Shown here piece after piece: positions 1 to 64,000 of a stretch of DNA of 64,000 nt. The notes below the pieces were generated by a model that ran no database searches, was not told the DNA's origin, and saw nothing but the letters and a program-made list of their open reading frames with translations. The stretch comes from Anaerolineaceae bacterium (GTDB lineage: Bacteria > Chloroflexota > Anaerolineae > Anaerolineales > Anaerolineaceae). The stretch lies in assembly GCA_016841365.1 (NCBI GenBank), contig JAENZI010000013.1, positions 1 to 64,000 of the forward strand. The letters run 5' to 3'. Every line of letters starts with the position of its first letter. Positions within the stretch are counted from its first letter, which is position 1. Both the position numbers and the translations under genes were made by a program.

Positions 1-21
1 TAATTTTCATTCTTTGTGAAG

Positions 22-60
22 AGAGGCTGCCCCTTACTTTTGGGACAGCCTCTTTATCCT
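22..60. terminator. Hairpin terminator at left edge
   Basis: Arms at 22-33 and 42-53 pair over 12 positions with one mismatch around an 8-base loop, followed on the plus strand by a short T-rich tail. It lies just downstream of the minus-strand gene ending at 76 and could serve transcripts from either side. Confidence 0.6.
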
Positions 61-75
61 TTCGCGCGTAAGGGA

Positions 76-432
76 TTATTTTGATAGACTTCTTTGCCGG
101 TAAAGATCGAGGGTCTCAACGGCGTGCCGCAAGTGCGGAATAACAATACTGCCGCCCACAACCAGGGCAACATTGAAAGCATCATACAATTCTTCATCGC
201 TCCAGCCGGCATTCACGCATTGAATAATATGATAATCAATGCAATCGTTGCAGCGCAGCACCATCGATGCCACCAAACCTAATAATTCTTTTGTAGCCGA
301 ACTCAACGCACCGTCATCATAAGCCTTCGTGTCCAGGTTAAAAAAGCGTTTAATGCCCAGATGCTCAATTTCCGCAATGCGGTCATTCATCTTATGCCTG
401 TAATCTTCAAAATTCTGCAAACGATCAGTCAT
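76..432 (-). CDS. Carboxymuconolactone decarboxylase / AhpD-like family protein
   Basis: A 118-residue helical protein of the carboxymuconolactone decarboxylase (CMD) family. The redox motif C61-N-D-C64 followed by D-Y-H68 is the AhpD-like thiol active site, so a peroxidase or disulfide-reductase role is more likely than ring-cleavage metabolism; the substrate is unknown. I chose the ATG at 432 because a GGAG lies six bases upstream. An in-frame ATG at 444 would add four residues but lacks a well-placed ribosome site. It is the last gene of a minus-strand run that includes a two-helix membrane protein and a binding lipoprotein, separated from the former by 20 bases, so it is probably co-transcribed. 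Family assignment is firm; function is inferred. Confidence 0.85.
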   Translation of the reverse strand: MTDRLQNFEDYRHKMNDRIAEIEHLGIKRFFNLDTKAYDDGALSSATKELLGLVASMVLRCNDCIDYHIIQCVNAGWSDEELYDAFNVALVVGGSIVIPHLRHAVETLDLYRQRSLSK

Positions 433-452
433 CTCGTGCTCCATTAAATCAA

Positions 453-809
453 TTATTTATCCTTCATCATCCGCTTACGCCGCAGCGCTTCTCGCAAGGT
501 GCCAATCAGCAAGATCAGGATCAAGATCGTGCTCCAAAAGATGATCCCATCTGTGTACCCGATTTCTTCCGGCGTGGGAGGCAAAGTCTCAGCCTCAGCC
601 GTAGCGGTCAGTGCGGCGGCGGTCGGTGCAACTTCGCCATCCAGAGCAATGGCTGTGGGCGAAGGTGTGGCTGACTGGTTGTTCTGCGAAATTGGGCTGG
701 TGAATGCCATAATCGAGAGCATCAGCACCAAGACCAACAGCAGGTAAAGGATCCAATGCGGACCAAAACGCTGCTTAACTAGTCGCAAACCATGCTTTTT
801 CTCAGGCAT
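453..809 (-). CDS. Small membrane protein with two predicted helices
   Basis: 118 residues, not recognised. A hydrophobic segment at about 18-37 and a second at about 88-105 flank a loop of about 50 residues rich in Ser, Thr, Pro and Ala. Both ends are basic (KKH near the N-terminus, RRKRMMKDK at the C-terminus), so positive-inside reasoning puts both termini in the cytoplasm and the loop outside. The start codon overlaps the stop of the upstream binding-protein gene (TAATG), with GGAGG seven bases upstream, so the two are translationally coupled and probably act together at the membrane. Confidence 0.75.
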   Translation of the reverse strand: MPEKKHGLRLVKQRFGPHWILYLLLVLVLMLSIMAFTSPISQNNQSATPSPTAIALDGEVAPTAAALTATAEAETLPPTPEEIGYTDGIIFWSTILILILLIGTLREALRRKRMMKDK

Positions 810-2131
810 TACTGTGCCTCCAAGCTTTCTACAGCCACTTGTGCTGCCTGAGCCGGGTCAACCATCCCCTGTAAAACCTGGCGCGTACTCTCACGCAAAA
901 TCGGGCCGAGGCTGCCGATGATATCGTTGGATGGACGCAGACGGGTCATCAGCGCCACCTGCCCTACCGTCGAACGCAGGCTCTGGCTCTGCCAGCCCTC
1001 AAGGGATGAAGGCCTCGCAGGGAGATAGCCAGCGGCTGCAGTCCATTCCGAGATAAATTCAGGCGCTGCCAAAAATTCTGCCAAGTCCACAGCCAATTCC
1101 TGCCGGTTTGTAGATGGAGTCGCCACCGTCCACGACCACCCGGTTCCAATTGAAACGCTGCCCTCTGCCATAGCAAACAAGGGTACTACTGTCGCATCCG
1201 CTGGCCCTGAATTGAGAAAATCCGAAAGCCAGGTCACAACCAAATTGGTCTGCCCATCCCGAAAGGCTGCCCACACCTGGCTGGTTGTTTGATATTGAAC
1301 CAGGTCAGGGGAGAGCACGCCAGCCTCAACGCCCTCCTGGAACAAACTGTAAACCTCAGTCAGAGGCTGCACTTCAAGCATCGGCCGGCGCTGATTATCC
1401 TGAATAGCGCCGCCTTCGGCTTCATACAGTGCAAGGGTAAACAGCGACTGATCGCTATCTGCAGGGAAAGTCAATGGCGTGGGCGCTTCCAACAGCCCTG
1501 CCCAGGTATTCGGGAACTCAGGGATGCTTTCAGGGCGATAAACCAGCACTAACGCATCTGCCGCAAAAGGCAGGCCGTAAGTACTCCCCTGCCACAAGGC
1601 CATATCCCTGGTGAAACCATACCAATCCGAATCATCCGGGATTTGCGTGAAAGACTCCAATGGATAGATCAAACCCTTTAATGCCGCATTCTCCATATCT
1701 GACCGTGTAAACGCAATCAGGTCTGGGAGGGCATCCGGCGCGGCGGAACTTGTCGCCGTGAGTGAATCCAGCAAGCCGCCAACCCCGCTGCCAGCTTTAA
1801 CCCGTACGTTGATATCCAATCCGTCATTCAGATCAGAAAACATTTGCAGGCGGTTCGCAAAGAATAAACTCGCCTCCGTTTCCAGCGATGGGTCCATCTC
1901 TGGCGGCACCCAAACCGTCAGGCTCGTCACCGCTTGGGGTGTGGGTTCAACTGTGATCGTCATTTCGGGTGTTGGCGTCGCATCTCCACCCGGATCTGTA
2001 GCCAGTGTCGCTGTCGGCTGCGCTTCTTCAAGCCACGGCAGCTCGAATGGCAGGTTTTCACAAGCAGCAAGTAAAAACGCCAAAACCAGCCCTATCCCCA
2101 GGAGTTTTCTGATCATCTTCGTCTGAGTCAC
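809..2131 (-). CDS. Extracellular solute-binding lipoprotein (family 1 type)
   Basis: About 440 residues. The N-terminus is a lipoprotein signal with lipobox L-L-A-A-C, then a Thr/Pro-rich spacer and a periplasmic-binding-protein body resembling family 1 (sugar/oligosaccharide) binding proteins: W-V-P-P-E near the start, G-L-P-F-A-A-D-A-L in the hinge region, and a late segment with A-E-F-L-A-A-P-E-F. I prefer the GTG start at 2131, since GGAAGG sits five bases upstream; the ATG at 2116 is the alternative and gives the same lipoprotein. It follows the M42 gene by 16 bases and is coupled to the small membrane protein downstream. No ABC permease or ATPase gene is nearby, which is odd for a transporter component; it may use distant permeases or act as a sensor. 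Confidence 0.8.
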   Translation of the reverse strand: MTQTKMIRKLLGIGLVLAFLLAACENLPFELPWLEEAQPTATLATDPGGDATPTPEMTITVEPTPQAVTSLTVWVPPEMDPSLETEASLFFANRLQMFSDLNDGLDINVRVKAGSGVGGLLDSLTATSSAAPDALPDLIAFTRSDMENAALKGLIYPLESFTQIPDDSDWYGFTRDMALWQGSTYGLPFAADALVLVYRPESIPEFPNTWAGLLEAPTPLTFPADSDQSLFTLALYEAEGGAIQDNQRRPMLEVQPLTEVYSLFQEGVEAGVLSPDLVQYQTTSQVWAAFRDGQTNLVVTWLSDFLNSGPADATVVPLFAMAEGSVSIGTGWSWTVATPSTNRQELAVDLAEFLAAPEFISEWTAAAGYLPARPSSLEGWQSQSLRSTVGQVALMTRLRPSNDIIGSLGPILRESTRQVLQGMVDPAQAAQVAVESLEAQ

Positions 2132-2147
2132 ATTAACCTTCCGAGGT

Positions 2148-3146
2148 TCACCCCAACAAAATGGGTTCACCGAGCAATTTAACCAATAGCTTTACAGCGT
2201 TTTCAACATCGTCCGTATCCACCATTTCAGACGGCGAATGGATGTAACGGCAAGCGATCGAAACACAACCAGCCGGGACGCCAGCACGCGTCATCTGAAT
2301 CGCGCGTCCATCGGTGCCGCCTGCTTCCAATACTTCAAGCTGATAAGGGATATTGGCTTCTTTTGCCGCTTTAACCATCCAATCCACCAGGCGCGGGTCA
2401 GCGATGAAGCTTGAATCCCGAACTTTGATTGCCGGTCCATCGCCCAGCGCCACTGCCATCTTTGTGCCTGGCCGGGGTGTATCACCGGTTCGGGTTACAT
2501 CAATCGCAAAACCAACGTCTGGGTCCACGCCAAAAGCTGCTGTTGTGGCACCGCGAATACCAACCTCTTCTTGCGTGCTAAACACAAAATGAACTTCATG
2601 GGGTGTGGATTTAAGCTGCTTTAATACCTCAATGGCAATCGCGGCAGAAATCCGGTCGTCCATGGATTTTGCTACCATGCGCTTGCCCAGGTCTATAAAA
2701 GGCCGCTCAAATCCGCATACATCGCCGACCTTCACGGGGCAGCCTGCTTTGCTGGTGGCGCCAACATCAATAAACAGGTCGGAAAGTTTAGGCATCTTAC
2801 CCCGCTCAAGGCCATCCATCCCAATCACGCCGCGCGTACCGTCCATAAAGCGCACACGCCCGCCGTAACAGGTCAGCGGATTGATACCGCCAATGTTGGT
2901 AAAGCGGATAAAACCATTGTCGTCAATATGCGTAGCCATCAGCCCAATTTCATCAATATGAGCCGAGACCATCACCCGCAGTCCCTGCTCCGTTTTTTCG
3001 CCTTTCCGGGCAATCAGGTTGCCCAGGGCATCCACGCGCACATCATCCGCATCGGCGCCGATACCCTCGCGGATCACATCACGGATTTCATATTCAAACC
3101 CGGAAGGACCGGGGGTCTCTACTAATTGTTGGATTAAAGATTTCAT
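2148..3146 (-). CDS. M42 family metallopeptidase (third of three)
   Basis: 332 residues. M42 (glutamyl/deblocking aminopeptidase, endoglucanase-M-like) enzymes are cytoplasmic di-zinc aminopeptidases that assemble into large tetrahedral particles. Visible motifs are S-A-H63-I-D65-E-I-G (first metal ligand), M-D-D-R-I-S (second aspartate), T-Q-E-E-V-G-I-R-G-A (catalytic and ligand glutamates), A-I-D-V-T, and the late R-Y-I-H-S-P (last histidine). All ligands appear intact. The ATG at 3146 is supported by AGGAGC five bases upstream; the open frame continues further upstream without a ribosome site. It is the third of three adjacent M42 genes on the minus strand, 49 bases after the second. Substrate specificity cannot be read from the sequence. 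Confidence 0.92.
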   Translation of the reverse strand: MKSLIQQLVETPGPSGFEYEIRDVIREGIGADADDVRVDALGNLIARKGEKTEQGLRVMVSAHIDEIGLMATHIDDNGFIRFTNIGGINPLTCYGGRVRFMDGTRGVIGMDGLERGKMPKLSDLFIDVGATSKAGCPVKVGDVCGFERPFIDLGKRMVAKSMDDRISAAIAIEVLKQLKSTPHEVHFVFSTQEEVGIRGATTAAFGVDPDVGFAIDVTRTGDTPRPGTKMAVALGDGPAIKVRDSSFIADPRLVDWMVKAAKEANIPYQLEVLEAGGTDGRAIQMTRAGVPAGCVSIACRYIHSPSEMVDTDDVENAVKLLVKLLGEPILLG

Positions 3147-3195
3147 TAATTGCTCCTGATAGTTGATGAATAGTAAGTCTGGTTTGATCGAATTT

Positions 3196-4284
3196 TCAAT
3201 CCCGCCGCTCGCCTGCAATCAGGTCTGGCGTCACACGCCGCAGGGCGGCATGTAATAATTGAAGTGTGTGTTCCCAGTCATCTTTCCTTGCGATGCTAAT
3301 AGCGGTGTGCGCATAACGAGATGGAACAGAAACCGATGTACTGGGGATGCCGCTGCGGGTTTTATGGATCACACCTGCATCCGTGCCGCCGCCGCCAGGC
3401 TGCCGGAACTGGAATGGGATCTGCTCTTCCTCACCGGCTTTCACCAGCAAGTTTACAATCCGCCGATCAGCAATTGTTGCCCGGTCCATCACATAGATGG
3501 CAGGGCCGGCATCCAGCCGGGTATTATACTGAACGTTTTCATCCTCTGCATCCCAGGTTGGCAGATCATAGGCCGGGGTCGAATCCACGGCAATTGCCAT
3601 ATCAGGGTCAAAGGCATACGCGGCCACACGTGCCCCACGCAGGCCCACTTCTTCCTGCACTGTGAATGCCGCCAGCAAATCAATATTCTCAGGGGCATGC
3701 CTGAGCAATTCGATCAAAATCGCCACGCCAAAACGGTTATCCAGAGCTTTTGCCCGGATACTCGGCCCCAGTTCTTCAAACCGCGTCGCAAAAGTCGCAC
3801 GATCGCCAGGTTTGACCTTATCGCCGATCTCAGGCCCAAGGTCCATGCGCATTTCAGACACGCTGATCTTGTTTTGGCGTTCTTTGGCCGTTGTCATGTG
3901 GATGGGTTTTGCCCCAATCACACCGGGCAGGTGATCCCTGCCTACCAAAACGGCTTTGCCAGGCAACTGACGCTCGTCAATACCGCCGATGCATTCAAAA
4001 GCAAAGAGGTTGTCATCATGCTTTTTGACGATCATAAAGCCGATTTCATCCATATGGGCTGCCAGCATCACCCGCACCCTGTTTTCGCCAGTGCCCAGCT
4101 TGGTCACAAGCACATTACCGAGCGCATCCACTTTCACTTCGTCTGCGATAGGTTTGACTGCTTCAAGCACAATCTGGCGGACTTCGTGCTCGTCGCCAGA
4201 GACTGCCGTCGCATTACATAGTTTTTCTAATAATTCAATTTGTTCTGCGCCAATTTTCAGCGCTTCATCAATTTTCTTGGTCAT
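3196..4284 (-). CDS. M42 family metallopeptidase (second of three)
   Basis: 362 residues, with a complete M42 metal set: A-A-H77-M-D79-E-I-G, L-D-N-R-F-G, V-Q-E-E-V-G-L-R-G-A, A-V-D-S-T-P and R-Y-A-H-T. It has about 25 extra residues at the N-terminus compared with its downstream neighbour. The start ATG at 4284 follows the stop of the first M42 gene by three bases, so translation is tightly coupled. The family acts on N-terminal residues of peptides in the cytoplasm, consistent with peptide catabolism. The three paralogues differ clearly from one another throughout, so this is an old duplication and not a recent tandem copy. Confidence 0.92.
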   Translation of the reverse strand: MTKKIDEALKIGAEQIELLEKLCNATAVSGDEHEVRQIVLEAVKPIADEVKVDALGNVLVTKLGTGENRVRVMLAAHMDEIGFMIVKKHDDNLFAFECIGGIDERQLPGKAVLVGRDHLPGVIGAKPIHMTTAKERQNKISVSEMRMDLGPEIGDKVKPGDRATFATRFEELGPSIRAKALDNRFGVAILIELLRHAPENIDLLAAFTVQEEVGLRGARVAAYAFDPDMAIAVDSTPAYDLPTWDAEDENVQYNTRLDAGPAIYVMDRATIADRRIVNLLVKAGEEEQIPFQFRQPGGGGTDAGVIHKTRSGIPSTSVSVPSRYAHTAISIARKDDWEHTLQLLHAALRRVTPDLIAGERRD

Positions 4285-4287
4285 AGA

Positions 4288-5346
4288 TCACTCTTCCCAA
4301 CGAATTTTATTTAAAGTATCCGGTGTCAGGTCAGCAATGAATTCAGCCATCAACCGCCCTGCACGACGAACATCTTTTAGCGATACTGTCTCAACCGGGG
4401 TATGCATATAGCGCAGCGGGATGCCTATAACCGCACAAGGGATCCCTTCTGCCACAATTTGTACCGCCATGGCATCCGTGCCCGACATCTTGGGCATCAG
4501 GTCACGGTTGTACGGGATTTCAAGCGCTTTGGCTTTCGCCTCGAAAGCATCATACAATGCGGGGTGAATGTTTGGGCCATAACCAATCCCCACACCCTTC
4601 CCAAACGGCAAGCTGCTCCAATCATTCGAACCGGGGCCTTCTGCGAAACAAACATCGATCACGATGGCAAGATCCGGCTTGATCTCAAAGGGTGATGTAA
4701 GCGCACCTCCGAGGGTTTCTTCCTCCTGTGCGGATGCCACCGCCCAAACATCCCAATCGTGCAGGCGGTTCTGCAGCGCCTCTAAACATAGTGTTGTCGC
4801 AGCGACAGACACACGATTATCAAGCGTATGCCCTGCCATGGCTTCACCGGTCAGATCAAGCGGTTGCTGCGCGTACGAAACGGTATCTCCAACTCGCACC
4901 TTTTCTTTCACATCTTCTGGGCGCAGCCCGACATCAACAAACAAATACTTCATCTCCACGGGGCCGTCACCGACCGATTCGGGCAGCAAATGCGAAGGCG
5001 GTTGAACCACCACACCTGGCAGCGCTTCCCGCCCATGCACGAGAACAGGCTGACCCGGAAGGATCCGGTGATCGATGCCGCCAATTTCGGTGATGCGCAA
5101 CAGTCCTTCATGGATTTCTGCGACCATCATGCCAATCGCATCCATGTGTGCGGAAATCAACACACGGTGCCTTGGCTCTGCCCCCTGGCCTCTTTTCAAC
5201 CCATGCAGGCTGCCAATTTTGCTGACAGAAAGTTCATCGGTCAATGGTTCCCAGTGTTTTTTGATGATCTCTCTGATCGGCCTTTCAAAACCGGAAAGCC
5301 CTGATGCAGACAACATTTCTTTCAATAATTCTGATAAATCAATCAT
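4288..5346 (-). CDS. M42 family metallopeptidase (first of three)
   Basis: 352 residues and the most divergent of the three. Motifs are S-A-H67-M-D69-A-I-G, L-D-N-R-V-S, A-Q-E-E-E-T-L-G-G-A (an extra glutamate in place of the usual V-G), V-I-D-V-C-F-A-E-G and R-Y-M-H-T. Metal ligands look intact, but the change after the E-E pair suggests altered specificity. It begins the M42 series, 28 bases after the stop of the Thr/Pro-rich membrane protein upstream, with AAGGA about 11 bases before the ATG. Together the three may form mixed TET particles, as known for archaeal M42 enzymes; that is inference. Confidence 0.9.
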   Translation of the reverse strand: MIDLSELLKEMLSASGLSGFERPIREIIKKHWEPLTDELSVSKIGSLHGLKRGQGAEPRHRVLISAHMDAIGMMVAEIHEGLLRITEIGGIDHRILPGQPVLVHGREALPGVVVQPPSHLLPESVGDGPVEMKYLFVDVGLRPEDVKEKVRVGDTVSYAQQPLDLTGEAMAGHTLDNRVSVAATTLCLEALQNRLHDWDVWAVASAQEEETLGGALTSPFEIKPDLAIVIDVCFAEGPGSNDWSSLPFGKGVGIGYGPNIHPALYDAFEAKAKALEIPYNRDLMPKMSGTDAMAVQIVAEGIPCAVIGIPLRYMHTPVETVSLKDVRRAGRLMAEFIADLTPDTLNKIRWEE

Positions 5347-5374
5347 ATATGGTCATATCCTTATTGAATCTGGT

Positions 5375-5818
5375 TTAAGGTGAAGTCGTGACAACTTCCC
5401 AGGTTGGATTTGCCGACGGATTTGGGTTTGGTGTATTGGTCTGCGTCGGTGTCGCCGTCGCTGTGCGTGTGAGGGTTGGCGTCGGCGATTGTGTTTCGGT
5501 TGGGGTAAGCGTCACGGTCATTGTTTGAGTAGGGGTAGGCGTTTGGGTTTCTGTGCCTGTTTGCGTCACGGTGGCCGTAATCGTCGGCGTAAGGGTGATG
5601 TAAGGTGTGAGGGTTATCGTCGCCGTTCGCGTTGCTGTCACGGTTGCTGTTGGGATCTCCTGCCCAGGTTGATTGCGGTTCATCCTCAGAATCACCAACC
5701 CCAGGCAATAACACGGCAAAGACGCCAAAACCACAGCGATCAAAATGTAACGAACGCGCTTTTGCTTGCTCAGTTCCTTCAATATGCCTCCAACAGGTAA
5801 AATCATATCATCAGCCAT
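5375..5818 (-). CDS. Membrane-anchored Thr/Pro-repeat protein
   Basis: About 147 residues, not a recognised family. A short basic N-terminus (E-L-S-K-Q-K-R-V-R) precedes one hydrophobic segment (about residues 22-42). The rest is a low-complexity run built on T-x-T and T-P-T units, such as T-P-T-P-T-Q-T and T-L-T-P-T-I-T, ending in P-N-P-N-P-S-A-N-P. Such tails act as glycosylatable stalks on surface proteins of this phylum; here no folded domain follows the stalk. The start is uncertain: the ATG at 5818 lacks a clear ribosome site, and a GTG at 5860 is an alternative. Repeated ACN codons also open long false frames on both strands. Confidence 0.6.
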   Translation of the reverse strand: MADDMILPVGGILKELSKQKRVRYILIAVVLASLPCYCLGLVILRMNRNQPGQEIPTATVTATRTATITLTPYITLTPTITATVTQTGTETQTPTPTQTMTVTLTPTETQSPTPTLTRTATATPTQTNTPNPNPSANPTWEVVTTSP

Positions 5819-5950
5819 CAGGCTGGGCAAGTTAAAGTGTACTTCAAAACAGCCCCCCACAATAATTTAGTTACACAGAATTGAAGAAGTTTTGTAACCT
5901 CAATCGTCCGATCAAGAGATCAAAAGGTTTGAGATAAATGTTTCTGGCAA

Positions 5951-6712
5951 TTAACGGCCAGGCTTACGAGCAGCAAACCACACGCGGGGTGAATTTTCCT
6001 GCACCTCTGTGCGCTTGCTCAAACTCCCATACATCCCGGCTATTTCGAACCCAATTTCACTGAGTAAAAATTGGATATCCGCAATCGGATAACCTCGTTC
6101 CCGGTGGGTTTCATCAATCCGCTCCCATCCAACCCCCTGCTGTCTGAAAATTGTGACCTCCATCGCCGCCACCAGGTTCTCATAATCAAAGGATTGGCGA
6201 TGGATCTCAATGAAATCATCCGCCTCATTTTGAATATAGGTTTCTTCACGCATCCAATCAACAGCCAACCCGTAGATGGTGTTCATATCAAAGATAAAAT
6301 AACCACCAGGCCGCAGCGCCCTGAAGGCGCCAGCAAATGCCTCGTGCAGATCCTTGATGTTGAGCAAATAGTTCAGGCTGTCGAAAAAGCAGGTCACAAG
6401 ATCGAACTGGTTCTCATAGGGGATGGCGCGCATATCTTCAACCAAAAATGTGACTGACTGCCCCGCTTCATGCGCCCGTGATTTAGCCAGTTCAATCATC
6501 TGCGGCGATTGGTCAATCCCCGTTACCGAATATCCTTGCTGTGCCATTATCACCGCGAAACTGCCCTCACCACAAGCCATATCCAACACATCCCTGGGCT
6601 TAAAACCTAAATATCCCAGGTATTCAGGCAGCACCGATTCTGCCAGGTTCTGTGAAAACCTGACATACGGCCCGCGCTGATAAATCGATGCAAATCGATC
6701 ATAAACCGGCAT
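5951..6712 (-). CDS. Class I SAM-dependent methyltransferase
   Basis: 253 residues. The Rossmann-fold methyltransferase is clear: motif I is V-L-D-M-A-C-G-E-G-S at about residues 41-50, the acidic end of strand 2 is V-T-G-I-D-Q-S-P, and motif IV/post-I is F-D-L-V-T-C-F-F-D-S-L-N-Y. L-R-P-G-G-Y-F-I-F-D marks the late strand. This pattern resembles small-molecule or tRNA-modifying family-25 methyltransferases (D-x-F-x-S-L-N). A GGGAGC lies five bases before the ATG. It forms its own transcription unit, with a TATAAT box at 6771-6776 upstream. The substrate is unknown. Confidence 0.85.
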   Translation of the reverse strand: MPVYDRFASIYQRGPYVRFSQNLAESVLPEYLGYLGFKPRDVLDMACGEGSFAVIMAQQGYSVTGIDQSPQMIELAKSRAHEAGQSVTFLVEDMRAIPYENQFDLVTCFFDSLNYLLNIKDLHEAFAGAFRALRPGGYFIFDMNTIYGLAVDWMREETYIQNEADDFIEIHRQSFDYENLVAAMEVTIFRQQGVGWERIDETHRERGYPIADIQFLLSEIGFEIAGMYGSLSKRTEVQENSPRVWFAARKPGR

Positions 6713-6770
6713 ATCTTGCTCCCGTGTGATTGAGACTTGACATCATCATCACCTAATTCAACCTGAGAAA

Positions 6771-6776
6771 ATTATA
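6771..6776 (-). promoter_or_regulatory. Predicted -10 box for the methyltransferase gene
   Basis: A perfect TATAAT on the minus strand about 58 bases upstream of the start codon. The region 17 bases further upstream has no good TTGACA match, so this is a -10-only prediction. Confidence 0.4.
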
Positions 6777-6802
6777 ATCTCAAACATAGTCAACATAGGA
6801 CT

Positions 6803-6846
6803 ACATCAAAAATAAAACCCCTGCAGCAATGCGCTCTGCAAGGGTT
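6803..6846 (-). terminator. Rho-independent terminator after the DUF368 gene
   Basis: Arms 6836-6846 and 6816-6826 form an 11-bp stem with one G-U pair. On the minus strand they are followed directly by a run rich in T. It sits 25 bases after the DUF368 stop codon. Confidence 0.8.
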
Positions 6847-6870
6847 AATTGTTAATCCGTTCACACGGTA

Positions 6871-7731
6871 TCAGATGATAAAATCTTCCCGTGCATATTT
6901 CTCATCCAGCTTGGCAAGGGCATATGAGATGAGCGCACCAACCACAAACAGGACAGCGCACACCGCAATCGTCCACCCGCTGACGCCTTCCGGGATGATC
7001 ACAATCGTCGAGCCAATCACAATCCCCAGAATTAGATGGTACATGACGGTGAAGTACTTCTTAAATAGCCATGAGATCAGCCTTGCCAACAGCAGCACGA
7101 TCAGGATCAAACCCAGCCCCAGCGGCACAATCACACCCAGGTCAAGCTGTCGAATGCCTGATGCCATAGGTTGATACAAACCCAGGTAAATCAGGAAATT
7201 TGAGGGGCTCATGCCGGGCACAACCACGCCCAAGCCAATCAAGGCTCCGCTCAGCACCCAGTTAAGGAATGACGGCGCCATTTGAACCGAGCGAATGGTT
7301 TCCATCCAGCGCATGAAAAATACCATGCCGACAGACACCAGCACCAACAACAGCCAATGCCAGGTTTTTCTGCCTTTCTCACCCGATTTTTTGAACAGCG
7401 ATGGGAAGGTGCCTGCAATAAAGCCGATAAACAGCCAGGTAAATTGGGCAGCAAAGTTGCTGAAGGCGTAATCCACCACGGCCGAGAAAGCGACGACACC
7501 AATCATCCCGCCAATCCCGACCGGGAGGAAAAAGATCACGTTCTTTAAAAACTTTTCGCGCAAGTTGCCGAGGAAGCGCATCAGGGGTTCGTAGATCCCG
7601 AACACCACAGCCAGGACGCCGCCTGAGAGCCCGGGGGTGATAAAACCCACACCCACCAAAACACCTTTCAATAGGCGCACAATCCAATCGAACGCATTGT
7701 TTGTCTTCGCTTGTTCTTGATTTTCTGTCAT
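6871..7731 (-). CDS. DUF368 family membrane protein (candidate polyprenyl-phosphate translocase, PopT-like)
   Basis: 286 residues with about eight to nine hydrophobic segments. The N-terminal G-F-I-T-P-G-L-S-G-G (about 33-42) and the second-half echo V-V-P-G-M-S-P-S-N-F-L are the inverted-repeat signatures of DUF368. Members of this family (PopT) are reported to recycle undecaprenyl phosphate from the outer to the inner leaflet, for reuse in peptidoglycan and surface-polymer synthesis. It is a single-gene unit with a strong terminator. A DedA/VTT-type protein, the other reported family with this activity, is encoded 1.5 kb away on the same strand. The assignment to the family is firm; the transport activity is inferred. 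Confidence 0.88.
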   Translation of the reverse strand: MTENQEQAKTNNAFDWIVRLLKGVLVGVGFITPGLSGGVLAVVFGIYEPLMRFLGNLREKFLKNVIFFLPVGIGGMIGVVAFSAVVDYAFSNFAAQFTWLFIGFIAGTFPSLFKKSGEKGRKTWHWLLLVLVSVGMVFFMRWMETIRSVQMAPSFLNWVLSGALIGLGVVVPGMSPSNFLIYLGLYQPMASGIRQLDLGVIVPLGLGLILIVLLLARLISWLFKKYFTVMYHLILGIVIGSTIVIIPEGVSGWTIAVCAVLFVVGALISYALAKLDEKYAREDFII

Positions 7732-7844
7732 AAGTGTATTGATCCTTGTTGATAAAGCCTATGAAATAAAACAGCACTTAGGCTAATATATTAAACGCCA
7801 GATGTCAACACACACCAGCTCAAAGCACAGCAGTCATCTAACTG

Positions 7845-9212
7845 TTAGAGCCCTTTGTAGCTTTCCATCAATTTGAGGATGCGGGCGAAGTGTTTGGCAC
7901 TTTTGACATATAGATCCAGGCTGATGGACTCGTTCGGAGCATGCGCCCCGCTTTCTGAGTCTCCTGCACCCGAAGAGATGATCGGCACATCCAGGTAAGT
8001 CTTGAACATAAAATTCGGCCCCGATCCGCCGACCATCGGGATCACCCGTGCAGGTTTGTCATAGACATCCTTAGCAGCGTCCACCGCAATCTTCACAGCC
8101 GGGTGATCAGGATCGGTCTTCGCAGGCGGGTTACCGCCCAAGTCAACGATCTCAATATCATCAAACCCATGCGCATCCAGATGAGCACGCAGTTGTGCCA
8201 GTACCTTCTCCGGTGTTTGGTTCGGCACCAGCCTGAAATCCACTTTCGCCCGTGCTTCCGCCGGCAGCACCGTCTTTGAGCCCTCACCCTGGTAGCCTGA
8301 GGTCAACCCACAGATAGTGCAGGTCGGTTCGTAAACCCCTTCAATCGCCAGCTCAAGCTCGTGATTGATCCCCTTTAAAAAGTGATCGATCTCATATTTC
8401 TCTTTGTAAAACGCTATCATTTCCGGACCCTGGGCTAAGAGTTCTTTCTCACGCTCAGTGGGCGGAATCACATCCTCATAGAACCCGGGCAGCAAGATAT
8501 TCTCATCTTTATCCTTAAGGCTGGCAAGTGCCCACACCAGGCGCCAGGCGGCATTAGGGAAAATAGACCCGCCCGTCCCTGAATGGACATCCTGATTCGC
8601 AGTGCGTGCGCGCAGCTCTACGTAACAAATGCCCCGCATCCCCAGCATCTGGATGGGCTGATCCATGTGGTCCACACCGCCTACCTCCCACACGCAAACA
8701 TCACCTGCCAGCAGCTCTTGATGGGAGCGGACAAATGGTTCAAGGTTCACGCTGCCGATCTCCTCTTCGCCCTCAACAACAAATTTGACATTGCATGGCA
8801 GCTCACCTTCTGCATCCAACAGCGCATCAATGGCAAGCAGTCGACCGGCAAAATTGCCCTTGTTATCAGCCACACCGCGAGCATAGAGCCTGCCGTCGCG
8901 CAACGTAGGCTCAAAAGGCGGCGATTCCCAGAGATCCAATGGCTCTGGCGGTTGCACATCGTAATGGTCATATACCAGCAGGGTTTTATCCGTTCGGCCT
9001 TTACGCTCTCCAAAAACCACCGGTGAGCCGCCCGTGAGCAGAATTTGCGCCTCAAAGCCCCGTGCCCTAAGGCTATCAGCTACTAACACCGCGCATTCCT
9101 CAATCCCCAGATGCTGGGCTGCCACGCTGGGTTGCGCACATAAGCGTGAAAGTTCTTCTATACTTGAATCACGTTTTTCTTCAATCAATTGATCAATCTT
9201 CTGATATGCCAT
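7845..9212 (-). CDS. M20 family dipeptidase/peptidase
   Basis: 455 residues, the usual length for M20 (M20/M25/M40) dipeptidases. Motifs in order are V-Y-D-H83-Y-D85-V-Q-P-P (metal ligand H and catalytic D), A-R-G-V-A-D-N-K-G-N (bridging aspartate), E-G-E-E-E-I-G-S (catalytic glutamate and ligand), a lid/dimerisation domain in the middle (D-V-H-S-G-T-G-G), and the late G-A-H-A-P-N-E (last ligand). The set is complete. The enzyme is predicted to be cytoplasmic, cleaving dipeptides or N-acyl amino acids, and complements the M42 enzymes in peptide breakdown. A purine-rich stretch (GGGAAG) precedes the ATG closely. Confidence 0.93.
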   Translation of the reverse strand: MAYQKIDQLIEEKRDSSIEELSRLCAQPSVAAQHLGIEECAVLVADSLRARGFEAQILLTGGSPVVFGERKGRTDKTLLVYDHYDVQPPEPLDLWESPPFEPTLRDGRLYARGVADNKGNFAGRLLAIDALLDAEGELPCNVKFVVEGEEEIGSVNLEPFVRSHQELLAGDVCVWEVGGVDHMDQPIQMLGMRGICYVELRARTANQDVHSGTGGSIFPNAAWRLVWALASLKDKDENILLPGFYEDVIPPTEREKELLAQGPEMIAFYKEKYEIDHFLKGINHELELAIEGVYEPTCTICGLTSGYQGEGSKTVLPAEARAKVDFRLVPNQTPEKVLAQLRAHLDAHGFDDIEIVDLGGNPPAKTDPDHPAVKIAVDAAKDVYDKPARVIPMVGGSGPNFMFKTYLDVPIISSGAGDSESGAHAPNESISLDLYVKSAKHFARILKLMESYKGL

Positions 9213-9265
9213 GCTTCCCTCTCTCTATGTCCTGACCTAATTTGATTACCATTCCAGATTATCAA

Positions 9266-9895
9266 CTAAAATATTTTCTCCACAATCGACATCACCCATT
9301 CCCCTGCATAGGCAAACATCATCATCTTTAAGACCTTCCCAATCACGGAAAAGATCAAAAACTTCCAGACCGGCATTTTTAAGATGCCTGCCACAACCCC
9401 CGCCAGATCAAACAAGGGATTAGGGATAAAAGCCAGAACAAGGATGGTCACATCCCCATACTTCTCCATCCAGCGGACCACCCGCTCATATCGTTCAGAC
9501 CCCTCAACCACCGCCTGGCCGCTGAAGCCAGCTAAATAGCCCGAAAGCTCCCCGAGAGCGGCACCTGCCCCTGCAGCAATCGAAACCAGCAGCGGATTAA
9601 AGATCGCGCCCATAGCGGACGTAAATACCACACCGGGGACAGGGATAAGAATGGTGGCATTAGCCAGAATTGAAAATAAAAAAATGCCGGGATAGCCATA
9701 TCCCTGCAATTTTTGAATTTGGTCACGGTTGATGAGCAGGATCACTGTCAAGGCGATTACACCCAGCAGAATAATCACCCTGATGATGTTTAATGTCTTC
9801 TGTGAAAGCTTCTTCTTGGTTTCAGGCTCGCTGACTTCCGTAGATTCGGCGGCGTCAGAGCTGGTTTCGTTGAGATTCAACGGACAATTCTCCAT
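9266..9895 (-). CDS. VTT/DedA-like membrane protein
   Basis: 209 residues. After a polar, acidic, Lys-rich N-terminus (about 35 residues) come a first helix, then the VTT-domain features: P-V-P-G-V-V-F-T-S-A-M-G-A, a G-A-G-A-A-L-G-E-L-S-G-Y-L re-entrant region, and F-I-P-N-P-L-F-D-L-A-G in the second half. DedA and VTT proteins include undecaprenyl-phosphate flippases (UptA type) and phospholipid scramblases. The ATG at 9895 lies inside the end of the uridine kinase gene (41-base overlap), with GAGG nine bases upstream, so the two are likely one operon. The N-terminal F-P-N region resembles the YqaA/TVP38 branch; the exact substrate is not readable. Confidence 0.82.
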   Translation of the reverse strand: MENCPLNLNETSSDAAESTEVSEPETKKKLSQKTLNIIRVIILLGVIALTVILLINRDQIQKLQGYGYPGIFLFSILANATILIPVPGVVFTSAMGAIFNPLLVSIAAGAGAALGELSGYLAGFSGQAVVEGSERYERVVRWMEKYGDVTILVLAFIPNPLFDLAGVVAGILKMPVWKFLIFSVIGKVLKMMMFAYAGEWVMSIVEKIF

Positions 9896-10526
9896 TCAAT
9901 AACGCCTCTAACCGTGCAATCACCATATCCAGGGCAACGGTATTGAACCCCCCCTCCGGCACGATAACATCAGCATAACGCTTGGATGATTCCACAAATT
10001 CTAAATGCATCGGGCGGACCGTTTTAAGATATTGTCCAATCACTGATTCCACCGTGCGCCCGCGGTCTTCGATGTCGCGCTCAAGGCGGCGGATGAAGCG
10101 GATATCCGCATCGGTATCCACATAAATTTTCATCGTAAACAGCTCTCGCAGTTGTTTTTCGACGAAGATTAAAATGCCCTCAACCAAAATCACAGGCTTT
10201 GGCCGAACCAAAACCGTTTCAGCTTTACGATTGTGAATTGTAAAATCATACACCGGACGCTCAACAGAATGCCCCGCCTTCAACTGCTCGATATGTGCAA
10301 TCAACAGTTCGGTCTCCAGAGAATCAGGATGGTCATAATTAACCTTGACCCGCTCTTCTAAGGGCAGTTGTTTTTGATCCCGGTAATAGGCATCATGCGG
10401 GAGAAAGGCGATCTTATCCCGGCCGACCCGGTCGAGAATAAAACCTGCTAACGTCGTCTTGCCGGACCCCGTCCCGCCGGCAATTCCGACCACCATTGTT
10501 TGATCTGTGTGTTTATTGTGGCTCAT
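9855..10526 (-). CDS. udk: Uridine kinase
   Basis: 223 residues. It phosphorylates uridine and cytidine in pyrimidine salvage. The P-loop G-I-A-G-G-T-G-S-G-K-T-T spans about residues 14-25; H-D-A-Y-Y and Y-D-H-P-D-S form the nucleoside site; P-V-Y-D-F and E-G-I-L-I-F (Walker B region) follow. R-R-L-E-R-D-I-E-D-R-G-R is the lid. It matches the family in length and order. No ribosome site precedes the ATG; instead a perfect TATAAT lies six bases upstream, which suggests a leaderless mRNA. The DedA/VTT gene overlaps its 3' end. It is divergent from folD across 62 bases. Confidence 0.96.
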   Translation of the reverse strand: MSHNKHTDQTMVVGIAGGTGSGKTTLAGFILDRVGRDKIAFLPHDAYYRDQKQLPLEERVKVNYDHPDSLETELLIAHIEQLKAGHSVERPVYDFTIHNRKAETVLVRPKPVILVEGILIFVEKQLRELFTMKIYVDTDADIRFIRRLERDIEDRGRTVESVIGQYLKTVRPMHLEFVESSKRYADVIVPEGGFNTVALDMVIARLEALLNGELSVESQRNQL

Positions 10527-10532
10527 ACTGAA

Positions 10533-10538
10533 ATTATA
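10533..10538 (-). promoter_or_regulatory. Predicted -10 box of udk, leaderless arrangement
   Basis: Minus-strand TATAAT separated from the udk ATG by exactly six bases, so the expected transcription start falls on or next to the start codon. No Shine-Dalgarno sequence is present. The -35 region has no clear consensus. Confidence 0.55.
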
Positions 10539-10552
10539 ACCGCTGATTCAGG

Positions 10553-10558
10553 TATAAT
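10553..10558 (+). promoter_or_regulatory. Predicted -10 box of folD
   Basis: TATAAT 30 bases upstream of the folD ATG; the transcript would start near 10565 and include the AAGGAG ribosome site. No good -35 match is present at 16-18 bases. Confidence 0.5.
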
Positions 10559-10588
10559 CTTTTAAAACAATGGAATTAAGGAGAAACC

Positions 10589-11479
10589 ATGCCAGCACAA
10601 TTAATCGATGGAAAAGCCATTGCAGAATCCTTACGCGAAGAAGTCAAGCAAAAAGTCAGCGAACGGGTTGCCAAGGGGTTGGCCACGCCCGGCTTGGCAA
10701 CGGTGATCATCGGCGACAACCCTGCCTCAAAAGTTTATGTTCGGATGAAACAAAAAGCCTGTCAGGATGCAGGTATTTATTCGGTCGGGCACGAATTGCC
10801 AGGCGATGCCTCTCAAGAAGAAGTTGAGACCCTGATCCGCAAGCTGAACAATGACCCCAAAATTCACGGCATCCTGGTGCAACTGCCCCTGCCTGCCGGC
10901 CTGAATGAAGAGCAGGTGCTCAACTCGATCAGTCTACAAAAGGATGTGGACGGCTTCCACCCGATCAACATCGGGCGATTAGCCCAAAAAGGGCGTGAAC
11001 CGCTGTTCATTCCCGCCACCCCCTCCGGTGTGATCTATTTGCTCGAGCAAAGCGGCGCGCAGCTCGAAGGCGCGAACGCTGTTGTTTTAGGGCGATCGAA
11101 TATCGTCGGTATGCCGGTCAGCATGCTGCTGGTTCACGCCAACGCCACCGTCACCATCTGCCATTCTCGTACCAAGGACATCCCTGCAATCACACGCGAA
11201 GCGGACATCCTCGTTGCCGCAGTCGGTATACCGGAATATGTGCGCGGCGACTGGATCAAACCCGGTGCCACGGTGATTGATGTCGGCGTCAACCGTGTGG
11301 AAGATGCCAGCGCAAAACGCGGCTATCGCCTGGTCGGTGATGTTGCCTTTGATGAAGCCGTTGAGGTTGCCCGGGCAATTACCCCAGTGCCGGGCGGCGT
11401 CGGCCCCATGACCATCGCCATGCTCTTGCGCAACACGTTGCGTGCCGCCCGTCTGGCGGATGGGAATGATGTAGGATAA
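10589..11479 (+). CDS. folD: Bifunctional methylene-THF dehydrogenase / methenyl-THF cyclohydrolase
   Basis: 296 residues. FolD interconverts 5,10-methylene-, methenyl- and 10-formyl-tetrahydrofolate. Visible are Y50-V-x-x-K54, the catalytic Tyr/Lys pair at the same positions as in E. coli; V-Q-L-P-L-P; D-V-D-G-F-H; the NAD(P) site G-R-S-N-I-V-G-M-P; and the family end P-V-P-G-G-V-G-P-M-T. The usual P-C-T-P motif reads P-A-T-P here. An AAGGAG is well placed before the ATG. It is a single-gene unit with its own promoter and a strong terminator, and it supplies one-carbon units for purine and methionine synthesis. Confidence 0.97.
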   Translation: MPAQLIDGKAIAESLREEVKQKVSERVAKGLATPGLATVIIGDNPASKVYVRMKQKACQDAGIYSVGHELPGDASQEEVETLIRKLNNDPKIHGILVQLPLPAGLNEEQVLNSISLQKDVDGFHPINIGRLAQKGREPLFIPATPSGVIYLLEQSGAQLEGANAVVLGRSNIVGMPVSMLLVHANATVTICHSRTKDIPAITREADILVAAVGIPEYVRGDWIKPGATVIDVGVNRVEDASAKRGYRLVGDVAFDEAVEVARAITPVPGGVGPMTIAMLLRNTLRAARLADGNDVG

Positions 11480-11505
11480 ATTTTTCTGAGATTGGAATAT
11501 ATTTT

Positions 11506-11540
11506 GGGCGGGTTCGATATCGGAACCCGCCCTACTTTTT
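11506..11540 (+). terminator. Rho-independent terminator of folD
   Basis: Arms 11506-11515 and 11523-11532 form a perfect 10-bp GC-rich stem with a 7-base loop, followed by TACTTTTT. It is 26 bases after the folD stop and also lies between convergent folD and dtd. Confidence 0.88.
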
Positions 11541-11581
11541 AAATTGATCGCGTTTGAGGGTTTAATTTTCGAATTGCCTAA

Positions 11582-12019
11582 CTAAAAGTCCATGATGATT
11601 GTGACCGGTCCGTCATTAACTAGCGCCACATCCATATGTGCGCCGAAAATACCGGTCTGGGTGGGCACACCCCGCTCGCGCAGCATTTGGGCAAAGGTTT
11701 CCACCAAGGGCTCAGCCAGATCAGGTTTGGCAGCATAGTTGAACGATGGCCGCCGCCCTTTATTGGTATCGGCGAACAGCGTAAATTGAGAGACAACAAT
11801 CGCTGACCCTTTCACATCAAGCAGTGAAAGGTTCATTTTTTCATCTGCGTCCTCAAAGATGCGCAGGTGGGCAATTTTATCCGCTAATTGCTCGGCGTTC
11901 TCATCTGTATCCTGTGGCGCAATCCCAAGTAAGATCACCAACCCCAAACCAATTTCCGCCACGATCTTTCCATCAACCGTCACCGACCCCTGTCTCACAC
12001 GCTGTAAAACCGCTCTCAT
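11582..12019 (-). CDS. dtd: D-aminoacyl-tRNA deacylase
   Basis: 145 residues, the standard length. It hydrolyses D-amino acids mischarged on tRNA. The two signature motifs are intact: S77-Q78-F79-T80-L-F-A and, near the C-terminus, N-D-G-P-V-T-I, which build the cross-dimer active site with its Gly-cisPro element. AAAGGA lies upstream of the ATG, and a minus-strand TATAAT at about 12064-12069 could be its promoter, overlapping the region upstream of the divergent RNase D-like gene. Confidence 0.96.
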
Positions 12020-12105
12020 ACCAAAATCCTTTAAATATTCTAATAATTGATATCTGACTATCTATTATACCTATGACCGCACTCAACAACCCTTTGCGTA
12101 TGCGC

Positions 12106-12111
12106 TATAAT
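12106..12111 (+). promoter_or_regulatory. Predicted -10 box of the RNase D-like gene, leaderless arrangement
   Basis: TATAAT separated from the ATG at 12118 by six bases. TCAACA at 12083-12088 (four of six matches to TTGACA) lies 17 bases upstream, giving a full promoter. No ribosome-binding site precedes this ATG. Confidence 0.6.
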
Positions 12112-12117
12112 CAAATT

Positions 12118-13266
12118 ATGATCGCAGACTTAGAACAAACCGAACTGGTCTGGGTAGACCAGCCACAAAAACTAAAAGAAATTGCCGATGAACTTCTCAA
12201 ACAGGACATCCTCGCTGTAGATACGGAATCAAACAGCCTGTATGCCTACCAGGAGCAAGTGTGCCTGATCCAGTTCTCAACACGGGAAAAAGACTATTTG
12301 GTCGACGCGCTGGTTTTACCCGATCTTTCCCCTTTGGCGCCGATATTCAAATCAGAAGACATCCTCAAAGTTTTCCACGCGGCCGAATATGACCTGATCT
12401 GCCTGTTTCGAGATTATGGCTTCAGGTTTAACTTCCTGTTCGACACAATGATCGCCGCCCGCACGCTGGGTTACCAGCAAATCGGCTTAGGATCCCTGTT
12501 GAAACAATTCTTTGGGATTGAGGTCAAGAAGAAATATCAGCGGGCGAATTGGGGCAAGCGGCCGATCAAGGAAGAAATGCTGGCATATGCCCGGTTAGAC
12601 AGCCACTATCTGATCCAATTACAGCAGCACTTGCGCAAGGAGTTAGAAAGTTCCGGGCGCTGGGATCTCGCTCTGGAAGATTTCAGACGGCTGACCCAGG
12701 GCGTAGAAGACACCACCAGTTCCAGTGAAGACGATTTCTGGAAGCTTCAAGGTGCGCGGGACCTGAACCCCAGACAAGCAGCCGTGCTGAAATCGGTATA
12801 TGAATTCAGAGAAGCCACAGCCAAGGCACAGAATCGGCCAACATTCAAAGTGCTCAGCCATCAAGTGCTGGTTGATATTGCCAGCACCTGCCCTGAAACA
12901 CAATCCGAGCTATCGAAAGTCCCATCGCTCAACAAGCGTTTGGCAAACCGCTATGGCAAAGGACTGATCGATGCCGTTCTTGCCGGCAAGCAAGCCCCGC
13001 CCGAATATCCACCGCATTATGAAAGACCCGAAAACGGCATTTTAAACCGGATAGACACACTGCGTGAATGGCGCAAATACACCGGGCAAGACCTGGGGGT
13101 GCCGTCTGACGTCATCCTGCCGCGCGATGTGCTCAACCGGATTGCCTGGGCAAGCCCGAACTCAATTAAAGCGCTCAAAGAACAAATGCAGGATGTCCCA
13201 CATCGCTTCGACCGCTTTGGCCATGAAATCATTAAAATCATCAACAACGGGAGTAAACCATCTTGA
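12118..13266 (+). CDS. rnd: RNase D-like 3'-5' exoribonuclease with HRDC domain
   Basis: 382 residues. The N-terminal DEDDy exonuclease domain shows Exo I (A-V-D-T-E-S-N), Exo II (F-H-A-A-E-Y-D-L) and Exo III (Y-A-R-L-D-S-H-Y, with the Tyr and Asp of the DEDDy type). The C-terminal part (about 210-375) carries HRDC-like helices (L-N-P-R-Q-A-A-V-L at its start). The enzyme trims 3' ends of tRNA precursors and other structured RNAs. I chose the ATG at 12118 over one at 12073 because the domain starts normally from there and the perfect TATAAT six bases upstream fits a leaderless start. Its stop overlaps the TTG start of the downstream beta-CASP RNase (TTGA), so the two RNA-processing enzymes are coupled. 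Confidence 0.9.
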   Translation: MIADLEQTELVWVDQPQKLKEIADELLKQDILAVDTESNSLYAYQEQVCLIQFSTREKDYLVDALVLPDLSPLAPIFKSEDILKVFHAAEYDLICLFRDYGFRFNFLFDTMIAARTLGYQQIGLGSLLKQFFGIEVKKKYQRANWGKRPIKEEMLAYARLDSHYLIQLQQHLRKELESSGRWDLALEDFRRLTQGVEDTTSSSEDDFWKLQGARDLNPRQAAVLKSVYEFREATAKAQNRPTFKVLSHQVLVDIASTCPETQSELSKVPSLNKRLANRYGKGLIDAVLAGKQAPPEYPPHYERPENGILNRIDTLREWRKYTGQDLGVPSDVILPRDVLNRIAWASPNSIKALKEQMQDVPHRFDRFGHEIIKIINNGSKPS

Positions 13267-14666
13267 AATTAACCGTTTATGGTGCAGCACAAACCGTCAC
13301 TGGCTCAAAACATCTGATCGAGATCAACGGAAAACGGCTTTTGCTGGATTGCGGGTTATTTCAGGGCAGACGTGAGAAAACCTACGAATATAACCTCAAT
13401 TTTGACTTTGACCCAGCCAGCATTGATGCGGTAATCCTTTCCCATGCTCACATTGATCACAGCGGGAACCTGCCCAACCTGGTAAAAAGCGGTTTCAATG
13501 GTCCGATCTATGCGACCGATGCCACCCGCGATCTGGCAGATATCATGCTCAAAGATTCCGGACATATTCATGAGTATGATGTCAAATATCTCAATGAAAA
13601 ACGCAAAAGAAAAGGTCAACCGCCTGTAGAACCCCTCTATACCATCAGGGATGCGGTCAACACCATGCCGCACTTCAGGCAGGTTGCTTACAATCAAAGC
13701 TTTAACCCTGTTAAAGGCGTCACCGCCCGATTTATTGAAGCAGGCCATATTCTCGGCTCAGCAGCAATATTGCTTGATCTTCAAGAAAATGGGAAGAAAA
13801 GCAGGTTCTGGTTCTCCGGGGATATCGGCCGTCCCGATAAACCCCTGCTGCGCGATCCTGTTCTGCCTGGTGGGTTCAATGTGGACACGCTGTTAATGGA
13901 ATGCACCTATGGCGACCGTCCCCACGACGATATCAGCAAAGCATTTGATGAATTTGTCGATGTTGTCAACCGCACCATCCGGCGCGGCGGCAAGGTCATT
14001 ATCCCGGCTTTCTCTGTAGGACGCACCCAGACCCTGGTTTACATCCTGAATGAAGCCATCTCAGCCGGCAGAATACCCAAGATCCCCGTTTTCGTAGACA
14101 GCCCCCTGGCGGTGGCAGCCTCTGATGTCTATCGCCGCCACCCGGAATGTTTTGATCAGGAAACGTGGGACATGATCTCTACCTACCGCCACCCCGCGCT
14201 TGATTTTGATTCACTCACTTACACCCACTCTGTTGAAGAATCGAAAGCCCTCAACGACCGGCATGACCCGATGGTGATCATCAGCGCTTCAGGCATGGTA
14301 GAAGCCGGCCGCGTTCTGCATCATGTGAAAAACAATATCAACGATGAACACAACACGATCCTGATCGTCTCATGGCAGGCGCCTCACACGCTGGGCAGAC
14401 GATTGGCAGACCGCGAGCGCGAGGTGCGCATCTTTGGCGAATCCTATTACCGCCGCGCCCAGGTTGAAACGATTAACGGCTTATCTGCCCACGCCGGGCA
14501 GGGATTGCTGACAAAATACGCCGCCTCTGTCGCAGGTGAAGCGAAACAAATCATCCTTGTGCATGGCGAAGAAAAAGCAGCGGAAACATTACAGGAAAAA
14601 CTGCTTCCCATCAAGGATATGCCCCCGGTTCACTTCCCGGAGCGTGAAACTTCTTTCGAGCTTTAA
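13263..14666 (+). CDS. Metallo-beta-lactamase / beta-CASP ribonuclease (CPSF73/YSH1-like)
   Basis: 467 residues. Motif 2, S-H-A-H-I-D-H-S-G, is the zinc-binding core; E-A-G-H-I-L-G-S-A is motif 3 and F-S-G-D-I-G motif 4. The beta-CASP motifs follow: E-C-T-Y-G (A), P-A-F-S-V-G-R-T-Q and V-D-S-P-L-A, S-A-S-G-M-V-E-A-G-R, and the late S-A-H-A-G (C). This places it with RNA-processing endo/exonucleases, not beta-lactamases. The start is TTG at 13263, overlapping the previous stop by four bases, with GGGAG about eight bases upstream. Predicted role: cytoplasmic RNA maturation or decay with the RNase D-like partner. Confidence 0.9.
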   Translation: MKLTVYGAAQTVTGSKHLIEINGKRLLLDCGLFQGRREKTYEYNLNFDFDPASIDAVILSHAHIDHSGNLPNLVKSGFNGPIYATDATRDLADIMLKDSGHIHEYDVKYLNEKRKRKGQPPVEPLYTIRDAVNTMPHFRQVAYNQSFNPVKGVTARFIEAGHILGSAAILLDLQENGKKSRFWFSGDIGRPDKPLLRDPVLPGGFNVDTLLMECTYGDRPHDDISKAFDEFVDVVNRTIRRGGKVIIPAFSVGRTQTLVYILNEAISAGRIPKIPVFVDSPLAVAASDVYRRHPECFDQETWDMISTYRHPALDFDSLTYTHSVEESKALNDRHDPMVIISASGMVEAGRVLHHVKNNINDEHNTILIVSWQAPHTLGRRLADREREVRIFGESYYRRAQVETINGLSAHAGQGLLTKYAASVAGEAKQIILVHGEEKAAETLQEKLLPIKDMPPVHFPERETSFEL

Positions 14667-14672
14667 CCCTGC

Positions 14673-14701
14673 TTAACCCGCTGATTAATTTCGAGTATAA
14701 T
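14673..14701 (+). promoter_or_regulatory. Promoter of tRNA-Ser(CGA)
   Basis: TTAACC (14673-14678), 17-base spacer and a perfect TATAAT (14696-14701). The expected transcript start is about 7 bases before the tRNA. Confidence 0.65.
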
Positions 14702-14715
14702 GGATGCCTGCAAGT

Positions 14716-14803
14716 GGAGAGGTGCCGGAGTGGACGATCGGGGCGGTCTCGAAAACCGTTGTAGCCCTTGGGGCTACCGAGGGTTCGAATCCCTCCCTCT
14801 CCG
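14716..14803 (+). tRNA. tRNA-Ser (anticodon CGA)
   Basis: An 88-base class II tRNA. The acceptor arms GGAGAGG and CCTCTCC pair perfectly with discriminator G. The anticodon loop C-T-CGA-A-A reads UCG codons. A long variable arm (GTAGCCC/GGGCTAC) and the GGTTCGAAT T-arm are present. The 3' CCA is not encoded. Confidence 0.97.
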
Positions 14804-14858
14804 CCTTGTTTTTCACTAAATGGTCTGATTAAGTTCCCACTTTTTACAAAATTCGTCG

Positions 14859-15779
14859 TTATGCGCGCGGTGTGATCACACGTAATACACCCTTTGCCAA
14901 ATTGATCCGGACCGGTGTTTTACCTTTTATATCGCCATCAGCCTGATAGGACATAGCATTCTCCGTTGAGATGCGGACACTTTCCTTAACCTGCCAATAG
15001 TGTATGTGCGGTGCTTTTCGGGGTTTCCCGGCGATGCGATAAAAAATTATCTGCAGGATATCCACCAGCGTTTTCGAGCGGATGGCATACAGATCTAAAA
15101 TCCCATCATCCCCTTTAATATCTGCATCGAATTCCTGGTCAATGATCCCAACATGACTGGTATTGAACACGGCAACTTCTGCCGCCAAGACGCGATGGGT
15201 TTGCCCATCGACCTCAAGTTCGACCCAAACCGGCTCCAACCCGATCCACTTCTTGATGATAGCAACAAGATAAGCCAGCCAGCCTAAACGATCCTTTTGA
15301 TCGCGGCTGACATCTTCAAAGGAGGAAGACAGGATCCCCAAACTGACCTCTAACAGGTAATATCGCCCCTCACATTCAACCGCATCCATCGTTTTTGTCG
15401 CAGTTCCGCTCAGAATGACCTCAAGCGCATCCGCCATATCGTTGGGGATGTCCATTTCGCCTGCAAACGCGTTGGCTGTACCCCCGGGTAAAATGCCAAA
15501 AGGAATTTTTGTGCCGGCGACGCCGTCCGCCACACCCGATATCGTGCCATCCCCGCCGCAGGCGACCACCAGGTCATAATCCTTTTCGAGCGCGTCCTGA
15601 ACGACCTGCTTCAAATCCTCCTCCCCCGTGGTTTCATATAAATCATAGGTCCAGCGACCCGCCGATTTTGCCTCAGAGAATAACCGCTTGGTCTCTTCAG
15701 GGTCGCCCTGCCCCGCAACCGGGTTCAAAACCACAAAGGCGTGCATATCTTTGTCAGAATGATTGTGTTGCGTGTTCAT
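14859..15779 (-). CDS. Diacylglycerol kinase-like lipid kinase (YegS/DagK/LCB5 family)
   Basis: 306 residues. The N-terminal catalytic domain has V-L-N-P-V-A-G-Q-G at its start and the nucleotide-binding C-G-G-D-G-T-I-S, followed by G-I-L-P-G-G-T-A-N-A-F-A. The C-terminal beta-sandwich has D-D-G-I-L-D-L (metal-linked) and Y-Q-A-D-G-D. These are family hallmarks; members phosphorylate diacylglycerol or other lipid alcohols at the membrane. A good GGAGGA precedes the ATG. Which lipid is used, and whether the role is turnover of phosphatidylglycerol-derived diacylglycerol, cannot be read from sequence. Confidence 0.9.
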   Translation of the reverse strand: MNTQHNHSDKDMHAFVVLNPVAGQGDPEETKRLFSEAKSAGRWTYDLYETTGEEDLKQVVQDALEKDYDLVVACGGDGTISGVADGVAGTKIPFGILPGGTANAFAGEMDIPNDMADALEVILSGTATKTMDAVECEGRYYLLEVSLGILSSSFEDVSRDQKDRLGWLAYLVAIIKKWIGLEPVWVELEVDGQTHRVLAAEVAVFNTSHVGIIDQEFDADIKGDDGILDLYAIRSKTLVDILQIIFYRIAGKPRKAPHIHYWQVKESVRISTENAMSYQADGDIKGKTPVRINLAKGVLRVITPRA

Positions 15780-15874
15780 TCAACATCCTCCTATGAATTA
15801 TTTTGGGGTATACATCCTGTTACAAAACCCACAGCCAATATCCTGATTTGGTTTACACAGATAATCACCAAAAA

Positions 15875-17740
15875 TCACTCCGGATAAGACAAACCAAACC
15901 CAAAGGGGTAGAGCGGATCCTTTGAATCCGATGGGACATCTGCCCGTTGTTTGCGGACTGCCGCCATCAAGGATGGCAGTTCAAAGGGCAGTTTGCCCTG
16001 AGGTGCGACTATCCCAAAGATGACCTTCAACACTGCCTCATCGCTCGCGCCATAATCAACGAGCAATCCTTTAGCTGCTTGAGCAATTTCAGGGATCACC
16101 GCCGGGCGATCCATCGCGATGACCACGATTGTGGGCGTGGTGCGCAGTAATCGTAAAATGGCGGCTTTCGCTTCACCTTTGAAATCCAGGTCGCCATGAT
16201 GAAAGCCCTTTGCCATGGGGATATTCGTCTCGACCGGATACCAGGGCGTGCTCAGGCGCAACAGGGCAAAATCCGCATCTGCAGGGTCATCCACCACCTG
16301 TGCAAATTGACGGGCAACCGTCTCGTCCAGGTTCTCAACATAAACCTTTGGGGAGCGGGTCAACGGTAAAACCCCGTCATCGTTCTTCAACAGGGTGATT
16401 GCCTTCGACTGGGCAGCCTGCCCGAAGGCAAGGGACTCTGACGATCCAATCACCCGGGCCGTCAGCTCTGGATCGATAAAAGGCTGATCGAACAGACCCA
16501 GCTCAAACTTTAACCTCAACAAGCGCTCAACCGACTGGTCTATCCGCTCCTCTGCAATCAACCCTTCATTGACCAATGTCACGACATGTTGCGGGCAGCT
16601 TTCGCCGCCAAACTGATCCACCCCCGCCTCAAGGATCTTCCGAACCCGTTCGGTTTCGCTCAGGTGCTCAACACCCCAGGCGCGTGCAGCCCAGGTGAAA
16701 TCCGGTGTGACCAGGTCTGTGACCAAGCCCCAGTCGGTGCAAACCACGCCGTCATAGCCATACCGTTCTCGTAACAGCCCGGTGATAATTGCTTTGTTGT
16801 AAGCCATCGCCACGTTTTCATCGGTCTGATCAACAGGCACACCATAGTAAGGCATGATGGCTGCCGTGCCTGCTTCGATAGCTGCCTCGAACGGGATCAG
16901 GTGATATTCAAAATTGTCCCCTGGGTAAATCTGCCCTTGCTGAAAGGCAAAATGGGGGTCCATTCCCTCTTTTTGTGGGCCGCCCCCCGGGAAATGTTTG
17001 GTCATACAGGCAACACTATGCTGTCCGAGGCGTTCGCCCTGAAAACCTGCAATATAAGCCCTGCCTAACCAGGCCGTCAGATGGGCATTTTCGCCAAATG
17101 TGCCCCCGATGCGCGGCCAGCGGGGCTCGGTTGCCAAATCAATCTGCGGGTGAAGCGCCATGCGGATGCCGGTTGCCAGATACTCCTGCCGGGCAATATC
17201 TGCAAACTGCCAGACCAGTTCCTCATCACCAATCGCCCCAAACCCCAAAGGCTGGCACCATTGGGAATAATCCTTCGATTTCATCTCAAAGATGTTTTCG
17301 CTGAAGTGATGTCGCGGATCTGAGGCGATCGTGATCGGAATGCCCAGGCGTGTCTCTTCAGCAAATTTTTGGAGACGATTGCACCACTTAGCCAACGCCA
17401 ATGCACCCGGGATTTCCCAGATGTTGAAATGAGTCATCTTGTGATCGACTATCTGGTCTCTGGCAAATAGACCGAACTTCATCGAATCTTCTCCATCAGG
17501 CGTGTCAGGCGGGTCGATCGAACCATCCTCGCTGACGACAGAGCCATTGATAAAAAGCATGCCAGCCTTTTCTTCCAGGGTCATCTGACTGATCAGGTCT
17601 TTTACCCGGGCTTCTATGGGCTGGCGCGGATCCTCATAGATATCCAATTTGCCGTTCATGTTGAGGTCACGATAGGTGATGCCATCTTCAACTTTCAGCA
17701 ATTGCGAGTTTTCGTGCAAGATTGTGGATGCGTCTGTCAT
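15875..17740 (-). CDS. Glycoside hydrolase family 3 protein
   Basis: 621 residues with no signal peptide, so it acts in the cytoplasm. The N-terminal TIM barrel is clear: T-L-E-E-K-A-G near the start, K-H-F-P-G-G-G (substrate-binding Lys-His), and G-V-V-C-T-D336-W-G, whose aspartate is the GH3 nucleophile. The C-terminal alpha/beta-sandwich starts at about 455 (A-I-T-L-L-K-N-D-D-G-V-L-P-L). A fibronectin-III tail, common in larger GH3 enzymes, is absent. Expected activity is beta-glucosidase or a related exo-glycosidase. AAGGAGA lies before the ATG. It is a single gene on the minus strand. Confidence 0.93.
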   Translation of the reverse strand: MTDASTILHENSQLLKVEDGITYRDLNMNGKLDIYEDPRQPIEARVKDLISQMTLEEKAGMLFINGSVVSEDGSIDPPDTPDGEDSMKFGLFARDQIVDHKMTHFNIWEIPGALALAKWCNRLQKFAEETRLGIPITIASDPRHHFSENIFEMKSKDYSQWCQPLGFGAIGDEELVWQFADIARQEYLATGIRMALHPQIDLATEPRWPRIGGTFGENAHLTAWLGRAYIAGFQGERLGQHSVACMTKHFPGGGPQKEGMDPHFAFQQGQIYPGDNFEYHLIPFEAAIEAGTAAIMPYYGVPVDQTDENVAMAYNKAIITGLLRERYGYDGVVCTDWGLVTDLVTPDFTWAARAWGVEHLSETERVRKILEAGVDQFGGESCPQHVVTLVNEGLIAEERIDQSVERLLRLKFELGLFDQPFIDPELTARVIGSSESLAFGQAAQSKAITLLKNDDGVLPLTRSPKVYVENLDETVARQFAQVVDDPADADFALLRLSTPWYPVETNIPMAKGFHHGDLDFKGEAKAAILRLLRTTPTIVVIAMDRPAVIPEIAQAAKGLLVDYGASDEAVLKVIFGIVAPQGKLPFELPSLMAAVRKQRADVPSDSKDPLYPFGFGLSYPE

Positions 17741-17880
17741 CAGAGTTCTCCTTGTGGATCAAGTGAGGGCATATTTGTAATCAAACTAATTGCTTTATGA
17801 GGATTATAACCGAGAAGCCATTTGGCATTTCTGGTTACCCATTCCTGCTTCACAATTCCTGCCTGGAATGACAGGCTTAA

Positions 17881-17915
17881 AACAAAAAACTGATTCGCTT
17901 TGTGGAATCAGTTTT
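17881..17915 (-). terminator. Terminator after the sigma 1.1-like gene
   Basis: Arms 17905-17915 and 17886-17896 form a perfect 11-bp stem with an 8-base loop, followed on the minus strand by TTTTTTGTTTT. It is 28 bases after the stop of the small gene, which therefore has a defined transcript end. Confidence 0.88.
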
Positions 17916-17943
17916 ACAGTATTTAGATAAACAATCAGCTCAT

Positions 17944-18183
17944 TCAATCTCGGTCATCATCGTCCAGATGGTCCGCGTCCTCCCCAAAGGGGATATCGGC
18001 GCACAGCAATGCCGCAAAAACCCGCTCGATCTGGTCCATGCTATCCTCGGGGCAGGGATAGTAACGCAGGATATCTTCATAGGTGATGTAAGACTGCTGC
18101 CTGCCGAGTTGAAATAACTTTGCTATCGGCGAGATCTTTCGTGCGCTTTCTGAAGTGTTGGGTGCCTCAATTTCTTGATCCAT
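17944..18183 (-). CDS. Stand-alone sigma-70 region 1.1-like protein with acidic tail
   Basis: 79 residues. Residues about 18-76 align without gaps to residues about 19-77 of the RpoD encoded just upstream; by eye about 27 of 59 positions are identical (shared A-K-L-x-Q-L-G-R, D-I-L-R and E-D near the end). In RpoD this is the N-terminal region 1.1-like domain, which in characterised sigma factors occupies the RNA polymerase DNA channel and blocks free sigma from binding DNA. Here the domain is alone, with no region 2 or 4, and ends in an acidic tail (D-D-D-D-R-D). Domain plus acidic tail resembles the architecture of the Firmicutes delta subunit. The ATG at 18183 is chosen because GAAGAAGG lies five bases upstream. 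It is 203 bases downstream of rpoD, with its own candidate promoter and a strong terminator. Function unknown; an RNA polymerase regulator is inferred. Confidence 0.82.
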   Translation of the reverse strand: MDQEIEAPNTSESARKISPIAKLFQLGRQQSYITYEDILRYYPCPEDSMDQIERVFAALLCADIPFGEDADHLDDDDRD

Positions 18184-18249
18184 ATGCGCCTTCTTCAATC
18201 AAAACAATAAAATTAATAATAATGATGATCCGTTTCCTAATTCAGATCG

Positions 18250-18255
18250 ATTATA
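18250..18255 (-). promoter_or_regulatory. Candidate -10 box for the sigma 1.1-like gene
   Basis: A perfect minus-strand TATAAT in a very AT-rich stretch between rpoD and the small gene, 66 bases before its start codon. No convincing -35 hexamer at 16-18 bases. Confidence 0.4.
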
Positions 18256-18386
18256 AGCATATTATTATTTAACGAAAACTTCAACCATTTTCGCCATCTG
18301 AATGACAAGATTCATCCAGCCAATCATCCCGGGAAATATATGATGTTGGCAAACTTCGTTCCAGATTTTGCGATTCAAGATTTTGC

Positions 18387-19613
18387 TTAAGAAAGGTAAT
18401 CACGCAGGCAGCGTTTAACAGATGGATGGCGCAGCCGCGAGAGTGCTTGCGCCTGGATTTGACGCACCCGCTCACGAGTCACACCCATCTTCTGGCCGAC
18501 TTCCTCCAGAGTATAGGATTGCCCATCCAACAAGCCAAAGCGCAACTGCAAAATACGCACCTCGCGTGAAGGCAGGTCTTCAAGCACAGCGATCAATTGC
18601 TCTTTGAGCAAATTCGTAGTCGCAGAATCATCTGGCTGTGGAATCTCATCATCCTCAATGAAATCTCCAAGTGTAGAATCGCCCTCATCATCGGTGGGCA
18701 GTTCCAATGATAACGGCCGCCGGGCAACCTGCAGCATATGCTCCACTTTTTCGGGCGTGACCTCCAGGGCTTCAGCCAGTTCTTCCAGGGTGGGTTTACG
18801 GTCAAACTGTTGGGTCAACTCATGCTGGATGCGCATCATTTTATTGATCTGGTCGCCCATATGCACGGGCACACGGATGGTGCGTCCCTGATCTGCCACC
18901 GCCCGCGAAATCGCCTGGCGGATCCACCAGGTGGCATAAGTGCTGAACTTATACCCCCTCCGGTATTCATACTTCTTGGTGGCACGCATCAGGCCGATGT
19001 TGCCTTCCTGGATCAGGTCGAGAAAGGGCACACCGCGGTTCATATATTTCTTCGCGACACTGATCACCAGCCGCGAATTGGCCGTGATCAAATGCTCCCG
19101 GGCTTTCCAGCCATCCTCCACCAGGCGCCGCAGCTCTACCCGTCGCCTCTCGTTGACGTTTCCCCGCGCCAGTTCCGCCCGTGCCATCCGGCCACTTTCA
19201 ATCCGTTGGGCAAGTTCAATCTCCTCCGCGGAAGTTAGCAGGGGCACACGGCTGACCTCTTTAAAGTAAAGACCAATGGTGTCTCTGGTTTCAATATTTT
19301 CCAGATCATCCGATGGTGCCGGTGTTTCGTTGTGATTAACCCCTTTACTTTTTTTCTTTTTGTCACGGGGGATCGCCCCCTGCGGTGGGTCTTCAAGCAA
19401 TTCCGAGTCCTCAACATAGGGAATACCTGCGCTGATCAACGCAGAAAATACAAATTCCAATTCCTCCACACGCTGTTCCGCATCCGGGAAAAACCGGAGG
19501 ATGTCAGACGTGCTCACAAAGGATTTTTTGCGGCCTAATTGGATCAATTTGGCAACAGACGAAGCGGATTGCGCCCCTTCGAGTGCTACCCCCTGTTTCT
19601 TTGTTTTACCCAT
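18387..19613 (-). CDS. rpoD: Primary RNA polymerase sigma factor (sigma-70)
   Basis: 408 residues. Regions in order: a compact region 1.1-like domain (about 19-77), a Lys-rich linker, region 1.2 (D-T-I-G-L-Y-F-K-E-V and A-Q-R-I-E), region 2 with the promoter-recognition signature D-L-I-Q-E-G-N-I-G-L and T-Y-A-T-W-W-I-R-Q-A-I, region 3 (I-R-V-P-V-H-M), and region 4 with the helix-turn-helix T-L-E-E-V-G-Q-K-M-G-V-T-R-E-R-V-R-Q-I. All core and DNA-binding elements are intact, so this is a housekeeping sigma. AAAGGA lies upstream of the ATG. The region 1.1-like domain is duplicated in the small gene downstream. Some chloroflexi carry more than one RpoD-type sigma, so it may not be the only one. 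Confidence 0.97.
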   Translation of the reverse strand: MGKTKKQGVALEGAQSASSVAKLIQLGRKKSFVSTSDILRFFPDAEQRVEELEFVFSALISAGIPYVEDSELLEDPPQGAIPRDKKKKSKGVNHNETPAPSDDLENIETRDTIGLYFKEVSRVPLLTSAEEIELAQRIESGRMARAELARGNVNERRRVELRRLVEDGWKAREHLITANSRLVISVAKKYMNRGVPFLDLIQEGNIGLMRATKKYEYRRGYKFSTYATWWIRQAISRAVADQGRTIRVPVHMGDQINKMMRIQHELTQQFDRKPTLEELAEALEVTPEKVEHMLQVARRPLSLELPTDDEGDSTLGDFIEDDEIPQPDDSATTNLLKEQLIAVLEDLPSREVRILQLRFGLLDGQSYTLEEVGQKMGVTRERVRQIQAQALSRLRHPSVKRCLRDYLS

Positions 19614-19827
19614 GGAATCCTTTCAATTGATGCCAGGTGTGCTTGGTATGAAATTTGGTCCCCAATCGTACGTCTACATATGACCCACAAAACGCATCTG
19701 GGGAGAATTTTATGATCATCACATATATGAGGATATTATTTTTTAAGCAAAATATCAACCATTTGCTAAAACTGACTGCAAAAAACATCAGGAAATCGAG
19801 ACATATGACATCTTTTAAAAGCAATTT

Positions 19828-19857
19828 TTGACAAAGTGTCCAAAAATTTTATACAAT
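19828..19857 (+). promoter_or_regulatory. Promoter of the lipoprotein gene at 19888
   Basis: A perfect TTGACA (19828-19833), 18-base spacer and TACAAT (19852-19857). Transcription should start near 19864, leaving a short leader with GTGGAGG. Confidence 0.75.
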
Positions 19858-19887
19858 ACCAAAAATCAGCACATGTGGAGGTAAACG

Positions 19888-20559
19888 ATGTTCAAAAAAG
19901 AGCAGTGGATGATCGTGTTAGTGTTTACATCAATTCTTTTGGCATCGTTATCTTGTTCCATGCCATCCTGGTTAGGGGCATCACCTTCCGGACTCCAATT
20001 GGAGGAAACAATCCAGGCAATGCAAATGGCCACAGAAAGACATCATAACCAGAACACCTCAAACATCGCAGGGCAATGGACGATTGAAGAGTGCAACGCG
20101 ATCCAAGATGTAACAATCACTGTGAAGCGTTTTGAAGAATATCAAGTCGATGAAGGGCATGTTGAATGCGACTACTCACATGAAATCCTTAATGTCAGCC
20201 AACTCCCAATCAGAATCATTTATTATAAGCACTTTTATTATGGCGGCCTTGAGCCGCCCAATGATTATGAATTTGGATGGAACAAAGTTGCCCCCCGCCA
20301 AACTTCAGAAACTTGGATTTTATCATCCTTCCTAAGTGACTGTGCAAATTGCACGCCTACAAGATATGAATCAATCCATTTCAGTATTGCTGTCGTTTAT
20401 GATAACCCTCAATGCGAATGGATCACCGCGGGTGATGGCATTCACTTTGATATACTGCAAATCGCTGAAGAACAACCGCTGTTAGCACCATGCACAACGA
20501 TCTCGCCGATAACTTACTCAGAGGCAGTACCGGATATTTCCATCGGGTTGCGGCGTTAA
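19888..20559 (+). CDS. Predicted lipoprotein of unknown function
   Basis: 223 residues, unrecognised. A signal peptide ends in the lipobox L-A-S-L-S-C (Cys about 23), then a polar linker and a mixed domain with a C-rich pattern: E-C-N, V-E-C-D-Y, D-C-A-N-C-T and Q-C-E-W, plus P-C-T-T. The paired cysteines suggest disulfides outside the membrane. G-Q-W-T-I-E-E-C at the start of the domain is reminiscent of small extracytoplasmic beta-barrels, but I cannot name a family. It has a strong promoter, a good ribosome site and a terminator, so it is a monocistronic gene. Confidence 0.75.
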   Translation: MFKKEQWMIVLVFTSILLASLSCSMPSWLGASPSGLQLEETIQAMQMATERHHNQNTSNIAGQWTIEECNAIQDVTITVKRFEEYQVDEGHVECDYSHEILNVSQLPIRIIYYKHFYYGGLEPPNDYEFGWNKVAPRQTSETWILSSFLSDCANCTPTRYESIHFSIAVVYDNPQCEWITAGDGIHFDILQIAEEQPLLAPCTTISPITYSEAVPDISIGLRR

Positions 20560-20582
20560 CACAGAGCTCAATGAATTAAACC

Positions 20583-20613
20583 AAAAACTCGTGCAAAATG
20601 GCACGAGTTTTTT
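20583..20613. terminator. Bidirectional terminator
   Basis: Perfect stem of at least 9 bp around the loop AAAATG, with an A-run before and a T-run after, between the convergent lipoprotein gene and the tRNA-Ser genes. Confidence 0.85.
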
Positions 20614-20618
20614 GTCAG

Positions 20619-20708
20619 CGGGGAGGGGGGGATTCGAACCCCCGGTTGAGCTATACACCCAACAACCACTTAGCAGGCGGCCCCAATCAACCACTCTGGC
20701 ACCTCCCC
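20619..20708 (-). tRNA. tRNA-Ser (anticodon GCT)
   Basis: A 90-base class II tRNA on the minus strand. Acceptor arms GGGGAGG and CCTCCCC pair perfectly with discriminator G; the anticodon loop C-T-GCT-A-A reads AGC/AGU; a long variable arm and the GGTTCGAAT T-loop are present. CCA is not encoded. It lies 30 bases downstream of the next tRNA, so the two are probably cut from one transcript. Confidence 0.96.
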
Positions 20709-20738
20709 AATTTAATGAATAACCCTCCTGAATTCAGG

Positions 20739-20825
20739 CGGAGGGAGAGGGATTCGAACCCACGGTGGGCGCAAACCCACACCTGTTTTCAAGACAGGCG
20801 CCATAGTCCACTCGGCCATCCCTCC
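20739..20825 (-). tRNA. tRNA-Ser (anticodon TGA)
   Basis: An 87-base class II tRNA. Acceptor arms GGAGGGA and TCCCTCC, discriminator G, anticodon loop C-T-TGA-A-A (reads UCA and, by wobble, other UCN codons), and a long variable arm. CCA is not encoded. First gene of a two-tRNA unit. Confidence 0.96.
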
Positions 20826-20875
20826 AGAAATGAGATTCTACTATTAAATGCCCCTCATCACAAGGAAGGCGCTTA

Positions 20876-20903
20876 ATTATAGCACCTTGAAATTGAGATG
20901 CAA
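20876..20903 (-). promoter_or_regulatory. Promoter of the tRNA-Ser pair
   Basis: Minus-strand TTGCAT (20898-20903), 16-base spacer and a perfect TATAAT (20876-20881), about 50 bases upstream of tRNA-Ser(TGA). Confidence 0.65.
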
Positions 20904-20989
20904 CACGCAGATCGGATGATATTAAAGATAATGTTCAAGAAGCATATTATGAGATAGTATCCAGCACCAGAATATTTCAATAAACCAAG

Positions 20990-21637
20990 TCACTCTTGTT
21001 CCGCATCCCCAGCCTTTTCTCGGGGGAAGTAAACCGCCATCCGATCGCCAAAGTCCTGAATATAGAGACCTTTGGGCTTGAGCAGCAACCAGAAAAAAGC
21101 ATAAAGGTCACCAACTGCACCTGAGGCATTCATCGTGACCAGTAACAAAATCGGTAAAACCCAAGCCGACGGCAAGATCAACATCAGTCCAAACCCAACA
21201 ACTGAGATAACTACCAGCGGCGCCAGACTGATGATCAGATAAGCCGGTTTTGGGATAAACCAGTCAGGCGCAGCAGCATAGGCATAAAAGCCGCGAAAAC
21301 CAAACTTTGGTCGTCCACCCGTAAAAAGCCAAAAGAACAAGCCGTGAATAGCCTCATGCAAAAAGATCATCCCTACAATCACACTGATCAAGATTATTAT
21401 GGTAACAAGAAAAGTTCCTGACAAATATCCTGAAAATAATCCATCCAAAGGGTCTGTAAACAGTGAGGGACGTATAAGCTGCAGGAATTTAAAAGATAGC
21501 AACACTGAACCTGCAAACATCCCCAAGCTGGCAATGTTCAGTGCGATGGCAAGTTTGATATCCTTGGCAAGGTTTAAATTTGCACTTAATTGATAAGTGC
21601 CTGGCAACACTTGCATGGGTCGTTGAGTTTCAGTCAT
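20990..21637 (-). CDS. DUF3267-type membrane zincin (putative metalloprotease)
   Basis: 215 residues with about four hydrophobic segments. The zinc motif H94-E-A-I-H98 lies in a membrane-proximal helix, followed by F-W-L-F-T-G-G-R-P and F-R-G-F-Y-A-Y-A-A-A-P; a later N-A-S-G-A-V-G-D could supply the third ligand. This layout matches DUF3267 proteins, thought to be integral-membrane zincins. I chose the ATG at 21637, seven bases after the stop of its paralogue; the frame is open further upstream only because it overlaps that gene. The substrate is unknown. The pairing with a motif-less paralogue is described among the findings. Confidence 0.85.
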   Translation of the reverse strand: MTETQRPMQVLPGTYQLSANLNLAKDIKLAIALNIASLGMFAGSVLLSFKFLQLIRPSLFTDPLDGLFSGYLSGTFLVTIIILISVIVGMIFLHEAIHGLFFWLFTGGRPKFGFRGFYAYAAAPDWFIPKPAYLIISLAPLVVISVVGFGLMLILPSAWVLPILLLVTMNASGAVGDLYAFFWLLLKPKGLYIQDFGDRMAVYFPREKAGDAEQE

Positions 21638-21644
21638 GCCAATC

Positions 21645-22271
21645 TTATCCCTCATCATTTGCTTGGGCATGGTACACACGAATGCCATCGCCATAGTCCA
21701 GCACGAGCGAGCCATTTGGTTTGCGCATCGCCCACCACACCATGGCTGCATCGCTGAGGGCTGCTGCCAGGTTGAGCGAAACCAGCAGCAACACACCGGG
21801 CACCAGGTTGAGCGGCACCACCATCACCGCCAATACACCCAAAACCGTGATCAAGATCGCCGGCGTCAGCCGGATGGCAGCGTAAAGATTTCTTGTTAGA
21901 TACCATTCAGGTGCTGCGGCATAAGTATAAAAGCCTCTAAATCCTACGCTTGGACGCTGGCCTGTGAACACCCAAAACAATACCCAGCGCATGCCTTCGT
22001 TCAAAACGATCATCAGCCCGACCGAAAGCACCAGCAGCAATACCCCGCGCCAAAATTCCCGCATCCCGGTGATAATCAGGATGTTCTCCTCTGCGAGATA
22101 CGCCGGACGCAGCACCGCCAGGCTTTTTACCAGCAGCCAGCCGACGCCAAACAACACGCCAATCCCCGCCAAGTTCAAGATCATTCCCCATCCCCGGTTC
22201 TCGTTCAAATCCAGTTTTCCAATCTGACGGTAATTTTCCGGTAAATCTTGCGTTGCTCTAAATTTGCTCAT
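21645..22271 (-). CDS. DUF3267-like paralogue lacking the zinc motif (pseudo-protease)
   Basis: 208 residues, clearly paralogous to the zincin encoded immediately downstream: both share F-W-V/L-F-T-G-x-R-P, G-F-R-G-F-Y-x-Y-A-A-A-P and a C-terminal D-Y/F-G-D. At the place of H-E-A-I-H it reads N91-E-G-M-R95, so both zinc-binding histidines are gone while the glutamate remains. The aspartate of the putative third-ligand segment is retained. The protein is intact, of normal length and has a purine-rich ribosome site, so it is not a decaying pseudogene. A role as regulatory or structural partner of the active paralogue is inferred. Confidence 0.8.
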   Translation of the reverse strand: MSKFRATQDLPENYRQIGKLDLNENRGWGMILNLAGIGVLFGVGWLLVKSLAVLRPAYLAEENILIITGMREFWRGVLLLVLSVGLMIVLNEGMRWVLFWVFTGQRPSVGFRGFYTYAAAPEWYLTRNLYAAIRLTPAILITVLGVLAVMVVPLNLVPGVLLLVSLNLAAALSDAAMVWWAMRKPNGSLVLDYGDGIRVYHAQANDEG

Positions 22272-22347
22272 CCTTACTTTCCACTCCTCTCAAGCCCACA
22301 TCGTCCCCAAATTTAATCTCCATCAGCCAACAAATTGGGGCACAGCC

Positions 22348-23466
22348 TCACTCGACGACGGTATTGGTCGGCCAGGGCGTGCTGGTCTCAACGGCACTCG
22401 TGGCCGAGTCTGTTCCCGCGTTTTCTGCTGGGAGGGTCATGCTTGGTTCAGGGGATGGCGGTGGCTGGGTCTCTGTCGCGGCAAATGGCGCTGTCCAGCT
22501 TGCCTGTGGCGATGGCGATACCTCTGTCAAATTCCGAAAGGCAGCTCCATTCCTCAGATAAACATAAACCAGCAAAACAAACACTAAAAGCAGGATTGCC
22601 AGACAGCCCAGTCGCCTGCGGCGCTTTTTCAGGTCAGCAACTGCCCTTTGTGCCTCTGCTAGGGGCATTTGCATCAACACCAGTGTCACGTTGTCATGCC
22701 CGCCGCGCTGGTTAGCCATGTCGATCAGCACCTGCGGGGCGTCCTCCAGGGATTTTGTCTGGATCACCTCGCGGATTTCATCATCTTGCACCAAGTCCGT
22801 TATACCGTCACTGCACAGCAATAAGATGTCGCCAGGCAAGAGCTTTGCGCCCTGGTTATCAAGCGCATCCGCCTCGCTTTCACCCTCGAACAGCCACATC
22901 CTGAAATCCGGTTTTGGTGTCTGTTGAGAGCCCAAGTAGCGCCGGATGATATGCGCGTTGGGGTGGTCTACCGCCTCATCTTCTGTCAGCATCCCTGCAT
23001 CATAAGCCTCCTGCAGCCAGGTATGATCTGTGGATAATTGGATCAGGTGCCCTTGACGCAAGAGGTAAATGCGTGAATCGCCCAAATTAGCCGTGAACAA
23101 CCTGTCGCCAATCACCCAGGCACAGGCGCAAGTCGTCCCCATCCCCTTCCGACCCTTTTCCGTCAATGAGGCACGAAAAATTTCGTTGCTGGCGCGGGCA
23201 ACCGCCTTCTCCATCGCTGCCAGCGGCTGGCGTCCATCACTGGCTGTCAGCTCTTCCGTGAGGATCGACACCCCCATCTCCGCCGCCACCTCACCTGCGC
23301 GATGCCCGCCAATGCCGTCACATAACACAGCCAGAACCGATGGCGTTTTCCGATCGGGTCCCGTGCGGAATGCCGCCACCCGGTAGCGGTCTTCGTTCTG
23401 CTTTCCTGTCCGACCGGGGTGACTTGCTGCTTTAAACTTCAAATGAGTACGGTTTTCTTCGGTCAT
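22348..23466 (-). CDS. PP2C-type protein Ser/Thr phosphatase with transmembrane segment
   Basis: 372 residues. The catalytic domain (about 8-258) holds N-E25-D26-R, C-D50-G-I-G-G-H-x-A-G-E, N-L-G-D-S-R, C-S-D-G-I-T-D-L and H-D-N-V-T-L, i.e. the metal-binding aspartates of PPM/PrpC/Stp phosphatases. A K-K-R-R-R-R stretch precedes one transmembrane helix (about 283-301), then a Pro/Ser/Thr-rich tail of about 65 residues outside the cell. It reverses Ser/Thr phosphorylation in the cytoplasm. Its ATG overlaps the stop of the FHA protein gene (ATGA), so the two are coupled. No Hanks-type kinase gene is in the window. Confidence 0.93.
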   Translation of the reverse strand: MTEENRTHLKFKAASHPGRTGKQNEDRYRVAAFRTGPDRKTPSVLAVLCDGIGGHRAGEVAAEMGVSILTEELTASDGRQPLAAMEKAVARASNEIFRASLTEKGRKGMGTTCACAWVIGDRLFTANLGDSRIYLLRQGHLIQLSTDHTWLQEAYDAGMLTEDEAVDHPNAHIIRRYLGSQQTPKPDFRMWLFEGESEADALDNQGAKLLPGDILLLCSDGITDLVQDDEIREVIQTKSLEDAPQVLIDMANQRGGHDNVTLVLMQMPLAEAQRAVADLKKRRRRLGCLAILLLVFVLLVYVYLRNGAAFRNLTEVSPSPQASWTAPFAATETQPPPSPEPSMTLPAENAGTDSATSAVETSTPWPTNTVVE

Positions 23467-25355
23467 AAGATGGGGTGATATTTCGAGACGTTAACTTTCT
23501 GATGGGTGTCACTGTCTACCATTGTAAACCGAAATCCCAATTCCCCAAAATGGATCAGATCGCCATGCTCGATCTGGACAGGGCGGCGACCTACTCGTTG
23601 ATAGTTCACCCAGGTTCCGCCCGATGACCCCATATCCAGCAGCCAGGTAAGGCCTTCCCAATGCTGGATGATGGCTGAGGTTTGGGCAATACCCGATCCT
23701 TCCAAAACCAGGTCAGTCTGATCAGGGTCACGACCTACGACAACCCGAGGTTGTGAGATTTTGAAAGTTTGTGACGAATCATCGACCCCAAGCATGCCTA
23801 AAGGAATCAATATCGCATAAGCCTGCTTAGCGGATGGTGTAAGAGTCACCCGATCTTGCGAAGGTTGTGTTGTCAGGCTGGAGAGAGTCTTCCGAATTCT
23901 TTTTGACACAGGCGATTTCCAACCTCGCCTTCCCAGCCAGATCAGCAGTATAAGGACGGCGACAGACATCATCGCGATCACGCCAAATAAAACCTTGCGG
24001 CCAAGGTTCGTGTCTGCATCGGGTTCAGATGCCGCCACTTCAATCCGCACAGGCGTCAGGATTGTGCGCCCGGTTAGTCCGATCTCATCAACAACCTCCA
24101 CCTGGATCTGGTGTTCGCCGGCCTGGTCAAAACCGTTCAAGTCCCATGTCAGTGACTCAAAAGGCGGCTGGTCGCTTTCTGCCACAACCTCCCCATCCAC
24201 CAGCAGACGGCTGGTGGATATTTCCCGCAAATGCTCATCGGCATATTCGACCAGATATTGAATATCGATTGCACCGGGAGTTAGCGTCTCCCCATCCGAC
24301 AGAATTTCTCGGTTGATCACCGCCGGGGGTGAAATCAAGATCGGCTCGGGCGGAAACACTTCAATATACAACGAGGTGCTTTCACCCCTTATGACGCCCT
24401 CCGATAGGGCAAGCTCAACTGCTAAAGGATAGGTGCCCGTCTCGCGGATGCCAGACCGATAGGTCAGTGTATAAGAGAAGCCCAGCGAATCCAAATAGGT
24501 TTCTGGGTCCGGCAGGGGTTCTTCACTGCCCACATAAAAGAAATCCCCGCCTGTGATATCAGCCAGGTCGAACAATGCTTGTCCCTGAGCATTATCTAAG
24601 AACAATGCATCGCCGACCATCCACACATTCACCTGCACGCCGGCTGCACGCGCTTCTTCCGTCAGCCCATATAATGTTGAAATTTGATCTGCCAGTGGCG
24701 GTACCGTCAGATACAAAACCACCTTATCTGCCCCAAAGGGAACCACACGCTCGGCTGCAGACCGAATGGCGGTTTCAAGGCTGGAAAGATCCGGTGTCAT
24801 CGACCTGAAATTCGGCTGATAAGCTGTAAATGCCGTCAGCCATGGGTCAGAGGATTGTAAATTCCGCACGAGTGTGCCCTCGGTCGTGATCAATGACCAG
24901 GAATCTTGTGGCGCAAACTGCCTGCGTGACGCCCAATCCGCCAATGCTGCAGATATTTGCTGGTAAACAGAAACACCTTCGGCATCCCGCAGATCAAAGT
25001 CACGCGCGCCGTTGATCGCTAAGGAAAACAACACCCCCACCTGGTGCTCCTCCAGGGCAATCAACTCCACCTCCGAATCACCCTCTAAAACCGTCAATCG
25101 CTCGCGCGTCACCTGCAGTCCTTCATCCTCCAATCCGGACGGGAGCTTGAATTGGATGGTAATCTCTGGGAAGTCGGAAATATCAGGCGCCTGTAATAGA
25201 ATACTGCCCGAGATCTGCGCCGATACTTGCTTAAATTCAAAACCCCAAAAGGCGGTGCCCAGGTAAACAGACAGCACAAAAATGACCCCCAAAACCTGCA
25301 TGCCAAAAGCGAGCTTCTGGCGGTGGCGCGTGAACCAATTTTTATTTTTAGGCAT
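23463..25355 (-). CDS. Transenvelope protein: VWA-like extracytoplasmic region, TM, cytoplasmic FHA domain
   Basis: 630 residues. A first helix lies at about 15-36. The extracytoplasmic part has a VWA-like Rossmann region (V-G-V-L-F-S-L-A-I-N-G at the first strand, about 75-290, with A-D-K-V-V-L-Y-L-T and I-T-G-G-D-F-F-Y) and then Ig-like strands with Y-x-L-x-Y-R-S-G. A second helix at about 455-473 leads to a basic stretch and a C-terminal FHA domain (V-V-V-G-R-D-P-D, about 535-615, with D-M-G-S-S-G-G-T-W-V-N). The usual S-x-x-H of FHA is changed to Q-T-S-A. The VWA metal site D-x-S-x-S appears as S-L-A-I-N, so metal binding is doubtful. It is followed by, and coupled to, the PP2C gene. Confidence 0.82.
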   Translation of the reverse strand: MPKNKNWFTRHRQKLAFGMQVLGVIFVLSVYLGTAFWGFEFKQVSAQISGSILLQAPDISDFPEITIQFKLPSGLEDEGLQVTRERLTVLEGDSEVELIALEEHQVGVLFSLAINGARDFDLRDAEGVSVYQQISAALADWASRRQFAPQDSWSLITTEGTLVRNLQSSDPWLTAFTAYQPNFRSMTPDLSSLETAIRSAAERVVPFGADKVVLYLTVPPLADQISTLYGLTEEARAAGVQVNVWMVGDALFLDNAQGQALFDLADITGGDFFYVGSEEPLPDPETYLDSLGFSYTLTYRSGIRETGTYPLAVELALSEGVIRGESTSLYIEVFPPEPILISPPAVINREILSDGETLTPGAIDIQYLVEYADEHLREISTSRLLVDGEVVAESDQPPFESLTWDLNGFDQAGEHQIQVEVVDEIGLTGRTILTPVRIEVAASEPDADTNLGRKVLFGVIAMMSVAVLILLIWLGRRGWKSPVSKRIRKTLSSLTTQPSQDRVTLTPSAKQAYAILIPLGMLGVDDSSQTFKISQPRVVVGRDPDQTDLVLEGSGIAQTSAIIQHWEGLTWLLDMGSSGGTWVNYQRVGRRPVQIEHGDLIHFGELGFRFTMVDSDTHQKVNVSKYHPIL

Positions 25356-25386
25356 TATTTCTTAGAATGTGACCCGTGCCGGGACT

Positions 25387-26370
25387 TTACACTGGCTCCT
25401 GTGGATTCAAAACAGTTGGTGTGAGATCAGCTTTGTCAGTTAACCGCCTGTAGGTGAGCGTCCAGCTTGCCAGCACATAGGCTTTTAGCACCCCGCCTAA
25501 AAAGATCATGATGGGGATCATCAGCAAAAACAATATGATGCTGACAATCACACCCGCACCCACAGCCCCGCCATCCAGGGCAAGCAAACCCAGCACCAAA
25601 GGCATCGGAACGAGGATCAACGGCAGGGCAATCACCAAACCAATGATGATCTGTCCCAAGCCCAGGATCAAGAACATGACCAATACCTTGCCTAAATTTC
25701 TCGTGATGACCTGCCAGGCACGGCTGATCGCTTCAAATATATCCTTATCCTCCTGAATGATAGCAATCGTGCTGAAATTCACCATCAAATCAATGAATAT
25801 ACCGATCGCGATCAATAAGAAAACGCCTAATCCGCAGGTAAAGACCACCAACAGGATGATCGGTATAAACAGCAAGAATCCGATGATGAACCCGGCCACT
25901 CTCAGACCCAGGTTCAGCAGCAATACCTTCCAAAAATAAGGTTTGATGCCGGTAAAGACCTGTTTTAATGAAATCGGTTTTGCATCACTTGCGGCTTCGT
26001 CTGCGATCAACGTCCCTTTGATGACGCCTGCTTTGCCAAATGAACCGGCAAACAGCATCACCACAGACATGACCAGCCCAATCAGAATCAATGCCAGGGC
26101 AATCGTCAAACCGAGGCTAACCCACACACCGACCGGTATATCTGCCAGCCATTGAGCAAAATCTTCAAAAGCACGCTGGGCAGAAGGCGACATAAATGGT
26201 GGGCCATTCCACGATCCAGTCTCGCCGCCAGAATACACAGCGTTCCCCCCGCTGCTGCCCCCACCACCGGCGGAACCCATACCACAGCCCGCCAGCACAC
26301 CAAACAACCATAGTATTTTATGCTTCCAGATGATCTTCCAAGCCTTTGACAATATTTCGCCAAAATCCAT
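25387..26370 (-). CDS. Polytopic membrane protein of unknown function
   Basis: 327 residues. The N-terminus F-G-E-I-L-S-K-A-W-K-I-I-W-K-H-K is followed by a first hydrophobic segment, a Gly/Ser-rich external loop (G-G-G-G-S-S-G-G) and about five further long hydrophobic segments. An interior W-Q-V-I-T-R-N-L-G-K-V is typical of the DUF/GDPD-membrane-domain-like integral proteins, which have no assigned activity. A strong AGGAGG precedes the ATG. It is the first gene of an apparent three-gene unit with the FHA protein (31 bases downstream) and PP2C, so a link to phospho-signalling is possible. Confidence 0.75.
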   Translation of the reverse strand: MDFGEILSKAWKIIWKHKILWLFGVLAGCGMGSAGGGGSSGGNAVYSGGETGSWNGPPFMSPSAQRAFEDFAQWLADIPVGVWVSLGLTIALALILIGLVMSVVMLFAGSFGKAGVIKGTLIADEAASDAKPISLKQVFTGIKPYFWKVLLLNLGLRVAGFIIGFLLFIPIILLVVFTCGLGVFLLIAIGIFIDLMVNFSTIAIIQEDKDIFEAISRAWQVITRNLGKVLVMFLILGLGQIIIGLVIALPLILVPMPLVLGLLALDGGAVGAGVIVSIILFLLMIPIMIFLGGVLKAYVLASWTLTYRRLTDKADLTPTVLNPQEPV

Positions 26371-26482
26371 CGCTTCCTCCTTCGAGCTTCCTACATTGAT
26401 TTTTAACCAGGGGGATAAATTCTTACAAATTAATTATATTAGAAACAACAGGGATCGCCAAATCTTTCTGGCGCCCATTCAC

Positions 26483-28048
26483 TCATTCCCACTCTATCGT
26501 CCCGGGAGGCTTGCTGGTAATATCGTAGACCACTCGGTTGACGCCGGTGACCTCATTCACGATCTGGCTGGCAACCCGAGCCAATAAATCGTCAGGGAGC
26601 CTGGCCCAATCTGCCGTCATAAAATCCTCGGTAGTCACCGCTCTCAGGGCAATTGTCTCTTCATAAGTGCGCTGATCACCCATCACACCAACAGACTTAA
26701 CCGGCAGCAGCACAGCGAATGCCTGTGCCACCGTCCCGCCAACCTCGGGTTTCATACTGCCAGAATGCAGTAAACCTGCCCGTTCAAGCGCTGTCACAAA
26801 GATGGCATCTGCCTGGCGTAACTTTTCAATTCGACCTGGTGTGACCTCACCGAGACAGCGCACTGCCAGCCCAGGCCCCGGGAAGGGTTGCCGGTGAACC
26901 AAAGCCAGTGGCAGCCCCAACGCCTCTCCCACTGTGCGCACCTCATCTTTGAACAGATAGCGCAGCGGTTCTACCAGCTCAAAATCCATCGCTTCAGGCA
27001 GACCGCCAACATTGTGATGGGTCTTAATTCGGTGGGCGTGCTCACGCTCAGGCGCCCGGGATTCGATTACATCCGGGTAAATGGTGCCCTGCACCAGATA
27101 AGGCGGGCTGCTCAATCGTTTGGCGGTTGCTTCAAACAGTCGGATAAACGTTTCGCCAATCACGGCGCGTTTTTCTTCCGGCGCGGTAATGCCCTTTAAT
27201 TTAGAGAAAAATGTCTCTGCGGCTTCAATCACCCGCAGGTTCTTACCAAAATGCTCGCCAAATGCCTTTTCAACCCAGGCGCTTTCATCCTGGCGCATCA
27301 ACCCCGTATCCACAAAGACTGCCGTTAACTGGCTGCCTACCGCCTCACGCACCAACGCTGTTGCCACACTCGAATCGACGCCGCCGCTGACCGCAGATAA
27401 GACCGGCGCATCGCTCACCTGTGCCTTGATCCGTGCGACAGCATCTTTGATCATGGATTGCGGTGTCCAATCGCCGGAACACCCGCAAATATCGATTACA
27501 AATTTTTTGAGAATGTCGCGCCCTGAAGGCGTGTGGTTTACCTCAGGGTGGAACTGCAACCCATAATAGCGGCGCGTTTCGTCGCTGATCGCAGCCATCG
27601 GGCTGTTTGCTGTTTTAGCCAAGACGTTAAAGCCAGAGGGCAGCGACTCAATCCGGTCACCGTGAGACATCCACACCTGCAGATCATCTTCCACATTGAG
27701 CAGATCGGAAGGCGCAATGATTTCAAGCTCAGCCAGGCCATACTCCCGCGCCTCAGAGGCAGCCACACGTCCGCCCAAAGCATATGTCAGCGCCTGCATC
27801 CCATAACAGATCCCTAAAATCGGCAGCCCTGATGCGAGTACAAACTCCGGTAATTTGGGAGAACCTTCCTCATAGATGGAAAGCGGCCCGCCAGACAGGA
27901 TAAATCCCTTTGGGGTAAGCGCTTCAATATCAGACTGGGGGGCATTCCAGGGCAGCAATTCGCCATACACATGCGCTTCCCGCACCCGGCGGGCGATGAG
28001 CTGAGAATATTGTGATCCAAAATCAAGGATGGCGATCGTTTCAGTCAT
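26483..28048 (-). CDS. guaA: GMP synthase (glutamine-hydrolysing)
   Basis: 521 residues. It converts XMP to GMP. The N-terminal class I glutamine amidotransferase has G-I-C-Y-G-M-Q (nucleophile Cys) and, later, F-H-P-E-V (His/Glu of the triad). The ATP-pyrophosphatase domain has the PP-loop S-G-G-V-D-S-S, and the C-terminal dimerisation domain ends in T-S-K-P-P-G-T-I-E-W-E, the usual GuaA terminus. The ATG at 28048 follows GGAGG by a few bases; the stop of the HIT gene overlaps it by eight bases. It is the last gene of xpt-HIT-guaA. Confidence 0.98.
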   Translation of the reverse strand: MTETIAILDFGSQYSQLIARRVREAHVYGELLPWNAPQSDIEALTPKGFILSGGPLSIYEEGSPKLPEFVLASGLPILGICYGMQALTYALGGRVAASEAREYGLAELEIIAPSDLLNVEDDLQVWMSHGDRIESLPSGFNVLAKTANSPMAAISDETRRYYGLQFHPEVNHTPSGRDILKKFVIDICGCSGDWTPQSMIKDAVARIKAQVSDAPVLSAVSGGVDSSVATALVREAVGSQLTAVFVDTGLMRQDESAWVEKAFGEHFGKNLRVIEAAETFFSKLKGITAPEEKRAVIGETFIRLFEATAKRLSSPPYLVQGTIYPDVIESRAPEREHAHRIKTHHNVGGLPEAMDFELVEPLRYLFKDEVRTVGEALGLPLALVHRQPFPGPGLAVRCLGEVTPGRIEKLRQADAIFVTALERAGLLHSGSMKPEVGGTVAQAFAVLLPVKSVGVMGDQRTYEETIALRAVTTEDFMTADWARLPDDLLARVASQIVNEVTGVNRVVYDITSKPPGTIEWE

Positions 28049-28451
28049 GCGCCTCCTGCTGATGCTCGCTGACCAAATGCCAATGCCACTGCGGCACAAG
28101 CTGATTTGGTCCGCCGTTGTTGATCAGCCGATAACCTTGTGCGGTCAGGTCAAAATCGGCGATCAGTGTGGTGACAATCTGGTAGAAATCCTGGGCAAAT
28201 TCTGGGGGCTGAGCACTCGCGTTATCAAATGTGTGAACGGACTGCTTCGGAAGGATAAGGATATGCAATGGGTAATCCGGTTGTGGATGATAAAAAGCCA
28301 GCCAATGTTGATTTTCAGCTAGTCGTCTTATTGGCAGAAAGGTGTTCATATGTCGGAAGAAAAACGCTGTCAACGGATGAAGTGGACGCCAGCGCGCCGC
28401 TCGCAGCAAAAAAGATAAGACCTTAGTCTTCAGCGAAGACAATTTCGCCAT
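28041..28451 (-). CDS. HIT-family nucleotide-binding protein (variant histidine triad)
   Basis: About 136 residues. The fold is recognisable from the late signature P-Q-W-H-W-H-L-V, and from P-L-H-I-L-I-L-P-K and N-N-G-G near the nucleotide site. The canonical H-x-H-x-H triad reads Q-W-H-W-H, so the first histidine is replaced by glutamine while the central catalytic histidine is kept. HIT proteins hydrolyse nucleoside phosphoramidates or adenylated species. The start is uncertain: I use the ATG at 28451, which overlaps the end of xpt by 29 bases; an ATG at 28349 would remove about 34 residues. Its position between xpt and guaA suggests a purine-nucleotide link. Confidence 0.75.
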   Translation of the reverse strand: MAKLSSLKTKVLSFLLRAARWRPLHPLTAFFFRHMNTFLPIRRLAENQHWLAFYHPQPDYPLHILILPKQSVHTFDNASAQPPEFAQDFYQIVTTLIADFDLTAQGYRLINNGGPNQLVPQWHWHLVSEHQQEAHD

Positions 28452-29001
28452 GTTCAAGAGCGGCAATCGGCACCAGCGAGTGGATGGGCACCTCTAAGTA
28501 GGACAGCATTGCCCGTCCTTCTTCAAAAGTTTTCTCGATCAATGCCCCGATCCCCACAATTTCAGCGCCAGCGGTTTGTGTCAAACGCACCAGACCGGCT
28601 ATCGTCGCACCTGAAGCAAGAAAGTCGTCGATGATCAACACCCGCTCGCCAGCGCCCAAGTACTCTGGCGAAACGATCAGCTCAACCATGCGTCCTTTGG
28701 TGTGCGATGGCGCTACGGTCAGGTAGACCGTATCGGGCATGGTGATGGGTTTGTGTTTGCGGGCATACACCACCGGTACGCCTAAATATTTTGCCGTCAT
28801 CAATGCGGGTGCAATCCCAGAAATTTCTGCAGTCAGTATTTTGGTGGGATGTGTTGATTTACACAGGTCAGCCAGCGCTTTGCCGCAAGCCTCCATCAAA
28901 GCCGGGTCCACCTGATGATTAATGAATGGGTCTACCTTCAGGATGCCGCCGCCCAGGCTTTCGCCTTCTTCTTCAATGCGTTTCTTTAATGGTTCAAACA
29001 C
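28423..29001 (-). CDS. xpt: Xanthine phosphoribosyltransferase
   Basis: 192 residues. It salvages xanthine to XMP, which GuaA then converts to GMP. The PRPP-binding motif V-L-I-I-D-D-F-L-A-S-G-A-T (about 121-133) is typical, and the N-terminal hood has G-G-G-I-L-K-V-D-P-F-I-N-H-Q-V-D-P, a family hallmark of Xpt. The start is GTG at 29001, with GGAGG about four bases upstream. It begins a three-gene operon with strongly overlapping reading frames. No recognisable purine riboswitch was found in the 100 bases upstream. Confidence 0.95.
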   Translation of the reverse strand: MFEPLKKRIEEEGESLGGGILKVDPFINHQVDPALMEACGKALADLCKSTHPTKILTAEISGIAPALMTAKYLGVPVVYARKHKPITMPDTVYLTVAPSHTKGRMVELIVSPEYLGAGERVLIIDDFLASGATIAGLVRLTQTAGAEIVGIGALIEKTFEEGRAMLSYLEVPIHSLVPIAALEHGEIVFAED

Positions 29002-29101
29002 AGCTCCTCCATCCTTAACTCAGCTAATTTGTATAGACATTTTACAATAAATAAATTTTTAACAGGGAAAAAAGGGCGGATTTAACCAAACATTAAACTA
29101 A

Positions 29102-30070
29102 TCAGGCGGGTGGATCTTTTGTTCCATCAGAAGGTGTGCTGTCGTGGTTGCGCAGGCGGAAGAGCACCTCTTCAAGGATTTTGCGGTTAAAGCTGACCAG
29201 GTCAGCGATTAAGCCGATCAGGAAGGTGATAAAACCGACGATCAGAAACACCGCCGCCAGGATCAGGGATTGGATCATCCCTGTTCCACGGTCCTGGAAG
29301 TAAAACACCAGGAACCGCACCCCGATAATCATGCCGACCAGCAACATCAAGATGCTGATCACGGTGAAAATGCGCAGGGCACGGTACATAGCAAAGGAAC
29401 GCAAGATCGTGACCGAAGAGTTGACCAGGTAGTGCCGGACACTGCTGAAAAGCCGCGAAGGGCGCTCTGGCGGATTGGTTTCAATGGGAACAAAGGACAC
29501 CCGCACATGCCTTGCACCAGCCTGGATTAAAGTTTCGAGCGTATAGGAATAATTGCTGAGCACCATCGTCTCTAAAGCGACTTTGCGCGTGATCGCTCGA
29601 AAACCGCTGGTCGCATCCGGGATGTCAAAACCAGCCGTGGCAGAAACCACCCGGCTGCCGAGCGTCTGCAAGGCTCGCTTGTGCGCGGGGAAGTGCTTGA
29701 CCGATCGCACACCTCGGTCGCCGATCACCATTTCAGCCTGATCCTCAACGATAGGCCGAACCAATTTATGAATATCCTCTGCGCGGTACTGGTTATCGGC
29801 ATCGGTGTTGACGATCACATCCGCACCCAGCCGCAGGCAGGCGTCAAGCCCGTGGGCATAAGCCTGCGCCAGACCAATATGACGGGAGAGATGGACAAGA
29901 TGGTCTGCCCCATGTTCACGGGCGACCGCTGCGGTGTCGTCCGTGCTCCCATCGTCTATCACCAAAACTTCAACCGCGTCAAAACCATCAATCGTTCTCG
30001 GCAGTTGAGAAAGGGTCTTGGGCAAAATTTTTGCCTCGTTATAACAGGGGATTTGGATGATCAGTTTCAT
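29102..30070 (-). CDS. Membrane-associated family 2 glycosyltransferase (polyprenyl-phosphate sugar transferase type)
   Basis: 322 residues. The GT2 domain opens with [19 protein letters not shown] is the nucleotide-sugar site and N-T-D-A-D-N-Q-Y the DxD-like motif; S-G-F-R-A-I-T-R follows. Two C-terminal helices (about 240-262 and 275-297) anchor it, as in DPM1/GtrB-like enzymes that load a sugar on a polyprenyl phosphate. The ATG at 30070 follows GGGAAGA by about nine bases; the longer open frame upstream has no support. It is a lone gene, 101 bases upstream of xpt's GTG, and may supply activated sugar to surface polymers. Confidence 0.88.
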
Positions 30071-30269
30071 AAGTGGGTCTTCCCTTACACAGGTTGATAC
30101 CAAGTATATCACGATGGATAAGATTTTCAGGTGTGTCTGAAATTGCGCACAAGGCGTGAATGTTAAAACATGCCCGATGTGTTGATAATATTTCAATACA
30201 ATTATATACTTACTCAAATATTGCAAACGATCTCATTTTATTTGGCACATTCATCTAAGGAGCGCTCTA

Positions 30270-31583
30270 ATGAAATCCTCTCGATTAAAATCATTCAATT
30301 ATGCAGTCGGGATGTTCGGCACATCCATCCCCATCAACTTATTAAAAACATTCGCAGCAGCCTTCTATGTCAAAGACCTGGGTCTGATTACGGCTGCCCA
30401 ATGGGCATCAGTGCTGTTCATCTACACCTTCATTGATGCCATTGACAACCCGGTTTACGGATACCTGTCAGACCGGACTCGCACCAAGTGGGGGCGCCGA
30501 AAACCCTGGCTGGTGATCGGCACGCCGCTTTTGGTATTGGGTCTGATTGCCTTCTACTCTCCTGCTCCATTCCTCAGCGGAAAATCGGCGCTGGCATGGG
30601 TGATGCTGTTTTATATCTTCACCGGCACACTTGACTCAGTCATCAACGCCAATTACGCGGCACTCTTCCCCGAACTCTTCCCGGATGACATCAGCCGGGC
30701 TAAAACCAACGCCCTCCGCCAGGCATTTCAACTGGTGGCAATGATCATCAGCATCGCCCTCACCCCCATCGTGGCAGAACAACTTGGCTTCAGCCTGACC
30801 GCCATCCTCTACGGGATTTTGGGCGGAGCGGTGATCTTGTACATGTCACTCACCAGCAAAGAAAAACCGATCGAAGACCATGAAGCCAAGCCAAAATTGT
30901 GGGAAAGCATCAAAACCCTGGTCACCAACTGGAAGTTTTGGGTTGCCGGGTTCGCCAATGCCTTCTACAGCGCGACCATGTCGTTGGTGATGGCAGCGCT
31001 GCCCTTCTACTCAGATTACAAGCTCGGCATCAGCAGCCTGCAACAAACGATCCTGTTTGCAACGGTGCTGCTGATCGCCATTGGCAGTGTGGCAGTTTGG
31101 GCATTTTTCGTCCGCAAATATTCCCTCATCCCGGTTTGGCGGGCCGCCCTGATCACCCTCACGCTGACCTTCATCCCGCTCTATTTTGCCAACTCCTTCA
31201 TCACGGCGATCATCTGCAGCGCACTGGTGGGCTTCGGCTTCGCCGGTGTGATCACTACCATGGACCTCGTCCATGCCAAGATCATGGACGAAGATCGGCT
31301 AAAACACGATGTGCGCCGTGAGGGCATCATCGCCAATGCGCTGGGCTTTATGAACCGACTGAACGGGTTGTTCACCAGTTTAGCCTTCCTGCTGATCACA
31401 CAATTCTTCGGCTTTGTGAGCGGCGACCAGCCAGGCCCGCACCCAGACCAGGCTTCTCTCTTCCTGCTGACAGTCTTCCCCTTTGTGCTTTCTGCTATCA
31501 GCGTGGTGTTTGCCTTCATCCTCAAATTCCCCAAGGAAGTGCTCCAATCTACAATCGCTGAACCTGAAGTCATTGAAAAATAA
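30270..31583 (+). CDS. GPH-family (MFS) sugar:cation symporter
   Basis: 437 residues with about twelve hydrophobic segments. The loop between helices 2 and 3 has D-R-T-R-T-K-W-G-R-R-K-P-W, the glycoside-pentoside-hexuronide family signature, preceded by D-A-I-D-N-P. It also has the helix-4/5 region with N-A-N-Y-A-A-L-F-P-E. GPH transporters import sugars or glycosides with Na+ or H+. AAGGAG lies before the ATG. It is the first gene of a run with an esterase 11 bases downstream and a PHP hydrolase, so glycoside or ester catabolism is suggested. Confidence 0.9.
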   Translation: MKSSRLKSFNYAVGMFGTSIPINLLKTFAAAFYVKDLGLITAAQWASVLFIYTFIDAIDNPVYGYLSDRTRTKWGRRKPWLVIGTPLLVLGLIAFYSPAPFLSGKSALAWVMLFYIFTGTLDSVINANYAALFPELFPDDISRAKTNALRQAFQLVAMIISIALTPIVAEQLGFSLTAILYGILGGAVILYMSLTSKEKPIEDHEAKPKLWESIKTLVTNWKFWVAGFANAFYSATMSLVMAALPFYSDYKLGISSLQQTILFATVLLIAIGSVAVWAFFVRKYSLIPVWRAALITLTLTFIPLYFANSFITAIICSALVGFGFAGVITTMDLVHAKIMDEDRLKHDVRREGIIANALGFMNRLNGLFTSLAFLLITQFFGFVSGDQPGPHPDQASLFLLTVFPFVLSAISVVFAFILKFPKEVLQSTIAEPEVIEK

Positions 31584-31594
31584 GGATAATCAAC

Positions 31595-32365
31595 ATGGCA
31601 CTGATACATCTCGAGCACACACCTGAAACCGTAAAAGTCTGTTTACCGCTATATATCATCCTGCCTGACCCCGGCAAGGTCGGGGAGGTGCCCATTCAAC
31701 AGCGGAAAGTCCTCTATTTGCTGCATGGGTTGAGCGACAACGGCAGTGCCTGGCTGCGTTACACAAACATCGAAGCGCTTGCCTACGAAAAAGGGTTGGT
31801 GGTGGTCATGCCGTCCTTCGGACGCAGTTTCTATGCTGACCTCCCCAATGGACAAAATTATTTCACCTACCTCACCCAGGAACTGCCAAAATATCTTAAG
31901 GATGTATTCGGGTTGGACCCTAAACGGGAAGACACCTTGATCGCAGGCAATTCCATGGGCGGTTACGGTGCATTTAAAGCGGCATTGAGGTTCCCTGAAA
32001 AGTATGCCGCCGCCGCCAGCCTGTCTGGTGTGCTCTCTATTGAAATCCTGAAAATCCACCCGGACGATCAACGGAAAGAGGAGTTCAAAACGATCTTTGG
32101 CGATTTGGAACAACTGAAGGGCACACGCCATGACCCGATGGTCTGGCTGAATAAGGCTGCAGAAAACCCGCAGAACCTACCCCGTTTATATGTTGCGTGC
32201 GGCAAGGAAGACGACCTCCTGCCCGTCAACCGGGTATTCCAGTCCGCTACCAAGAAATTGAGATTACCGGTTGAATACAAGTTCGAAGACGGCCGGCACG
32301 ATTGGCTTTTCTGGCAAAAACACATTCAACGATTTTTGGATATGGTCATCGAAAGCGAAGCCTGA
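31595..32365 (+). CDS. Alpha/beta-hydrolase esterase (esterase D / FrmB / EstA-like)
   Basis: 256 residues with no signal peptide. The oxyanion region L-L-H-G-L-S-D-N, the nucleophile elbow G-N-S120-M-G-G, a late acid (C-G-K-E-D-D-L-L) and the catalytic histidine (G-R-H-D-W) are visible. The family includes acetyl-esterases, tributyrin esterases and S-formylglutathione hydrolases; a carbohydrate acetyl-esterase fits the sugar-transport neighbourhood best. AGGAT lies nine bases upstream of the ATG. It is probably co-transcribed with the symporter. Confidence 0.87.
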   Translation: MALIHLEHTPETVKVCLPLYIILPDPGKVGEVPIQQRKVLYLLHGLSDNGSAWLRYTNIEALAYEKGLVVVMPSFGRSFYADLPNGQNYFTYLTQELPKYLKDVFGLDPKREDTLIAGNSMGGYGAFKAALRFPEKYAAAASLSGVLSIEILKIHPDDQRKEEFKTIFGDLEQLKGTRHDPMVWLNKAAENPQNLPRLYVACGKEDDLLPVNRVFQSATKKLRLPVEYKFEDGRHDWLFWQKHIQRFLDMVIESEA

Positions 32366-32395
32366 GCAGGAAGGCGGTCGAGCAGGGAGCAATTT

Positions 32396-33703
32396 ATGAG
32401 CACAACTCACCTGGAATATTTCATACCCCACGAAAAAGAAGGGCAGTATCTCACACTGCCCTTTGAGATGCCGCAAGATACAGAATCATTTACGCTCAGC
32501 TATCACTACCAGGCCTGGGAGGAAAACCCACAAGGGATCGATGGCGGTTCATTTACTGCATCCGAACCCCTCAACACGATCGACCTCGGGTTGCTTGATC
32601 TGGATGGAAACCAGGTGGGTGTATCGGGATCCAACAAGCAAACGATCACCCTTTCAGAAACCGACGCCACCCCAGGTTATGCGCCCCGAGCCTTAACAGC
32701 AGGCACCTGGCAGATCCTGATCGGCGCTTATAAAGTCGCCCCGCAGGGTGTGACAGTGACTTATGAGCTTTCTTTTACACCTAAAGAACGAAAACTCCTC
32801 ATCGGCGATATCCACACACACACCCACGCCTCAGACGGGGTATTGTCGGTGCATGAGCTGGCAGTACACGCCAGGCGGCATGGCTTGGATTTTTTAGCCA
32901 TCACCGATCACAATCAGATGGTCAGCGGGGCACAACTCCCTAAACTGCCCGGCATCACGCTCATCCCGGGTGTAGAGTGGACCCATTATCAGGGGCATGC
33001 CAACTTCCTCGGTGTGGATAAACCCTACGATGGGCCATTTTTCGCCAACGATGCGCAAGATGCCCTGGCACGCTTCCGCTCAGCCCGAGAACGTGGTGCC
33101 CTGATCGTGATCAACCACCCCTTTGATGACTGCTGCGGTTTCCAATATGATTTACAGGAATTCCTATTTTATGCAATCGAGATATGGAACGGACCCATGC
33201 GAGAGAGCAACCTGCGCGCGGTGGGATTGTGGCAATCGCTTTTACAGTCCGGCAAGCAGATCCCCGCTGTGGGTGGCAGTGATTATCACCGGGATAACTT
33301 ATTTCAAATCCTGGGCGGGCCCTGCATGGGCGTGTATGCTATGAGTAATTCGCCTTCAGATATTCTGGACGCGATCAGAGCAGGCCACTGCTTCATCACC
33401 TTTGCCCCCAACGGCCCCCGGCTTGAAATGCAGGTTGGTGAATGGATCATGGGTGATGTTGTGAATTGGCGGGCAGGGCAAACCCTTGAAATTTCAGCCA
33501 CTGGCCTGAACAAAGGAGATGTGGTGCGCGTGATCACAGCCGTGGAAAGCACCGACCTGTTCGTAGCCCCTTCCGATGGCGCAGCGGCAGTGACTTTCCC
33601 GATCGGGTCACCCGGGTTTGCACGGGTTGAAATTCATCGCGTATTCCTGCCAGGTGTCCCAGCGTTGCCGGCATTGATCTCAAATCCGATTTATTTTGAG
33701 TAA
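32396..33703 (+). CDS. PHP-domain metallohydrolase (CehA/McbA type)
   Basis: 435 residues. An N-terminal beta-rich domain (about 1-130) precedes a PHP domain starting at G-D-I-H-T-H-T-H-A-S-D-G, with later A-I-T-D-H-N-Q, the E-W-T-H-Y ligand segment, N-H-P-F-D and G-G-S-D-Y-H. This complete set of histidines and aspartates binds a trinuclear metal site. CehA/McbA-like members act as phosphoesterases or carboxylesterases; the substrate is unknown. GGGAG lies nine bases upstream of the ATG, 30 bases after the esterase. Downstream, repeat block A begins. Confidence 0.85.
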   Translation: MSTTHLEYFIPHEKEGQYLTLPFEMPQDTESFTLSYHYQAWEENPQGIDGGSFTASEPLNTIDLGLLDLDGNQVGVSGSNKQTITLSETDATPGYAPRALTAGTWQILIGAYKVAPQGVTVTYELSFTPKERKLLIGDIHTHTHASDGVLSVHELAVHARRHGLDFLAITDHNQMVSGAQLPKLPGITLIPGVEWTHYQGHANFLGVDKPYDGPFFANDAQDALARFRSARERGALIVINHPFDDCCGFQYDLQEFLFYAIEIWNGPMRESNLRAVGLWQSLLQSGKQIPAVGGSDYHRDNLFQILGGPCMGVYAMSNSPSDILDAIRAGHCFITFAPNGPRLEMQVGEWIMGDVVNWRAGQTLEISATGLNKGDVVRVITAVESTDLFVAPSDGAAAVTFPIGSPGFARVEIHRVFLPGVPALPALISNPIYFE

Positions 33704-33732
33704 ATTTCGCCTGCCTTTGCATAAATATCGTT

Positions 33733-34076
33733 TGCAAAGCATCCTGCAAGGAAGCAATCTCAATACAGCGACTCCACATTTTATTTACCTTTCCAACACT
33801 CCTTATGAGATCGCCACGTCGTCACGTTGCTCCTCCTCACGATGACATAATATCTGTCATTGCGAGCGCAGCGATTGCGAAGCTTCCTGCAAGGAAACAA
33901 TCTACTGTCATTGCGAGCAAAGCGAAGCAATCTCAATACAGCGACTCCACATTTTATTAACCTTTCCAACACTCCATATGAGATCGCCACGTCGTCACAT
34001 CGTTCCTCCTCGCGATGACAATATTCTGCCATTGCGAGCGCAGCAATTGCGAAGCATCCTGAAAGGAACCAATCTC
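33733..34076. repeat. Palindromic repeat block A
   Basis: The 566-base gap after the PHP gene is mostly repeats. Two full ~97-base hairpin elements sit at 33807-33903 and 33980-34076. Each has an R arm (starting GAGATCGCCACGTCGTC, ending CGATGACA) and an F arm (starting TGTCATTGCGAGC, ending CAATCTC or close). An extra 29-base F copy is at 33906-33934 and a partial one at 33733-33761. The 73 bases at 33753-33825 recur at 33926-33998 with two changes, a 173-base tandem duplication. I see no gene in this gap; short open frames here are by-products of the repeats. Confidence 0.85.
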
Positions 34077-34269
34077 ATGAGATGCACAACTCAGCAGCAT
34101 CGTCAAATTTTCCTCTTTATCCTGCGAACAATGAAAGCACCATTCTCTTACTCAATTTTCGGTAAGGTTGTGATTGTACACCTCAAAGCGGTCAAGGTAG
34201 TCTTAAATAGATATATAATCAATAAGAACTTCCTTCTAACACCCACCTCACTGAAGACATAAGGACAAC

Positions 34270-35790
34270 ATGATGAATGAAAAGCCAAAACTTCTGATTA
34301 TTGGCGCCGGCGTAGCCGGCCTTTCAGCCGGTATCTATGCCCAAATGAACGGCTTTGACACCACAATATATGAAATGCATAGTATCCCGGGCGGCCTGTG
34401 CACCGCCTGGCAGCGGCGTGGCTATACCTTCGACGGTGCAATCCGCTACCTGACAGAGGTACACCCGGAGGTAAAGGGCTACCAGTTATGGGAAGAGCTG
34501 GGCATCCTCAATCACACTGAGATGCATTTTTACGACGAATTTGTGTGCATTGAAGGTCGGGACGGGCGCAAGCTGCATATTTACACTAATATTGATCGCC
34601 TGGAAGAACACCTGCTTGAACTCGCTCCACAAGACGCAGCCCTCATTCATGACTTTATTGAAGGCATCCGGGATTTCACCCAACTGGACCTTCCGGTCGA
34701 TATCACTGCGGCTGATGCCAGGGAATTTGCACAGATGGGCCGTGGGATGCTTCCCGTCCTCCTCCCCACAATTCGATGGCGAAATGTGACCCTGGATGAA
34801 TTTGCAGATCGGTTTACTGATCCTCTGTTGCGGGAGGGCATGCACCATTTCTTCCAATTCTCACCGAAAGATTTCCCGATGATGCTGTGTCTTTCGACCC
34901 TGGGTATGATGCATGACCACGAGGCAGGCTATCCCATCGGTGGATCCCTACCCATCGCGAAATCACTTGAATCGCGCTATCTTGATCTGGGTGGGGAGGT
35001 CATTTACCGGTCGAGAGTATCAGACATCATTGTTGAAGATGATCATGGAACAGGTTTAGAACTGGAAAGCGGTGAGATCGTTCGGGGGGATATGATCATC
35101 TCGGCGGCTGACGGCCGCATGACCATTTTTGACTTTCTGGATGGTAAATATACCAATGAAAAAATCAACAGGATTTACCAGGGTGGAATGACCCCAAGCA
35201 AATCAATCCTCCAAATCTCATTGGGCGTGGCAATGGATTTCTCAAATCATCCGCCGATGATCAACTTCCCCCTGGCGGAACCGGTCTGGCTGGGAAATAT
35301 CCGCCATGACAGACTGACACTCAAGCATTACTGTTTCGACCCCAATATGGCGCCTGAGGGCAAATCGGTGTTAACAATATGGTGTGAGGCGGATTTCGAT
35401 TACTGGCGTTGGCTGCGGGGGGATTTAAGCCGCTATCGCGACCACAAAGATGAGGTTGCTGAAGTAGTAATTAACATCCTCGATCAGCGTTATCCCGGCT
35501 TTCGGGATGCACTTGAAGTGGTAGACGTTGCTACACCGATGACTTATGAACGCTATACCGGAAATTGGCGAGGCGCTTTCGCTGGCTGGGCACTCACCAC
35601 CCGGAAGATGAGTATGATGATGGGCATTGGGATGGATAAGACCCTGCCTGGTCTTTCAGGGTTTTACATGATCGGGCAGTGGGTGGAACCTGGCGGCAAT
35701 GTCGCGTTGAGCTGCGCTTCCGGTCGAGATGTGATCAGGGATATCTGCCGAGAGCGTGAGAGAGAATTTGTCACTAAAAGTGACGCATAA
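34270..35790 (+). CDS. FAD-dependent phytoene desaturase-like oxidoreductase
   Basis: 506 residues. The N-terminal dinucleotide motif G-A-G-V-A-G-L-S-A-G with Y-E-M-H-S and G-G-L-C-T-A-W starts a CrtI-type flavoprotein. The C-terminal FAD site reads G-F-Y-M-I-G-Q-W-V-E-P-G-G-N. CrtI/CrtN/CrtO and retinol saturase-like members desaturate or saturate isoprenoid chains; no carotenoid genes are nearby, so the substrate is unknown. AAGGAC lies before ATGATG (the first ATG is taken). It is a lone gene bracketed on both sides by repeat blocks, which suggests insertion as a unit. Confidence 0.86.
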   Translation: MMNEKPKLLIIGAGVAGLSAGIYAQMNGFDTTIYEMHSIPGGLCTAWQRRGYTFDGAIRYLTEVHPEVKGYQLWEELGILNHTEMHFYDEFVCIEGRDGRKLHIYTNIDRLEEHLLELAPQDAALIHDFIEGIRDFTQLDLPVDITAADAREFAQMGRGMLPVLLPTIRWRNVTLDEFADRFTDPLLREGMHHFFQFSPKDFPMMLCLSTLGMMHDHEAGYPIGGSLPIAKSLESRYLDLGGEVIYRSRVSDIIVEDDHGTGLELESGEIVRGDMIISAADGRMTIFDFLDGKYTNEKINRIYQGGMTPSKSILQISLGVAMDFSNHPPMINFPLAEPVWLGNIRHDRLTLKHYCFDPNMAPEGKSVLTIWCEADFDYWRWLRGDLSRYRDHKDEVAEVVINILDQRYPGFRDALEVVDVATPMTYERYTGNWRGAFAGWALTTRKMSMMMGIGMDKTLPGLSGFYMIGQWVEPGGNVALSCASGRDVIRDICREREREFVTKSDA

Positions 35791-35830
35791 TTCTTTAGAC
35801 AAAGACTAACTCTATTTATCATCGCAAAGC

Positions 35831-36160
35831 GAGATCGCCACGTCGTCGCTACGCTCCTCCTCGCGATGACTATTTTTTGTCATTGCGAGCGCAGCGATTG
35901 CGAAGCATCCTGTAAGGAAGCAATCTCAAATAGTTGTTTCCAAGCACCTTAAAGCCAACCAGCACCTGACCTGAGATCGCCACGTCGTCACTCCGTTCCT
36001 CCTCGCGATGACATAATATCTGTCATTGCGAGCAAAGCGATTGCGAAGCATCCTGCAAAGAAGCAATTTACTGTCATTGCGAGCAAAGCGAAGCAATCTC
36101 ATGGGATGCATAACAACATAAGATCGCCACGTCATCACTCCATTCCTCCTCGCGATGACA
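35831..36160. repeat. Palindromic repeat block B
   Basis: The 413-base gap after the oxidoreductase has the same elements as block A: full hairpin units at 35831-35927 and 35973-36069, a single 29-base F copy at 36072-36100 and a single R arm at 36120-36160. No coding region is visible. The end of the block lies 31 bases before the TATAAT of the transglutaminase-like gene. Confidence 0.85.
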
Positions 36161-36191
36161 AAAACATTCCGTTTCCCACCATGAACATCGT

Positions 36192-36197
36192 TATAAT
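36192..36197 (+). promoter_or_regulatory. Predicted -10 box of the transglutaminase-like gene, leaderless arrangement
   Basis: TATAAT followed by six bases (TGAACC) and then ATG at 36204. No ribosome-binding site is present. The -35 region is weak. Confidence 0.55.
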
Positions 36198-36203
36198 TGA
36201 ACC

Positions 36204-37064
36204 ATGGACAATCCCTTCTCCCTCAACCCCCAGGATTTCTATGCCTCCCACGGGCAAATCAGTGATCCTGCACCTTACGAAAAACATCTCAACGATCTCC
36301 CTCAGGCACTCCCTGACCTGGTGAAAGCCATCCAGGGCCTGATGCTGCACCTCCACTGGGCAGAGCGTTACGGCATCACCCTCAACCGTATCCGTAAAGA
36401 CGAAGCCAACCTGCGCACAACTCGCAACCGCATTGCCGCGATCCTCAACCTGAACCCCGCCCCACTCTCACAAGTACGCATCTTGAACGAGCGGACTGTC
36501 GGCACTTGCCGGGACTTTGCCTTGTTCCTGACCGCGGTGCTGCGCCACCGAAAGATCCCTGTCCGGTGCCGTGCGGGTTTTGGCACCTACTTCACAAAGA
36601 ACCGCTTTGAAGACCATTGGGTGTGTGAATACTGGCAGGCCGAAGAAAAGCGCTGGGTGATGGTCGACCCGCAGCTTGACGAATTGCAGATCAAAGCGCT
36701 CAAAATCAAATTTAACCCACTGGATATGCCCCGCACAAAATTCGTCACCGGTCCCCAAGCCTGGGACTTGATCCGCACCAATCAGGCAGACCCAAACCGC
36801 TTCGGAATCTTCAACCTGAAGGGCATCGACTTTGTTAAAGGCAATCTGATCCGCGACTTCCTTGCCCTGAACAAGATCGAGATCCTCCCCTGGGATAACT
36901 TCTCGCTGATCAATAAACGATTTCGATCCATGACGCCCAAGGAAAAAGACTTGATGGACCGGCTTGCTAAGATCAGCACTGGTGAAGACCAGGATTTCCT
37001 AATGGTCAGGGCAGCTTTCACTGCCAACCAATCCCAACTCTTACCGAATTATTTCATTCCATAA
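36204..37064 (+). CDS. Transglutaminase-like domain protein
   Basis: 286 residues with no signal peptide. A transglutaminase/protease-like triad is visible: G-T-C102-R-D-F, D-H138-W-V-C-E-Y and M-V-D155-P. This cysteine-histidine-aspartate fold occurs in peptidases, amidases and cross-linking enzymes; the cytoplasmic setting favours a peptidase or amidase. It is 21 bases upstream of the GH13 gene, so the two may be co-transcribed. The start codon is directly preceded by a TATAAT box, suggesting leaderless translation. The substrate is unknown. Confidence 0.85.
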   Translation: MDNPFSLNPQDFYASHGQISDPAPYEKHLNDLPQALPDLVKAIQGLMLHLHWAERYGITLNRIRKDEANLRTTRNRIAAILNLNPAPLSQVRILNERTVGTCRDFALFLTAVLRHRKIPVRCRAGFGTYFTKNRFEDHWVCEYWQAEEKRWVMVDPQLDELQIKALKIKFNPLDMPRTKFVTGPQAWDLIRTNQADPNRFGIFNLKGIDFVKGNLIRDFLALNKIEILPWDNFSLINKRFRSMTPKEKDLMDRLAKISTGEDQDFLMVRAAFTANQSQLLPNYFIP

Positions 37065-37085
37065 CACCTGCAAGGACGATAAATC

Positions 37086-38699
37086 ATGCCCCAAAAATCA
37101 CCCGTCTGGCTACAAAAAGCCATTTTCTATCAAATCTATCCCCAATCCTTTTATGATTCCAACGCAGATGGTATCGGCGATATCCCCGGTATCATCCAAA
37201 AATTGGACTATATCGAATCGTTAGGTGTGAACGCTTTGTGGATCAACCCCTGTTTTGTTTCACCTTTTCACGATGCAGGCTACGATGTCGCCGATTATTA
37301 CCGGGTTGCTCCCCGGTATGGCACCAACGAAAATTTAAAAACCCTGTTCGCTGAAGCGAAGAAACGCGGCATCCGTATTCTGCTTGATTTGGTGCCCGGG
37401 CATACATCCATTGAGCACCCCTGGTTCCAGGCATCCCAGCGAGATGAGAAAAACGATTATTCAGACTACTATGTTTGGAACGACTCCATCTGGGAGGTGC
37501 CCCAGGACGACCTACCGATCGTGAGAGGGTATGCCCAGCGCGATGGGGCTTATGTCACCAATTTCTTCTGGTTCCAGCCGGCACTTAATTTTGGCTTTAC
37601 CCAAACCAACCCCGATAACCGCTGGATGCAGCCAGTGGATGCCAGTGGACCGCAAAAAGTGCGGGAGGAAATCAAAAAGATCATGGCATTCTGGCTAGAG
37701 ATGGGTGCCAGCGGTTTCCGGGTCGATATGGCAGCCTCGTTGGTTAAACGCGACCCTCACAAGATCGAGACCGCCCGTTTTTGGCGCTGGATCCGGGATT
37801 GGCTTGATAAAGCCTACCCTGAGGCAGTGCTGGTCGCCGAATGGGGCAACCCGGCGCAATCTATCCCCGCTGGTTTTCATGCCGATTTTCTGCTGGGGTT
37901 CAGTAATCCAGGCTGGGTGTCACTCTTCCGTAAGCGCGGCGAAGGGCGCTGGCGGGATCGGTATAGCTGGTCCTTCTTTGACGAGTCGGGGCACGGGGAT
38001 ATCAGACAATTCCTCGATGAATACCTGTATTACCTCGATCTCACCAAAGACCAGGGCTACATCGCCTTGATCACGGGCAACCATGACGAGACACCGCGCC
38101 TTGCGAATGGTCGCAACCTGGAAATGCTCAAGCTGATCTATCTGTTCCTGCTGACCATGCCCGGCACGCCATTCATCTACTACGGTGACGAGATCGGGAT
38201 GAATTTCCGCCCGCTTGCCTCAAAAGAAGGCGGTTATCAGCGCACGGGTTCCCGCACCCCGATGCAGTGGTCAGGAGATGAGAACACCGGGTTTTCAACC
38301 GCCCCCGAAGAAGATCTATATTTACCCATCAACCCCGATCCAGACCGTCCGACAGTATCCAGACAGGATCGCGATCCAAACTCACTGCTCAATCGTGTGC
38401 GCGCCCTGGCAGCCATCCGGCAGCGCTGGCACGCACTGGATGCGGATGCCGAATTTGAAGTGGTATACGCTGATAGCGGGAAATTGCCCTTTGTTTACAC
38501 CCGTTCCAAGAACAACCAATTATTGATGGTTGCACTCAACCCATCCAACAAGAAGGTGAGCGTGGAACTCCCCAAATCAATTTTTGTTACGCTGCCTGCT
38601 CCTGTGGATGTGCCGGGAGATGCCAATATCACAACTTCGAAATCCGGTTGGACTCTTTCAATGGGGGCTGTTTCTGGCGCAATTTTCAAAATCAATTAA
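37086..38699 (+). CDS. Alpha-glucosidase / GH13 family enzyme
   Basis: 537 residues with no signal peptide. The TIM barrel begins A-I-F-Y-Q-I-Y-P-Q-S-F, then D-G-I-G-D-I-P-G-I and A-L-W-I-N-P. Catalytic residues are G-F-R-V-D214 (nucleophile), A-E252-W-G (acid/base) and T-G-N-H-D334-E (transition-state stabiliser). A short C-terminal beta domain closes it. The pattern best fits the oligo-1,6-glucosidase/alpha-glucosidase/trehalose-related subgroup (GH13), acting on short alpha-glucans in the cytoplasm. It follows the transglutaminase-like gene and ends at a strong bidirectional terminator. Confidence 0.93.
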   Translation: MPQKSPVWLQKAIFYQIYPQSFYDSNADGIGDIPGIIQKLDYIESLGVNALWINPCFVSPFHDAGYDVADYYRVAPRYGTNENLKTLFAEAKKRGIRILLDLVPGHTSIEHPWFQASQRDEKNDYSDYYVWNDSIWEVPQDDLPIVRGYAQRDGAYVTNFFWFQPALNFGFTQTNPDNRWMQPVDASGPQKVREEIKKIMAFWLEMGASGFRVDMAASLVKRDPHKIETARFWRWIRDWLDKAYPEAVLVAEWGNPAQSIPAGFHADFLLGFSNPGWVSLFRKRGEGRWRDRYSWSFFDESGHGDIRQFLDEYLYYLDLTKDQGYIALITGNHDETPRLANGRNLEMLKLIYLFLLTMPGTPFIYYGDEIGMNFRPLASKEGGYQRTGSRTPMQWSGDENTGFSTAPEEDLYLPINPDPDRPTVSRQDRDPNSLLNRVRALAAIRQRWHALDADAEFEVVYADSGKLPFVYTRSKNNQLLMVALNPSNKKVSVELPKSIFVTLPAPVDVPGDANITTSKSGWTLSMGAVSGAIFKIN

Positions 38700-38706
38700 G
38701 GTGAGG

Positions 38707-38749
38707 AATTAATAAACTGGGATGCTTTCAGCATCCCAGTTTATTAATT
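38707..38749. terminator. Strong bidirectional hairpin terminator
   Basis: A perfect 19-bp inverted repeat (arms 38707-38725 and 38731-38749) around the 5-base loop TTTCA, between the convergent GH13 and Lnt-like genes. Confidence 0.9.
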
Positions 38750-38785
38750 AATCTTGTTAATCACAAAGTTCAAAAGGATCGAGCG

Positions 38786-40288
38786 TTATTCCTCTTTCTG
38801 GGCGCGTTTGGCTGCCGCTTTTTCAAGGAAGGGCCCGCCGACGGCAAAAAAGAGCGTCCCAGCCAGAGCCAGCCAACCCACCCAGTCGCCCAAAAGCGTG
38901 TTCAAGGTTCCATTGCCCGTTCCCAATGCCACATCCGCGACCAGGGTCGCGCCGCCGCCTTCAGGGTAGGCTGCCAGGGCCAAGATCCTCCCGTAAGGGT
39001 CCACAATCGCAGAATCATAACCGCCGTCTGCTTTTACCATTGCCACACGGTTTTCGATTGCCCTGAACACCACATGGGTGTAATGCAATTCAGCAATTGC
39101 GCCCCAATCGTTGGAAGGCACACCAATCAACTGCGCGCCATGTGCCACCAATTTGCGGGCTGTATCGGTATAGTCCAGGTCATAGCAAATGATCGTCCCT
39201 AAGGTGCCGATTCCGGTTTGATAGACCGGGTAGGTGCCGCGCGTCGGGCTGGTTTCACCACCAAACAACACCGGGTGATCCTTGCCAAAAACTCCCAAAA
39301 ATTCACCGGATGGATCGATCACCGTCGCCTCGTTGCGAAAGGTGCCATCCTCCAAATTGACCACATACCCAACCGCCAGGTAACTCCCGGTCTCCTGAGC
39401 CAGTTCTGACAGACCCAACCGGTCATCCACCTGCGGGTCAAACCTCATGGCGCCCTCTGGCCAAACGATAAATTCTGCACCCTGATCGGCTGCAGAGCGG
39501 GTCTGCGAGAGCATTTCAGTATGCAAATCCGCCAATAACGCTTCCTCGCCGCGATTGCCTGTAATGATCGGGGAAATTTCAGGCTGGATGGCAGCGACAG
39601 TCACCTGCGCGCCGGCAGGGATCTGCAACAGCACCAGGCTGAGCAGCGCCCACAAGATCATCGCAATCCCAGTGCCGTTCGCCCAACGACTGACCCTTTT
39701 TGCAGGTATCCCGGAAACGATCTTGTCCGGATGGCGGTGATCCAACCAGAATAAAACACCCTGTGCCAGGACCAGGTTGACCGCCATGATCAGCATGCCC
39801 TGCCCAATAATGCCAAAGATGCTGGCAGGTTGAATGAACCACACCTGACGGTATAGCGGATAAGCGATAAAGCCCCAGGTGCCCGCAATCGGGATGAATA
39901 AACGCACCATCTCAATCCCCGCCCAGGAAAGGGCGCCTTCCAGCACAAACCAGCGATAATGCGTCTTCTGGTGAAATTGCCGGTTGCGAAAATCCATTAA
40001 AAAGGCAAATGCAGCCGCCACCACGGGTAAATAAACCATATAAGAGCCGGTCGGGTTAAAAATCGGGCCTAAATACCCCTCGAGCCAGATCCCAATCGCC
40101 AGTGCTGTGGAAAGGCTGGAGAGTTTCGCCGGTATCAGTCGATGCTGTGCGATCTGCAGCGGCACCCAGCCGATGAAGATCAGGGGCCATATTTCATATG
40201 GCGGAAACGCCAATATAAACGCGACACCGCTCAAAACACTGAACAGAATCCCAAGCAGTGCGTTTAACCAGGGTTTGTCATTTTTCAT
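38786..40288 (-). CDS. Apolipoprotein N-acyltransferase-like protein
   Basis: 500 residues. About seven hydrophobic segments in the first 235 residues precede a carbon-nitrogen-hydrolase (nitrilase) domain (about 240-455) with triad signatures W-P-E-G, G-K-D-H and I-I-C-Y-D, then one C-terminal helix. This is the Lnt architecture, in which the periplasm-facing domain adds a third acyl chain to lipoproteins. The Lnt motif normally reads G-K-x-H-L-V-P-F-G-E; here it is G-K-D-H-P-V-L-F-G-G, so the substrate may differ. AAGGAA lies before the ATG. Several lipoproteins in this window are possible clients. Confidence 0.82.
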   Translation of the reverse strand: MKNDKPWLNALLGILFSVLSGVAFILAFPPYEIWPLIFIGWVPLQIAQHRLIPAKLSSLSTALAIGIWLEGYLGPIFNPTGSYMVYLPVVAAAFAFLMDFRNRQFHQKTHYRWFVLEGALSWAGIEMVRLFIPIAGTWGFIAYPLYRQVWFIQPASIFGIIGQGMLIMAVNLVLAQGVLFWLDHRHPDKIVSGIPAKRVSRWANGTGIAMILWALLSLVLLQIPAGAQVTVAAIQPEISPIITGNRGEEALLADLHTEMLSQTRSAADQGAEFIVWPEGAMRFDPQVDDRLGLSELAQETGSYLAVGYVVNLEDGTFRNEATVIDPSGEFLGVFGKDHPVLFGGETSPTRGTYPVYQTGIGTLGTIICYDLDYTDTARKLVAHGAQLIGVPSNDWGAIAELHYTHVVFRAIENRVAMVKADGGYDSAIVDPYGRILALAAYPEGGGATLVADVALGTGNGTLNTLLGDWVGWLALAGTLFFAVGGPFLEKAAAKRAQKEE

Positions 40289-40445
40289 TGCTTATTCCTT
40301 TTTATCGCTAACAGGAATGTCGTCTGTAAATCTAACTTGTTGTACATACAATCATAACAAAATGTGACAACCGAAATCAATAGCACAAGTTTTATGCTCA
40401 GCCAGATGGCATATGAGCATAAACTCTTTTTAATTTTGTGGTGAT

Positions 40446-41150
40446 TTAATAACGGAAGAGAATATCCAGCACGGATTTGGTATCCGATAGGTCATCTAAC
40501 AGGTAGTCCGGAGCAGCATCTTTTAGCGTTTCTTTATCAAATCGGCCGGTTGCCACACACAACACCTTCACACCGGCATGTCGAGCGCAAGCCACATCTC
40601 GCGGCGTATCACCGATCACAATCGCATCTTCCGGTGCCACCGGCGACCCCATCATCTGGCTCAAACGATACAAAGCAAGCGATGGCAGAACATTGCGGTC
40701 AATGTGCTCACTGCCAAACGCGCCAAACCTGAACACCGCCGGGTCAAACCCAACCGCACGCAATTTATAGGGGACAACCTCTTTGACATTGCCAGTTACC
40801 AATCCCAAAGAAAAACCCGGGTCGGGCACAAGAGACTCCAGCAAGGCAGGCGCACCAGGTAATGCCCGCATCTTCAAAACGGGTGCTGAGGCTTCAACAT
40901 GCCGGGCATAAGCTGCAAAGGCTTCTGCACGGTGTGCCTCAATCTCATCCGCATCAACACCCGCCATGCCCATCAGGTCATTCAGAATCTGCCAGTCCGT
41001 TTTGCCTGCCATATCATAGGTGTCGATGGGACCGGTGACCCCAAACACATCTTCTAACGCACGCCGGAAGCAAATCAGACCCTCATTGCCAGAATCCATC
41101 AGTGTGCCGTCAATATCAAATAATAAAACGCGTTTCTTTGTCAAAAGCAT
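40446..41150 (-). CDS. HAD-family phosphatase
   Basis: 234 residues. Motif I F-D-I-D-G-T-L, motif II L-V-T-G-N, and motif IV I-V-I-G-D-T-P-R-D are intact, with a four-helix cap of the phosphoglycolate phosphatase type (subfamily I, cap C1) between them. It probably dephosphorylates small sugars or acids such as phosphoglycolate. The ATG at 41150 is chosen because it directly precedes the domain; an open frame goes 48 bases further. Both AAAGGG close to the ATG and TAGAAT seven bases upstream are possible initiation signals. It is divergent from hom. Confidence 0.87.
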   Translation of the reverse strand: MLLTKKRVLLFDIDGTLMDSGNEGLICFRRALEDVFGVTGPIDTYDMAGKTDWQILNDLMGMAGVDADEIEAHRAEAFAAYARHVEASAPVLKMRALPGAPALLESLVPDPGFSLGLVTGNVKEVVPYKLRAVGFDPAVFRFGAFGSEHIDRNVLPSLALYRLSQMMGSPVAPEDAIVIGDTPRDVACARHAGVKVLCVATGRFDKETLKDAAPDYLLDDLSDTKSVLDILFRY

Positions 41151-41157
41151 ACCCTTT

Positions 41158-41163
41158 ATTCTA
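41158..41163 (-). promoter_or_regulatory. Candidate -10 box of the HAD gene
   Basis: Minus-strand TAGAAT seven bases from the ATG, with TTGAGG (41183-41188) 19 bases upstream. Possible leaderless start, but an AAAGGG next to the ATG leaves it open. Confidence 0.35.
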
Positions 41164-41256
41164 TCAAAGTCCGTAATTATTGCCTCAATCAACAGCATTT
41201 TACCGCTGATTGTGGTTTAATTAGAAAAATTGAAGTGAAGAAAGGAACGCCTCAAC

Positions 41257-42291
41257 ATGACAACAAATTACCGGCTGTGCCTGGTGGGTTTTGGCAATGT
41301 GGGCAAAGCCTTTGCCAGATTGTTGATGAAAAAAGGATCTGAACTGGCTGAGCGTTATAACCTGTCGATCTCCGTCACCGGGATCATCACCGGATCACAC
41401 GGCGGGGCAATCAACCCCGATGGGATTGACCTGAAGAAAGCCCTGAGCCTAGCGTCCGACGGGAAAAGCCTGGAATCACTTTCCACAATCGATACCCCAA
41501 ATGACGCGATTGATTTCATAAAAACCTGCCCGGCAGAATTTATGTTTGAGACCACGCCCGTCAATCCCCAAAGCGGACAACCCGCCATCCAGCACATCCG
41601 TACCGCTCTGGATTCAGGGATGCATGTGGTCACCGCCAATAAAGGGCCTGTCGTTCATGGTTATGGCGAATTGGTAGCCCTGGCGAAGCAGCAAGGCCGG
41701 CGCTTCCTGTTTGAGTCCGCCGTGATGGACGGCGCTCCCATCTTTGCCCTCTTCCGTGAACCACTTGTTGGCGCGAACCTGCTCGGGTTTCACGGCATTC
41801 TTAATTCCTGCACCAATCTTCTGCTCGAAATGATGGAACAGGGAAAAAGCCTGGAAGAAGCCATCGCCTTTGGCAAAACCATTGGCATTACCGAAACAGA
41901 CCCCAGCAATGATGTTGACGGATGGGATGCAGCGATCAAAGTTGCTGCCCTGGTCACCGTGTTGATGAACACACCGCTCACCCCGCAGGAAGTAGACCGC
42001 ACCGGGATTCGCGGTATCACACCAGAAATGATCCGCTCGGCGCAGGCGGATGGGCAGCGCTGGAAACTGGTCTGCACTGCCAAACGTGTTGACGGGCGCA
42101 TCCAGGCCAAAGTTGCACCAGAGCGCGTCAGCCCACAATCGCCGCTCTACAGCGTGAACGGCACCAGTTCCTATTGCCAGTTCGAGCTGGATGTTCTGCC
42201 CGGGCTGGGTATCTTAGAGAGCGACCCCGGGCCTGAGACCACCGCCTATGGAATGTTTGCGGACTTCTTGAACATATTAGAGGTGATCTGA
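41257..42291 (+). CDS. hom: Homoserine dehydrogenase
   Basis: 344 residues. It reduces aspartate semialdehyde to homoserine (threonine/methionine pathway). The NAD(P) site is L-V-G-F-G-N-V-G-K-A; T-A-N-K-G-P is the family turn; and D-V-D-G-W-D-A-A-I-K-V-A-A-L carries the catalytic lysine. It lacks the C-terminal ACT domain of long, feedback-regulated forms. AGAAAGGAA lies upstream of the ATG. It is followed by folK after two bases, so the genes are translationally coupled although the pathways differ. Confidence 0.95.
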   Translation: MTTNYRLCLVGFGNVGKAFARLLMKKGSELAERYNLSISVTGIITGSHGGAINPDGIDLKKALSLASDGKSLESLSTIDTPNDAIDFIKTCPAEFMFETTPVNPQSGQPAIQHIRTALDSGMHVVTANKGPVVHGYGELVALAKQQGRRFLFESAVMDGAPIFALFREPLVGANLLGFHGILNSCTNLLLEMMEQGKSLEEAIAFGKTIGITETDPSNDVDGWDAAIKVAALVTVLMNTPLTPQEVDRTGIRGITPEMIRSAQADGQRWKLVCTAKRVDGRIQAKVAPERVSPQSPLYSVNGTSSYCQFELDVLPGLGILESDPGPETTAYGMFADFLNILEVI

Positions 42292-42293
42292 TC

Positions 42294-42770
42294 ATGGACG
42301 AGCCGATTTACCTGGCTTTAGGGTCCAATTTGGGTGACCGGGTGGACAACCTGTGCATTGCCAAGGCATTTTTACTGCCGGATGTGATCCTCCTACAGGA
42401 ATCCCCCATTTATGAAACGCCGCCCTGGGGGTTCGAAGCCCAGCCTGCCTTCCTCAACCAGGTGGTCGAAGTGCGCAGCACGCTAAGGCCCCTTGAACTG
42501 CTATCCTATCTGAAGGACATCGAAGCAAGTATGGGGCGCCAGAAAACCTTCCGCAACGGGCCGCGCCTGATCGATCTGGATATTCTATTCTATGGTTCGC
42601 GCGTGGTTGATGAAAACAAGCTTCAAATCCCGCACCCGCGCCTGCATCAGCGCGCTTTTGTGCTGGTGCCACTGAATGACATCGCCCCGGATTATGTCCA
42701 TCCCGGTCTGAACCAAAGCGTTGCCGACCTGCTGTCAAAAGTTGATCGGGAAGGCATCCACCCGCTGTGA
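42294..42770 (+). CDS. folK: 6-hydroxymethyl-7,8-dihydropterin pyrophosphokinase
   Basis: 158 residues. It pyrophosphorylates the pterin in folate synthesis. The signatures A-L-G-S-N-L-G-D-R, Y-E-T-P-P-W-G and G-P-R-L-I-D-L-D-I-L-F are intact, with H-P-R-L-H-Q-R-A-F-V-L-V-P-L. GAGGTGATC lies before the ATG. Its stop overlaps the GTG start of the next gene (GTGA). No other folate-synthesis gene such as folP or folB is adjacent. Confidence 0.96.
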   Translation: MDEPIYLALGSNLGDRVDNLCIAKAFLLPDVILLQESPIYETPPWGFEAQPAFLNQVVEVRSTLRPLELLSYLKDIEASMGRQKTFRNGPRLIDLDILFYGSRVVDENKLQIPHPRLHQRAFVLVPLNDIAPDYVHPGLNQSVADLLSKVDREGIHPL

Positions 42771-44593
42771 CCTTTCTGGCATTTGCTGTCCTGCTCCTCC
42801 CCGGTGTGGCCTGGTGGGCCTGGCTGGGTAAACGCGATCAGGACCCGCTGATCTCACTCACCCACATCGTTAGCATCAGTTTGAGCCTGATTGCGATTAT
42901 GGCAGAAGGTGCCTTTCTTCTTGGGGTCGGGTTTTCAACAGACAGCATCATCACCCTGGTTGTGCTCTTTGCAGGCCTGGCGGCAGCGGGATTAGTCAAA
43001 AACAAGATTAACCTGCCTGCAATGTATCATCCTCACCTCTGGGTGGGGTTCGCCCTCTTCGCCCTGACAATTGTTTTGCGGCTTTATCAGGCGCGTGAAC
43101 TGCTGCTACCCAACTGGGTGGATTCACAGCACCATTACCTGATCGTGCGTGTAATTCTTGAAAATAAGGGGCTGCCGGAAAACCTGTCGCCACATCTCGC
43201 TACACCTTTTTACTACCATTACGGATTTCATGCGGTCACCGCCCTGTTCACTGCTGTCAGCAGGCTTGAAATCGGCCAGGCAATGCTTATTTTGGGGCAA
43301 GTATTGAACGCCGTAATCAGCTTATCCATCTACACCCTGGCTAAAACAATTTGGAAAAAATGGCAGCCAGCGGCGGTTGCTGCGCTGCTGGTCAGCTTCG
43401 TGACTCGTATGCCGGCTTATTATCTGAGTTGGGGGCGTTACACCCTCACCGCCGGCATGCTCATCCTCCCGGTTGCCATCGCCCTCTGTATTTCTCTGCT
43501 GGAACTTAACCATTCCAAACGAGCCTTTCTTACACTGGCAATCCTTGTGGCAGGCGTATTGCTAAACCATTACCTGGCTGGCCTCGTGCTGGGTATTTTT
43601 ATCCTGATCTTCTCACTTTTTACATTGCTTTCACGCCCTCAGAAATTCGACAAAGCTTTTGCCGATCTATTGCCCATTATCACAGCCAGCCTGGCTGGTT
43701 TATTACTCGCCCTGCCATGGCTTATGCGGCTGTTCCAATTCTCGATCAGCCGAAAAGAAATCAACCTGGTTCTCCCTGTAACAACCCAAGCCCTGTTCAA
43801 GACAGCCGATCGATGGGTTTATGTTTGGAAGCTGCTCGGCCCCCTCAGCAACACCATGTTGTTAGGGCTTGCAGTGCTGGGGTTGATCATTGCCCTTGTT
43901 CGCCGGCGTAATCTGACGTTTGCCATCTGGAGCTTTGCGTTAATCCTGCTGACTCTCCCCTGGGCAGCGCGCCTGACGCCTTTCCGCGAAGACCACTTCG
44001 CCATTATCCTGTTCCTTCCCATCACCATCTGGGCAGGCTGGTTGGTCTGGCAATCCGGCTGCTGGCTGGGTAAAAGACTGGATCGAGTGTGGCCCGCTGC
44101 CGCAGTGTCAGCAGTTCTGGTTGCTATGTTCATCGTTTGGGCTTACCCCCTCAGCAGCGACATCGTCAACCCGGTGACGGTGATGGTCACACAGGAGGAT
44201 ATCGAGGCATTGGATTGGGTGAAAGAAAACACGCCCCCGAATGCCCGTTTCTATATCAACACAGCTTACTGGCTTAATAACACCTATCGCGGTGTCGATG
44301 GAGGCGGGTGGCTGTTGCCCTACACAGGGCGTTGGGCCATCGTCCCGACCGTGTTTTATGGCTACGCCTCCGATACCGATCAGGTCAACCAGATCAGATC
44401 CTATGGAGAACGCGCCAATGCGATTTCCACCTGCACTGAGGATTTTTATACTCTGCTTGAAGAAGCGAACCTATCATGGGTGTATCTCAAGCGGGATGTT
44501 GGTGCGTTGCAGCCGCAAAGCCTGGAAGGCTGCCCGGGCATTCAAGAGACCTATAAAAATAGCAAGGTGACCATCTATCAAATCACCCCTTGA
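42767..44593 (+). CDS. Polytopic membrane protein, GT-C-like glycosyltransferase candidate
   Basis: 608 residues with about twelve hydrophobic segments and a soluble C-terminal part (about 480-608). The first long external loop holds N-W-V-D119-S-Q-H-H, matching the acidic motif that GT-C transferases use to bind a polyprenyl-linked sugar, so a GT39/GT83-like role is likely; a bacterial dolichol-like donor would be needed. The start is GTG at 42767, overlapping folK by four bases. It precedes the surface-glycan cluster. I cannot exclude a polymerase-type role. Confidence 0.72.
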   Translation: MTFLAFAVLLLPGVAWWAWLGKRDQDPLISLTHIVSISLSLIAIMAEGAFLLGVGFSTDSIITLVVLFAGLAAAGLVKNKINLPAMYHPHLWVGFALFALTIVLRLYQARELLLPNWVDSQHHYLIVRVILENKGLPENLSPHLATPFYYHYGFHAVTALFTAVSRLEIGQAMLILGQVLNAVISLSIYTLAKTIWKKWQPAAVAALLVSFVTRMPAYYLSWGRYTLTAGMLILPVAIALCISLLELNHSKRAFLTLAILVAGVLLNHYLAGLVLGIFILIFSLFTLLSRPQKFDKAFADLLPIITASLAGLLLALPWLMRLFQFSISRKEINLVLPVTTQALFKTADRWVYVWKLLGPLSNTMLLGLAVLGLIIALVRRRNLTFAIWSFALILLTLPWAARLTPFREDHFAIILFLPITIWAGWLVWQSGCWLGKRLDRVWPAAAVSAVLVAMFIVWAYPLSSDIVNPVTVMVTQEDIEALDWVKENTPPNARFYINTAYWLNNTYRGVDGGGWLLPYTGRWAIVPTVFYGYASDTDQVNQIRSYGERANAISTCTEDFYTLLEEANLSWVYLKRDVGALQPQSLEGCPGIQETYKNSKVTIYQITP

Positions 44594-44739
44594 CGGACTC
44601 TCAGTATGTTTATTTGTCATCCCTCATGTAAACGGCTATAATTTTCTCACTCATAACAAAATGAAACAGCTGGCGCAAGTCGTATTTTTATCAGGAAAAT
44701 CATGACCGTAATTTACACGCAATTATCACAGGTGATCCC

Positions 44740-45876
44740 ATGAAGATCAGTATGATCGGACCGGTCTACCCCTACCGGGGCGGGATTGCCTATTTCACCA
44801 CCCTCCTCGCGAAAAAACTGTCCGAGGCAGGGCACGATGTGCAGATGATTTCGTTTAAGAAACAATATCCCGCCTGGCTCTACCCGGGTGAGAGCGACAA
44901 AGACCACAGCCCCGGCAGAGAAAAGGTAGATGCTGATTACGTGCTGACGCCGCTCAACCCAATCACGTGGCGGCAGACGCTGCAGGCAGTGTTATCCTTC
45001 CAACCGGATAAAGTGATCATCCCCTGGTGGGTAACCTTTTGGGGGCCGGCTTTCTGGCACATCATCACCCGCCTTAAGCGGAACGGGATCAATGTTTCTG
45101 TCCTGATCCACAACACCATGCCGCATGAAGCACGCTTTTGGGACCGCTTTTTGACACGGCACACCCTTGAGCCAGCAGACAGCTATATTGTGATGACGGA
45201 AAAAGAAAAGCAGCGCCTGCTCGCATTACTGCCGGATGCAGATAACATCGAAAGCGCCTCGCTCCCCATTTTTCATGCATTTAAACATACCGGTTTGCCC
45301 AAAACAGAACTGCGCCGCCAGCTCGATCTGCCAGCAGATCGTGACATCGTCCTATTCTTTGGATTCATCCGACCCTACAAGGGCTTGCACGTGTTGATTG
45401 ACGCGATGCAGATATTAACAGAGCGCGGATCCCAGGCTGATTTGCTGGTAGTCGGCGAGTTTTGGGATCAAAAACAACCCTATCTTACTCACATCTCACA
45501 GGCAGGGTTGAGCGATCGGGTCCACATATTCGATTCCTATATCCCCGATGATGAGATAGCTGCTTATTTTGAAACCTCGGATGTATTTGCAGCGCCGTAT
45601 ATTGACGGCACACAAAGCGCAGCGCTGAAAACCGCCTTTGGCTTTGGTTTGCCGGCTGTCGCCACAGATGTGATCAATGACGATATGGTGGTGTCAATGG
45701 GCGAGCATTGCAAGATTGTTCCGGCAGGGGATGCAGATTCGTTGGCAAAAGCCATAGAAACGCAGCTCAGGCGTGAACCACAGAAACAATCGCAAATTGA
45801 TGATTTAGTCGCACGCTCATGGGAAGACATGCTGGCAGCCGTCAGTACACACCCGCAAGAGGTTCATCATGGCTGA
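44740..45876 (+). CDS. Family 4 glycosyltransferase
   Basis: 378 residues with a GT-B fold. The N-terminus G-P-V-Y-P-Y-R-G-G-I-A-Y-F is typical of the acceptor domain; the donor domain has F-F-G-F-I-R-P-Y-K-G-L-H-V-L and the E-x7-E-like region with G-T-Q-S-A-A-L-K-T-A-F. It transfers sugars from nucleotide-sugar donors in the cytoplasm. AGGTGA lies nine bases before the ATG. Its end overlaps the next gene by eight bases, opening the coupled part of the glycan cluster. Confidence 0.9.
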   Translation: MKISMIGPVYPYRGGIAYFTTLLAKKLSEAGHDVQMISFKKQYPAWLYPGESDKDHSPGREKVDADYVLTPLNPITWRQTLQAVLSFQPDKVIIPWWVTFWGPAFWHIITRLKRNGINVSVLIHNTMPHEARFWDRFLTRHTLEPADSYIVMTEKEKQRLLALLPDADNIESASLPIFHAFKHTGLPKTELRRQLDLPADRDIVLFFGFIRPYKGLHVLIDAMQILTERGSQADLLVVGEFWDQKQPYLTHISQAGLSDRVHIFDSYIPDDEIAAYFETSDVFAAPYIDGTQSAALKTAFGFGLPAVATDVINDDMVVSMGEHCKIVPAGDADSLAKAIETQLRREPQKQSQIDDLVARSWEDMLAAVSTHPQEVHHG

Positions 45877-46771
45877 TAAACCAAAGATCTCCGTCATCAT
45901 CCCTAACCTGCACTCGCCAATCGTCGACCGCACCATCAAGTCTGTATTAGCGCAGGAAACGGTGTATGCCTTCGAAGTGATCGTGGTTGGGCAGGACAAG
46001 TTCAACCTTGTCAGGCAATTTCCACAGGTGCAATTTATCGAGACGCCTTCCCCCGTTGGTGCGGCAGAAGCACGCAACATCGGCATCCGACGCGCACTCG
46101 GGGACTGGCTCTTTTTCATTGATTCCGATTGCATTGCCCAGCCGGGATGGATGCACAGTATGGCTGCCGAATTCAACCAGGAAAGAAAGGTTGTGGGCGG
46201 CGGCGTGATCTCCCCTGAAGAACCCTTCTGGCTGCTGGTCTATAACCTGTCGATGTTTTATGGCGAACTGGCATCCCAACCCTCGCGTGAACGAAAATTT
46301 GTACCCACACTGAACCTGGCGGTGCATCGGGAGGTGATCGATACCGTGGGTTTCATGGACGAAGGCTTACCCCGCGGCCAGGATATCGAATGGACTTCCC
46401 GCATGACACAAGCTGGATTCCGCATTCTCTTTAAGTCGGATGCGGCAATTCAACACTTACCCACACGCAAAGATCTCAAAACGCTGCGGGAGTATGTGCG
46501 CAAATCCGGTTATTATATGATCCGTGTCAGGCTGAGAAATCCGCAGATCTTTAAGATGCCAAAACTGCTGAAACATCCCATCATCTGGGAGATTTTCGCC
46601 CCGCTGATTGCAGGCTATATCACGCTGAAAATTTTCTTGCAGACCAAAGAGGTCAGGCAGCACATCAGGATTCTCCCATATATCTACTTACAAAAATTAT
46701 CCTGGTGTTATGGCGCCGCTGAAAGTTTGCGGGCAATCCATAAAACGGGTTCAGATCGAGCAGGGAAATGA
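45869..46771 (+). CDS. Family 2 glycosyltransferase
   Basis: 300 residues. I-S-V-I-I-P-N-L opens the GT-A domain; D-W-L-F-F-I-D-S-D is the DxD metal site; G-Q-D-I-E-W-T-S-R carries the E/D-W acceptor signature. It overlaps the previous gene by eight bases and the next by four (ATGA). Expected to add a sugar during repeat-unit or glycan-chain assembly on the cytoplasmic face. Confidence 0.9.
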   Translation: MADKPKISVIIPNLHSPIVDRTIKSVLAQETVYAFEVIVVGQDKFNLVRQFPQVQFIETPSPVGAAEARNIGIRRALGDWLFFIDSDCIAQPGWMHSMAAEFNQERKVVGGGVISPEEPFWLLVYNLSMFYGELASQPSRERKFVPTLNLAVHREVIDTVGFMDEGLPRGQDIEWTSRMTQAGFRILFKSDAAIQHLPTRKDLKTLREYVRKSGYYMIRVRLRNPQIFKMPKLLKHPIIWEIFAPLIAGYITLKIFLQTKEVRQHIRILPYIYLQKLSWCYGAAESLRAIHKTGSDRAGK

Positions 46772-47799
46772 AGAGCCAATCCCAAACCACAAAACAAACC
46801 CATCACCTCAGCAACTTCAGTATTGTTTGCCCGGTGTGTAAGGGCAAGCTTGACACTCATGATGATGCAGTCGTGTGCGAGACTTGCAAGCGGGAATATC
46901 CCATCATCCATGGCATTATTGACCTGCGCCATCCAGCCAGCCCGTTATTGTCGGTAGAAGAAACAATGCTTGCCAATTTTCCTCATGCTTCATTTGAGGA
47001 ACTTTTAGCGCTCTTATTAAAAGATGCCGATCTCTCCGCTGAAATTATCAACGATACGCTGCACTACTACCAGAAACAACTGGATCGCGCCGAAAAAATG
47101 ACCGGTATGTTTCTGAAAAAATTGGGGGAGGATTTTGCGGATCCCGGCCTCAACCTGGCACTGGACCTCGGATGTGGTTCTGGTGCAGGTGTTTATGCCC
47201 TCACGCAAAGATTCCAGCGTGTTGTTGGGATAGATACCTCCATGGCACAACTGCTGCTGGCACAAAAGACCCTCGAGCGGTTGCCTTCAGGTAATTTCAT
47301 CTTAATCAGGGCTGATGCAAACAATCTCCCATTTAAAAATGAGAGTATGGATTATGTCCAGGCGATCAACGTGTTAGAACACATCATGGGCGAGAAACAA
47401 ATTATCCTTGAGATCTCGCGCTGCTTGAACCAGCAGGGCGGCTTTGCAGCAGACTCACGCAATCGTTTTGATATTTTCACACCAGAGCCTCATACGGGCA
47501 TCCGCTTTTTGGGTTTCCTGCCCCGTAGACATATCCCGCGCTTTGTGCGCTGGCGGACGGATGCACAGTACGAACAAACCTGGCTGCTCTCACACCACGA
47601 TCTTTCTCAATTGATGCGGGACAACTTCCGTGGGGACTTCAAAATCCTCTTTCCAGATGTGAGCGCCTATGGCAGTTCCCAAAAAATCAGTGATCTTGTT
47701 CGGAAATTAGCCCAAACACCCATCTTACGGGGACTGGTCTTGCGGTTATTCCCTTCTCACATTGTCATCGGGCAGAAACAAGGTTCAAGCCTCGATTGA
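46768..47799 (+). CDS. SAM-dependent methyltransferase with N-terminal zinc ribbon
   Basis: 343 residues. The N-terminal C-P-V-C-x-G and C-E-T-C pairs with Y-P-I-I-H-G-I-I-D-L form a Trm112-like zinc ribbon (about 18-50). The methyltransferase domain has L-D-L-G-C-G-S-G-A-G (about 127-136) and the post-I segment Q-A-I-N-V-L-E-H. Within this cluster it probably methylates a sugar or a lipid-linked glycan. It overlaps the preceding glycosyltransferase gene by four bases. Confidence 0.87.
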   Translation: MKSQSQTTKQTHHLSNFSIVCPVCKGKLDTHDDAVVCETCKREYPIIHGIIDLRHPASPLLSVEETMLANFPHASFEELLALLLKDADLSAEIINDTLHYYQKQLDRAEKMTGMFLKKLGEDFADPGLNLALDLGCGSGAGVYALTQRFQRVVGIDTSMAQLLLAQKTLERLPSGNFILIRADANNLPFKNESMDYVQAINVLEHIMGEKQIILEISRCLNQQGGFAADSRNRFDIFTPEPHTGIRFLGFLPRRHIPRFVRWRTDAQYEQTWLLSHHDLSQLMRDNFRGDFKILFPDVSAYGSSQKISDLVRKLAQTPILRGLVLRLFPSHIVIGQKQGSSLD

Positions 47800-47903
47800 T
47801 GCAATCCCTTTCAGATATTCAAACAACGCAAAATTCTGTCGTAAAATTGAGATGCGTATTTGATTAATATATTTGCGTTCATTATCAGGAAGTCAGCGCA
47901 CTC

Positions 47904-48815
47904 ATGGCATTAACCAAACTAAAGGATCAAGTCTGGATTGTCACAGTCAACTGGAAGCAGCCCTTGCTGACTGAGGCATGTGTCCAGAGTTTCATTGATG
48001 ACCAAATCCCAGAATCACACATTATCATTGTTGATAATGGATCAGCCGATAATTCCTTCGAACGCTTGAAAACCTCCTTTCCTGCGAGCCAGGTCATCCA
48101 ATCTACAGAAAACTTAGGCTTTGCGGGCGGATTCAATCTTGGCATTGCAGCAGCGCGTTCGATTGGTGCTGCTTATGTGTTTATGGTCAACAACGACACC
48201 ACTATCCAACCAGGTATGATAGATGACTTCCTGAAGAAATCCGCCAGTGTGGATGCAGACATTGCCTCACCGGCTATCTACTACGCTGACCAACCCCAAA
48301 AATTGTGGTCAGCGGGTGGATATTTCAACACACTGCTCTGCGCACCGATTGATGCGCACCGTCGCAATAAACCGCTGCCGCAGGAACCGGTCAGCAGGGA
48401 ATTCTTGACAGGCTGTGCGTTGTTGATCAAAGACAGGGTGTTTGACCGGATCGGGCTTTTTGATGAACGGTTCTTTCTCTATTATGAAGACCTTGATTTT
48501 ATCAAACGAGCCAATGACACCAGCTTAAGCCTTTGGCTGATTCCGACCGCCAAACTCTACCATCATGTGAGCGCCTCCAGCGAAAATGAACGCTCGCCAA
48601 AAGTCTACTACTGGATGGCACGCTCAAGCTGGTTATATTATCGTAAACATGCTAAAGTTTGGCAGTGGTTTTTCATTCTGCCCTGGCGGCTAGGCCATGC
48701 GCTAAAGACCACCGGCACGCTGCTGTTTCAAAAGCGGTTCAAAGCGGTGTCAGCCTATATATCGGGTTTTCTACACCTCAATCAGGATCAATATGAACAA
48801 CCTCTTGATGATTGA
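47904..48815 (+). CDS. Family 2 glycosyltransferase (rhamnosyltransferase-like)
   Basis: 303 residues. The opening V-N-W-K-Q, I-I-V-D-N-G-S-A-D-N-S, G-F-A-G-G-F-N-L-G-I and V-N-N-D-T are hallmarks of the WbbL/RgpB-like GT2 branch, and F-L-Y-Y-E-D-L-D-F is the catalytic acidic site. A gap of 104 bases separates it from the methyltransferase, and an AGGAAG lies about 12 bases before the ATG. Confidence 0.9.
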   Translation: MALTKLKDQVWIVTVNWKQPLLTEACVQSFIDDQIPESHIIIVDNGSADNSFERLKTSFPASQVIQSTENLGFAGGFNLGIAAARSIGAAYVFMVNNDTTIQPGMIDDFLKKSASVDADIASPAIYYADQPQKLWSAGGYFNTLLCAPIDAHRRNKPLPQEPVSREFLTGCALLIKDRVFDRIGLFDERFFLYYEDLDFIKRANDTSLSLWLIPTAKLYHHVSASSENERSPKVYYWMARSSWLYYRKHAKVWQWFFILPWRLGHALKTTGTLLFQKRFKAVSAYISGFLHLNQDQYEQPLDD

Positions 48816-48874
48816 GATAAAATAAAAAATTCGATACGACGAAATAAACACAAGTAAAAACAGGAAACAACAAC

Positions 48875-49705
48875 ATGAGCCGATTGCGAAACCAAATCAG
48901 ACAGTATCACAGAGAATTTGACGGTCTGATCGGCCGGCTTTTCAGCAACCAAAAATCCTTAAAAAAATTGGGGCGTGACCCATTCTCGAAGATCAACCCA
49001 GCCCAGGATGACTCACTGACATATTCCCGCCAGGACCACTTTAGCAAATTCCACCTGATGGATGTGCACCAAAATCAAAACCCATCTACTTGCGATCTCA
49101 AAGTCTACCAAGACCTGTTCGTCTATTCTTACATCATCGATAACGTCCGGAAAGGGGCAAAAATCCTGGAGATCGGCGGTGGTGAGTCGCGGGTGATCGA
49201 TGCGTTCAAAGATGATTATGAGTTTTGGAATTTAGACCGACTCGAAGGTCAAGGACACGGGCCAACAAGCATCTATGCTGACAGCGGCTTTCACCTCGTT
49301 CGGGAGAATATCGGCAATTTCTCTTCAGAATTGCCAGAAGATTATTTTGACCTGGTTTTCAGCATTTCGGTAGTGGAACACTTTTTTGAAGACGAGAATA
49401 GCCTTGAGAACATCTATGCCGATATCCAGCGCATCTTGAAGAAGAATGCCATCAGTTTACATTGCGTCGACTCACTGCTGCACAGCGATCACATCTGGTT
49501 CCATCCCTTTATTCACAAGGTCACACAATCGACTGATGTGGTTGACCTGGATAAACTCTCTCAACAAATTAATGCTGACCGTCATCTATGGGTACTGCCA
49601 AAATTTGCTTATTACACACGCTGGTTCCCCAAGACAAAATCAACAATGAAGAAATTTGGTCAGCCCTTCTCTGTGAATCTACTCTGGCAAAAGGCAGGCC
49701 AATGA
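48875..49705 (+). CDS. Class I SAM-dependent methyltransferase
   Basis: 276 residues. After a basic N-terminus, I-L-E-I-G-G-G-E-S-R at about 93-102 is a variant motif I (usually G-x-G-x-G), W-N-L-D-R is strand 2, and F-D-L-V-F-S-I-S-V-V-E-H-F is the post-I region, as in glycan-cluster methyltransferases. AGGAAA lies before the ATG. It ends by overlapping the flippase gene (ATGA). Confidence 0.8.
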   Translation: MSRLRNQIRQYHREFDGLIGRLFSNQKSLKKLGRDPFSKINPAQDDSLTYSRQDHFSKFHLMDVHQNQNPSTCDLKVYQDLFVYSYIIDNVRKGAKILEIGGGESRVIDAFKDDYEFWNLDRLEGQGHGPTSIYADSGFHLVRENIGNFSSELPEDYFDLVFSISVVEHFFEDENSLENIYADIQRILKKNAISLHCVDSLLHSDHIWFHPFIHKVTQSTDVVDLDKLSQQINADRHLWVLPKFAYYTRWFPKTKSTMKKFGQPFSVNLLWQKAGQ

Positions 49706-50952
49706 CATTACGATCCAACAGGCATCTGCTTAAGTCCATTTTTTCCTACACCACAGCCAATCTAATCGCCCAGGGTTTGGTTGCAGTCTATACCCTTTTG
49801 CTCATCTGGTGGCTTAACACCGAGGTATATGGCAATATTGCCGCCCATAACGCGGCAGTGCTGCTAACCTCCTTCATCATCACCATGGGGTTACACGAGT
49901 GGCTGATCCGGACCATCCCGCTGGAGAAAAAGTCCAAAACGCTGACCGGTGAAATCCTGGTCTACAAGATGGTTGTGGGGCTCATCTGGGGTGCAGGGTT
50001 GATGATCGTTTTGCCTTTAATCAAACCTGAAATTTATATCCCCCAACTCCTGATCATCATCATCCTGGATGTATGGTTCGAATCGGGTTTTTACCTGCTT
50101 CTGGCAGACCTGTTAGGGCACACGAAAGTCATCTCCGCCTCGTGGCTTCTGATCGCATCGAGGGTACTGCGCTTACTCTCATTGATTTTGGTGATCTTGA
50201 TCGGTTCACATTCAGCGCTCCTGATTGTCCTCCTCAGGCTAATCGCCACAGGGGCGATTTTCATCATCGCATTGCTGATATCCAAACCTGTCTTCACACA
50301 GATCAAAAATGTCAACATTTTCAACATCCTCAAATCATCAGTAGTGTTTAATGCCGCAGAGATTCAAAACCTGATCTTCTTGCAAATTGACCTCAATCTG
50401 CTGACATTGGTCAACGGTGACCCGGTTCTATTGGGTGACTTTGCAGTCGTGATCAGCGTGATCAATATGATCATGACCCTGCCATTAGGAATTGCTTCCA
50501 TGATGCTGCCCAACGCCATCCGATCCTATCGAACCGCTCCAGGTCAATTCAAAAAGAAGATGATCCCGGTATTGGTGGGATTCTTATTGTTTGGTTTAGT
50601 TTTGTGGGCGAGCATTTCTATTTTCAGGCTGGAGATGATTAACCGCTTACTGCGGGGCAATTATCAGAGTGTGATTGCCACCCTGCTGCTGATCAGCCCC
50701 ATCCTGCTCATTCGCACGCTCAACCAGTTCAACCGGGTTTACCTGATTGCCGTGCGCTGGGAGAAAAAGCAACTCTTACCGTATGCGCTGGCAATCCTCT
50801 TCAAGATAATCGCAGGTATTTTCATCGTCAGAAATTATGAATTGGTGGGTTTGGTTTGGTTAAGTATAATAAGTGACCTTTTATTGCTTGTCGGTTTTTC
50901 AATCCAGACCTTCAGGCATCACATGCAGCACAGGGCAGAACCAACCTCATGA
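49702..50952 (+). CDS. Polysaccharide flippase (Wzx-like)
   Basis: 416 residues with about twelve to fourteen hydrophobic segments and few charges. N-terminal S-Y-T-T-A-N-L-I-A-Q-G and the spacing of helices match the MOP/Wzx family, which flips lipid-linked glycan units. I use the ATG at 49702, overlapping the previous stop by four bases; an open frame starting at 49588 lies wholly inside the previous gene. It overlaps the next gene by four bases. Confidence 0.87.
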   Translation: MTLRSNRHLLKSIFSYTTANLIAQGLVAVYTLLLIWWLNTEVYGNIAAHNAAVLLTSFIITMGLHEWLIRTIPLEKKSKTLTGEILVYKMVVGLIWGAGLMIVLPLIKPEIYIPQLLIIIILDVWFESGFYLLLADLLGHTKVISASWLLIASRVLRLLSLILVILIGSHSALLIVLLRLIATGAIFIIALLISKPVFTQIKNVNIFNILKSSVVFNAAEIQNLIFLQIDLNLLTLVNGDPVLLGDFAVVISVINMIMTLPLGIASMMLPNAIRSYRTAPGQFKKKMIPVLVGFLLFGLVLWASISIFRLEMINRLLRGNYQSVIATLLLISPILLIRTLNQFNRVYLIAVRWEKKQLLPYALAILFKIIAGIFIVRNYELVGLVWLSIISDLLLLVGFSIQTFRHHMQHRAEPTS

Positions 50953-52121
50953 AGATCCTGTTTATTGTTCAAAACATCATCGGTCAGGGCACTTATTTGC
51001 GGGCCTTTGAGCTTGCGAAAGCCCTCGCGCAGATGGGGCATGAAATGACGATCCTGGCATCCGCACGCGAGGTTCGAACGCCGCCATCAATAACAATGTC
51101 CGAAGGTATTGAAATCATTGAAGTATCCGACTTCATCTCTGGGCCTACCCAATCGGGCTGGGATGTTTATAACCTTCTTCAGCGAATCCATCTGCTTAAA
51201 GGCAAATCCTTCGATCTGGTGCATGCCTTTGAAACCCGCCCAACTGTCATCCACTCTGCCCTCAGCCTAAAACGCCGGGGAATTCCTCTGTTTTTTGACT
51301 GGGCAGATTGGTTCGGCAAAGGCGGGTCTGTAGAGGAACGGCCTAACCCGCTTCTCCGAACCCTGTTGAGACCAATCGAAACCTACTACGAAAATCATTT
51401 CAGAGGGCAAGCTCTCGGCACAACCGTCATCTGCAGCACCCTCAAACAGCGTGCAATTGGGTTGGGAGTCGATCAAAACCAGATTTGCATGCTGCCAAAC
51501 GGTTTTGATATCCAAGGTTGGAAGAATGTCCCAATTCGACAGGCACAACAAAACTGCCACTTAGATGATCACCACCATTACATAGGTTATCTTGGTTCAT
51601 TGTTTCCAGCAGATTCTATTCTTCTGGCAAATGGCTTTAACCATTTACTCAAACTGATGCCCAATGTCAGGCTGCTCCACATCGGGAAAAGCAATTACCA
51701 GGCGCGTCAGCACATTCAAAGTCCAGATGCCTTGATCGAAACTGGGCCGGTGACCTTCACTGAAATGATGACCTATCTCTCCGCCAGTGATGTGCTTTGG
51801 CTGCCATTTGTCAATTCCAATGCAAACCGGGGGCGTTTATCCTTCAAATTTTCAAATTATTTAGCCAGCGGCAGGCCAATCATAGCAACAGATGTCGGGG
51901 ATATCCCTGGCTTCATTCGAGAATATCAAACCGGTTTGGTAACGGACGACAAACCCGATGCATTAGCCCTTGCAACACAAGAGCTCTTACAAGACCCTCT
52001 CCGGCGAGAAATTTATGCAAAAAATGCCTCAGACCTATCCCAGAACGATCAGTTCTCCTGGGCGAACAGAGCAAACCAGCTGGTAGCATTTTATAAAGAA
52101 AGATTAGCATCCAATGACTGA
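50949..52121 (+). CDS. Family 4 glycosyltransferase
   Basis: 390 residues, GT-B fold. N-terminus G-T-Y-L-R-A-F-E-L-A-K-A-L, central H-A-F-E-T-R-P, donor domain Y-I-G-Y-L-G-S-L-F and the late P-F-x-N-S-x-A-N-R-G-R-L-S-F-K-x-S-N-Y-L-A-S-G donor-site region. Part of the overlapped block: four bases with the flippase and eight with the methyltransferase after it. Confidence 0.9.
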   Translation: MKILFIVQNIIGQGTYLRAFELAKALAQMGHEMTILASAREVRTPPSITMSEGIEIIEVSDFISGPTQSGWDVYNLLQRIHLLKGKSFDLVHAFETRPTVIHSALSLKRRGIPLFFDWADWFGKGGSVEERPNPLLRTLLRPIETYYENHFRGQALGTTVICSTLKQRAIGLGVDQNQICMLPNGFDIQGWKNVPIRQAQQNCHLDDHHHYIGYLGSLFPADSILLANGFNHLLKLMPNVRLLHIGKSNYQARQHIQSPDALIETGPVTFTEMMTYLSASDVLWLPFVNSNANRGRLSFKFSNYLASGRPIIATDVGDIPGFIREYQTGLVTDDKPDALALATQELLQDPLRREIYAKNASDLSQNDQFSWANRANQLVAFYKERLASND

Positions 52122-53076
52122 ATTAGAGCGCTCAAATATCGAAATCTGTGAAAACTGCGGCGGAACCGATTTTGATCTTGTTTTTTCCGGCAGCGACAAA
52201 TTGATGGGAGTCGAAGGACAGTTCAGCATCGTTCAATGCCAGAATTGCGGCATCTACCTGCTTACACCGAAAATCTCATCCGAAGAGATGGAAAAATATT
52301 ACCCTGATGATTACATTTGTTACTTAGAAGCCATCGAGGATGATCCCAAACCCATCAGCCGATTCACCCGCAAAAACGCACTGAATAAACGCTGCAAGCA
52401 AATCACAAAACGGGTCGAAAAACCCGGCAAAATCCTGGATGTCGGTTGTGCCACCGGGATCTTTTTGGATGGCATGCAGCAACGCGGCTGGGATGCCACA
52501 GGCGTCGAACCCAATCAAGAAGCAGCAGCATACGCAAGACAACGTTTTGGGCTGGATGTGTTCAACGGTTTCCTCGACGATGCCCACTTCCCTGATGAGA
52601 CTTTTGATGTCGTCACCCTGTGGGATGTGCTGGAACATGTGCCTGACCCAAATGCGTTTATGGCCGAAATTCACCGGATATTAAAACCCAATGGTCTGGT
52701 GCTTGGCACCATGCCCAATGCAAAAGCCTGGGAACGCTATCTCTTCGGAGAATATTGGCTGGGTTGGGAAATCCCGAGACATTACCGATCACACACGCCG
52801 GAGACCATCGAAGCCTTTTTAGACAGACACGGCTTTGCCGATTTTGAACTATTCAGCTTTATTGGGCGCCATGGTGCCTTCATGATCAGTGTAGACTTCT
52901 GGTTAAATTCATGGCCGGCAGCTGGGTGGAAAAAGAAAGCCATTCGCACAATCTTAGGATCAAGGGTGGTTTGGGCGCTGACCTATCCCTACTTTTTGCT
53001 TGCAGAAAAACTTAATCGCAGCAATGTGATGACATTTGCCGCCAGGAAAGCGAAAAAACCGTCTAATACTCCATAA
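52114..53076 (+). CDS. SAM-dependent methyltransferase with N-terminal zinc-binding motif
   Basis: 320 residues. An N-terminal C-E-N-C-G-G and C-Q-N-C-G pair suggests a zinc ribbon (about residues 10-45). The methyltransferase core has I-L-D-V-G-C-A-T-G-I-F (about 107-117), V-E-P-N and the post-I L-W-D-V-L-E-H-V. This layout matches family-11-like methyltransferases in O-antigen and sugar-modification loci. It is the last gene of the coupled glycan cluster. Confidence 0.88.
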   Translation: MTELERSNIEICENCGGTDFDLVFSGSDKLMGVEGQFSIVQCQNCGIYLLTPKISSEEMEKYYPDDYICYLEAIEDDPKPISRFTRKNALNKRCKQITKRVEKPGKILDVGCATGIFLDGMQQRGWDATGVEPNQEAAAYARQRFGLDVFNGFLDDAHFPDETFDVVTLWDVLEHVPDPNAFMAEIHRILKPNGLVLGTMPNAKAWERYLFGEYWLGWEIPRHYRSHTPETIEAFLDRHGFADFELFSFIGRHGAFMISVDFWLNSWPAAGWKKKAIRTILGSRVVWALTYPYFLLAEKLNRSNVMTFAARKAKKPSNTP

Positions 53077-53145
53077 GTATTATTGATAATCTTCCTCCAT
53101 TTTGATATTCTAAATACAACCTTATAAATGGAAAAGGAGAATCAC

Positions 53146-54564
53146 ATGCGAAAAATTACTTTCTTAGCAGTCATTATTGTCATGCTCGCCATAGCCGTTG
53201 TTCCAGTGGCAGCACAAATCCCCGCTTCTTACAGTTCAACAGTGAATGTCACCAACCTGTCCAATAGCGCAGGAACCATCTACCTGGACTTCTATCGGAG
53301 CGATGGCACTAAGGCTGCACAAATCAGCCAATCCATTGCCGCTTATGAAACCAAGTGGATCCAATCCTTCGCTGGTCTCGCGACCGGCTTCAATGGCGGC
53401 CTGGTGATTTCTTCCTCTGTGCCCCTGGCATCAATGAGCATGCTCACAGGTAAGAATAGCGCCGGAACCCCCGTCAACTATGCCAGCTATGTTGGCACTT
53501 CTACCGGCAGCGGCGTCGTTTACTTACCGCTGTTGATGAAATCCAACTACGGCTACAGCACATACTTCTATGTTCAGAACACATCGGATGCGGCAGTCAA
53601 TGTTACGATCAACTACAGTGATGGCACCTCGCGGACAATCACAAACCTCAAACCATCCGCATCTGTCAAAATTGACAACCGCTTAGAAGCCCACTCTGCA
53701 AAGAGTTTCTCAGCGAAATTGACCTCCTCGGGTGGCGACATCACTGCCGCCGCTGTGGAATACAGTGACGGGCAACAGGGAGACCAGCTCTATGCCTATG
53801 GCGGTTTCTCCACCGGCACAACCAAACCGATCTTCCCGATGGTCAACGAAAACAACTACGGCTACTGGACCTCTGTGAACATCCAGAACATGGGTGCTTC
53901 ACCCACCACAGTCACCGTCAGGTACTCACCCTCCGCAGCAGGCGTGGCATGCACCGAAACACAAACCATTCCAGCCGGTCAGAAACGCGACTTCGCAACT
54001 TATGCCTTTGCTTTCTCAGCATCGCTTTCGCCCACACCAGTCACGACCAACTGCGCACGATATGAGAAGTTCATTGGCGGCGCAGCTGTTATCACCAACT
54101 CAAACAACCAGCCGCTGGTCGGCATTGTCAACCAGATCAACACCAATGAAGACCCGAATAAGGGTGGTGCATTAATGTCACTGAACCCGACAACCGCTTC
54201 AGACACCGTGGTCTTCCCCTATGTCCGACAGTGGGATGGCACACAGCAATGGTTCTCCTCATGGACAATCATCAATGTCAGCGGCACTTCGATCGCTGCA
54301 GGCGATATCCGCTGCCATGTGGTCGGAACGGATAGCGGCGGTGCAGTCAACACCTACATCACCAACCCCACCAGCATAGTGAATGGCGGCGCATGGCTCA
54401 AGCAGTTCTATAAGAACTATGCACCCTTGAACAACGGCTTTGTGGGCGGTGCAGTCTGCACAACCACATCAGGGAAGCACATCGTCGGTGCAGCCAACAT
54501 CCTGGCAGCCAATGCAGGCATTGCAATTGACTCCCTTGCTGTTTACGAAGGTATCACCCCGTAG
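53146..54564 (+). CDS. Secreted protein with four-fold beta repeats
   Basis: 472 residues, not a family I can name. A signal peptide (about 1-25, with A-V-V-P-V-A-A-Q) leads to four related ~110-residue modules. Recurring features are V-N-V-T-N-L / V-Q-N-T / I-Q-N-M / I-I-N-V after an aromatic (S-T-Y-F-Y, W-T-S-V-N, W-F-S-S-W), followed by a structure with D-G-T or S-G-G and an ending F-N/V-G-G-x-x. The Ser/Thr/Asn richness and lack of Lys suggest an exported surface or sheath-like protein. Start chosen at 53146, GGAG six bases upstream. It follows the glycan cluster and ends at a strong terminator. Confidence 0.8.
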   Translation: MRKITFLAVIIVMLAIAVVPVAAQIPASYSSTVNVTNLSNSAGTIYLDFYRSDGTKAAQISQSIAAYETKWIQSFAGLATGFNGGLVISSSVPLASMSMLTGKNSAGTPVNYASYVGTSTGSGVVYLPLLMKSNYGYSTYFYVQNTSDAAVNVTINYSDGTSRTITNLKPSASVKIDNRLEAHSAKSFSAKLTSSGGDITAAAVEYSDGQQGDQLYAYGGFSTGTTKPIFPMVNENNYGYWTSVNIQNMGASPTTVTVRYSPSAAGVACTETQTIPAGQKRDFATYAFAFSASLSPTPVTTNCARYEKFIGGAAVITNSNNQPLVGIVNQINTNEDPNKGGALMSLNPTTASDTVVFPYVRQWDGTQQWFSSWTIINVSGTSIAAGDIRCHVVGTDSGGAVNTYITNPTSIVNGGAWLKQFYKNYAPLNNGFVGGAVCTTTSGKHIVGAANILAANAGIAIDSLAVYEGITP

Positions 54565-54585
54565 ACTGAGCAATAGATTATAATC

Positions 54586-54625
54586 AAAAGAAGTAGAGTT
54601 TATCCTAAACTCTACTTCTTTTTAG
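54586..54625 (+). terminator. Rho-independent terminator of the secreted repeat protein gene
   Basis: Arms 54586-54602 and 54606-54622 form a perfect 17-bp stem with a 3-base loop, ending in a T-run. Confidence 0.9.
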
Positions 54626-54653
54626 TTTATCAAATAGCCAATTCGGAGTTTTT

Positions 54654-55100
54654 ATGAAAAATAAACACGCATTACTTCTGATCATCATCTTTCTACTCGC
54701 TTTTACTGGATGCTCCCGTGAAGAAGAAATGATGGTTGAAGAAACACCGCCCTCCCCCGGCAAAGAGACAGGCGTCGTGTATGGTTACCTGGTATCCTCA
54801 GAAAATGAGCCTGTCAGTGAAACAATTTATTTAGCACAGGATATTGCCCACGACCAGCCCGATTTGCCGATCACCGTTTCCTTCTCCCTGCAATCTGACC
54901 CGCGGGGAAAGGTCAATACAGAAACGGGTTTCTTTTATTTTGATGAAGTGGAACCCCGGGAAAATTATGTGATTGCCATCCTCGCAGGGGCTGCTGAGCC
55001 CGTGTTCATCCTTGAAGAGGGCACAGAAGTTCCGCTGGTCATCGAGGTAGAAGCTGGAGAAGCTGTAGATCTGGGAACCCTGATCGTGGATCTTTATTAA
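54654..55100 (+). CDS. Small lipoprotein with carboxypeptidase-regulatory-like beta domain
   Basis: 148 residues. Signal peptide with lipobox L-A-F-T-G-C (Cys20), then an acidic spacer and one beta domain starting G-V-V-Y-G-Y-L-V-S-S-E-N-E-P-V and containing T-G-F-F-Y-F-D-E-V-E-P-R-E-N-Y, the pattern of carboxypeptidase-regulatory-like (transthyretin-like) folds. Probably a surface-binding protein; its role is unknown. GGAG lies close before the ATG, and a terminator follows. Confidence 0.8.
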   Translation: MKNKHALLLIIIFLLAFTGCSREEEMMVEETPPSPGKETGVVYGYLVSSENEPVSETIYLAQDIAHDQPDLPITVSFSLQSDPRGKVNTETGFFYFDEVEPRENYVIAILAGAAEPVFILEEGTEVPLVIEVEAGEAVDLGTLIVDLY

Positions 55101-55158
55101 TATCAGGATATTATCGCGAAAAAATAATAGTAATTACTTAGGTGATCCAATTAACACA

Positions 55159-55188
55159 AAAAAGAGCCTTCAAGATGCTCTTTTTTTG
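55159..55188. terminator. Bidirectional terminator
   Basis: Arms 55159-55167 and 55177-55185 pair over nine bases around a 9-base loop, with A- and T-runs on either side, between the convergent lipoprotein and Kelch genes. Confidence 0.85.
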
Positions 55189-55190
55189 TC

Positions 55191-56468
55191 TTAATTTTCA
55201 ATATTCGGCAATAAATTGATAAAAATCGCTTGATATTTATAGGCAATACCAACAGGGTTGCCCCCAGCATTTTGTAAACCCAAAATATACAGATAATCGG
55301 TTAAGGCTGTCATCGTCAACCCCTGGGGCTTAGAAAACAGAAGCGTCTCACCAGAATAGACCCATTGCGCCTCATCCACCATAAAACGGCTGATGGATAA
55401 ATTGTCATCCTTATTCTGCACAAGGGCAAAAATCAAATTTCCAACTTCCTCAAGACCAATAATGGTCAGATCCTCGTCGGATGGAATAGATGTGACCCAA
55501 ACATCCTCTCCGGTGCCTTCTCGGGAAGGTGTATAGACCTCGTTGACAGATGTGATACCCTCATCCGTTTTCCCGCCAACCACGTAGATCCTCCCGCCCA
55601 CCATACCAGCGCCAGCATTGAACCGTGGGGTCAGCATCGGCGTTCCCTCGGTCCAGCTATCCAGGGTTGGGTTATAAACATAAACCTCATCGAGGGCTTT
55701 TTTACCATCCCATCCGCCGAATAAGTAGATTTGGCCTTCATACTCTGCCAATGCATAAGCAGAGATGGCTTGCGGAAGGCTGGCGCCTGTGCTCCAAAGG
55801 TCCTTCCGTGGATCGTAGATTTCCAATATATCTGTGGGTTCTCCACTGGATGTCTTTCCGCCGGGCACATAGATCTTTTCCCCCAACAAAGCCCCGCGCA
55901 CATCTGTTACTGGTGTGGGTTTATCGCCCAACTTCTCCCAGTGGCCACCCTCAGCACGATAGCGGTATACCTGTCCGGTTACCCCTTCGGGTTTTTCCCC
56001 GCCAATGGCGTAGATATCGCCATCATAAGCAACAGCCGCCATACCCCCTATCGGCTCAGGCATCGGCGGAAACGATTCCCAGCGAGTGACAATTTCTCCA
56101 GTAAAGTTAGGTTCGGGTGCTTCTGCTGGCTGCAAAGCCTCGCTCCCCAAAACCGCCAGTAAGATCAACACCAGAAGACTTAACACCCATGCCCATAAAT
56201 GCTCTCTCACACGTTCGAGCAACGTTGTTGTAGGTTGATCAAGCGCAGTCTCGCCCCCGGGCACATCCACCAGCCCATGTTCCATTCCATACATGGCTGC
56301 TTCTGTGCGTGAAGAAACTCCAGCCTTCTCATAAATATTGCTAAGATGAACCTTAACCGTATTGGGACTGATGGTCAGTTTTTGAGCGATCTCGCGATTT
56401 GTTAAACCTGTGGCAACAAGCTGCAATACTTCGACTTCTCGGCTGCTCAGGTTGTTTTGTTCAGACAT
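55191..56468 (-). CDS. LuxR-type HTH / transmembrane / Kelch-propeller membrane regulator
   Basis: 425 residues. Residues 6-65 are a complete LuxR/GerE helix-turn-helix (L-S-S-R-E-V-E-V-L-Q-L, T-N-R-E-I-A-Q-K-L, S-P-N-T-V-K-V-H-L). A linker leads to one transmembrane helix at about 91-109, then a short Pro/Glu stretch and an extracytoplasmic Kelch beta-propeller (about 130-405) with several G-G-motif blades (I-Y-A-I-G-G, I-Y-V-P-G-G, I-Y-L-F-G-G-W-D-G, I-Y-V-V-G-G, I-Y-x-x-G-L). It looks like a one-component regulator that senses an extracellular ligand and binds DNA from the membrane. No receiver or kinase is fused. Ribosome site is weak. Targets are unknown; gmd, 66 bases upstream on the same strand, is a candidate. 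Confidence 0.85.
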   Translation of the reverse strand: MSEQNNLSSREVEVLQLVATGLTNREIAQKLTISPNTVKVHLSNIYEKAGVSSRTEAAMYGMEHGLVDVPGGETALDQPTTTLLERVREHLWAWVLSLLVLILLAVLGSEALQPAEAPEPNFTGEIVTRWESFPPMPEPIGGMAAVAYDGDIYAIGGEKPEGVTGQVYRYRAEGGHWEKLGDKPTPVTDVRGALLGEKIYVPGGKTSSGEPTDILEIYDPRKDLWSTGASLPQAISAYALAEYEGQIYLFGGWDGKKALDEVYVYNPTLDSWTEGTPMLTPRFNAGAGMVGGRIYVVGGKTDEGITSVNEVYTPSREGTGEDVWVTSIPSDEDLTIIGLEEVGNLIFALVQNKDDNLSISRFMVDEAQWVYSGETLLFSKPQGLTMTALTDYLYILGLQNAGGNPVGIAYKYQAIFINLLPNIEN

Positions 56469-56534
56469 AATGCTCTTGTACTTCTAAAATTCCGAAATAA
56501 GAAATGTAAAAATATTCATTATAAAGAGGTTGGC

Positions 56535-57503
56535 TCAGCCAGCTTTATGTTTAAGCGCCAGAAGGTCAGCCTCAACCATCATTTTCACCAATTCCCCAAA
56601 ATCCACTTGAGGTCCCCAATGCAAATGCTTTCTCGCCAAAGTTGGATCGGCAATAAGCGGGAATTTTTCTGCTGCGCGATAGAACCGCTCATCTTCCACG
56701 ACATAATCACGATAATCGAGATCAACAACTTCAAAGGCTGCCTGGCAAAAATCCCTGACGGTGCGTCCCTGCCCAGTACCGATGACATAGTCATTGGGGG
56801 TTTCCTGCTGAAGCATCAGCCACATTGCCCTGACATAATCGCCAGCAAAGCCCCAATCGCGCTGAGCGTCAAGGTTGCCAAGCCTCAATTCATGAGCCAA
56901 CCCCAGCGTAATCTGTGCAACCCCATGCGTGATCTTGCGTGTGACAAAATCTAACCCGCGCCGGGGGCTTTCATGATTGTACAGAATCCCGGAAACAGCA
57001 AACAACCCATGCTGGCGGCGATAATTACCCGTGATCAAATGCCCATAGACCTTCGCAACCCCATAAGGATTGCGTGGATTGAGCCGCGTGTTTTCATTTT
57101 GAGGTGATTCTTCCGCTTCACCAAAGATCTCACTGGTAGAAGCCTGATAAAACCGTGCCTTGGGTGTAACCTGCTGCATGCAATCCAGCAGTCGAGTCAC
57201 GCCTAAGGCAGTGGAATCGGCCGTTAACACCGCTTGCGACCATGAAAGCTGCACATTGGATTGCCCGCCCAGATTATAGATTTCGTCAGGGCGATATTCA
57301 TCCAGAATGGTGTATAAAGACCCCTGATCCAGCAGATCGCCATGCACAATTGTGATCTGATCTTGGATAGGCGCGATCCGCTGATAGTCCACAGTGCTGG
57401 TCCGACGCACCATCCCCACCACCTGATAGCCTTTGTTGAGCAAAAATTCTGCTAAATACGAGCCATCCTGACCTGTAACCCCGGTAATCAATGCAACCGA
57501 CAA
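56535..57503 (-). CDS. gmd: GDP-mannose 4,6-dehydratase
   Basis: 322 residues. It converts GDP-mannose to GDP-4-keto-6-deoxymannose, the precursor of fucose, rhamnose-D and related deoxysugars. The SDR motif T-G-V-T-G-Q-D-G-S-Y-L, the S-T-S-E-I-F-G catalytic segment, Y-G-V-A-K (YxxxK) and E-S-P-R-R-G are typical. The start is TTG at 57503, with GGAG six bases upstream. A GDP-fucose synthase or other downstream enzyme is not visible in the window. It probably supplies the glycan cluster 3.5 kb away. Confidence 0.92.
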   Translation of the reverse strand: MSVALITGVTGQDGSYLAEFLLNKGYQVVGMVRRTSTVDYQRIAPIQDQITIVHGDLLDQGSLYTILDEYRPDEIYNLGGQSNVQLSWSQAVLTADSTALGVTRLLDCMQQVTPKARFYQASTSEIFGEAEESPQNENTRLNPRNPYGVAKVYGHLITGNYRRQHGLFAVSGILYNHESPRRGLDFVTRKITHGVAQITLGLAHELRLGNLDAQRDWGFAGDYVRAMWLMLQQETPNDYVIGTGQGRTVRDFCQAAFEVVDLDYRDYVVEDERFYRAAEKFPLIADPTLARKHLHWGPQVDFGELVKMMVEADLLALKHKAG

Positions 57504-57615
57504 GGAAATCTCCTGAAATTATGACTATTGGTAAATCACATCAGTTATTATACCAAGCAAAGAACACTGAAATGTATCCCCAAATAATCTAAAATTTTTT
57601 CCGCTTCTTTGACAT

Positions 57616-57657
57616 ACAAAACACCTTCCAGGAACATTATCCCAGAAGGTGTTTTGT
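57616..57657. terminator. Hairpin, probable terminator
   Basis: Perfect 13-bp arms 57616-57628 and 57645-57657 separated by 16 bases, 20 bases after the M23 gene stop on the minus strand. The T-run after the stem is short, so it is less certain. Confidence 0.55.
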
Positions 57658-57676
57658 GATTTTGTTAGATGCTCTA

Positions 57677-59698
57677 TCAGTCATCAAAGATATACAGCGG
57701 GTAGATATAAGAGTTCTCAAACTCATAACCGTCGGTATACACCGGAGCGAGTTGTTCCGTCTTGTTGCCAGACTTATCATAGGCTGTCAATTTGAACACG
57801 ATCAGTTGTGCTTCTGATGCTGCCATCTGGTATGATGTCGTCGATGCAGGCAAAGATGCTTCAAGGGATGAAAATGCTCCATTGTTCACACTGTACTCCA
57901 ATGAATAGTGGTCAAGCCCGGTCAGATCGTCGCCTGCCTCCCAGGTTATTGTGACAGCAGAATCTCTAACGGGTGAGGTGATCGGATCGACCGTCAGCCA
58001 GGGCTGTGTCGCATCGACAATCGCATTGAATTTCACATCAGCATCCATATTGCCCGCCAAGTCCTTTGCCACGGCCACAATGGTGTAATTCGAACCCTCG
58101 TCCAAACCAACCGTGTTGATCGCTGCCTGCCAGCCATTACTCCCATTCACATCTTTACCTAAATAGACCCAGTTGTTATGAGACCAATCCTGGTCGTGCA
58201 TATAGAATTCAACCGACGTAATGGCGCTGCCTGTACTGCCTTTGGTGACAGTAGCATTCACCAGCCCGGACTGCGGCAAAGCCAAAACACCGTCCTTCAG
58301 CGTAAGACTGACTTTAGGATCCACACCAGCGACACATTCCACATCTTTGATCAACGGGCGCACAGCTAAAATCGGTGATGGATTGCCCTCAAAATCCCAC
58401 ACCCGCAACCCAAGCAGGAATGGGCCATCCGGAACCTCTGTATCGCACAGATTCACATCGGTGGTGAAAGGATTGTTAGTTTGCGCATCACCAATCTGAA
58501 CCCAGTTCGTCCCAATTTTTGCCATAATTTCCATTTTGGTCACGCTGATGTCATCCTGCCCCCAGCCGGAAACCGTCATAAGAGGTGTCGTAATTAGTGC
58601 CTTCCTGGCAGGGGTTGTCAGCCCACCTGTCGGCGGGTTAGCCGGCAAGTTGCCAGAAATGTAATAAGTTCGCCCTTCACCGCCATAGGTGTCTGCTTCA
58701 TAGGCTAACCTGGGCCGCCCACCCTGTGTGACAGAGTCCCAGTTGATATCGACATCCTTGAAAGTGATGTCTTCCGCAACACCCCATACCGATTGCATAC
58801 TGGATGACATATACCGGGTTTCTTCGGCGATCACCATAAAATGCACATGATGCCCTGAGCTATAACCGGTATCATCCACATTAGCAATGTACTGACCCTG
58901 CAGCACTGGCGTCCCGACTTCTTTCAACTGATCAGGCACACTATCCTGAGCAATATGCAAATAGATCTGGTAGGTCCATGGCGTCGTCGACCGATCCTGG
59001 ATTGTGATGCTGTTCGTGCAGTAGGTATCACCATTCGCACAAGTATCCCGCCAATGAAAGACCGTGCCGCCCTTCGCTGCAACCAACGGGAACATAGTGC
59101 CGTCTGCGAAGTCAAAGGCATGGGTGCAATAATAGATCGGGTAACAGGAGGAGTGACCAACTGACCATGTCAGACGTTTTTCCAAGCTGGCTGCCCAAGG
59201 CAGATAATAGCCACCAAATACACGGTCCGTCTTTGGTTGGGCATCACCTGCGGGGAGCAAATCACCCTGAATGTTATTGCTTCGATATTGAAACGTCTGA
59301 AATGCCTGAGCGAATTTGTCGTCACCCTCTAACAACACCTGCCATTTCCCTTTGGAATCCAATTCAGCAAGCGCCAACTCCGGTTCACGCCCCAGCCAAT
59401 CCCCGGTTTCAGGGTCAACAGGTGCCAGCCAGACAATCGCCATTTGCCCATCATCCTGAACCTGGATATGGTCTATATCGTATTGATTTTCTACCCAATG
59501 ACCAGTTGCCGTCGCAAGGCTGCCTTTGACAGTCAAAGCCAAATCCGGGAAGCTATCTTCAGGATCTGGCGTTTCTGCAGGGTCAGCGGGAGACCCAATC
59601 ACATCCGGGTTTAAGGGGATATCCAAAACAATCACCAGCACCAGTGACAGGATAATCAAAACCAGGATGAATATACCGAATTTAAGAAATTTACTCAC
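57677..59698 (-). CDS. Membrane-anchored M23-family peptidase with Ig-like domains
   Basis: 673 residues. One N-terminal helix (about 5-27) and a Pro/Asp-rich spacer lead to an extracytoplasmic part. The M23/LytM metal site is visible: T-H-A-F-D-F-A-D (HxxxD), Y-L-H-I-A, and G-H-H-V-H-F-M (HxH), at about 185-310. Two to three Ig/fibronectin-like modules follow, the last with D-x-S-G-N-K-T. M23 enzymes cut peptidoglycan cross-links. I choose the GTG at 59698 because AAGGAG is six bases upstream; an ATG ten codons earlier is unsupported. Long Ig-like tails suggest cell-surface attachment of the enzyme. Confidence 0.85.
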   Translation of the reverse strand: MSKFLKFGIFILVLIILSLVLVIVLDIPLNPDVIGSPADPAETPDPEDSFPDLALTVKGSLATATGHWVENQYDIDHIQVQDDGQMAIVWLAPVDPETGDWLGREPELALAELDSKGKWQVLLEGDDKFAQAFQTFQYRSNNIQGDLLPAGDAQPKTDRVFGGYYLPWAASLEKRLTWSVGHSSCYPIYYCTHAFDFADGTMFPLVAAKGGTVFHWRDTCANGDTYCTNSITIQDRSTTPWTYQIYLHIAQDSVPDQLKEVGTPVLQGQYIANVDDTGYSSGHHVHFMVIAEETRYMSSSMQSVWGVAEDITFKDVDINWDSVTQGGRPRLAYEADTYGGEGRTYYISGNLPANPPTGGLTTPARKALITTPLMTVSGWGQDDISVTKMEIMAKIGTNWVQIGDAQTNNPFTTDVNLCDTEVPDGPFLLGLRVWDFEGNPSPILAVRPLIKDVECVAGVDPKVSLTLKDGVLALPQSGLVNATVTKGSTGSAITSVEFYMHDQDWSHNNWVYLGKDVNGSNGWQAAINTVGLDEGSNYTIVAVAKDLAGNMDADVKFNAIVDATQPWLTVDPITSPVRDSAVTITWEAGDDLTGLDHYSLEYSVNNGAFSSLEASLPASTTSYQMAASEAQLIVFKLTAYDKSGNKTEQLAPVYTDGYEFENSYIYPLYIFDD

Positions 59699-59959
59699 AG
59701 CAATCTCCTTATGAACCTCAGACCACATCTACTGTTAAAAGAGGTGTCTTTGAAGGATACAATTTCGTTTAACATATCTAAATCAATTGCAACATCCGTG
59801 CCACGATAGGTGCTACAATCGATTTATTATCTTGAATTAATGCAATGTCTGCAGGAATGATGCCAGATCTTTATTCTCATTAAATAGAAAAGCCCATTCT
59901 GGCGCAAAATTTCCCCAATTGCCCCCAATCAGCAATTAATAACAATAATAGAATTAGTT

Positions 59960-62020
59960 TCAACCTTTTCGTCGGAAACAAATCAAGGTGATATCATCGA
60001 CTTGTGATGCACCCTTTCTGAAGCTGTAAACATCTTCAAGAATTTCGCGCACAATCCACTGGCTGGGATGATGTGTGATTTTTTGAACAACTTTTTCCAA
60101 CTGCGCCATATTATAAAACCCACCTTCAGGGTTCATCGCTTCAACAACGCCATCCGTATACAGTAAAAGGGTATCGTCGACTCCAATTTGCTGAGAAATC
60201 GCCACCCAGGCTGCATCCGGATCGATGCCAAGCGCCATCCCATTCGGACTCAGGCGCTGAATATTTTCCTTGGCGTCATTTCTGATCAGCAATGCGGGAT
60301 GATGGCCGGCGTTACAGTAGATCAGCCGGCCAGATTCGGGATCAAGGATTCCATAAAATATCGTGATGAACATTTGGGCTCGGGCATCTTCCAGCATCCG
60401 CAGATTGGTCGCTTGCATCACAGCAGCCGGGTTGTCGGGGTAAGCCTGTGCATAAGTTAATAAAAGCGTTCGCCCCAACGCCATATACAGGGCTGCACCC
60501 AACCCCTTGTCAGCCACATCTGCAATGATGAATCCCAAGCGTCCATCCTCCAGCCTGAAAAAATCATAAAAATCCCCAGATGTTTGCCTGGCAGGACTCA
60601 GGTTGGCAGCAATATCCCATCCAGGAACCTCTGGCAGATGATCCGGCAAAAAACTTGCCTGAATATCGCCTGCCAGGCGCAATTCCTGGTCCACCCGTTG
60701 GTGCCTGAGCGTATCGCGGTAAGTCTGCGCTTGCTGAAGGGCAGTAGCAATCTGGGCAGCCAAAGTTTGCAACGCAGGGTAATACTCTTCCAAAGAAACC
60801 TTATCCCAGCTTTGCGGTAAAGACAGCAATTCAATGAAGATTCCACCAATCGGCTCTCCCGTGAGTTGATTCAAAATCGGGGCTGTCAACATCGCGAAAT
60901 GTTTCTCATCCGGGTCTACCCAGGGAAGGGCGGTCTCCTCTAAAAACCCAACCGGGTCGGTCTGATCCAACAGCCAATCCCAAATTTTCGGCGTATGGCT
61001 ATCTTTCCCATCGGGGTAACGCAGTAAATAAGTTTCGGGCGCTAACCAAACCACTGCCCTGCGGGTCGGGAACATATCCGGGATGTGCTTACGCAGCAAC
61101 GACGGCAAGTCACGGGCATCCACTGGTGCAGCTAAGATGTCGCGTCCCAGCTTCTCAAGCCCCATCAATTGATCGGTTTGACGCCGGCTTCTCTCAGCCG
61201 AGCGGCTAAGCTGGTTAGCCAATAATCCAATCAGCAGCAATCCAACAAAATACAACCCCAGAATCAATGCGCCATGTTCAACATAAATCCCACTGGCCAG
61301 CACGCCCAAAATCAGTGAGATGAAGGGCAGTTCCATGGTGAGTGCTGTGAACCAGAACAAACCCGCCGCATTTTTCACCCCGAACTTCGTGTTCTGAACC
61401 CAAATCACATATATGATGAATGGCAGCCAGACCGAAAAGTAGATCAGTGCGAAACTTATCACGGCAATCATCGCAGGATAAATGCTGTGCAGGGTTAATC
61501 CTGCAATCGGAAATTGCCCACCTAAATTCTGGTAAATCAACTGAGAAAACAACGCAGGAATCACCAACGATGCTGTATTGAGGCTGGCAGAGCGGACACT
61601 GTTCCAGCGCATATCCCTGTTGATCGCCCTGCGCCAGGATAAACATAATTCGACCAAAATCCATAATTCAAACAGCCAGATGATCGATGGCCCAAAGATC
61701 AACATCGCCGTCCATAAGATCACGACCACAAAATCGCCATCCGACCCAATCATGTGGCCATCGCGCAGCGTGTGCATCATATAAAAACGCAGCCGGCTGA
61801 AGAGGACAATTGCCACTAAAATCACAAGCAGCCAGTGCCAATGCGCCAAAAGCAGTGCCCAATCCGTGATAAAAAACAACCAGATCAAACCAACCGCCGC
61901 CAAGGGCAGGCTGTAAAGGATGCCGACCACATCACACATCAATAAATAGCGTGTCCCTGCAGGACGCTCAGACAACTCTGGACGTAGTTTCCGTTGCAGA
62001 AAATGTAATAATGAAATCAT
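59960..62020 (-). CDS. Membrane SpoIIE/RsbU-type PP2C phosphatase
   Basis: 686 residues. Seven to eight hydrophobic segments (about 30-275) precede a GAF-like region (about 290-415), a short coiled helix and a C-terminal SpoIIE PP2C domain (about 440-685) with A-G-D-I-Q-A-S-F-L-P, G-D-F-Y-D-F-F, I-A-D-V-A-D-K-G, C-N-A-G-H-H-P, Y-T-D-G-V-V-E-A and D-D-I-T-L. RsbU-like enzymes dephosphorylate anti-anti-sigma proteins to release sigma factors; none is encoded nearby. TATAAT lies seven bases before the ATG with no ribosome site, suggesting a leaderless mRNA. The membrane part may sense an environmental cue. Confidence 0.9.
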   Translation of the reverse strand: MISLLHFLQRKLRPELSERPAGTRYLLMCDVVGILYSLPLAAVGLIWLFFITDWALLLAHWHWLLVILVAIVLFSRLRFYMMHTLRDGHMIGSDGDFVVVILWTAMLIFGPSIIWLFELWILVELCLSWRRAINRDMRWNSVRSASLNTASLVIPALFSQLIYQNLGGQFPIAGLTLHSIYPAMIAVISFALIYFSVWLPFIIYVIWVQNTKFGVKNAAGLFWFTALTMELPFISLILGVLASGIYVEHGALILGLYFVGLLLIGLLANQLSRSAERSRRQTDQLMGLEKLGRDILAAPVDARDLPSLLRKHIPDMFPTRRAVVWLAPETYLLRYPDGKDSHTPKIWDWLLDQTDPVGFLEETALPWVDPDEKHFAMLTAPILNQLTGEPIGGIFIELLSLPQSWDKVSLEEYYPALQTLAAQIATALQQAQTYRDTLRHQRVDQELRLAGDIQASFLPDHLPEVPGWDIAANLSPARQTSGDFYDFFRLEDGRLGFIIADVADKGLGAALYMALGRTLLLTYAQAYPDNPAAVMQATNLRMLEDARAQMFITIFYGILDPESGRLIYCNAGHHPALLIRNDAKENIQRLSPNGMALGIDPDAAWVAISQQIGVDDTLLLYTDGVVEAMNPEGGFYNMAQLEKVVQKITHHPSQWIVREILEDVYSFRKGASQVDDITLICFRRKG

Positions 62021-62027
62021 GCCCTAA

Positions 62028-62033
62028 ATTATA
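62028..62033 (-). promoter_or_regulatory. Predicted -10 box of the SpoIIE-type phosphatase gene, leaderless arrangement
   Basis: Minus-strand TATAAT separated from the ATG by seven bases, with CTTTCA (62051-62056) as a weak -35. No ribosome-binding site is present at a usable distance. Confidence 0.5.
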
Positions 62034-62147
62034 GCCGAGAGTGAGCAGACTGAAAGATAATTTTGGATTGTATTCAGAAAATCTTATTGAGTGGAATTTC
62101 ATGAGCAAAAAAGATTTTTATTGATTGTTAAATAAGTTCCCGAAGGC

Positions 62148-62176
62148 TTGCATACAGGATTAAAGTGTGATAAGAT
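62148..62176 (+). promoter_or_regulatory. Promoter of greA (extended -10)
   Basis: TTGCAT (62148-62153), 17-base spacer and TAAGAT (62171-62176) preceded by TGA, giving an extended -10. The transcript would carry a leader of about 125 bases before greA. Within it, CTCG/CGAG arms followed by six T's (about 62227-62247) might form a weak attenuator. Confidence 0.65.
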
Positions 62177-62308
62177 ATCAGCCAATCAAACCAATCACTG
62201 TTTTCTGGGATGTGTTCGCAAATACTTCTCGAAAATAGCGAGTTTTTTGTTTAATTACTAAGGGAATTATATTTCCCAACAGAAGCATGTAGAACGGAAG
62301 GATTTAGT

Positions 62309-62770
62309 ATGCCCAGTTCATATCTAACAAAAGAGGGATTTGAAAAGCTTCAAAAAGAGCTGGATTATTTGCGTTCAGAAAAGCGGAATGAAGTTGCCAT
62401 CCGCCTGCGCGAAGCTTTGGAAGACGGCGAATTAATTGAAAATGCCGAATTAGAAGCCGCAAAGAACGAACAGTCCTTTGTTGAAGGCCGCATTAAGGAG
62501 CTTGAAATTCTTCTTTCCAATGCGCACCTGATTGATGAATCGATGAAAAGCGATATGATCCAGGTGGGTTCCAAAGTCAAAGTTAAGGAAGAAGGTTACG
62601 ACGCGGAAGAGTATGTAATCGTCGGCGCAGCCGAAGCTGATCCGCGCCTGGGCCGCATTTCCAACGAATCGCCCCTTGGTCAGGCGTTGCTTAATAAAAA
62701 GGCTGGTGATAAAGTTAAAGTCGAAGCACCTGGCGGCGAATTTGAAATTGAGATTCTCTCCATCGGTTAA
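62309..62770 (+). CDS. greA: Transcription elongation factor GreA
   Basis: 153 residues. GreA stimulates cleavage of backtracked RNA by RNA polymerase. The N-terminal coiled coil and the C-terminal FKBP-like domain (with I-S-x-E-S-P-L-G-Q-A-L) are complete. At the coiled-coil tip, E. coli has G-D41-L-x-E44-N; here the sequence is G-E41-L-I-E44-N, so the first catalytic acid is Glu in place of Asp and the residue between is hydrophobic. GGAAGGA lies before the ATG. It is followed by lysS after a hairpin terminator, a neighbour pair common in bacteria. Confidence 0.96.
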   Translation: MPSSYLTKEGFEKLQKELDYLRSEKRNEVAIRLREALEDGELIENAELEAAKNEQSFVEGRIKELEILLSNAHLIDESMKSDMIQVGSKVKVKEEGYDAEEYVIVGAAEADPRLGRISNESPLGQALLNKKAGDKVKVEAPGGEFEIEILSIG

Positions 62771-62792
62771 TTTTTTTACGATATAAAATTTG

Positions 62793-62823
62793 CCCCGCCC
62801 GGCTCGACTGGTCGGGGTTTTTA
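62793..62823 (+). terminator. Terminator between greA and lysS
   Basis: CCCCG (62793-62797) pairs with CGGGG (62813-62817), extended by an inner CCGG/CTGG helix, followed by a T-run. It would permit greA-only transcripts. Confidence 0.75.
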
Positions 62824-62847
62824 TTTATACATCATTAGGAAGGTATC

Positions 62848-64000
62848 ATGCTCGAAGAAACATTTTCTGAACTTGAACAAACACGCCTTGAAAAACTGCA
62901 AAAAATGCAAGCCGAAGGGATTGAACCTTATCCTGTTGAGGCTGAACAAACCCACACCAGCCAGGAGGCGATCAGCCTCTTTGTTGAGTCTGAAGAAAAG
63001 GGTGATGAAACGCCCATTCAGGTAACCCTCGCCGGGCGTATCAGGGCATTGCGCCCAATGGGCAAGATTGCCTTTGCCCATATCGACGACCGCGACGGGC
63101 GCATTCAGCTTTTCTTCCGTGTGAATGACCTGGGCGAAGAAAATATGGAAACGTTGGATGACTACTTCGACCTTGGTGATTTCATCCAGGCCAGTGGCTA
63201 TATGTTCCGCACCCGTAGGGGTGAAGTGACGCTCTATGTCGAAGACTTCAAAATGCTGGCTAAGGCTTTGCGCCCCTTGCCCGCCGCCAAAGACGAAGTC
63301 GTGGACGGTGAAGTCGTCAGGCACGCCACTTTAAGCGATCCTGAAACCCGCTATCGTCAGCGCTATCTCGACCTGGCAGTCAACCCTGACGTGCGTGAAA
63401 TCTTCAAGATCCGTGCTGCAACCCTTAAAGAACTGCGTAATTTCCTCGATAGCCATGACTTTGTCGAGGTTGAAACCCCGATATTGCAGCCCATTTATGG
63501 CGGCGCTGCAGCCCAGCCTTTCGTCACACATCACAATCAGCTCCATCAGGATCTGTATTTACGGATTTCGTTTGAGCTGTATCTCAAAAGGCTGCTGGTT
63601 GGCGGTTTGGAAAGGGTCTACGAAATTGGGCGAGACTTCCGCAATGAGGGCGTGTCTTTCAAGCACAACCCTGAGTTCACCCAGCTTGAGTTCTATTGGG
63701 CTTATGCCGACTATCAGGATGTGATGGCCTTAACAGAAGAGATGATCTCACAGGTTGCTCAAAATGTGCTGGGCAGGACCACGATTAAATTTAACAACCA
63801 GGAAATTGACCTTGCTCCCCCATGGAAGCGGATCGAATTGCGCCAGGGAATCCTCGATGCAACCGGGATCGATATCCATCAGCACCCAACGGCTGAATCA
63901 CTGGCGGAAGCCATGCAGGCAAAGGAAATTAAGTCCAAGCCTGGCGCCACACGCGGCAAGCTGATCGACAGCCTGATTGGTGATTTCTTAGAACCGAACA
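62848..64000 (+). CDS. lysS: Lysyl-tRNA synthetase, class II (3' end beyond window)
   Basis: The first 384 codons are present; the frame remains open at the right edge. The N-terminal OB-fold anticodon-binding domain (about 55-160, with V-T-L-A-G-R-I and G-K-I-A-F) precedes the class II catalytic domain with motif 1 (F-V-E-V-E-T-P-I-L), G-G-A-A-A-Q-P-F, and motif 2 (R-D-F-R-N-E-G). Motif 3 is beyond the edge. In the usual G-G-A-x-A-R-P-F the Arg is replaced by Gln. The ATG at 62848 follows GGAAGG by four bases. Confidence 0.96.
   Translation, partial: MLEETFSELEQTRLEKLQKMQAEGIEPYPVEAEQTHTSQEAISLFVESEEKGDETPIQVTLAGRIRALRPMGKIAFAHIDDRDGRIQLFFRVNDLGEENMETLDDYFDLGDFIQASGYMFRTRRGEVTLYVEDFKMLAKALRPLPAAKDEVVDGEVVRHATLSDPETRYRQRYLDLAVNPDVREIFKIRAATLKELRNFLDSHDFVEVETPILQPIYGGAAAQPFVTHHNQLHQDLYLRISFELYLKRLLVGGLERVYEIGRDFRNEGVSFKHNPEFTQLEFYWAYADYQDVMALTEEMISQVAQNVLGRTTIKFNNQEIDLAPPWKRIELRQGILDATGIDIHQHPTAESLAEAMQAKEIKSKPGATRGKLIDSLIGDFLEPN

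Follow-up and report, generated by a model that had tools for sequence, protein, structure and literature searches.

A 79-codon gene in a 64,000-nucleotide stretch of DNA from an Anaerolineaceae bacterium of the Chloroflexota (contig JAENZI010000013.1, positions 1 to 64,000; hereafter the window) encodes only a sigma region 1.1 domain. Region 1.1 is familiar as a component of primary sigma factors, in which it gates the polymerase channel, and our searches of open-access full texts turned up no description of a gene for region 1.1 alone. The gene, here called SA (17944..18183, minus strand), was recognized from its open reading frame, its match to PF03979, its conservation within the genus, its dN/dS values, and its predicted fold. 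As the best explanation, to which we give a probability of about one half, we propose that SA is a free region 1.1 that arose by duplication from rpoD and that would modulate RNA polymerase in trans; its expression, its binding, and its effect on the enzyme are what we infer. Given a natural free region 1.1 that carries an rpoD promoter, and given the published behavior of region 1.1, action in trans on the polymerase appears the most plausible role.

A sigma region 1.1 domain encoded on its own

The reading frame opens either with an ATG at 18183, which yields 79 residues, or with an upstream TTG, which yields 84. In a BLASTP comparison with the adjacent sigma factor, 29/64 positions were identical and 48/64 similar with 0 gaps (E 2e-19) over sigma residues 12-75, which bears out the gap-free alignment to the N-terminus of that sigma (about 27 of 59 positions by eye) reported in an earlier note on this DNA. 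The alignment score was 157, against a maximum of 61 over 2000 shuffles of the SA protein. The same note had claimed that the product holds no other sigma region, and indeed the sole Pfam match at E values up to 1 is Sigma70_r1_1 (PF03979; 28.5 bits, cut-off 22.5); the frame stops after region 1.1, and regions 2 and 4 of a group 1 sigma are absent. Furthermore, PF03979 matches 13/13 SA members found in the genus (E up to 0.01), and a profile-against-profile comparison of SA with sigma region 1.1 gave a probability of 99.8% over 74 columns.

The 13 SA proteins, which are listed at 68 to 103 residues, are all acidic (pI 4.1 to 5.0) and end soon after the domain. The acidic tail that the earlier note described is present in the window protein, where aspartate and glutamate make up 8 of the last 15 residues, but it is not conserved, as this count ranges from 1 to 8 over the family, with 1 to 5 in 12/13 members and 1 in G011. 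As for the strong terminator claimed for the gene, a candidate intrinsic terminator at 17886..17915 (minus strand), consisting of an 11-pair stem followed by a T-rich tail, is plausible (RNA fold z -2.82), but the scan that lists it found 1 such element against 0.9 expected.

The predicted fold of SA is compatible with that of sigma region 1.1. The AlphaFold model has a mean pLDDT of 78.6, with 46/79 residues at 90 or above and block means of 86 to 93 for residues 21-70, and contains helices at 19-30, 35-41, 45-61, and 70-74. Its first four Foldseek matches are all primary sigma entries (2k6x, 9a58, 6n4c_F, and 6pss_L; E 0.15 to 5.1), led by 2k6x, region 1.1 of T. maritima, at E 0.15; 9a58 is an integrative SigA-RpoC model. 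The superposition on 6pss_L (Z 5.5, 59 aligned residues, rmsd 3.9) is weak in absolute terms, as are the structure matches of SA in general (Z under 8). The genuine region 1.1 of RpoD, run through the identical pipeline as a control, performed about level with SA, with a best Foldseek E of 0.46; the best Z was 6.5 for RpoD region 1.1 versus 5.9 for SA, and the best unrelated rows reached 4.2 and 3.3.

Genomic setting and distribution

The sigma factor beside SA had been taken for rpoD. In a tree of regions 1.2 to 4 (29 rows, bootstrap incompletely converged), the sigma of the window belongs to a five-row clade (the window genome, G000, with G006, G008, G012, and G015) at support 97/99, on a branch longer than that of the rpoD on contig C17 of G000. 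By this placement, the window gene is a lineage-specific paralog, rpoD2, and the conserved rpoD is the C17 gene, on a different contig from SA. The rpoD2 gene (18387..19613, minus strand) encodes a second full-length sigma-A-type factor of 408 aa, as judged from Pfam, the tree clade, and the alignment, and in the alignment, judged by eye, regions 2.4 and 4.2 closely resemble their counterparts in rpoD. An rpoD of the C17 kind adjoins a phosphofructokinase-like gene (named by eye) in 5/8 rpoD loci. Three sigma-A-type factors were found in the window genome, and all three carry a region 1.1, which could make a free copy superfluous or turn it into a decoy. The third of them (L082, G000:C13; 390 aa) is distant from the others.

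The rpoD2 gene lies downstream of a PP2C-type phosphatase gene (22348..23466, minus strand; Pfam) in 5/5 rpoD2 loci and of a gene for an FHA-domain protein in 4/5, the G008 locus ending earlier; in the window this arrangement joins 18387-19613 with 20990-25355, and two overlapping DUF3267 frames (putative zincin peptidase; 20990-22271, minus strand) stand between rpoD2 and the phosphatase gene. A diacylglycerol-kinase-like gene (14859..15779, minus strand; Pfam) is found directly beyond SA in G006, G008, and G012, and in the window a GH3 gene lies between the two.

We compared 16 genomes of the window's genus, probably Brevefilum, and 131 other genomes of the family. The homologs that the earlier note proposed to search for in related genomes were found, since 13/16 genus genomes (G000, G002-G008, and G011-G015) carry an intact SA in one copy each, including 6/8 of those with at least 90% completeness and at most 5% contamination; a disrupted frame was seen in none of the 13 members. 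SA is absent from G001 (66% complete), G009 (96%), and G010 (95%); because the latter two lack it, SA is dispensable in at least part of the genus. G008 has a further short frame, which represents the beginning of an rpoD located at a contig end.

Outside the genus, a search of the other 131 family genomes with the 13-member profile gave, among the matches listed (to E about 3e-6, well beyond the E values of SA and the genus sigmas), a frame under 200 aa only in G131. The region 1.1 frames of G131 (122 aa) and G092 (215 aa) are both cut by contig ends. A single-sequence SA query found no short frame in 45 relatives outside the genus, and one conserved SA stretch searched against 84,980 species genomes, an approach insensitive to divergent copies, gave 10 loci, all from this genus. 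A survey of the class is no negative evidence, because its matches were listed to E 5e-8, a value that SA itself would not reach. In a search of 91 genomes of the phylum, in which SA itself scored E 4.4e-6, one other short frame was listed, in G319. This frame (126 aa as listed; a 100-aa protein at L084:1910-2212) has a proline-rich start followed by region 1.1 (29.2 bits), and no sigma was seen among the ORFs of its 4.5-kb locus. It is perhaps a remnant, because in a search of 32 genomes of its family no short frame was found in the three other genomes of its genus (completeness 58 to 86%); that family has five frames under 200 aa in five genomes (G368, G377, G378, G383, and G387). In two other Chloroflexota families, a region 1.1-like domain lies inside giant proteins encoded by frames of up to 2099 aa (L085:3611-9907, L086, L087, and L089), and the one at L085 combines TPRs with PF03979 at 26.6 bits in the Pfam search.

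The location of SA varies within the genus. The earlier note proposed testing whether SA stays next to rpoD; it is directly downstream of a sigma gene in only 5/13 genomes (G000, G006, G008, G012, and G015), and there the neighbor is the paralog rpoD2. In the other eight genomes, the genes near SA, named by eye, are hcp (G004, G005, G011, and G014), a SufE-FeS pair (G004, G007, and G013), a Dps-like gene (G002), and a tatC-like gene (G003). The presence of hcp, the SufE-FeS pair, or the Dps-like gene in 7/8 of these genomes is a hint of redox stress. Region 1.1 could be a mere protein-binding module, and SA could have been recruited to a partner other than the polymerase in stress physiology. 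The neighbors just named (hcp at 4, SufE-FeS at 3, with one genome having both, and Dps-like at 1 of 8 loci) and the region 1.1-like domains inside giant TPR proteins would fit such a recruitment. However, hcp and SufE-FeS are found without an adjacent SA in G000, G006, and G010, so the link is not obligate, and the rpoD promoter of SA argues for a role in transcription; we regard this reading as quite improbable.

Promoter, descent, and selection

The candidate promoter of SA (18254..18284, minus strand), common to rpoD, consists of TTGAAG (18284-18279), a 17-nt spacer, and TATGCT (18261-18256), and it was traced by a 13-mer, a matrix scan, and a pattern search. The 13-mer AATAATATGCTTA occurs at 6 sites in 629,666 bases of genus DNA (both strands), all of them before SA genes at three kinds of locus, and allowing one mismatch adds one site, likewise before an SA gene. 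With a matrix built from nine SA promoters, ten SA sites rank top and the next 14 sites are all before rpoD or rpoD2 (30.3 to 19.1), in DNA that is biased to SA and rpoD loci; the best sites of another kind, at 15.8, exceed the rpoD sites of G001 (15.6) and G003 (13.5). Leave-one-out scores of the nine training sites ranged from 20.4 to 36.3.

The pattern search sharpened this picture. At up to 3 mismatches, TTGAWDTTTTNNNNAAWWAATARTATNCTYA has three sites in the window genome (2.86 Mb), one each before SA, rpoD2 (19728..19758, minus strand, identical 31-nt pattern), and rpoD (G000:C17:11152-11182). Each site has 0 mismatches, which holds by construction because the pattern was built from such sites; the result is the absence of other sites. 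The reversed pattern, at up to 3 mismatches, has 0 sites in the window genome and 0 in the 16 genus genomes. Across these 16 genomes the 31-nt pattern has 22 sites, 10 before rpoD, 5 before rpoD2, and 7 before the 13 SA genes, with none elsewhere, and 40 shuffles of genus DNA gave 0 sites. Among the 131 other family genomes there are 16 sites, of which 7 precede a region 1.1-bearing sigma, and the remaining 9 are about the yield of the reversed pattern (7). As the sites are confined to rpoD, rpoD2, and SA in the genus, with further sigma sites elsewhere, the element seems to be an ancient rpoD promoter carried along with SA. The rpoD promoter is unusually conserved, including parts of the spacer, and is found in 7 genomes of other genera as well. 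No clear copy precedes SA of G003, G005, or G011, even with a looser matrix.

That SA has its own candidate promoter, as first proposed from the window sequence, is therefore supported by conservation (13-mer, matrix, and pattern), although a generic consensus scan did no better than shuffles, with 2 promoters found against 1.8 expected and the SA site not listed. A generic vegetative promoter was rejected in view of the three pattern sites at up to 3 mismatches in 2.86 Mb.

A tree of region 1.1 (45 rows, 55 columns) bears on descent. The sigmas of the genus and 12/13 SA proteins group together (91/98) and are separated from sigmas belonging to other genera, and 11 SA proteins form a clade (90/94). 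SA of G003 falls inside the genus group and outside the SA clade, SA of G002 is in neither, and both have long branches; two distant sigma rows, of which one comes from G000, are placed far from the rest. A single clade for all 13 SA proteins was not rejected in an AU test (p-AU 0.70), and the constrained tree was slightly better. These data suit, without proving, a single partial duplication of a genus rpoD, and SA may have originated more than once. Common descent is favored for SA of G002 by the 13-mer that precedes it, and there is nothing similar for G003. Since the 31-nt pattern is confined to rpoD, rpoD2, and SA, we consider that SA probably arose by partial duplication of rpoD together with its promoter in an ancestor of the genus; the region 1.1 tree and the common promoter thus lend support to the partial rpoD duplication in a Chloroflexota lineage that the earlier note had put forward.

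A phage or plasmid origin was also considered and set aside: single-sequence queries, which could miss divergent copies, gave no match in the phage records, viral contigs, or plasmids searched. In a PHROGs scan, 12/13 SA members match only a sigma-factor family.

SA is apparently kept by selection, as judged from codon comparisons. In the 55-codon core of SA from G006, G008, and G012, the genes differ at 8 to 11 nucleotides, 7 to 9 of these at third positions, and at 0 to 2 amino acids (dN 0 to 0.016, dS 0.26 to 0.30). For six further pairs, dN was 0.11 to 0.22 and dS 0.65 to 2.1, in part close to saturation. The comparison covered ten pairs; dS of G000/G015 was not computable, and G002, G003, and G013 are in no pair. 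Additionally, the family has residues of its own: D53 is present in 12/13 SA proteins versus E53 in 29/30 sigmas, R54 in 11/13 versus 0/30 sigmas, and P45 and G67 in 10/13 each, residues that are mostly missing from the sigmas (a comparison that excluded the G001 row, which is partly masked, and both distant sigma rows).

These observations also weigh on a simpler account, in which SA is a selfish or decaying truncated duplicate that has no function and is translated because it retained the rpoD promoter. Its varying location, the long branches of several SA rows, and the absence from G009 and G010 would be expected of such a fragment. However, the frame is intact in 13/13 members, the most similar pairs have changed far less in amino acids than at synonymous sites, family-specific residues are conserved, the promoter is retained at different loci, and no sigma remnant was found beside SA at the loci away from rpoD2, and we find this account hard to credit. 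The remnant of a whole rpoD copy (pseudogene) was likewise rejected, there being no sigma core beside SA at 8/8 loci away from rpoD2.

Proposed action on RNA polymerase and comparison with known systems

According to the sections covered of two reports, free sigma is compacted by region 1.1, which as a DNA mimic also occupies the channel and has to be displaced before the open complex can form (PMC4598750, PMC2613000). In the covered part of another, E. coli region 1.1 supplied in trans as an isolated domain raised inhibition by Gp2 of holoenzymes formed with 1.1-less sigma or with sigma-38 (PMC3778932). In those experiments, isolated 1.1 was present at about 8-fold excess where the legends state it and together with Gp2, and that part describes no effect of 1.1 alone (PMC3778932). 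Within the literature covered, activity of region 1.1 in trans is shown only with purified fragments.

We propose that the 5' end of rpoD, that is, its promoter and region 1.1 without regions 1.2 to 4, would have been duplicated in an ancestor of the genus, and that the copy would now reside at differing chromosome sites, mostly with the rpoD promoter, and be under selection. SA would be expressed in step with RpoD and RpoD2, which is probable because in the window genome the promoter was found only before SA, rpoD, and rpoD2. Acting in trans on RNA polymerase, SA would fill, or compete for, the downstream-DNA (main channel) site of sigma region 1.1, and its occupancy would set the threshold for open-complex formation. 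The likeliest target would be a polymerase bearing a sigma that has no region 1.1 of its own. Since a conserved acidic tail is missing, SA, if it is in the channel, would enter as a globular domain.

Alternatively, SA might bind free RpoD or RpoD2, copying the role of region 1.1 in compacting sigma and masking its DNA-binding regions, and would thus be an anti-sigma factor in a negative feedback. The promoter common to SA, rpoD2, and rpoD is compatible with this arrangement. However, the target sigmas keep region 1.1 in cis, where it would be expected to win over a free copy, and SA is present in G011, G013, and G014 (92 to 98% complete), for which no rpoD2 match was found, so SA is not a dedicated partner of rpoD2. 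We judge sigma binding of this kind unlikely and favor modulation of the polymerase by a free region 1.1.

SA could also represent a new class of small RNA polymerase regulator, in which the auto-inhibitory domain of sigma is a separate gene with the sigma gene's exclusive promoter; this we offer as a tentative suggestion. If it is true, a brake would be made in proportion to sigma, and open-complex formation or 1.1-less holoenzymes would be tuned in trans. A natural, selected, free region 1.1 with a sigma promoter, if SA is such, amounts to an evolutionary experiment on the channel gate, and it would point to a way in which small polymerase subunits might come into being.

Among known systems, the delta subunit of Bacillota (RpoE) resembles SA in being a small acidic protein, and the first ~70 residues of delta resemble sigma region 1.1 in the account consulted in part (PMC7749165). 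According to the same portion, the N-terminal domain of delta binds between the shelf and the jaw of beta-prime, and the acidic tail is able to reach into the channel; this C-terminal region is disordered and acidic, covering residues 91-173 with a net charge of -47 (PMC7749165), whereas SA ends after the domain. The earlier note called SA delta-like, a label left unsupported since the tail is not conserved. By sequence SA matches RpoD/SigA, and no delta chain is among the 30 PDB sequences matched by SA (E up to 1), of which 23 are sigma factors. We do not favor identifying SA as delta, given the variable tail and the lack of a delta chain in the sequence and fold listings, where a missing row in itself excludes nothing.

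T7 Gp2 is also a small protein and, in the part of the report covered, works at the beta-prime jaw next to sigma region 1.1 (PMC3778932). Gp2 is a phage inhibitor that uses sigma 1.1, whereas SA is itself a region 1.1, is chromosomal, and is unmatched in the phage records and viral contigs searched. Anti-sigma factors are comparable in that SA may be a sigma-directed regulator made with its sigma; unlike them, SA matches Sigma70_r1_1 only and is a piece of sigma itself. The closest counterpart is region 1.1 of group 1 sigmas (PF03979), with which SA shares the same domain over its length, its acidity, a compatible predicted fold, and the rpoD promoter, and from which it differs in being encoded alone, lacking regions 1.2 to 4 as well as the 1.1-1.2 linker, and in having residues of its own, among them D53 and R54.
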